DNA from: a virus
Reading direction: 5' to 3' (one strand)
Length of the DNA stretch: 22,030 bases
Virus record (IMG/VR): IMGVR_UViG_3300017742_000147
Coordinates: 1 to 22,030 of that record
A program made the translations under genes and the position numbers. Below the pieces are notes generated by a model. That model was not told where the DNA came from and ran no database searches. It saw only the letters and a program-made list of their open reading frames with translations. Positions 1 through 22,030 of the stretch are shown here, piece by piece (position 1 is the first letter of the stretch; each line of letters begins with the position of its first letter).

Positions 1-1
1 C

Positions 2-349
2 TATGATAACCTGAAGGCACAGGAAACTATCTCCTTCTGGTCTACTAGTTTCATACGTGGCACTACACTAGACAATGCTATCGTTATCATTGATGAGTGT
101 CAGAACCTAAACTTCCATGAACTGGATAGTATCATCACTCGTGTTGGACAGGATAGTAAGATCATTTTCTGTGGTGATGCTGCACAAACTGATCTGCAAA
201 AGATCAGTGAGCGTACAGGTATCATTGACTTCCAACGCATCTTACAGAAAATGGATGAGTTCTCACTGGTTGAATTCGGTGTAGAAGATATCGTTCGTTC
301 TGGTCTTGTCAAATCTTATCTCATCAACAAAATTAATTTAGGTTTATGA
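2..349 (+). CDS. phoH: PhoH-like ATPase, C-terminal part (partial, 5' end outside window)
   Basis: This is an open frame from the window edge to a TGA at 347-349, about 115 residues. It carries the Walker B stretch IVIIDECQN, followed by KIIFCGDAAQTDL, the sensor region typical of PhoH proteins (P-loop ATPases related to the N-terminal half of RecD-type helicases). PhoH-like genes are very common in cyanophages and are often linked with phosphate stress, although their phage role is not settled. The N-terminal Walker A part lies outside the window. The stop overlaps the next start (ATGA), so it is translationally coupled to the exonuclease gene downstream. Identification is by motif and by the cyanophage gene neighbourhood. 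Confidence 0.9.
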   Translation, partial: YDNLKAQETISFWSTSFIRGTTLDNAIVIIDECQNLNFHELDSIITRVGQDSKIIFCGDAAQTDLQKISERTGIIDFQRILQKMDEFSLVEFGVEDIVRSGLVKSYLINKINLGL

Positions 350-1044
350 AATTGTTTAATCATGTAGGTGGCATTGAACCTATTGAAATGTCTGCTGAGA
401 TGGTCGAAGGAAAAAGACTTTATCTCACACCCGAAGGCATGAAATTTCCATCTGTCACCACCGTGATTGGTAACAATGCTAAAAAGATGGCGGGTATTGC
501 TAGGTGGCGAGCTCGTGTTGGTGAGAAGGCAGCAAATGCCAAGTCCACTCGTGCTACTGGTCGTGGCACAAAGTATCATTTAGTTGCAGAAGATTATCTT
601 AATAACGATTTAGACTTAAAGAAATACAAATCACATCCCCTTCCTGTGCTGATGTTTCACCACAGTCGTCCTACTTTGGACCGTATAAATAATATTTACT
701 TACAGGAAGCTGCGCTCTACTCTAAACATTTAGAACTAGCAGGGCGTGTAGATTGTATCGCTGAGTTTGATGGTGTGTTGTCTATTATTGACTTTAAGAC
801 AGCAGAACAACCTAAGCGTGAAGAATATCTCTACGACTATTTCGTTCAAGAAACTGCATACGCATGTATGCTTCAAGAAAACTACGGGTTGAGTGTCAAA
901 CAACTCGTCACAATCGTTGCTTGTGAAAACGGAGAGACCCAAGTCAAGGTGCTTCCACCTAAGAAAGAATATTTCATCAAGTTGATGGGTTACATCGACG
1001 AATACCAAGAACGATATGGACAAAAAACAATTATTAGAGGATAA
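346..1044 (+). CDS. PD-(D/E)XK (RecB/MGME1-like) exonuclease
   Basis: A 232-residue protein with the ordered motifs of the RecB/Cas4/MGME1-like nuclease superfamily: a GTKYHLVAEDYL helix with H78 and E82, a GRVD motif with D136, the D149-F-K151 pair of the (D/E)XK box, and Q168 with Y172 in motif QxxxY. These residues would bind Mg2+ and cut DNA, probably as a single-strand-dependent exonuclease in replication, recombination or host DNA degradation. Relatives sit next to phoH and gp33 in many T4-like cyanophages. The start overlaps the phoH stop by four bases (ATGA), which supports this start. The length is typical for a stand-alone nuclease domain with no helicase attached. The biochemical polarity cannot be read from the sequence. 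Confidence 0.85.
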   Translation: MKLFNHVGGIEPIEMSAEMVEGKRLYLTPEGMKFPSVTTVIGNNAKKMAGIARWRARVGEKAANAKSTRATGRGTKYHLVAEDYLNNDLDLKKYKSHPLPVLMFHHSRPTLDRINNIYLQEAALYSKHLELAGRVDCIAEFDGVLSIIDFKTAEQPKREEYLYDYFVQETAYACMLQENYGLSVKQLVTIVACENGETQVKVLPPKKEYFIKLMGYIDEYQERYGQKTIIRG

Positions 1045-1048
1045 ATTT

Positions 1049-1270
1049 ATGACCGCTGCGAGATTTTCGCAGGAAGTGGAGAAGATTGCATTACACAATC
1101 CATCAATGAATTATATTGATTCTGTTATTCACTACTGCGAGGAAAATGAAATCGAATTAGATAGTGTAAGTAAACTAATTAGCAAACCATTGAAAGAAAA
1201 GTTGCGTCATGATGCACAGCAACTTAACTTCATGAAAAAAACAAGTCGTGCCAAGTTAATGTTAGTATGA
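1049..1270 (+). CDS. 33: Late promoter transcription accessory protein gp33
   Basis: A 73-residue protein matching cyanophage gp33. The diagnostic part is the C-terminal half: YCEENEIELDSVSKLISKPL, then KEKLRHDAQQLNFMKK and the tail SRAKLMLV. In T4, gp33 binds the RNA polymerase beta flap and, with the sigma-like gp55, connects polymerase to the gp45 sliding clamp for late transcription. The ATG at 1049 is preferred because AGAGG (1036-1040) lies eight bases upstream. An in-frame ATG at 1016 would add 11 residues but overlaps the exonuclease and has no obvious ribosome site. Its stop overlaps the DUF1825 start. The protein fits the TATAAATA-type late promoters found later in the window. Confidence 0.8.
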   Translation: MTAARFSQEVEKIALHNPSMNYIDSVIHYCEENEIELDSVSKLISKPLKEKLRHDAQQLNFMKKTSRAKLMLV

Positions 1271-1602
1271 GTTTCTTTAAATCTGATATAGTTAGAGGTG
1301 ACATCCAAGAAATGTTGGAGCTCCAGCAGTTCTGTTTTAGATCCGCTATGAATTTTGTTCTTCTTGAAGACGAAAGGAAGATGGATTATTTTGATGCACT
1401 TGAAACTCTCATTGAAAAACAAAAGATCTTTTATGCTCGTGCTAAACTGAGTGATGATCCCGAAGCTAAATCGGTCATCGAGACCATGAAGCAGGGGGTT
1501 GTCATGCTAGGAGCTACACCTGACACGTCCATCGAATCCATGTTTGATGAACTATTGTTAAAGGTTCAACGCATGAAGCAACAATTAGAGGCAGGGGGTT
1601 GA
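1267..1602 (+). CDS. DUF1825 family protein
   Basis: A 111-residue, mostly helical, charged protein beginning MSFFKSDIVRGDIQEM and ending in a LLLKVQRMKQQLEAGG helix. The pattern (start MxFFxSxIV, a central helix with IEKQKIFYARAKLSDDPEA, a later LGATPDT.IESMFDELL) matches DUF1825, a family of unknown function found in cyanobacteria and shared with T4-like cyanophages. The start ATG overlaps the gp33 stop (ATGA), so it is coupled to gp33. Its TGA at 1600-1602 lies inside the -35 box of the gp32 promoter. No catalytic motif or membrane segment is visible. The function is unknown; placement between gp33 and gp32 suggests a replication or transcription-stage role, which is inference. Confidence 0.75.
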   Translation: MSFFKSDIVRGDIQEMLELQQFCFRSAMNFVLLEDERKMDYFDALETLIEKQKIFYARAKLSDDPEAKSVIETMKQGVVMLGATPDTSIESMFDELLLKVQRMKQQLEAGG

Positions 1603-1627
1603 CGCCCGTCCCCTTGCCTGTTATTAT
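1599..1627 (+). promoter_or_regulatory. sigma70-type promoter for gp32
   Basis: TTGACG (1599-1604), a 17-base spacer and TATTAT (1622-1627) give a near-consensus sigma70 promoter. Transcription would start near 1634, about 67 bases before the gp32 ATG. The -35 box overlaps the stop of the upstream gene. There is no late motif here, consistent with early or middle expression of gp32 by host-type RNA polymerase. Confidence 0.75.
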
Positions 1628-1647
1628 GTTCAAGTGATGAGGGCACC

Positions 1648-1692
1648 ATTGGGTTCCGACCCAATACACAAACCAAATCCGATTAAATCCGA
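1648..1692 (+). promoter_or_regulatory. Structured leader of gp32 mRNA (possible translational operator)
   Basis: A perfect 7-bp hairpin, ATTGGGT (1648-1654) / ACCCAAT (1659-1665) with loop TCCG, is followed by a single-stranded-looking A/C-rich stretch. That stretch contains a tandem direct repeat AAATCCGA (1675-1682 and 1685-1692) running into the ribosome site GAGGT (1691-1695). In T4, a leader pseudoknot nucleates cooperative gp32 binding that shuts off its own translation. The arrangement here (structure, unstructured tract, ribosome site) is analogous, but I see no clear pseudoknot partner. Confidence 0.5.
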
Positions 1693-1700
1693 GGTAATCT

Positions 1701-2627
1701 ATGTCATTCGCAGACTTAAAGCGTAAATCTCAGAACAACTTCTCCTACCTTCAGAAGGAACTTGAGAAGTCATCCAGCGGTAAGAACGTTGATGATAGGT
1801 TCTGGAAACCAGAAGTTGACGCTGCTGGTAACGGATATGCCGTTATCAGATTCCTTCCTGCCCCTGATGGTGAAACCATCCCATGGGCAAAGGTGTACTC
1901 CCATGCCTTCCAAGGTATTGGTGGTTGGTACATTGAAAACTCCTTAACTACACTCAACGAAAAGGATCCCGTTGGTGAAGTGAACCGCCGTCTCTGGAAC
2001 AGCGGTGCTGATGAGGACAAAGAGACTGCACGTAAGCAGAAGCGTAAGCTTTCTTACTACAGTAACATCTATGTTGTAAAGGATCCTAAGCACCCTGAGA
2101 ACGAGGGTAAGACATTCTTGTATAAGTATGGCAAGAAGATCCATGATAAGATCCTTGCTGCCATGCAACCCGAGTTCCAAGATGAGACACCAGTAAATGT
2201 CTTTGATCTTTGGGAAGGTGCTAACTTCAAATTGAAGATCAAAAAAGTAGCAGGGTACTGGAACTATGATAGCTCTGAGTTTGATAGTGTTAGTGCTTTG
2301 TCTGCAGACGATGATGAACTTGAAGCAACGTGGAAAAAAGAATACTCACTAGAGTCATTCACTTCTAAAGAGCAGTTCAAGTCATACGAAGATCTTGAGC
2401 GTCGTTTGAATCTTGTGCTAGGTATCAGCGCACGTCCTGCTCCCCGTCCAGTTGATGAGTCCTTCGAGGATGAGTCTGAAGGTCGTGGTAGTTTCAACGC
2501 CCCTGATATTACTATCGATAGTAATAATCAACTGGTTGGTGGTCACCATCGTTCTCCTGTCAAGGAAGAAGCAGTCGTTGATGATGATGATGCCCTGTCC
2601 TACTTCGCACGTCTTGCTGAAGAGTAA
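1701..2627 (+). CDS. 32: Single-stranded DNA-binding protein gp32
   Basis: A 308-residue gp32 homologue (T4 gp32 is 301). The N-terminus is the basic cooperativity region (LKRKSQNNF). The core holds the OB-fold signature GNGYAVIRFLPAPDG, then WYIEN, and the conserved SYYSNIYVVKDPKHPENEGK followed by FLYKYGKKIHDKI. The C-terminus is acidic (VVDDDDALSYFARLAEE), as in T4, where it recruits replication partners. The protein coats ssDNA during replication, recombination and repair. Unlike T4 gp32, it has no cysteine at all; the region after WYIEN, where T4 places its zinc-binding Cys residues, reads SLTTLNEKDPVGE, so a T4-style zinc site is not possible. Ribosome site GAGGT five bases before the ATG. 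It has its own sigma70-type promoter and structured leader. Confidence 0.95.
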   Translation: MSFADLKRKSQNNFSYLQKELEKSSSGKNVDDRFWKPEVDAAGNGYAVIRFLPAPDGETIPWAKVYSHAFQGIGGWYIENSLTTLNEKDPVGEVNRRLWNSGADEDKETARKQKRKLSYYSNIYVVKDPKHPENEGKTFLYKYGKKIHDKILAAMQPEFQDETPVNVFDLWEGANFKLKIKKVAGYWNYDSSEFDSVSALSADDDELEATWKKEYSLESFTSKEQFKSYEDLERRLNLVLGISARPAPRPVDESFEDESEGRGSFNAPDITIDSNNQLVGGHHRSPVKEEAVVDDDDALSYFARLAEE

Positions 2628-2628
2628 T

Positions 2629-2787
2629 ATGGGAACTGAATTCTTGGCAATGCCTGACACTCTAGCAATGCTAGATGGAGCAGTTGGAGCATGGAATTCT
2701 ATGAGCTACGGGGAGGGGTTTCTCTTCTCCCTTTGGGTCGTAGGAATGTATTACATTAAACTTCGTATGGATAAGTTCATTAAGTGA
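2629..2787 (+). CDS. Small putative membrane protein (52 aa)
   Basis: Translation from the ATG one base after the gp32 stop gives 52 residues: a polar N-terminal part with MPDTLAMLDGAVGAW, one hydrophobic segment (GFLFSLWVVGMYYIKL, about residues 30-45) and a basic end (RMDKFIK). This suggests a single-span membrane protein with a positive C-terminal tail. GAAGAG lies just upstream as a ribosome site. The reading frame continues open further upstream inside gp32, but no start there makes sense. Its stop overlaps the next gene (GTGA). I do not recognise a family; co-transcription with gp32 is likely because there is no gap. Confidence 0.6.
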   Translation: MGTEFLAMPDTLAMLDGAVGAWNSMSYGEGFLFSLWVVGMYYIKLRMDKFIK

Positions 2788-2978
2788 AGAAAGTGTTTGA
2801 GGTTATCTTTCACCCAGTTACAGTTTTAAACTTAACTTTTGTTGGAACCTTAGGATTGATTCAAGTAGTCCATACTAATGCACATCATACTTTAGAAACA
2901 GATGTTCATGGTCATGTGCATCGAGCACTGAAAAAGAATCCAGAGTTGGCACGATCAGCTTGTTATGAACTTAACTAA
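2784..2978 (+). CDS. Small putative membrane-anchored protein (64 aa), GTG start
   Basis: A 64-residue protein starting with GTG at 2784, overlapping the upstream stop by four bases (GTGA). Residues 2-28 form one hydrophobic segment (VFEVIFHPVTVLNLTFVGTL and onward), followed by a His-rich stretch (HTNAHHTLETDVHGHVHRAL) and a charged end. The N-terminal segment could be a signal anchor with the His-rich part outside the cytoplasm, and clustered histidines could bind metal; both are inference. No family is recognised. The TAA stop shares one base with the following ATG, continuing the coupled run of small genes behind gp32. Confidence 0.6.
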   Translation: MKKVFEVIFHPVTVLNLTFVGTLGLIQVVHTNAHHTLETDVHGHVHRALKKNPELARSACYELN

Positions 2979-3106
2979 TGAAGAAAAAAGAAATGATCGA
3001 GGCACTACGTAAGCGTCTCGATCAGGTGGAGGCAGACAACCTAGTTCTCCTCACACGAGTCGCAAAACTAGAGACGAAATTCGATAATCAAATCTGTGAA
3101 AAGTGA
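2978..3106 (+). CDS. Very small coiled-coil protein (42 aa)
   Basis: The ATG at 2978-2980 overlaps the previous stop by one base (TAATG), and the frame runs 42 codons to TGA at 3104-3106. The product begins MKKKEMIEALRKRLDQVEAD and continues with LVLLTRVAKLETKFDNQ, giving a heptad-like spacing of Leu/Val and charged residues typical of a short coiled coil. It is the last gene before the convergent leftward block. The coupled start and the regular amphipathic pattern argue that it is real. The function is unknown; it could be a dimerising or adaptor peptide. Confidence 0.55.
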   Translation: MKKKEMIEALRKRLDQVEADNLVLLTRVAKLETKFDNQICEK

Positions 3107-3140
3107 AAAAAATTCTCTGCCAATTTTTTGGTAAAAAAAG

Positions 3141-3773
3141 TCAACCAGTTTTCTTTAGACGCTGACTAATATAGTTGGTGTCTTTTTTGTATAGATTTTG
3201 TTTTCTGAAATCATCTACAAAAGATTGTAAGTATTGTTTTTTAAGAAGATATATTTCTCTCTTCTTATCATTTTCTTCTTGATAATATTCTGCAACGGTA
3301 ATGGGACTACAAATCTCATTGCCGTTTTTTAATGTCATGACACCATCGATATTTAATTTATGCTGTCCATTGTAAAATGTTTGATCAACATGTAAACCAG
3401 CAGCATAGTGTCCCATCGATTGTTTGATTTCATAATGATTGATCTGACTGTATGGATCATCAAATTCTTGCTCTAATACTCTATAGAGTTCATAGTTATT
3501 CATTGGCCAATCATACTGTGCGTTGACCATGTTGTTAGTCAAAAGAATTACCCAATCATAAAATTGATTTCCGTAAAAATTCCTAGCTAAAACATCTGGA
3601 CGTTCTCCATCTTTGATTGCATACTTGTTAAAGTAAACAACATTGGAAAAGATATCATCATTGATTTTATATCTACGAAAAAAATTCTTCGCGACTGTAA
3701 AATCTGATGTTGAAAAAGGAGAGTTGATTGGTTTCTCGTCGTAAGCGAGATCTGGTATGATTGAAAAATACAT
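3141..3773 (-). CDS. 53: Baseplate wedge protein gp53
   Basis: A 210-residue protein (T4 gp53 is 196). The diagnostic part is DGERPDVLARNFYGNQFYDW followed by VILLTNNMVNAQYDWPM, the conserved core of gp53-like wedge proteins, which links neighbouring wedges and helps attach them to the hub in the baseplate. The N-terminus (MYFSIIPDLAYDE, then VAKNFFRRYK) is also family-like. Charged helices at the C-terminus (EENDKKREIYLLKKQYLQSF) end the protein. It is the last gene of the leftward block gp4 - gp2-like - gp48 - gp53, and its start shares a base with the gp48 stop, so it depends on read-through from upstream. Confidence 0.88.
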   Translation of the reverse strand: MYFSIIPDLAYDEKPINSPFSTSDFTVAKNFFRRYKINDDIFSNVVYFNKYAIKDGERPDVLARNFYGNQFYDWVILLTNNMVNAQYDWPMNNYELYRVLEQEFDDPYSQINHYEIKQSMGHYAAGLHVDQTFYNGQHKLNIDGVMTLKNGNEICSPITVAEYYQEENDKKREIYLLKKQYLQSFVDDFRKQNLYKKDTNYISQRLKKTG

Positions 3774-4930
3774 TATCGAACAGAGTCTGAGAGAACTTCT
3801 TCTGCAAAGTTGATTTTTGTTTCTTGAAAATTAAGTGTTAATTCGATGGCAACAGGTTGACCATCATCTCTATATGTAGCATATGCTCCATCAGGAGTGT
3901 AATTTACACTTACTTCAGTAACAGCTAACATTTTATATCTTGGAAGAACATTATGTTCAGTTGCTCCACGCATAAAAGAAATTCTGCAAAGATTTGGTAC
4001 ACCAATAAATGCAGACACAATTCCCTTGTTTATCGGTTTACCTGGATCATTAAATCCCATTACTTGTTCAGGATCACGGCGTGGTAAAGTACATGCTTTG
4101 AATACTTTTATGATTTTATTAATTTCTTTAGATTCACCTGCATTTCTTGGAACTAATTTGAATTTCAAAGCAAAGTTTCTCATGTCAACACTTTGGAACA
4201 TCAATTCAGTATTGGGATTCATGATTGCCCCAGATATTGATCCAAAAATATCATCTTTAGTAAGTTGATCACCACCAGCTTTTTGAACAGACTTCTGTAA
4301 AACTGCAGCAGATGCTAGACCAAGAGCTCTTTCTGCTGCACCATTAAGTGTACCAAAACCTCCAGCAAGTTTGGCACCTAGTCCTTCTTGACCAGCAGCT
4401 CTTAAAATACCTGCACCAACTGTACTGAATGCTTTACCACCCCAATTACCTCTGAAACCAGTAGAAATATCTTCTGGCATATACATTATGACAGATGGAT
4501 AATCCTCTCCAGCATCTGTATATTCACCAACTTGATTGTAATCATAGGGTTTTCCAAGATAATTTCCTAATTTTTCCTCGGTATTAATATTGAGGTTATT
4601 ACCTTCGACTCCAAATGCTTTTTTAGATCTTTTTTGAAATGGTGGATTATATTTTTTAAACTGAAACAATACATAGTCACTCTGCTCACCAATAGTCTGA
4701 GCATTAGGATATTTTAGAATATTGGAAGATGTATAATTTTCTTTAGGTGAATCTAATCTTTTAATTCTAGAATTAACATTAAATTCTGCGGCACTATCGT
4801 ATCCTTCCTCTTTTGCTTGTTTCTCTTGTTGCTCTTTGATAATTTCATCGGAACCAAAACCACCTGTCCCGAGGACGTATTCTTGGATAAAATCCCAGAA
4901 CCATTGTTTTTCTTGTTTAGGTTTATTCAT
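3773..4930 (-). CDS. 48: Baseplate tail tube cap protein gp48
   Basis: A 385-residue protein (T4 gp48 is 364). The second half is characteristic: NPNTELMFQSVDMRNFALKF, then KLVPRNAGESKEINKIIKVF, and near the end YKMLAVTEVSVNYTPDGAY with the tail-tube-like strand IELTLNFQETKINF. gp48 sits on the central hub and, with gp54, starts polymerisation of the tail tube. The middle is Gly/Ala-rich (about residues 165-215). The start overlaps the stop of the gene before it by four bases and the stop shares a base with gp53, so all are coupled. The homologous gp54 is encoded nearby on the other strand, whereas in T4 genes 48 and 54 are adjacent and co-directional. Confidence 0.85.
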   Translation of the reverse strand: MNKPKQEKQWFWDFIQEYVLGTGGFGSDEIIKEQQEKQAKEEGYDSAAEFNVNSRIKRLDSPKENYTSSNILKYPNAQTIGEQSDYVLFQFKKYNPPFQKRSKKAFGVEGNNLNINTEEKLGNYLGKPYDYNQVGEYTDAGEDYPSVIMYMPEDISTGFRGNWGGKAFSTVGAGILRAAGQEGLGAKLAGGFGTLNGAAERALGLASAAVLQKSVQKAGGDQLTKDDIFGSISGAIMNPNTELMFQSVDMRNFALKFKLVPRNAGESKEINKIIKVFKACTLPRRDPEQVMGFNDPGKPINKGIVSAFIGVPNLCRISFMRGATEHNVLPRYKMLAVTEVSVNYTPDGAYATYRDDGQPVAIELTLNFQETKINFAEEVLSDSVR

Positions 4931-5616
4931 CTACTCATTTCCTTGGATTGTGGTGTTCCATATCCTTTCACTAGTCTTTGACCTCGGATTTTATCGTAGA
5001 AATTCTCATCAGTATCTTTCCATACTTCAGATTTATCTATTGGAAATACCATGCCGTTGACATTTTTTACAAAATCTTCTGTTGGTAATAGGATTGCAGT
5101 ATCCCATTCACTTGAAGATAGATCTAGGTATAACCCTTCTACATGTGAACTTAGGTATTTATGGAAACATCTCTTAGGAATGTCAATTCTTCCCTGCATT
5201 AATTTTTTAGTAGCTATAATTCTCTTCTTTGGTGACAAGTAATGTAGGTTAGCACCCCAAAATTCAGTTTTACCTGCTGCTTTGATTGCATACACTAAAG
5301 GAAACCTATCATAGTAAGGAAGATACTTCATCTTTGCTTTATACTCAAACATATAAAGGTGTCCTGCTACTGTGTATCGACGCAATTCATTTGCATCTTG
5401 TTCATCAGCAGCGCCTACTCTGTCACTCTTTTCATTTAATATATACTTACTAAAATTTTTCTTATAACTACTAGCTTCTGATTTCACTGCATTTCTATAC
5501 CATGCAAGTGATTTTTTTTCTCCGTTTGTTTTAGCGGAGACTTTTTCAAATAATGTTTTGTATCCTGGTTCTTTATTTACGTTGTTGCGCTGTATAGCGG
5601 CGAATCCTGTTGTCAT
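4927..5616 (-). CDS. Structural/head-completion type protein, possibly gp2-like DNA end protector
   Basis: A 229-residue protein with a striking central motif MKYLPYYDRFPLVYAIKAAG, then FWGANLHYLSPKKR. I associate the pattern YYDxFPLV...GxNLHYL with T4-like phage proteins sometimes labelled gp2 (DNA end protector), and T4 keeps gene 2 beside gene 4 and close to gene 53, as here. That position is the main support; the residue-level match to T4 gp2 could not be tested. The N-terminal 90 residues are basic and helical (RNAVKSEASSYKKNFSKYIL). A good ribosome site, AGGAG, lies eight bases before the ATG on the minus strand. It is four bases from gp4 and overlaps gp48 by four bases. An alternative is another tail or neck structural protein. 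Confidence 0.75.
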   Translation of the reverse strand: MTTGFAAIQRNNVNKEPGYKTLFEKVSAKTNGEKKSLAWYRNAVKSEASSYKKNFSKYILNEKSDRVGAADEQDANELRRYTVAGHLYMFEYKAKMKYLPYYDRFPLVYAIKAAGKTEFWGANLHYLSPKKRIIATKKLMQGRIDIPKRCFHKYLSSHVEGLYLDLSSSEWDTAILLPTEDFVKNVNGMVFPIDKSEVWKDTDENFYDKIRGQRLVKGYGTPQSKEMSR

Positions 5617-5619
5617 TTG

Positions 5620-6051
5620 TCATACTCCTAAATGATCCTCGGTTAATATTAAGAAGTTCATCTGCCTATCTTCACAATATTCACGAGCAGCAGACCATTT
5701 AGTTTGGTTCTTTGCGTATGTTAATACAGCATTACGATATGAGGCAGTTCGTTTATTTTTCTCATTCGGTGGTTGTGTTTGTTTTTTGGGTTTTACTTCA
5801 ATAATATACTTCGCAAGATTACCAGACTTTTCACGAACTTTGATATAAAAGTCTGGATAGTATCGCCTCACCTTACCATCAGGAGCTCTGTATGGTATAA
5901 TAATCTCTTCACTTCCCCACTGTAATATTGAAGGGTTATTGTCACAGAACACCATGAACTTACGTTCCCATAGCGACCTGTAAACAATGTTTGTCGGGTT
6001 GCCACGGTACTTCTGAGGGTTTTTAGGTTTAAAATACCCAGAGTACGCCAT
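5620..6051 (-). CDS. 4: Head completion nuclease gp4
   Basis: A 143-residue protein (T4 gp4, also called gp50/65, is about 150). It contains YSGYFKPKNPQKYRGNPTNI and SLWERKFMVFCD, then SEEIIIPYRAPDGK, YYPDFYIKV (D67) and KYIIEVKPKKQ (E85, K87). The D...ExK arrangement and the WERKFM helix match the TnsA-like PD-(D/E)XK fold of gp4 head-completion proteins, which finish the packaged head before tail joining. It is the first gene of the leftward block, starting 17 bases from the predicted late transcription start in the 31-base divergent gap. The ATG is the only sensible start. Confidence 0.92.
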   Translation of the reverse strand: MAYSGYFKPKNPQKYRGNPTNIVYRSLWERKFMVFCDNNPSILQWGSEEIIIPYRAPDGKVRRYYPDFYIKVREKSGNLAKYIIEVKPKKQTQPPNEKNKRTASYRNAVLTYAKNQTKWSAAREYCEDRQMNFLILTEDHLGV

Positions 6052-6054
6052 AAA

Positions 6055-6062
6055 TATAAATG
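6055..6062 (+). promoter_or_regulatory. Late promoter for gp54
   Basis: TATAAATG matches seven of eight bases of the T4 late consensus TATAAATA. A start near 6068 would give a leader of about 15 bases before the GTG of gp54, with TAGG (6071-6074) as ribosome site. It interlocks with the oppositely directed late motif at 6075-6081. Confidence 0.55.
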
Positions 6063-6074
6063 ATCCAACATAGG

Positions 6075-6081
6075 TATTTAG
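6075..6081 (-). promoter_or_regulatory. Late promoter for the gp4-gp53 operon
   Basis: The minus strand reads CTAAATA here, the late motif form reported for T4-like cyanophages. The predicted start is near 6068, with a leader of about 17 bases before the gp4 ATG and GGAT as a weak ribosome site. It is the only late-type motif directly upstream of the four leftward genes. Confidence 0.5.
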
Positions 6082-6082
6082 C

Positions 6083-6859
6083 GTGGCAGCGGGAATTACT
6101 TCATTTTTATCTCAGGTCAGTCGTCAAGGCGGATTTTCATTTAGTAATAACTTTCTAGTAGAATTTAAAGGTTCTAAGGGAGGTGTTTCTCCAGCTGATT
6201 TCTTCAATCCTGATTTGTTAGAGATTTTTTGTGAAGAAGCACAATTGCCTAACTCAAATACTGCAACTGGAACACAAGTTGGATTAGTCACTGGTCTTGG
6301 TGCTGTAGATTATCCACACACAAGAGTGTTTACAGAATTTTCTCTTACATTTATGTTAGATGCTAACTTAAACATTTTGAAAGCTTTAAATGCTTGGTAT
6401 TATGTTATTATTGGTGGTATGGATAACAATAATATTAAAGAAAAAGGAAATGTATTAAGTCCTAATAGAGTAATGAGAGTCGGTTACAAAGATGACTATG
6501 CGTGTGACATTTATATTACAAAGACAGAGGCTGGAAAAGATTCTTCTACTGAAAGAAAACCAATCACTTATGTTATGGAGAAAGCATGGCCATACCAAAT
6601 TGATGCTATCCCACTTCAATTTGGATCCTCTCAAATAACAAAAGTAACAGCTCAATTCAAGTATGAAAGACATTATACTATAATGAGAGATGTTAGAAAA
6701 GCTCCTCAAATTACTAAAGGTGATGGATTGGGTCCATATCAAAGTGTTACTCCTCTTACAGATGAGCAACGACTAGAGAACTTTAAGAGGGAAGTAGCTG
6801 TGACTGGTAATAAAAATCTTGCGTCAAGAATGGTGAATGCCTTCCCCATGGATCAGTAG
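6083..6859 (+). CDS. 54: Baseplate tail tube initiator gp54
   Basis: A 258-residue protein (T4 gp54 is 320) beginning MAAGITSFLSQVSRQGGFSF, then NNFLVEFKG. It has a tail-tube-like beta fold: FFNPDLLEIFCEEAQLPN, then FSLTFMLDANLNILKALNAW and, near the end, VTAQFKYERHYTI. gp54 joins gp48 on the hub and starts the tail tube and sheath. The only sensible start is GTG at 6083, since no ATG is near and the preceding bases hold a late promoter. An upstream in-frame start would run into the divergent gp4 promoter region. It has its own late promoter and a possible weak hairpin terminator after the stop. Confidence 0.85.
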   Translation: MAAGITSFLSQVSRQGGFSFSNNFLVEFKGSKGGVSPADFFNPDLLEIFCEEAQLPNSNTATGTQVGLVTGLGAVDYPHTRVFTEFSLTFMLDANLNILKALNAWYYVIIGGMDNNNIKEKGNVLSPNRVMRVGYKDDYACDIYITKTEAGKDSSTERKPITYVMEKAWPYQIDAIPLQFGSSQITKVTAQFKYERHYTIMRDVRKAPQITKGDGLGPYQSVTPLTDEQRLENFKREVAVTGNKNLASRMVNAFPMDQ

Positions 6860-6891
6860 GGTCAAATTGCAATTTTCAGTTCCATAAAAGT

Positions 6892-6915
6892 GGGAAAAAA
6901 ATTCCCGATATTTTT
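6892..6915 (+). terminator. Possible weak intrinsic terminator after gp54
   Basis: GGGAA (6892-6896) and TTCCC (6902-6906) form a 5-bp stem with an A5 loop, followed after four bases by TTTTT. The stem is short and AT-rich, so read-through into gp26 is likely. It fits the fact that gp26 has its own late promoter just downstream. Confidence 0.35.
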
Positions 6916-6930
6916 CGTCTGAAAAAGTCG

Positions 6931-6943
6931 CTAAATATAAATA
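6931..6943 (+). promoter_or_regulatory. Late promoter for gp26 and the hub operon
   Basis: CTAAATA (6931-6937) is fused to a perfect T4 late consensus TATAAATA (6936-6943). The gp26 ATG is 20 bases downstream, with GGAG (6951-6954) as ribosome site. Both known late motif variants occur in one place, which may make this a strong promoter or two alternative starts a few bases apart. Confidence 0.75.
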
Positions 6944-6962
6944 TGACCTTGGAGTTAATATA

Positions 6963-7676
6963 ATGGCGTTGCCACAAGTTGTTCTCCCAACTTATGAGTT
7001 GGAAATTCCTTCTAATGGGAAAAAATTGAGATATCGTCCTTTTGTTGTAAAGGAAGAAAAGGTACTTCTAATAGCTTTAGAAACACAAGATGAAAAAGAA
7101 ATTGAAAAATCTGTTAAGTCTCTTTTAAAGGGTTGTATTCAGTCAAGAATTAAACTAGAAGATCTAGCAATGTTTGATTTGGAATATATTTTCCTTCAAA
7201 TTCGTGCTGTATCTGTTGGTGAAATTGTACAGATGAATGTAACTTGCAAAGATGACGAAAAAACGCAAGTTAAGTATAATCTGAATCTGACTGAGGTTAA
7301 AGTCAGCAAACCAGAAGGACATGACCCTAAAATCATGCTAAATGATGAACTTGGTGTTATTATGAAGTATCCTTCTTGGACTGAATTCATTAGTGGATCT
7401 ATTATGGGTCAAACTCCATCTACAGATGGTATAGTTGAAATTATTGCTGAATGTATTGATCAGATCTTTGATAAAGAGGATGTATATGACAACTCTACTA
7501 CTACTAAAAAAGAATTTGTTCAATTCGTAGAAGGATTGACCAATACTCAATTTGAAAAAATTCAAAAGTTTTTTGAGTCTATTCCTAGATTAGAGCATAC
7601 ATTTACGGTTACAAATCCAGAGACAGGAGTTGAATCTGAGTTTTTAATCAATGGATTAACTAATTTTTTCGGATAG
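6963..7676 (+). CDS. 26: Baseplate hub subunit gp26 (T4_baseplate family), zero-frame product
   Basis: A 237-residue protein (T4 gp26 is 208) of the T4 baseplate protein family. It starts with the conserved MALPQVVLPTYELEIPSNGK, then LRYRPFVVKEEKVLLIALET, later LNDELGVIMKYPSWTEF and, near the end, IPRLEHTFTV and INGLTNFFG. In T4, gp26 is needed for assembly of the central hub. The two codons before the last sense codon are TTT TTC, forming slippery T-TTT-TTC (7664-7670) six bases before a hairpin. The product may therefore also exist as a longer -1 frame fusion (see the next entry). The start is supported by GGAG eight bases upstream and a perfect late promoter. Confidence 0.88.
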   Translation: MALPQVVLPTYELEIPSNGKKLRYRPFVVKEEKVLLIALETQDEKEIEKSVKSLLKGCIQSRIKLEDLAMFDLEYIFLQIRAVSVGEIVQMNVTCKDDEKTQVKYNLNLTEVKVSKPEGHDPKIMLNDELGVIMKYPSWTEFISGSIMGQTPSTDGIVEIIAECIDQIFDKEDVYDNSTTTKKEFVQFVEGLTNTQFEKIQKFFESIPRLEHTFTVTNPETGVESEFLINGLTNFFG

Positions 7677-7701
7677 CCCTCTTCCATAACACGCTAGAGG
7701 G
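7664..7701 (+). promoter_or_regulatory. Predicted programmed -1 frameshift site
   Basis: The heptamer T TTT TTC (7664-7670) is in correct register with the gp26 frame. A 6-base spacer (7671-7676, containing the zero-frame TAG) precedes a perfect 6-bp stem, CCCTCT (7677-7682) / AGAGGG (7696-7701), with a 13-base loop. The -1 frame has a TAA at 7661-7663 and the zero frame a TAG at 7674-7676, so the shift can only happen at this heptamer. Confidence 0.75.
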
Positions 7702-7858
7702 ATACTACAAAACCAACTTTGCTTTGATGCATCATCATAAATACTCTTTGACTGAGATTGAAAATATGATGCCATGGGAGAGACAGGTATACACTAGTCT
7801 CTTAATGCAACATCTAGATAATGTCAAAAAAGCACAAGAAGCAGCTAAACAACGATAA
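7670..7858 (+). CDS. -1 frame extension of gp26 (tail assembly chaperone 'T'-like segment)
   Basis: After the predicted slip, the -1 frame encodes 62 residues, giving a 298-residue gp26 fusion. The segment contains HNTLEGYYKTNFALMHHHKY, then SLTEIENMMPWERQVYTSLL, and a helical basic tail. The pattern Y-S-L-T-E-I-E-x-M followed by a charged helix resembles the downstream parts of frameshifted tail assembly chaperones (lambda gpG-T class). It has no usable start of its own near its beginning: the first ATG is at 7727, with no ribosome site, and the GAGGG at 7697-7701 has no start at the right distance. The stop TAA shares a base with the next ATG. T4 places gene 51 after gene 26, so this may be its positional counterpart. 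Confidence 0.7.
   Translation, partial: RIALFHNTLEGYYKTNFALMHHHKYSLTEIENMMPWERQVYTSLLMQHLDNVKKAQEAAKQR
7735..7742 (+). promoter_or_regulatory. Possible internal late promoter
   Basis: CATAAATA matches the NATAAATA late motif and lies about 115 bases upstream of the tape-measure-like gene, inside the frameshift extension. It could supply extra transcription of the long downstream gene. With an AT-rich background the motif may also be chance. Confidence 0.3.
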
Positions 7859-10398
7859 TGGCACACGGATTTTTATCATATCAAGATAGCAGAGGTAAAT
7901 CTGGGATTGAGATTGGTCTGGAAAATTTGATTGAAAAGAAATATAAAGAACTAAAAGAACATTTATTAAAAGAACGTAAAAAAACAGACCAGAAAATTGA
8001 GGAAGTTTCTGCAAAAGTAGAAGAACCTGCTGCTTTGAGAGCAGGACAACAACCTTTATTATCGGGTGGAAATCAAAAAGCAGTAGCTGCAGCCCCTTTA
8101 CAAAGAATGCTTGGTGGAACAGCTTTACAAAGAGCATTACCTGCAGGACCATCAGCAATAAATCCTGATGTTCAGGGTGGTGGATTAGCTAGGGGTGGAT
8201 TTAATGGAAAACCACTAAAATCAGAAGGATTTGTTTCTGATAGAATTGTAAATATCGGTGCTACAAATCTTGGTGTAGAAAGAGATATTGGCGGTGACGA
8301 TATGTTCGTCAAACGCATGGAACCTGTTGGTGGAGATAGTGGAGAAGTAGTACAGGCAATTGATAGATTGACCATGGTTACCATGAGTTTAGTTGCTACT
8401 ACAAAACAACAAACACAAGTTCAACAACAGATTGCTCAAACACAGCAACAAGAAGCAGAAAAATTAGGAAGAAAATCAATAGCAGCTGCAGAAGAATTTA
8501 ATCTGGAACGAGGTGGAGACTTCTCTAGCAACGCTGCTTATATGGGTCTTGGAGCAAACGGCATGGCACTGATGGGTGCTGGTGGTGGATCACGTAGAGG
8601 CGGTGGTCCTGGCGTAGGTATAGGTGGTAAGGCAGCTGCAGGTGCATTAGGCAGATCCGTGATGAAAAGAGGTGGTGCTAGAGCTGGAACAAGACTTGGC
8701 ATTGCTCTGGGTGGTAAGATGAGCAAAGGTCTTGGGAAAAACTTAGGAAAGAAATTAGGTGGAAAAGCAATTGGTAAACTTGCTGGTGGAGCAATTGCAA
8801 AGAGTCTAGGAAAGAAAATTCCACTGGTAGGATTAGGATTAGGTGCTGTTTTTGCTGCTCAGAGAGCACTACAGGGAGATTTTATTGGTGCTGGTCTGGA
8901 ATTAGCTTCTGGTGCAGCATCTACTATTCCTGGTGCTGGTACTGCTGCTTCTGTTGGTATTGATGCTGCTCTAGCTGCAAAAGATATGACGATGCCATCT
9001 GGTGCCGATGGTATGGTAACAACTGGTCCTAAATCTGGTTATCTTGCAGAACTTCATGGTACTGAGGTTACTCTCAGTGGTAATAAGTCTAAAGAAATGA
9101 AAGATATCTCTCTTAATATTGGAGAGGGTATTCTTGAAGCACAAAAAAGGAATAAACGTTTATTTGGTCAATTGCAATCGGAGGGACTGCATCAATATTA
9201 TGATAAACAAGGTGGTTGGAATGGATTCTACAAAGGATTAAAAGAAATTCTTGGTGCTCTTACGTTACCTGGAATCGGTAAAATTTTCAGATTTAAAAAC
9301 GACAACGAAGAAGATACATCAACATCAGGCGGCGGCGGTCGCAATAGGAGTAATATGGCAGGTGGTGGTGCTGCTACATTTGATACTATTGTTTCTGGTG
9401 AGGGTGGTGTAAATTCTGTAAACCGTAGCAAGGCTGGTGATACTCCTGGTGGTGCAAAATCTATCTTTGGTAAGAATCTCACTGAGATGACTGTTGGTGA
9501 GATTATGGATGCTCAAGCAAGAGAAGAAGTGTTTGCCGTTGGTAAATATCAAATCATTCCAGACACAATGAAAGAGTTTGTTCAAAATAGTGATGTTACT
9601 AGGGATATGCTATTTACTGAGCAAACTCAAGATATGTTTAAAGATTATGTTATTAATGTGAAAAGACCTTCGGTAGGTAAATATTTAAGAGGAGAAACTA
9701 ATGATCCCACTGAAGCGGGACAGGCACTGGCAAGAGAGTTTGCTTCTGTAGGACTCCAATATGATGAAACTTATAAAGGAAATCGGATGACGAGAGGTCA
9801 AGGTCTATATGATGGTACTGCTGGCAATGCTGCTTCTATCAGTCCCGAAGAAATAATCGAAGCATTAAAAAGAGATAGAGCTGCTGGTTCTGTTCCAAAA
9901 TTAATAGGAGAAAACCCAGATGTTAAACCAGATGGTGCTGACTGGGCAAAATCATTGAATCTGGGGAATGAACCATTTATTGATTTTGGTGATAATAATC
10001 AGTTCCGTGCTATCAAGAAAGATAGTGGTGGATATAAGATCATGAAAAGAGGTTTTCTTGGTATGTTTACACCTATGAATACTGAAGGTAAAAACCTTGG
10101 GTTAAAAAAACAATTAATAGAGGCTGCTAAACCAAAAGAAGTAAGTTCCTTAAATCCAACAACAGATAATGACTCAACCTCACTTACTGCATCTGTTGAT
10201 GATCCTAATGCATTAAATACAGCTTCTACAGATGCTCAATTAACTGCTTCTGCAGGAGCAGGGACTACAATCATCAATAACTACAACACAACAACTGGTG
10301 GTGGTAAATCTTCTGGAGGAGATGATGTAGCATTAGCATCTAGCTATAGTCAGATGGGTCCTAATTTTATGTTTGCTCCAATGCAACTTAGAGCTTAA
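7858..10398 (+). CDS. Tape-measure-like baseplate/tail protein with lysozyme-like domain
   Basis: An 846-residue protein. The N-terminus is a charged coiled coil (about residues 20-60). About residues 165-205 are a Gln-rich coil (KQQTQVQQQIAQTQQQEAEK). Residues 225-390 are Gly/Ala-rich and hydrophobic with repeated GKKLGGKAIGKLAGG-type runs, as in tape measure proteins. Residues about 504-655 resemble a muramidase or transglycosylase: SGEGGVNSVNR with candidate catalytic E515, then FAVGKYQIIPDTM, and LYDGTAGN at the end. The C-terminus has TTIINNYNTTTGGG, a common virion-protein motif. Position between gp26 and the gp27-like hub suits a gp29-type tail length determinant that also degrades peptidoglycan at infection. 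It is longer than T4 gp29 (590). The tape-measure role is inferred; the lysozyme domain is better supported. Confidence 0.75.
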   Translation: MAHGFLSYQDSRGKSGIEIGLENLIEKKYKELKEHLLKERKKTDQKIEEVSAKVEEPAALRAGQQPLLSGGNQKAVAAAPLQRMLGGTALQRALPAGPSAINPDVQGGGLARGGFNGKPLKSEGFVSDRIVNIGATNLGVERDIGGDDMFVKRMEPVGGDSGEVVQAIDRLTMVTMSLVATTKQQTQVQQQIAQTQQQEAEKLGRKSIAAAEEFNLERGGDFSSNAAYMGLGANGMALMGAGGGSRRGGGPGVGIGGKAAAGALGRSVMKRGGARAGTRLGIALGGKMSKGLGKNLGKKLGGKAIGKLAGGAIAKSLGKKIPLVGLGLGAVFAAQRALQGDFIGAGLELASGAASTIPGAGTAASVGIDAALAAKDMTMPSGADGMVTTGPKSGYLAELHGTEVTLSGNKSKEMKDISLNIGEGILEAQKRNKRLFGQLQSEGLHQYYDKQGGWNGFYKGLKEILGALTLPGIGKIFRFKNDNEEDTSTSGGGGRNRSNMAGGGAATFDTIVSGEGGVNSVNRSKAGDTPGGAKSIFGKNLTEMTVGEIMDAQAREEVFAVGKYQIIPDTMKEFVQNSDVTRDMLFTEQTQDMFKDYVINVKRPSVGKYLRGETNDPTEAGQALAREFASVGLQYDETYKGNRMTRGQGLYDGTAGNAASISPEEIIEALKRDRAAGSVPKLIGENPDVKPDGADWAKSLNLGNEPFIDFGDNNQFRAIKKDSGGYKIMKRGFLGMFTPMNTEGKNLGLKKQLIEAAKPKEVSSLNPTTDNDSTSLTASVDDPNALNTASTDAQLTASAGAGTTIINNYNTTTGGGKSSGGDDVALASSYSQMGPNFMFAPMQLRA

Positions 10399-10401
10399 AC
10401 T

Positions 10402-11835
10402 ATGGAAAATTTTTCTTCACCAACTGATTTTGTACTTAGAAGTTTTAGAATTTTTAAGGGAGGAACTAATACAGATATTGAGATCAAAAAATTAGTTGCA
10501 AATTTTGAATATGTTGAGTCTATTTTAAGTCCTTTTATAGTAGCTGGTGCTACTATAGTTGATAGTGCTGGTTTACTTGGATCTCTTCCTATTAAAGGTG
10601 GAGAAAGGGTAGTTATTGAAATGTTGACAAATATTAGTGATGTTCCAATTCGATATGATATGGTTATTTGGAGAGTCTCTGATCGTTATGCTCAACAACA
10701 GAAACAAGTATATAAGATTGGTTTAATATCTCCTGAAGCATTGGAGAATGAAATTACAAGAGTTAATGTTGTAATGGAAGGTAATCCTGAGGGGATTATT
10801 AAAAAGATGATAAAACAACCAGAATATATTGGTAGTCAAAAAGAGTTTTTCTCAGAACCTTCTTTATTTGAAAACAAAATAATTCCTAATAATAAAAGAC
10901 CATTTGATCTTATTACACAACTAGCAGTTAAGAGTATTTCTCCTAAAGCTAAGTTTGAAACTAATAATACATCAAATAAGAATAAATCAGAACAACAAAT
11001 TAAAGGCAGTGGTGGATTTTTCTTTTGGGAAACACGTAGAGGATATAATTTCTTTGCAGTTGATTCTTTATGTGCTGATGAGAAAAGTCCTCTAAAATCT
11101 GATAGATTACAAGTGAAAGCATGGGGTGATGGACCAGATGAACCTTATACGGAGAGATTGGGAAATATTGGAGATGGTGCGGATGAAAGATTTACAATTA
11201 AAAAATCTATCTTTGATTCTGAGGTTGATACTCTTACATCGTTAAGAGTGGGAAAATATTCTTCTTTGATGGTATTCTTCAATCATTCAACAGGGCAATA
11301 CGAAGAGTATGTCTATAAAATTAAAGATAGTTATGATAACATGTCACATCTTGGAGGACAAGATTCTCTTTCTTTAATTCCTGTAAAAGATGTAGAATTA
11401 TCTGATTATCCCAGTAGAATTATGTCAGTATACTTAGATCATGAATCTTGGTCTAATGAACTTGAACCTGCTTCACCAGAACCAGGAGATAGATCTAAAT
11501 CTCCAACAAAATTTGCTGATTGGCAAAAATATTATATGGCACAATCCATAGCAAGGTATAGATTACTTACAAATCAGAAGTGTAGTATCGTAATACCTGG
11601 AAATGCTGAAATATGTGCAGGAGACAAAATTAATGTTAGACTAGTCAGTAAGCTACCAACTTCATTAGGAAAGGACGAACCTTTCGACTTGGAGAGTAGC
11701 GGACAATACTTGATTCAAGAAGTAACACATGCTTTTGATCCTTTATCTGGATCAAATGGTACATTTTACACTACATTGCGCTTGATGAGAGACTCTTATG
11801 GACAAAAGGATAAAGTGTCCACACATAGTAAATAA
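10402..11835 (+). CDS. 27: Baseplate hub protein, gp27-like
   Basis: A 477-residue protein (T4 gp27 is 391). The N-terminal half shows the tube-like hub pattern: IEIKKLVANFEYVESILSPF, then GERVVIEMLTNISDVP and, later, YKIGLISPEALENEITRVN, a conserved region of gp27-type hub proteins. The C-terminus has SGQYLIQEVTHAFDPLSG and YTTLRLMRDSYGQ, a closing barrel also typical of gp27/gpD-type hubs. Such hubs form a trimeric ring connecting the spike to the tail tube. It lies three bases after the previous gene with no visible ribosome site, so it is likely expressed by coupling. Similarity to T4 gp27 is at the level of fold pattern and position rather than obvious identity. Confidence 0.75.
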   Translation: MENFSSPTDFVLRSFRIFKGGTNTDIEIKKLVANFEYVESILSPFIVAGATIVDSAGLLGSLPIKGGERVVIEMLTNISDVPIRYDMVIWRVSDRYAQQQKQVYKIGLISPEALENEITRVNVVMEGNPEGIIKKMIKQPEYIGSQKEFFSEPSLFENKIIPNNKRPFDLITQLAVKSISPKAKFETNNTSNKNKSEQQIKGSGGFFFWETRRGYNFFAVDSLCADEKSPLKSDRLQVKAWGDGPDEPYTERLGNIGDGADERFTIKKSIFDSEVDTLTSLRVGKYSSLMVFFNHSTGQYEEYVYKIKDSYDNMSHLGGQDSLSLIPVKDVELSDYPSRIMSVYLDHESWSNELEPASPEPGDRSKSPTKFADWQKYYMAQSIARYRLLTNQKCSIVIPGNAEICAGDKINVRLVSKLPTSLGKDEPFDLESSGQYLIQEVTHAFDPLSGSNGTFYTTLRLMRDSYGQKDKVSTHSK

Positions 11836-11859
11836 ATAACTAAAGGAAGTTACCTACTT

Positions 11860-12087
11860 ATGGAAAGCATCGAAAAGCATATCGAAAAGGACAAAGAAAT
11901 CCTTGACAATCCTATGACCTCACCACATCAACGTCGTCATGTTGAGGGTGAGTTGCACGAATTGGAAGACTATGTAGAGCATCACAAGAAAGAGATTGAA
12001 GCAGGTGATCATCATGATCCAACACCTTTGGAACTATTTTGTGACTCAAATCCATCAGAACCTGAATGTTTAGTATATGAAGATTGA
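11860..12087 (+). CDS. Small acidic His-rich protein in hub operon
   Basis: A 75-residue soluble protein, rich in His, Glu and Asp: ESIEKHIEKDKEILDN, then HQRRHVEGELHELEDYVEHH and the tail SNPSEPECLVYED. The central part is a likely helical hairpin or coiled coil. AAGGAAG (11842-11848) lies upstream as a ribosome site. It is placed between the gp27-like hub and the OB-fold spike protein, so a chaperone or minor baseplate role is possible, but that is inference from position only. I do not recognise a named family. Confidence 0.65.
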   Translation: MESIEKHIEKDKEILDNPMTSPHQRRHVEGELHELEDYVEHHKKEIEAGDHHDPTPLELFCDSNPSEPECLVYED

Positions 12088-12089
12088 AT

Positions 12090-14981
12090 ATGGATGACTC
12101 ATTATCACGGTTAGTACCTATACACCAAATTGGATCCGATGGATACGCTTGGTGGATTGGACAAGTAGAAGGAACTGTAGATGACGATAAAAACAATAAA
12201 GGTGGATATCGTTATAAGGTAAGAATTGTAGGAGATCATCCTGGTAATAAGGATATTCTTCCTACTGCTGCTTTGCCATGGGCAACCGTTGTGATGCCAG
12301 TTACAACACCATTCATGCCAGGTAATGTTGGTGGTGCATGTTCTCAGTTAATTGAAGGTTGTTGGGTAACTGGATTTTATGTAGACGCAGATAAACAGAA
12401 ACCTATTATTATAGGTTCTATTGGTCAAACACCTGCAGCTACAAAGATTGTTAATACACCAGGACCAAAAAGAAAAGCATATGTTACAGGAGAGAGTTAT
12501 AAATCACAAGTTGACCCATATAAAGATGGTGCAGAAGAAGTAACAGAATCAGGTACTACTGAAACATCAGGTGTTTCTGAAAAGGGTGCTAGAACAGGTT
12601 CGGGTTTATCTACAGGAAGAGAAGTTGAGGATGAAAATGGTGAAAAGAGACAAGACATTCCTGTACCACCAGCAGCAACAGAAAGATTAAAAAAAGAAGA
12701 GTGGTGTCAAAGTGTTGCTGAAAAATGCAAAGACCAAGATTTAAAAACACAGATGAACTCTATTGTTGGTCAGATGTTATCTGATATACAGAATAACAAT
12801 GGCAACATTGGAGATTTTTATGTTAATAAAGTTAGTGGTGGTGTAAACAGTGCAATCTCTAAGGCAAGAACATCTATTAACAAAGCACAGCGTGTTGTTA
12901 CTGAGTTCTTAGCAAGGATTAAAGGTTATATTAAACAACAATTACAGGAGGCTGTAGACAACTTAGTAAAGGCATTATTAAGACCAGATGAATCTGGTAA
13001 TGCTCTAACTCCTGTAACAGAATTCTTTAACAATGCTTTGAAAGACCTTGGTTGTCAAATGGCAGACTTAGGTGAACGTTTGATGTCATGGTTGACAAAT
13101 GTATTGATGAGTTACGTCAACAAAGCATATCGTGCTGCTATTTGTCATGTAGATGAGTTTGTAAATGGAATCATCTCTAAGATTAATCAGTTGATTACTG
13201 AAATACTTGGTAAAATATTAGGACCTCTACAAGATATTCTTGGTGCTATTGCTGAACCACTTAATATGATCGGTCAAGCTATCAATTTTGTTTTAAAACT
13301 TCTTGGTATTTCTTGTTCTGGTCCTGATCAAACATGTAATAAGTACAAGAAAGCATGTACTAATGGAGAAGAAGAAGGGAAAAAAGATGATGAAGATTTC
13401 TTGGATAATCTTTTGAGTAGTATCGATAATTTATTTGGAGATACTCCTGGTGATTATACACAGTATGTTTGTGAAGAAGCATATACTGGAAATCCATTAA
13501 CACTTACTACTATTGGATTTACTGGAGGTGTTCCTTTACCATACACACCAAAAGGTCCTGATGACTTAGCTACAAAGAGACCAAAAATTGCATATAATAT
13601 TCAAGATATTAAAGTAACTAGAGGTGATACTGCTGTATTCACAATTATTCGTTCTGGATACCTAGAATCTGCTTCCTCTGTTACATTTAAAACTCTGGAT
13701 GGACAAGGTACAGCAACACCTGTAGAGGATTACTTATCAGCAAATACAATTGTTGGTTTTCAACCAAAAGAAACTTCAAAAACTGTTGAGATTAGGACGT
13801 TTGGAGATCCACTATCTGATAGATCAATAGAAGAATTTTTTGTAAAAATTAAACAAAATAGTCCGATTGATAGTAGCGGAATTAAATCATTTTTTGTAAG
13901 AAATGTTGCACAGTGTGAGATTTCACCACAACCACTTAAAGAAGATTATCCTCCATACAATCCACCATCAGAAAATCCAATTGATATTGATGTTCCTGAG
14001 GATCCTTTGACTCCTCCTGATGATGATGGAGATGGTACGCCAGATGATCCTATCGACGATCCATCTAACACCACACCTTCTTATGAAGTTGTAGCTAACA
14101 GATCTATTTGTCCAGAAGATGAATTTATTATCTATTCAATTACTACTAATAATGTAGATAATGGAACTATCTTATTTTACAACTTATTCGGTCAAGGTAT
14201 TACATCAGATGATATCATTAATGGTTCTCTAACTGGATCATTTGTTATTAACAGTGGTAAAGCACAAGTAACTATTGGTATTGCAGAAGATGGTGTAGTA
14301 GAAGAAGCAGAAAATCTAACCTTTGCTATTACAGGTAAAGGAGCTACTGCAGATGTTTTGATTGTATCAGGAAGAGATTTAAATCTTCCTGATTTTGACG
14401 AAGGTGTTGGTGATTCTACAGAAATTGTATTTGATGACTTTAGACCACCTGCAATTAATATTCCTGATGTAATTACAGATGATAATGGTGGTATTATCGA
14501 AATTCCTGTGGATAATCCTGGCGATCCATGGGCAGAACCACCATTCGTATTCGTTGGTGGAGAAGGAGTTGGTGCAACTGCAACGGCATTATTAGATGAC
14601 AATGGATTCTTAACTGAAATTCGTGTCCTCTCACCAGGATTTGGTTATAAGAAAAATCGCTCTGGTGATAATGACAAGAGATGTGTCATTGATACATTTA
14701 CCGCTACTAGATTTGGAATTGGATATAAAACTAAACCAGAGATTTTTATTAATGACGAACCAGGATTAGCAGAAGCTATCATTAATGATGATGGATTTTT
14801 AATTGGTGCTAGAATTCTTAATAGAACAAAAACTTTTGAAGGATTTCCTGAGGTCAAAGTCGTTGGTGGTGGTGGATATGGAGGACAATTGTTACCTTCA
14901 TTATTATGTCTAGATACAGATGGACTTTCCAAGATTGGTTCTACCAAAATTGGTACAGGTCGTTATGTTGATTGTCCTTAG
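12090..14981 (+). CDS. 5: gp5-like central spike protein: OB fold, helical region and Calx-beta domains
   Basis: A 963-residue modular protein. Residues about 15-115 form a gp5/gpV-type OB fold (AWWIGQVEGTVDD, then YRYKVRIVGDHPG and ALPWATVVMPVT). Residues about 200-465 are long amphipathic helices containing nearly all the cysteines. Residues about 503-603 form a Calx-beta domain (FTIIRSGYLESASSVTF, then QGTATPVEDY, VGFQPKETSKTVEI). Around residue 645 is a calcium-binding-like DDDGDGTPDD. A second Calx-beta-like unit follows (about 663-760). The C-terminus (about 817-937) has two GxGY units (SPGFGYKKN, FGIGYKTKPEIFIND). No T4-type lysozyme domain and no beta-helix are present; these appear in neighbouring genes. 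ATG 12090 is preferred over the TTG at 12084 that overlaps the previous gene. Confidence 0.75.
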   Translation: MDDSLSRLVPIHQIGSDGYAWWIGQVEGTVDDDKNNKGGYRYKVRIVGDHPGNKDILPTAALPWATVVMPVTTPFMPGNVGGACSQLIEGCWVTGFYVDADKQKPIIIGSIGQTPAATKIVNTPGPKRKAYVTGESYKSQVDPYKDGAEEVTESGTTETSGVSEKGARTGSGLSTGREVEDENGEKRQDIPVPPAATERLKKEEWCQSVAEKCKDQDLKTQMNSIVGQMLSDIQNNNGNIGDFYVNKVSGGVNSAISKARTSINKAQRVVTEFLARIKGYIKQQLQEAVDNLVKALLRPDESGNALTPVTEFFNNALKDLGCQMADLGERLMSWLTNVLMSYVNKAYRAAICHVDEFVNGIISKINQLITEILGKILGPLQDILGAIAEPLNMIGQAINFVLKLLGISCSGPDQTCNKYKKACTNGEEEGKKDDEDFLDNLLSSIDNLFGDTPGDYTQYVCEEAYTGNPLTLTTIGFTGGVPLPYTPKGPDDLATKRPKIAYNIQDIKVTRGDTAVFTIIRSGYLESASSVTFKTLDGQGTATPVEDYLSANTIVGFQPKETSKTVEIRTFGDPLSDRSIEEFFVKIKQNSPIDSSGIKSFFVRNVAQCEISPQPLKEDYPPYNPPSENPIDIDVPEDPLTPPDDDGDGTPDDPIDDPSNTTPSYEVVANRSICPEDEFIIYSITTNNVDNGTILFYNLFGQGITSDDIINGSLTGSFVINSGKAQVTIGIAEDGVVEEAENLTFAITGKGATADVLIVSGRDLNLPDFDEGVGDSTEIVFDDFRPPAINIPDVITDDNGGIIEIPVDNPGDPWAEPPFVFVGGEGVGATATALLDDNGFLTEIRVLSPGFGYKKNRSGDNDKRCVIDTFTATRFGIGYKTKPEIFINDEPGLAEAIINDDGFLIGARILNRTKTFEGFPEVKVVGGGGYGGQLLPSLLCLDTDGLSKIGSTKIGTGRYVDCP

Positions 14982-14993
14982 GAGATGTAGATA

Positions 14994-16061
14994 ATGGCAG
15001 CTGCTTCACAAGAAACTTATAATAATATTAAGAAGGATGGTATTGCAAAACCATCAACTCCTGATGAAACACAAGATACCAGTGGTATTAGGTTGTGTTA
15101 TGCTTATAAAGGGTATAGAACAAGAGCATCTATCTATGAAAGAACACTTCCAGATAAACTCACAACAGCATTGTGTATTGATGGTCCTGCAGGTTCTGAT
15201 AATGCAATGACTTTCCATAATGATGGGAGAATTACTGTCATGACTGGAACAAGAGATCCTAATAAAGGTGCTGCTAGTGGAAGATTAAATATCACAACAT
15301 TTGGTGGTCTTCATAAGCATGAGGCCAGAGTTAATATGGAGTTTCACGAAGGTGATAATCAAAAACCACAGGGTGATGGACAAGCATTAAACATCATATG
15401 TTATGGAGATCATATAGATGAAGCTAAAGGATCAGAAAGAGTTATAAAAGCAAATATAATTAGAATCGAAGCTGTTGAAGAATTAGTTTTAGCGGGTGGA
15501 TCTATTAAAATTCAATCTCAGTCTGATATTGAGATGGCTGCTACTGCTATCAACTCTGCACAAATCAATAAGAAGGATATTATTCTAGGTCAGAAGATGA
15601 GTTTTGGTGCTGGAGAAGAAACTTCAGTCCAGTTTGACCCGAGATCTAATCAAGCTGTTGTTTCACCAGGTCATATTAGTCATGTTATTGCTGGAGACTA
15701 TAAACAATACATTGGTGGTGTATCTAACATCACTGCAGCAGGTGGCGTATTTGCTGTTCCTTTAGTAAAAGATAGATCTTCTTCATACAGTGTAAAATCT
15801 GTATTAGGTAACATCAGCACTAATGCTGTTGCAGGTGCAACTATCATGAATTCTGGTGCTGCCTTCACTGCTACTGCAGGTGCTGCTGCAACGATTGCTG
15901 CAGGTGGTACTTTCACTGCTACTTCGACTGGTGACATGACTCTTGCAGGTGCAGAAGTTAGTGTTACTGGTGGAGCAGCAGTTGGTATTACTGGCGGAGC
16001 AGACGTTTCTATCACTGGTGCAAACGTTCGCATTACTGGTGCATTAATTTACCTTAATTAA
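14994..16061 (+). CDS. Beta-helical cell-puncturing spike protein
   Basis: A 355-residue protein whose C-terminal half is a repetitive Thr/Val/Gly/Ala beta-helix. The end shows near-octad units with a V-x-x-T-G core (VSVTGGAA, VGITGGAD, VSITGAN, VRITGAL) before the final IYLN, the pattern of the gp5 C-terminal needle and VgrG spikes. Upstream are similar strands (TATAGAAATIAAGG, TFTATSTGDMTLAGAEV). The N-terminal 150 residues are a separate mixed domain (MTFHNDGRITVMTGTRD, then SGRLNITTFGGL). It likely trimerises into the needle that pierces the outer membrane. GGAGAT lies just upstream of the ATG. It is read directly after the OB-fold protein, its probable base. Confidence 0.78.
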   Translation: MAAASQETYNNIKKDGIAKPSTPDETQDTSGIRLCYAYKGYRTRASIYERTLPDKLTTALCIDGPAGSDNAMTFHNDGRITVMTGTRDPNKGAASGRLNITTFGGLHKHEARVNMEFHEGDNQKPQGDGQALNIICYGDHIDEAKGSERVIKANIIRIEAVEELVLAGGSIKIQSQSDIEMAATAINSAQINKKDIILGQKMSFGAGEETSVQFDPRSNQAVVSPGHISHVIAGDYKQYIGGVSNITAAGGVFAVPLVKDRSSSYSVKSVLGNISTNAVAGATIMNSGAAFTATAGAAATIAAGGTFTATSTGDMTLAGAEVSVTGGAAVGITGGADVSITGANVRITGALIYLN

Positions 16062-16066
16062 AAACT

Positions 16067-16348
16067 ATGATTTTTTGGATTGGATTCTTTGTTATGTTCT
16101 TCAACGAAGGATTCGTTATGATGAGACACGTATCACCGTGGTTCTCTAGACAAAGAGATAAATTTATTGAAAAGTATGGTGCAAACACATGGTATAGATT
16201 CCATGGTACACTTGACTATACTTGGATGGGACTAGTAGCTATTGGTTTGATTGTAAACTCCAATAGATTAATGCATGTGATGGCATTATTAACTTTCTGG
16301 GCACTATCTTTCGTTATATTTTACCTACCGAGATGGATTAGAAAATGA
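16067..16348 (+). CDS. Small integral membrane protein (93 aa)
   Basis: A 93-residue protein with probably three membrane segments: about residues 2-17 (IFWIGFFVMFFNEGF), 52-66 (WMGLVAIGLIVNSN) and 68-87 (LMHVMALLTFWALSFVIFYL). They are separated by a charged loop (SRQRDKFIEKYGANTWYRFH), and the end is basic (PRWIRK). It follows the spike gene by five bases and its stop overlaps the next gene (ATGA), so it can be transcribed with the late hub operon. Function unknown; an inner membrane role late in infection is plausible but unsupported by a family match. There is no signal peptidase site, so it should remain membrane-embedded. Confidence 0.7.
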   Translation: MIFWIGFFVMFFNEGFVMMRHVSPWFSRQRDKFIEKYGANTWYRFHGTLDYTWMGLVAIGLIVNSNRLMHVMALLTFWALSFVIFYLPRWIRK

Positions 16349-16575
16349 ATCAAATTACAGTTTTTATATACTTAATATGTTTTGTTAGTCTATTGGGAGC
16401 TACATTTGCGTTCATGTTTACTATGATGACATCAACACTTAAGGAATTTGATAAACCTAGGAAGACAAAAAAGACCGTATTACCCGCACCTCATCCTGAA
16501 ATGGAAGGAATTGAGTATGGGACAGAATTGCTAGTATTCAGAAGCGAAGACAATGATTCAGAGGATGATTTATAA
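16345..16575 (+). CDS. Small membrane-anchored protein with HPEM motif
   Basis: A 76-residue protein: residues 4-30 are one membrane segment (VFIYLICFVSLLGATFAFMF), followed by a basic stretch (KEFDKPRKTKKTV), then PAPHPEMEGIEYGTELLVF and an acidic tail (SEDNDSEDDL). The HPEM...G.ELL arrangement recalls small proteins I associate with picocyanobacteria, which would suggest host origin, but I cannot name a family. The topology is likely N-terminal anchor with the C-terminus in the cytoplasm, given the basic residues after the segment. The start overlaps the preceding stop by four bases. It ends the rightward late operon before the promoter of the outer membrane protein. Confidence 0.68.
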   Translation: MNQITVFIYLICFVSLLGATFAFMFTMMTSTLKEFDKPRKTKKTVLPAPHPEMEGIEYGTELLVFRSEDNDSEDDL

Positions 16576-16626
16576 GTAGAACTTATTATAATGGTAAGTA
16601 ATGCTCATAGCAAACTGGCACAAGGG

Positions 16627-16649
16627 GGGTTGATTTCTGGACTCAACCC
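16627..16649 (+). other. Hairpin in the gap after the late operon
   Basis: GGGTTGA (16627-16633) and TCAACCC (16643-16649) form a perfect 7-bp stem with a 9-base loop. No T-run follows, so it is not a standard intrinsic terminator, but its place between an operon end and a new promoter fits transcript end protection or pausing. A second, smaller stem GGTGC (16680-16684) / GCACC (16696-16700) follows. Confidence 0.45.
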
Positions 16650-16707
16650 TGATAAATTAACCTTGTAGCAATCAGAGAAGGTGCCTCAATTACTCGCACC
16701 AACTCAC

Positions 16708-16736
16708 TTGACGCGCTCTGCATCATGTGCTATACT
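16708..16736 (+). promoter_or_regulatory. Strong sigma70-type promoter for the outer membrane protein
   Basis: TTGACG (16708-16713), a 17-base spacer and TATACT (16731-16736) make a near-ideal sigma70 promoter, the same -35 box and spacing as at gp32. Transcription would start near 16743. No late motif is present, so early expression by host polymerase is expected. Confidence 0.75.
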
Positions 16737-16744
16737 TTTCAAGC

Positions 16745-16788
16745 AGTCGGAAACAACCGACTCTCCATCTGCGGGTAACCACTCCGCA
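16745..16788 (+). promoter_or_regulatory. Two-hairpin 5' leader of the outer membrane protein mRNA
   Basis: Stem 1 is AGTCGG (16745-16750) / CCGACT (16757-16762) with loop AAACAA. Stem 2 is TGCGG (16770-16774) / CCGCA (16784-16788) with a 9-base loop. An unstructured A-rich stretch and a good ribosome site GAGGA (16808-16812) follow. Stem 1 begins two bases after the predicted transcript start, a layout that often stabilises mRNA 5' ends. Confidence 0.5.
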
Positions 16789-16820
16789 AGTAAACAAACA
16801 TTTAAACGAGGAAAATTTCA

Positions 16821-17195
16821 ATGATCAAAACCGCATTTGCTGCCCTTGCAGCTGCTTCTGCAATCGCTGCTCCTGCCGCATTCGCTGGTCCTTACGTTAA
16901 CGTAGAGGCAAACTCTGGTTGGACGGGATCCGATTATTCTGGGACGAATACAGACCTTCACGTAGGGTATGAAGGCGCTCTTGGCGAATCTGCATCATAC
17001 TACGTCCAAGGCGGAGCTACCGTACTTTCTCCCGATGGCGGAGAATCTGACACTGTTCCTTCTGGTAAGGCAGGTATTGGCGTTGGCGTTACTGATGCTC
17101 TTGGTGTCTATGGCGAAGTCAGTTTCGTTGGTTCGGGTTCTGACAGCGTTGACCGTGGATACGGTACAAAGGCAGGTATCAAGTATTCATTCTGA
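16821..17195 (+). CDS. Secreted outer membrane beta-barrel (porin-like) small protein
   Basis: A 124-residue protein with a clear Sec signal peptide: basic start (MIKT), Ala-rich core to residue 20 and an A-F-A cleavage site, giving a mature protein of about 102 residues from G23. The mature part alternates polar and non-polar residues in short strands with Gly/Ser turns (GPYVNVEANSGWTGSDYSG, LHVGYEGALGES, YGEVSFVGSGSD) and ends in GIKYSF; a terminal Phe is the usual outer membrane barrel assembly signal. It would be exported by the host and inserted in its outer membrane, perhaps altering permeability or receptor use. It is a self-contained unit with strong promoter, structured leader and intrinsic terminator. 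Codon use looks more C-rich than in the AT-rich late genes around it. Confidence 0.78.
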   Translation: MIKTAFAALAAASAIAAPAAFAGPYVNVEANSGWTGSDYSGTNTDLHVGYEGALGESASYYVQGGATVLSPDGGESDTVPSGKAGIGVGVTDALGVYGEVSFVGSGSDSVDRGYGTKAGIKYSF

Positions 17196-17201
17196 TACTA
17201 G

Positions 17202-17229
17202 TTGCGTAATTGTAATGGTGTGATATAAT
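17202..17229 (+). promoter_or_regulatory. Extended -10 promoter overlapping the terminator
   Basis: A perfect TATAAT (17224-17229) with TG one base upstream (17221-17222) and a weak TTGCGT (17202-17207, 16-base spacer). The predicted start near 17236 lies inside the left arm of the terminator, so this transcript would carry only a shortened stem and could read through to the gene at 17289. Confidence 0.45.
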
Positions 17230-17232
17230 AAC

Positions 17233-17258
17233 AGGGAGTCTTAGGACTCCCTTTTTTT
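17233..17258 (+). terminator. Intrinsic terminator
   Basis: AGGGAGTC (17233-17240) and GACTCCCT (17245-17252) form a perfect 8-bp stem with loop TTAG, followed directly by a run of T residues to 17258. It is a textbook rho-independent terminator ending the outer membrane protein transcript. Confidence 0.92.
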
Positions 17259-17261
17259 ATT

Positions 17262-17268
17262 CTAAATA
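17262..17268 (+). promoter_or_regulatory. Late promoter motif CTAAATA
   Basis: CTAAATA lies 20 bases before the ATG at 17289, directly after the terminator. The spacing to the start codon is like that of gp26. It would drive the run of small genes from 17289 late in infection. Confidence 0.5.
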
Positions 17269-17288
17269 TCAACGTTAGTAATTAAAAT

Positions 17289-17603
17289 ATGCTTTCTACT
17301 CAATATAGATTAAGATTAGAAGGTATTTGCAAAAAAATTGCAAATAACGAACAGGTTGCTTTGCAAGACATGATCTGGGCAGAGAAACTTTCTAAATCTC
17401 ACACAACCGCAAGAGAATGGTTGCGGCAAGCTAGAAGACAATCCTCGCAAAATATAGAGGAGGGAAGTACCGATGATTTTTTGAATAGGATGGGTCTAGG
17501 AGATCCTGATCCATCCAAACACAAAACTAGATTTGACGGTGCTGACGATATTAAAGATTGGTTTCAACAGGATAAACCCGATGACTGGAGACAAAGAGAT
17601 TGA
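17289..17603 (+). CDS. Conserved-type cyanophage hypothetical protein (104 aa)
   Basis: A 104-residue soluble protein. The N-terminal half is helical and basic (LSTQYRLRLEGICKKIANNE, then LQDMIWAEKLSKSHTTAREW and LRQARRQSS). The C-terminal half is acidic and rich in Asp (GLGDPDPSKHKTRFDGADD, WFQQDKPDDW). The helical half could be a DNA- or protein-binding bundle. I recognise it only as the kind of short protein common in T4-like cyanophages near structural genes; I have no function for it. It is the first gene after the terminator, preceded by both a late motif and the promoter overlapping the terminator. Confidence 0.7.
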   Translation: MLSTQYRLRLEGICKKIANNEQVALQDMIWAEKLSKSHTTAREWLRQARRQSSQNIEEGSTDDFLNRMGLGDPDPSKHKTRFDGADDIKDWFQQDKPDDWRQRD

Positions 17604-17611
17604 GTAGCAAG

Positions 17612-17899
17612 ATGATGTTCCTAGTTGATGCTGGCAATGGCAGATGCATCACTCACGATGGATATATTCAACTTGGTAGTTTCTCCCATAGTGTAGAGAA
17701 GCATCTTGAGCTATGTCCCGAACAAGAATGGCAAGTAACATACTGGATGCCTGATCCATTCTATATGAGATACCCACGACCAAACTATCAGCATACTATG
17801 AAGGCGAACGAAGGTTCTCCTAAGACTGATAATGCTACTGATAGTAGACCTAGAGACTTTCCAGATCAAGCAACAAATAGATTAGAGAGAACATTATGA
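17612..17899 (+). CDS. Hypothetical protein (95 aa)
   Basis: From the ATG at 17612 the product is 95 residues: MMFLVDAGNGRCITHDGYIQ, then FSHSVEKHLELCPEQEW and VTYWMPDPFYMRYPRPNY, ending in a polar, probably disordered tail (SPKTDNATDSRPRDFPDQ). The folded part is about residues 1-55. A TTG at 17600 that overlaps the previous stop is an alternative start and would add four residues. No catalytic motif is evident and no family is recognised. The stop overlaps the next ATG (ATGA), so it belongs to a coupled chain of small genes. Confidence 0.62.
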   Translation: MMFLVDAGNGRCITHDGYIQLGSFSHSVEKHLELCPEQEWQVTYWMPDPFYMRYPRPNYQHTMKANEGSPKTDNATDSRPRDFPDQATNRLERTL

Positions 17900-18030
17900 A
17901 CGATTTTTTAGACAACCTAGCAGCAAACCAATATAAAAAACAAGATGATAGAGACACTATCAAAGAACTAAGAAGGGAAATTAATGAACTCAAATCACAA
18001 ATCGTAGTTTTAAAATCAATGAAACTATGA
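17896..18030 (+). CDS. Very small coiled-coil protein (44 aa)
   Basis: ATG at 17896-17898 overlaps the previous stop (ATGA), and 44 codons follow to a TGA at 18028-18030 that overlaps the next start in the same way. The product begins MNDFLDNLAANQYKKQ and continues with a heptad helix (IKELRREINELKSQIVVLKS). The double coupling and the clean coiled-coil pattern support a real gene. The next gene also begins MNDF. Function unknown; it resembles in size and type the coiled-coil peptide at 2978. Confidence 0.6.
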   Translation: MNDFLDNLAANQYKKQDDRDTIKELRREINELKSQIVVLKSMKL

Positions 18031-18266
18031 ATGATTTCAAGATTACTCCTCAAACATATATCGATATGAATAAGGAATTTGAAGAGGATGATATTCCTTT
18101 CCGAATTGCTGTTCCTACACAAGAGGCAATTGATAAATGGCAATCACAACCACCACAACACGTTGCTGTTGTTCATAATGTTGATATGGTTGCTGATATG
18201 TGGGCAGAGCACAATAGAATAGAAGAAGAACGTAAACTACAACTTGAGCTTGATCTAGGAGAATAA
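18027..18266 (+). CDS. Hypothetical acidic protein (79 aa)
   Basis: A 79-residue acidic protein with no membrane segment or cysteine: MNDFKITPQTYIDMNKEFEE, then DIPFRIAVPTQEAIDKWQSQ and VDMVADMWAEHNRIEEERK, ending LQLELDLGE. The last third is a charged helix. The start overlaps the preceding stop by four bases. I do not recognise it. It lies four bases upstream of the glutaredoxin-like gene, with GGAGAA at its 3' end serving as that gene's ribosome site. Confidence 0.62.
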   Translation: MNDFKITPQTYIDMNKEFEEDDIPFRIAVPTQEAIDKWQSQPPQHVAVVHNVDMVADMWAEHNRIEEERKLQLELDLGE

Positions 18267-18270
18267 ATTA

Positions 18271-18525
18271 ATGTCAAATTTAACAGCTGTAATTTATAGT
18301 AATGGTAGTCAAGAATGTGATCGCATGGCATCACTTTTAAAAGTATTACCTGATGTTGAAGATTTTCATAGATACGAACTAGATACGGATTTTACTAAAC
18401 AGCAATTTCAAATGGAATTTGGGAGTAATGCTACTTACCCTCAAATTTCAATAGGCAACAAGCATGTTGGTAGTATGCATGATACATTAAACTACATGAA
18501 AAACATACACATGCTTGACAAATAG
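18271..18525 (+). CDS. Glutaredoxin-like protein lacking the CxxC pair
   Basis: An 84-residue thioredoxin-fold protein of glutaredoxin type. It starts with strand TAVIYS, then the active-site region NGSQEC (residues 11-16), helix DRMASLLKVL, the TYP cis-proline signature (residues 55-57) in FGSNATYPQISIGNKHVGS and a final helix. Ordinary glutaredoxins have CPYC or CxxS at the position of NGSQEC; here the nucleophilic cysteine position is Asn or Gly, and only C16 remains, at the place of the resolving cysteine. Canonical disulfide exchange is thus doubtful; it may act as a monothiol variant or a binding protein. Cyanophages often carry glutaredoxins, for example for ribonucleotide reductase. 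GGAGAA is the ribosome site. Confidence 0.75.
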   Translation: MSNLTAVIYSNGSQECDRMASLLKVLPDVEDFHRYELDTDFTKQQFQMEFGSNATYPQISIGNKHVGSMHDTLNYMKNIHMLDK

Positions 18526-18566
18526 AATCAAATCATGTACAATTTAAACCATATGACCTTATTATC

Positions 18567-18764
18567 ATGAATTATAAACCCTATAGTATGGAGTGGAACA
18601 GGCGTCGTTACTTAGCAGAAGCGATTAAGACCTACTTTAATGATGATGTTGACCCTAACGTTATTGTTAACGATATTCGTGATGTTCTTACTGAGGAAAT
18701 TGATTACTATAGGGGACGTGCTGATGATCTACAACAAGTAATGGACGGTATTAACAATGACTAA
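18567..18764 (+). CDS. Conserved-type cyanophage small protein (65 aa)
   Basis: A 65-residue soluble acidic protein: MNYKPYSMEWNRRRYLAEAI, then KTYFNDDVDPNVIVNDIRDV and LTEEIDYYRGRADDLQQ. The start (MNYKPYSxEW..RRYL.EAI) is a pattern I associate with short cyanophage proteins that begin with an aromatic, basic patch followed by two or three helices. No function is known to me. The stop lies inside the next gene's start region (8-base overlap), showing coupling. There is no obvious ribosome site in the AT-rich bases before it. Confidence 0.65.
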   Translation: MNYKPYSMEWNRRRYLAEAIKTYFNDDVDPNVIVNDIRDVLTEEIDYYRGRADDLQQVMDGINND

Positions 18765-18897
18765 GAAAAGCTTTAAGAAAACAGATAAGAAAGGTCGTGA
18801 AGAGGAGTGGATTTGGGAAGAGAGTTCAGAACTCAAAGCATTTATCAAACAACAGTCAATCGTAAAACTGTCTGCACCACCCACACGCCCTGTTTAA
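18757..18897 (+). CDS. Very small basic/acidic protein (46 aa)
   Basis: ATG at 18757 lies inside the last codons of the previous gene, and 46 codons run to TAA at 18895-18897. The product begins with a Lys-rich tail (MTKKSFKKTDKKGREEE), then WIWEESSELKAFIKQQ, ending in a proline-containing segment (SAPPTRPV). GTAATGG at 18739-18745 is upstream, but no strong ribosome site is visible, so coupling is presumed. The overlap and the fully open frame support it moderately. Function unknown. Confidence 0.5.
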   Translation: MTKKSFKKTDKKGREEEWIWEESSELKAFIKQQSIVKLSAPPTRPV

Positions 18898-18899
18898 TC

Positions 18900-18908
18900 T
18901 GCTATACT
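18900..18908 (+). promoter_or_regulatory. Extended -10 promoter before tRNA-Leu
   Basis: TG-C-TATACT (TG at 18900-18901, TATACT at 18903-18908) is an extended -10 element; no good -35 box is visible. Transcription would start near 18915, right at the hairpin that precedes tRNA-Leu. Confidence 0.4.
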
Positions 18909-18916
18909 AAGGGAGT

Positions 18917-18962
18917 TGAGAGGTAAACTACAATGTGTTCTCATCCGCAGAACCGCCTCTCA
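18917..18962 (+). ncRNA. Nested hairpin leader upstream of tRNA-Leu
   Basis: An outer 7-bp stem, TGAGAGG (18917-18923) / CCTCTCA (18956-18962), encloses an inner 5-bp stem, GTTCT (18937-18941) / AGAAC (18949-18953), with a 7-base loop. It ends six bases before the tRNA and starts about where the promoter at 18900 would initiate. It may be a processed leader of the tRNA precursor or a small RNA. Confidence 0.4.
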
Positions 18963-18967
18963 CACTT

Positions 18968-19052
18968 GCGAGTATGGCGGAATCGGTAGACGCACCAGAC
19001 TTAAAATCTGTTGAGCATTGTGCTCGTGGGAGTTCAAGTCTCCCTACTCGCA
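18968..19052 (+). tRNA. tRNA-Leu (anticodon TAA)
   Basis: The acceptor stem GCGAGTA / TACTCGC (18968-18974, 19045-19051) is perfect, with discriminator A at 19052. The D arm is GCG...CGC with loop containing GG. The anticodon loop is CTTAAAA, anticodon TAA (codon TTA). A long variable arm GAGCA-TTG-TGCTC marks a class II tRNA. The T arm is GGGAG-TTCAAGT-CTCCC. No CCA is encoded. TTA is frequent in the AT-rich late genes here. Confidence 0.95.
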
Positions 19053-19087
19053 TTCTTGTTAAATAGAACATGAAACGCTGACAAAAG

Positions 19088-19348
19088 ATGAAGTATACCA
19101 TTAGCAGAAAACATTGTTTTGTTGACAACGAACCTGTTTTAATGTATTATATTCAGGAGATACCATTTGCTTTTGATGTTCTAGAAAGAGAAGATAAAGA
19201 AGACAAGTGGATCTTGTCTGAAGCAGCAATAAATCAAGAGTATACCTTAGAAGATATTTTTAAATTCTCTGATTATTTAATTGCTGAAGAATGTCATCCA
19301 GTTTTATTTGAATTAGATCTTGTTAATCCAGAGCTTATACCAGAATGA
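19088..19348 (+). CDS. Hypothetical acidic protein upstream of cpeT (86 aa)
   Basis: An 86-residue soluble acidic protein: MKYTISRKHCFVDNEPVLMY, then YIQEIPFAFDVLEREDKEDK and EAAINQEYTLEDIFKFSDYL, ending LFELDLVNPELIPE. It has two cysteines (C10, C63) not in a known motif. The ribosome site is weak (AAAAG). Its stop overlaps the cpeT start by four bases (ATGA), so the two are translated together and it may assist or accompany the lyase; this is inferred from coupling only. I do not recognise a family. Confidence 0.65.
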   Translation: MKYTISRKHCFVDNEPVLMYYIQEIPFAFDVLEREDKEDKWILSEAAINQEYTLEDIFKFSDYLIAEECHPVLFELDLVNPELIPE

Positions 19349-19860
19349 GTTTTATTGAATTATTGGTTGGGACATTTGCTAACAAACGTCAAGCACAATC
19401 CCATCCTACACGTTTTGCACACATTCGTGTTTCTCACCGTTTGATTGGAGAGAATCGTATATATGGAGAGCAAGCATACAACTATCTACTCAATCGTCCA
19501 TATCGTCAGTTCGTGATTGATGTGGTTCAGGATGGAGAAGAGTACCATCTCAAGAACTACGAGATTGCAAACCCTCTTCAGTTTGCAGAGTGTAAAGGAA
19601 TCGAAACAATTACAGAAGACATGTTGACATACCGCGAGGGTTGTGATATTATTATGAGACAGACAGGCACAGAATCTTACTTCGGTGGAACATCTACCTG
19701 CCACTGTAATGTCAATTGGAATGGTATTGATACTTTTGTCCAGAATGAGGTAAGACTCACTAAGGACGAATACCATGTAACTGACAAAGGATTACATGTA
19801 GAAAACCATACTAAAGTATGGGGTTCTGATTACGGAGCATTTAAATTCGTAAGGCAGTGA
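19345..19860 (+). CDS. cpeT: CpeT/CpcT-type phycobiliprotein lyase (auxiliary metabolic gene)
   Basis: A 171-residue protein matching the CpcT/CpeT lyase family: GTFANKRQAQSHPTRFAHIR, then YGEQAYNYLLNRPYRQFVID, VVQDGEEYHLKNYEI with NP following, and later REGCDIIMRQTGTESYFGGT. The family attaches or chaperones bilins on phycobiliproteins such as phycoerythrin; T4-like cyanophages carry cpeT as an auxiliary metabolic gene and it may help keep light harvesting or pigment turnover during infection. It is somewhat shorter than cyanobacterial versions, as in other phage copies. It lies between tRNA-Leu and tRNA-Thr, the stop being only seven bases from tRNA-Thr. Whether it keeps lyase activity cannot be told from sequence. 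Confidence 0.88.
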   Translation: MSFIELLVGTFANKRQAQSHPTRFAHIRVSHRLIGENRIYGEQAYNYLLNRPYRQFVIDVVQDGEEYHLKNYEIANPLQFAECKGIETITEDMLTYREGCDIIMRQTGTESYFGGTSTCHCNVNWNGIDTFVQNEVRLTKDEYHVTDKGLHVENHTKVWGSDYGAFKFVRQ

Positions 19861-19867
19861 TGCCGTC

Positions 19868-19939
19868 GCCTGATTAGCTCAGTGGTAGAGCAACGCTTTT
19901 GTAAAGCGTAGGTCGTCAGTTCAAATCTGACATTAGGCT
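19868..19939 (+). tRNA. tRNA-Thr (anticodon TGT)
   Basis: The acceptor stem GCCTGAT / ATTAGGC pairs with one G-T wobble; discriminator T. The D arm is GCTC...GAGC. The anticodon stem is ACGCT / AGCGT with loop TTTGTAA, anticodon TGT (codon ACA). The T arm is GTCAG-TTCAAAT-CTGAC. The 72-base gene begins eight bases after the cpeT stop, and no CCA is encoded. Confidence 0.95.
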
Positions 19940-19940
19940 T

Positions 19941-20091
19941 TAGAGATTGATCATCTCTATAGGGAGTGACTGAATAAACTTACTGGCATACTGCTGGTTA
20001 AGGTGATGAGACACAGGTGGTGCTGCTATCTTAGGATATGAACCGACCAACCAGTCGGGTCTCAGGCAAAGATGAATTACTCTGTAGTAAT
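19941..20091 (+). ncRNA. Structured non-coding region, possible small RNA with pseudoknot
   Basis: No convincing gene lies between 19940 and 20202. Successive helices are: TAGAGAT (19941-19947) / ATCTCTA (19953-19959); TGAGAC (20007-20012) / GTCTCA (20059-20064), enclosing CCGAC (20043-20047) / GTCGG (20054-20058) directly stacked on it; and ATTACT (20076-20081) / AGTAAT (20086-20091). The loop AACCA (20049-20053) of the inner hairpin is complementary to TGGTT (19995-19999), giving a possible long-range pseudoknot. Together this suggests a folded RNA co-transcribed with tRNA-Thr, but there is no covariation evidence. Confidence 0.4.
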
Positions 20092-20135
20092 GCCCGTCTT
20101 TTGTTGGTACACAGAAATCCAACCTCCCACCCCTA

Positions 20136-20192
20136 TAACTCAATCGGTAGAGTTAGCGTAAAGCGTCAAAACCGAAATATTATGCTATTGCA
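20136..20192 (+). pseudogene. Possible degenerate tRNA
   Basis: ATAACTCAATCGGTAGAGTT (20142-20161) looks like a D arm with its flanking positions 8-9, and GCAAATC (20188-20194) resembles a T-loop. No acceptor or anticodon stem can be formed between them, so at most it is a decayed tRNA in the tRNA cluster. Confidence 0.3.
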
Positions 20193-20202
20193 AATCTGAA
20201 AA

Positions 20203-21186
20203 ATGTTAAATTACAAAAAAATTATTGCAGGTCAATTACCTGAAGCTTCTTGGTACGAAAATCTTCAATTGCCTGAAGGACGTACTTACATCGTCCGTGA
20301 GAGAAACTTATATTCTCTTGATGAAGTAGGTATTACCAACGATGCTGGACAAGAAGTTAATGTAGCTCGCTCTATTGGTACTGATAGAGTCAATAAAGAA
20401 CTCATCAAGAGCAACATGGCAGTACATGGTCTTTTGACTAGTGTACAACCACCATATATCTACAAGTCCAATCTTTATGATGGATTTACTCGTTATGGTG
20501 CCATGCTTGAACTTGGACTAACTCATGGAATCTTCAATGAACTTGAGTTGAAGGATGGTTTTACTGAGAAAGAGATGCTTGATGAGATTGGTCTAGGTGC
20601 TAATGATCATCCACCTTCCAAAGGTGCTACTATCAATGACTTCAAGAGGCGTTTGAACGGACATATTTCCTTGTATTTGACCGAGAATGATGTACTTCCT
20701 TCTACTGGTTACTGCATTGATTGGATAAACAACATTCCCCATTCATTTTTCCAGAAACAAGTTATTGATATAGCTGACGAATGCCTTAAGAAGCATCGTT
20801 GTTCTGCTAGTGTTGTTGCTATTGATTCTCCAAAGGCAAATGCTTTTGCTGCTAGGCATTGTCCAAACAACCTGAAGGTAGTTCCTCTCAATGTTTCTGC
20901 TCAGAAGGGTGGAGGAATCAAAACAACTTACTTTGATCGTGCTTTCATTAGTGCATTTTATGGAGCAGGAGAACTATCTTTCATTGGTTATACTCAAGGT
21001 ATCGAAGCTGATGAGGTTCCTTACTTCCGTGAAAAAGCACAGGAAAAAGTAGATTCTGCCAATGGTGCATTTGAAGCAGCATTCCAAAAGCGTTTGGAAG
21101 AAGGTAAGAACTTTAAGATGTTTAAATTAGAGGGATTCATTCCTCAAATCATCGGTGAAGAAGACTCTACTGAACTAGTTAAGTAA
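20203..21186 (+). CDS. ParB-like N-terminal domain protein
   Basis: A 327-residue protein. Residues about 38-107 resemble a ParB/sulfiredoxin-like fold: RSIGTDRVNKELIKSN, then GLLTSVQPPYIY, then the ParB-box-like YDGFTRYGAMLELG (D93-G94-F95-T96-R97). The remaining 220 residues have a helical middle (EKEMLDEIGLGANDHPPSK) and a domain with TGYCIDWINNIPHSFFQKQV and DSPKANAFAARHC. ParB-like domains bind DNA or nucleotides and can act as nucleases or CTPases; the phage role is unknown. No ribosome site is visible before the ATG, and an earlier start is impossible because the preceding bases are tRNA-like. It is followed by a very stable UUCG hairpin. Confidence 0.75.
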   Translation: MLNYKKIIAGQLPEASWYENLQLPEGRTYIVRERNLYSLDEVGITNDAGQEVNVARSIGTDRVNKELIKSNMAVHGLLTSVQPPYIYKSNLYDGFTRYGAMLELGLTHGIFNELELKDGFTEKEMLDEIGLGANDHPPSKGATINDFKRRLNGHISLYLTENDVLPSTGYCIDWINNIPHSFFQKQVIDIADECLKKHRCSASVVAIDSPKANAFAARHCPNNLKVVPLNVSAQKGGGIKTTYFDRAFISAFYGAGELSFIGYTQGIEADEVPYFREKAQEKVDSANGAFEAAFQKRLEEGKNFKMFKLEGFIPQIIGEEDSTELVK

Positions 21187-21194
21187 TAATTTAA

Positions 21195-21210
21195 GGGGAC
21201 TTCGGTCCCC
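21195..21210 (+). terminator. UUCG-tetraloop hairpin after the ParB-like gene
   Basis: GGGGAC-TTCG-GTCCCC is a perfect 6-bp stem closed by the exceptionally stable C(UUCG)G tetraloop, nine bases after the stop and three bases before tRNA-Asn. No T-run follows, so it may protect the mRNA 3' end or separate the tRNA rather than terminate transcription. Confidence 0.6.
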
Positions 21211-21213
21211 CAA

Positions 21214-21285
21214 TCCTCTTTAGCTCAGCGGTAGAGCGGTTGACTGTTAATCAATTTGTCCCTGGTTCGATCCCAGGAAGGGGAG
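21214..21285 (+). tRNA. tRNA-Asn (anticodon GTT)
   Basis: The acceptor stem TCCTCTT / AAGGGGA pairs with one T-G wobble; discriminator G as expected for Asn. The D arm is GCTC...GAGC. The anticodon stem is GTTGA / TCAAT with loop CTGTTAA, anticodon GTT (codons AAC/AAT). The T arm CCTGG-TTCGATC-CCAGG is perfect. The gene has 72 bases, no encoded CCA. Confidence 0.95.
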
Positions 21286-21349
21286 TTATGATAACATACA
21301 AAGAACAACTAGAATACATCTACATATGTTTTAGAGAAGTGTTTTTGAT

Positions 21350-21700
21350 ATGCCTTACAAAGATAAAGAAGAAAATCGTAAGTATCAGCGCGAGTGGGCG
21401 AAAAAGAATTCAAAAACTATTAAATCAAATCAAATTGGTTCTCAGAGGAGAAAGCAGATAGTAGAGGATGCAAAGAAGCATTCATGTATCATCTGTAATA
21501 AAGATTTTCATCCTATACAAATGGATCTTATTCATGTAGATCCATCACCAAAAAAACACAGCGTATCGAAATTATTACAGATAGCTAGTTACAAGACATT
21601 ACAAGAAGAAATTGATAAATGTGCCCCAATATGTGCAAACTGTAATAGACTATTACAGAATGGTTACGTAGATCTACCTGAACTCATTGTTATGCCATAA
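21350..21700 (+). CDS. HNH-type endonuclease, degenerate active site
   Basis: A 116-residue protein with the layout of short phage HNH endonucleases: a basic N-terminal helix (MPYKDKEENRKYQREWAKKN), a C46-I-I-C49 pair, MDLIHVDP, a helix (LQEEIDK) and C95-A-N-C98-N-R. In intact relatives the second motif usually reads F-H-H-I/V-D-P and the last C-A-N-C-H-R. Here the first His of HH is I61 and the final His is N99, with H62 retained. Loss of both probable metal ligands suggests an inactive or altered nuclease. The four cysteines for structural zinc are kept. Its place beside tRNA-Asn is typical for homing endonucleases; it is free-standing, not in an intron. Confidence 0.8.
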   Translation: MPYKDKEENRKYQREWAKKNSKTIKSNQIGSQRRKQIVEDAKKHSCIICNKDFHPIQMDLIHVDPSPKKHSVSKLLQIASYKTLQEEIDKCAPICANCNRLLQNGYVDLPELIVMP

Positions 21701-21722
21701 GGTTCAAATCTCACTACTTCTA
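21701..21722 (+). pseudogene. Possible 3' remnant of a tRNA gene
   Basis: TTCAAAT (21703-21709) is followed by five bases (CTCAC), seven bases (TACTTCT) and an A, exactly the spacing of T loop, T stem, acceptor strand and discriminator. The 5' T-stem strand does not pair, and no 5' half adjoins. It starts directly after the HNH stop. Confidence 0.3.
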
Positions 21723-21760
21723 AATCTTAGAACCCAACAGTATTTTCAGTCTTCTACTGG

Positions 21761-21768
21761 TATAAATA
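21761..21768 (+). promoter_or_regulatory. Late promoter TATAAATA
   Basis: A perfect match to the T4 late promoter consensus, 40 bases before the ATG at 21808. It drives a virion structural gene, the expected class for gp55/gp33-dependent late transcription. Confidence 0.75.
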
Positions 21769-21807
21769 AACCCGAGGACAAAGTATCACCGCAGGGTCAG
21801 AGTAATC

Positions 21808-22030
21808 ATGCCATTAACACGTTTAGATAACCTTATTAGTTCAAAAACTGGTAAGTATCTTTATGTTTCGCCAGACGATTTTAACGCAACAGATGCGTTA
21901 TCGAACCGAGGCAATTCACCAGTAACACCTTTTAAGAGTATTCAGAGAGCATTCTTAGAGATTGCTAGATATTCTTATCTACCTGGTTTCCAGAACGATA
22001 GGTTCGACCAGTTCAGCATTATGCTGATGC
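21808..22030 (+). CDS. Large virion structural protein, N-terminal part (partial)
   Basis: An open frame from the ATG at 21808 to the window end, 74 codons and one base. It begins MPLTRLDNLISSKTGKYLYV, then SPDDFNATDALSNRGNSPVT and PFKSIQRAFLEIARYSYLPG. I recognise this N-terminus as that of long virion structural or tail fibre-associated proteins of T4-like cyanophages, where the pattern P-x-x-P-F-K-S-I-Q-R-A-x-x-E resembles right-handed beta-helix entry segments. The full length and function lie outside the window. It has a perfect late promoter and AGGGTCAGAG upstream. The exact role within the tail is uncertain. Confidence 0.75.
   Translation, partial: MPLTRLDNLISSKTGKYLYVSPDDFNATDALSNRGNSPVTPFKSIQRAFLEIARYSYLPGFQNDRFDQFSIMLM

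Follow-up and report, generated by a model that had tools for sequence, protein, structure and literature searches.

Does the gp26-like gene of a T4-like cyanophage encode a single protein, or is it read in two ways, the second of which would carry translation through the stop codon into another frame? The window, i.e. the whole stretch of DNA that was analysed, is a 22,030-base virus record of T4-like cyanophage type, among whose genes are those for gp26, a gp5-type spike, a gp32-like protein and CP12. Its gp26-like gene (6963..7676, plus strand) encodes 237 aa, matches Pfam family PF12322 (T4_baseplate, E 2.1e-70) and phrog_150 (E 2.4e-76), and ends with TTT TTC GGA TAG, the 0-frame stop TAG occupying 7674-7676. 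The slippery heptamer T_TTT_TTC (7664..7670, plus strand) lies in the 0-frame register (codons TTT 7665-7667 and TTC 7668-7670). It is followed by the 6-nt spacer GGATAG (7671..7676, plus strand), formed by the last Gly codon and the stop, and by a hairpin (7677..7701, plus strand; CCCTCT 7677-7682 paired with AGAGGG 7696-7701; -7.7 kcal/mol), which is a candidate 3' stimulator. The -1 frame, closed upstream by TAA at 7661-7663, is open from 7664 to 7855 and ends with TAA at 7856-7858. A -1 slip on the heptamer would be read as TTT TTT CGG and would add 62 residues after Phe-Phe, giving a fusion of gp26 and its extension of 298 aa, whose stop overlaps the ATG of the next gene (TAATG, the first base of the ATG being 7858). 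Both stops, the register of the heptamer, the spacer, the 6-bp stem and the 62 residues had been recognized in an earlier, sequence-only reading of this DNA, and all proved correct on direct reading.

In our view this locus very probably encodes two forms of a tail-assembly chaperone by means of a -1 slip on T_TTT_TTC. In the scheme that we infer for the cell, the majority of ribosomes would halt at the TAG (7674) and release gp26 as the short form (TAC-N, 237 aa), while a minority would slip back by one base on the heptamer, exchanging Phe-Phe for Phe-Phe, pass the TAG and produce a long form (TAC-NC, 298 aa) whose C-terminal domain is helical. The downstream hairpin would raise the rate of slippage in many relatives, and an upstream SD-like GAGG would probably do so as well. 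By analogy with lambda gpG/gpGT, both forms would cover the tape measure, which is probably the 846-aa protein encoded by the following gene, and bring tail-tube subunits to it.

Conservation of the heptamer and of the -1 frame

Homologues of gp26 were gathered from viral contigs and annotated phages (in the contig search a Vibrio query retrieved no contigs), and the 349 with a readable 3' end were counted. An in-register T_TTT_TTN together with an open -1 frame was found in 333 of them, as TTTTTTC (246), TTTTTTT (58), TTTTTTA (28) or TTTTTTG (1). Since the homologues are related and these counts are not independent, clusters provide a fairer measure: the heptamer is present in 54 of 55 clusters formed at 70% identity and in 21 of 22 formed at 50% identity. 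Elsewhere in gp26 of 174 representatives the same motif occurs at 11 of 40,536 other codon positions and in 2 of 201 other Phe-Phe pairs; the heptamer stands at the end of gp26 far more often than expected by chance. Besides cyanophages, this arrangement is shared by phages of Methylophilales, Pseudomonas, Vibrio, Aeromonas, Stenotrophomonas, Rhizobium (where the heptamer is TTTTTTG) and Nitratidesulfovibrio, and all short extensions in the set were ended by contig ends. An alignment across T4-like cyanophages, which the sequence-only reading had proposed as a check, reveals conservation of the heptamer and of the open -1 frame both there and well beyond this group.

The position of the heptamer is constant, and that of the 0-frame stop varies from 2 to 10 codons away from it. 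In one lineage (L296, L311, L323, L326 and their relatives) the distance from the first base of the heptamer to this stop is 10 codons, as against 2-4, so that the short and long forms differ there by more than the extension.

The -1 frame was analysed in the 174 representatives, chosen at 90% identity. Downstream of the heptamer it is free of stops for 50 codons; upstream, stops are frequent within the 11 codons before the heptamer (at codon -5 in 71/174 and at codon -9 in 115/174), and residue conservation in this frame begins at the heptamer, well ahead of the ATG usually selected by annotators. Sequence comparison shows both the heptamer and the constraint on the -1 frame.

Annotators have commonly treated the extension as a separate small gene, gp51, with its own internal start (e.g. 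in S-RSM4, S-RIM8 and S-PM2), and an ATG is indeed often found at extension codon 22. The window contains such an in-frame ATG at 7727..7729 (plus strand), which matches the S-RSM4 codon and serves as the gp51 start in some annotations, but is probably not a real start. Met occupies codon 22 in only 123 of 174 representatives, a start codon preceded by an SD-like 4-mer occurs among the first 25 extension codons in 4 of 170, and in 1 of 170 the -1 frame has a start codon further upstream, all of which makes it unlikely that the extension is an independently started gene. Moreover, the conserved residues FFRIALxH...LExYY are located upstream of the internal ATG in the same frame, the annotated starts differ between phages, and outside the Ackermannviridae no site lacks the heptamer. 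We therefore consider an internal start very improbable. The earlier statement that the extension has no usable start of its own holds insofar as a search of the homologues for a conserved ATG and ribosome site of the -1 ORF found no conserved start, but it has to be qualified, since the ATG at 7727-7729 does exist. The reading of the locus as a -1 frameshift is supported by this absence of a conserved start and by the conservation of both the heptamer and the -1 frame.

In several phage records, e.g. those of S-WAM2 (L359) and Sf-CH1b (L360), the extension is left unannotated, and a joined (frameshift) feature covering gp26 and the extension was seen in none of the phage records opened.

Homology to T4 gp51 and the neighbouring genes

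The extension (TAC-C; -1 frame, 7664..7858, plus strand) matches phrog_634 (E 8.7e-28), a family named 'baseplate hub assembly catalyst', and also the C-terminus of phrog_150 (E 5.1e-07). T4 gp51 aligns with positions 13-280 of the 282 of phrog_150 (E 2.6e-84) and also matches phrog_634, whereas T4 gp26 aligns with positions 14-235 only. Using hhalign, residues 11-282 of the fusion were aligned collinearly with residues 5-245 of T4 gp51 (Prob 97.1, E 5.2e-11), and this profile alignment places a 40-residue stretch opposite FFRIALFHNTLEGYYKTNFALMHHHKYSLTEIENMMPWERQ. Since gp51 spans the whole of phrog_150 and of the fusion, and gp26 only the short part, T4 gp51 corresponds to the long form and T4 gp26 to the short form. 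The extension had previously been thought to stand where T4 has gene 51; gp51 does cover the extension, but the T4 protein represents the entire long form. The 3' end of T4 gp26 reads GAG TTC TTT GAG TTA CTA TAA, in which Phe-Phe is retained and the T run is gone, as would be expected if T4 uses two genes. At the level of sequence, these results support the assignment of the fusion as the TAC-NC long form, and of gp26 as the TAC-N short form, of a tail-assembly chaperone.

The predicted model of gp26 has a pLDDT of 89, and that of the extension, an all-helical 64-mer, a pLDDT of 84. The best viral fold matches of gp26 were gp26-family proteins, two of them labelled gp51-like; no significant match for gp26 was found in the PDB, where the HK97 tail-assembly chaperone 2ob9 ranked second and third at a non-significant E of 0.8-1.3. 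The extension yielded neither a significant fold match nor a Pfam match, and the gpT-like structure that the sequence-only reading had suggested searching for was not obtained. Comparison of the gp26 and extension profiles with the sequences of solved structures gave chance matches only.

The genes are arranged in the order tube-type protein, gp26 with its extension, 846-aa protein, hub-type tail protein, CP12 and gp5 spike. The tail tube-type protein upstream (6083..6859, plus strand) matches PF23849 (Phage_TTP_2, E 4.5e-79) and phrog_45. Its position and the gene order suggest that the 846-aa protein (7858..10398, plus strand; Gly 15%, Ala 11%) is probably the tape measure and the client of the chaperone; it matches only unnamed or 'endolysin' phrogs in PHROGs, and no named tape-measure family in Pfam or PHROGs. 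It is followed by a tail protein in the hub position (10402..11835, plus strand; phrog_350, E 6.4e-121) and by a gp5-type spike protein (12084..14981, plus strand; PF06714 Gp5_OB, E 2.6e-07; phrog_1922), with a CP12-domain host-metabolism gene between them (11860-12087; PF02672, E 2e-11). The interpretation of gp26 as a chaperone is supported by this gene order, by the alignment of gp51 with the fusion and, in the parts available, by published work on T4-like chaperones (PMC10885494, PMC12846349).

Candidate stimulators and the Ackermannviridae junction

For the stem test, the 54 nt downstream of the heptamer were folded and compared with synonymous shuffles of the -1 frame. The mean z over 54 clusters was -1.64 +/- 0.21, with 43% of them below p = 0.05, and control stretches gave z of -0.17 to -0.80. 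Strong stems were detected in some lineages (z -5.8 in L250, -4.0 in L087), and the pairing register varies, from CCCTCT/AGAGGG in the window to, for example, ACTCTTCC/GGAAGGGT in the sister lineage L073. As to conservation of the stem, another check proposed on the basis of the sequence, the family as a whole is significant, but the hairpin of the window reaches only a marginal value (z = -1.88, p = 0.053), and roughly half of the lineages have a weak stem or none.

A conserved Glu-Gly pair of gp26, whose codons lie some 9-14 nt ahead of the heptamer, gives rise in most homologues to the sequence GAGGG, which resembles the SD-like stimulator of E. coli dnaX in kind and spacing. The Glu codon of this pair is GAG in 77 of 110 cases, compared with a background of 27.5%, and the same bias is observed at the 70% level (23/36 against 29.5%, p 2e-5, a p-value that, like the others, ignores relatedness). 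The window is devoid of this SD-like element and has AATGGA in the place of GAGGG.

These features also bear on the idea that it is the RNA polymerase that slips on the T run, generating a mixed mRNA population, which we judge less probable still than an internal start. Six Ts are short for transcriptional slippage, for which longer runs are usual, and the register of the heptamer, its place just before the stop, the downstream stems and the upstream SD-like bias all fit the ribosome better. In its favour, a run of 6-7 T is present, and transcriptional slippage is a known route of recoding (PMC5009743).

The 16 homologues without T_TTT_TTN form one group, the Kuttervirus-like Ackermannviridae, and outside the Ackermannviridae the heptamer is universal. 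In the Kuttervirus-like sequences (L089, L175-L189) and in a Limestonevirus (L355), where the heptamer is absent, a near-invariant junction, GA[AG]ATTTTCATTTAAT[GT]TTTGAAA, is kept. In these genes the C-terminal domain continues in the -1 frame; Limestonevirus has the stop-start overlap TAATG, and Kuttervirus has TAATT. For Kuttervirus one could conceive of the ribosome hopping across UA from one AUU to the next, but this was abandoned as an explanation for the whole group, since the landing site in Limestonevirus is AUG. The stop-start overlap of the -1 ORF in Limestonevirus would suit a model in which ribosomes terminate and then re-initiate at the TAG or close to it, releasing the extension as a free polypeptide, but this explanation is just as improbable as polymerase slippage, since no start codon overlaps the TAG in the window and the model has no need of the heptamer, whose T run is universal outside the Ackermannviridae.

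Returning to ribosomal frameshifting, it is possible, and to us nearly an even call, that most of the family uses a three-part signal, composed of an SD-like GAG-GG about 9 nt upstream, T_TTT_TTN and a hairpin whose register varies between lineages. Lineages would then trade these parts, the window having lost the SD-like element, and some would no longer depend on slippage at all, T4 having a second gene instead and the Ackermannviridae a different junction with the TAAT[GT] overlap.

Known chaperone systems and the evolution of two forms

The heptamer of lambda is G_GGA_AAG, unlike the T_TTT_TTN described here, and sequence homology with lambda gpG/gpGT is undetectable. What lambda has in common with the scheme proposed here is a short and a long chaperone, made by a -1 slip shortly ahead of the short form's stop codon and encoded upstream of the tape-measure gene (PMC5009743), which in the window is a probable one. 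The chaperone of Pakpunavirus Adele and the Vandenendeviridae resembles the present one in its layout: a conserved T-rich -1 site (GTTTTT) ends TAC-N, the -1 frame is open in every genome and the downstream gene was formerly 'hypothetical', although different virus families are involved (PMC12846349). In T4, as here, gp26 is the short form and gp51 matches the whole fusion, but they are encoded by two separate, divergently placed genes, and the T run is absent.

The abstract of the 2022 study by Vladimirov and colleagues reportedly describes frameshifting as a conserved trait of several T4-like groups and names genes 26 and 51 as those used by T4. As far as the available parts of two citing papers go, some T4-like phages do without frameshifting and have a short gene and a long gene instead (PMC10885494, citing Vladimirov, Gautam and Davidson 2022), and poly-T -1 frameshift signals occur in the TAC-N genes of T4-like phages (PMC12846349, citing Vladimirov et al. 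2022). The system of Vladimirov et al. 2022, as conveyed by these papers, also assigns gp26 to TAC-N and includes a long form extended at the C-terminus, and its short/long assignment of T4 gp26 and gp51 was independently reproduced by our profile alignment. Both the mechanism and the gene assignment have thus been published, and the window represents a further member of this known kind. The conservation count, the SD-like bias, the stem test and the Ackermannviridae exception come from the present analysis. In the literature examined, which includes Vladimirov et al. 2022 through citing papers, we did not find the SD-like GAG-GG bias, the lineage-specific stems or the Ackermannviridae exception, and a search by title and abstract (tail assembly chaperone, ribosomal frameshift) found no paper on the cyanophage site.

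The observation is real and its reading as a frameshifted chaperone well supported, and the mechanism has already been described for other tailed viruses, T4-like phages included. In many genomes of cyanophages and marine T4-like phages, the extension either is recorded as a gene of its own (gp51, 'baseplate hub assembly catalyst') or as a hypothetical protein, or is not annotated at all. The evidence identifies it instead as the C-terminal portion of a protein made by frameshifting, so that hundreds of records contain incorrect or truncated gene counts, start sites and protein families (phrog_634). The set of homologues assembled here also opens to testing the question of how a single phage family moves between frameshifting, gene duplication and another type of junction to obtain the same two chaperone forms.
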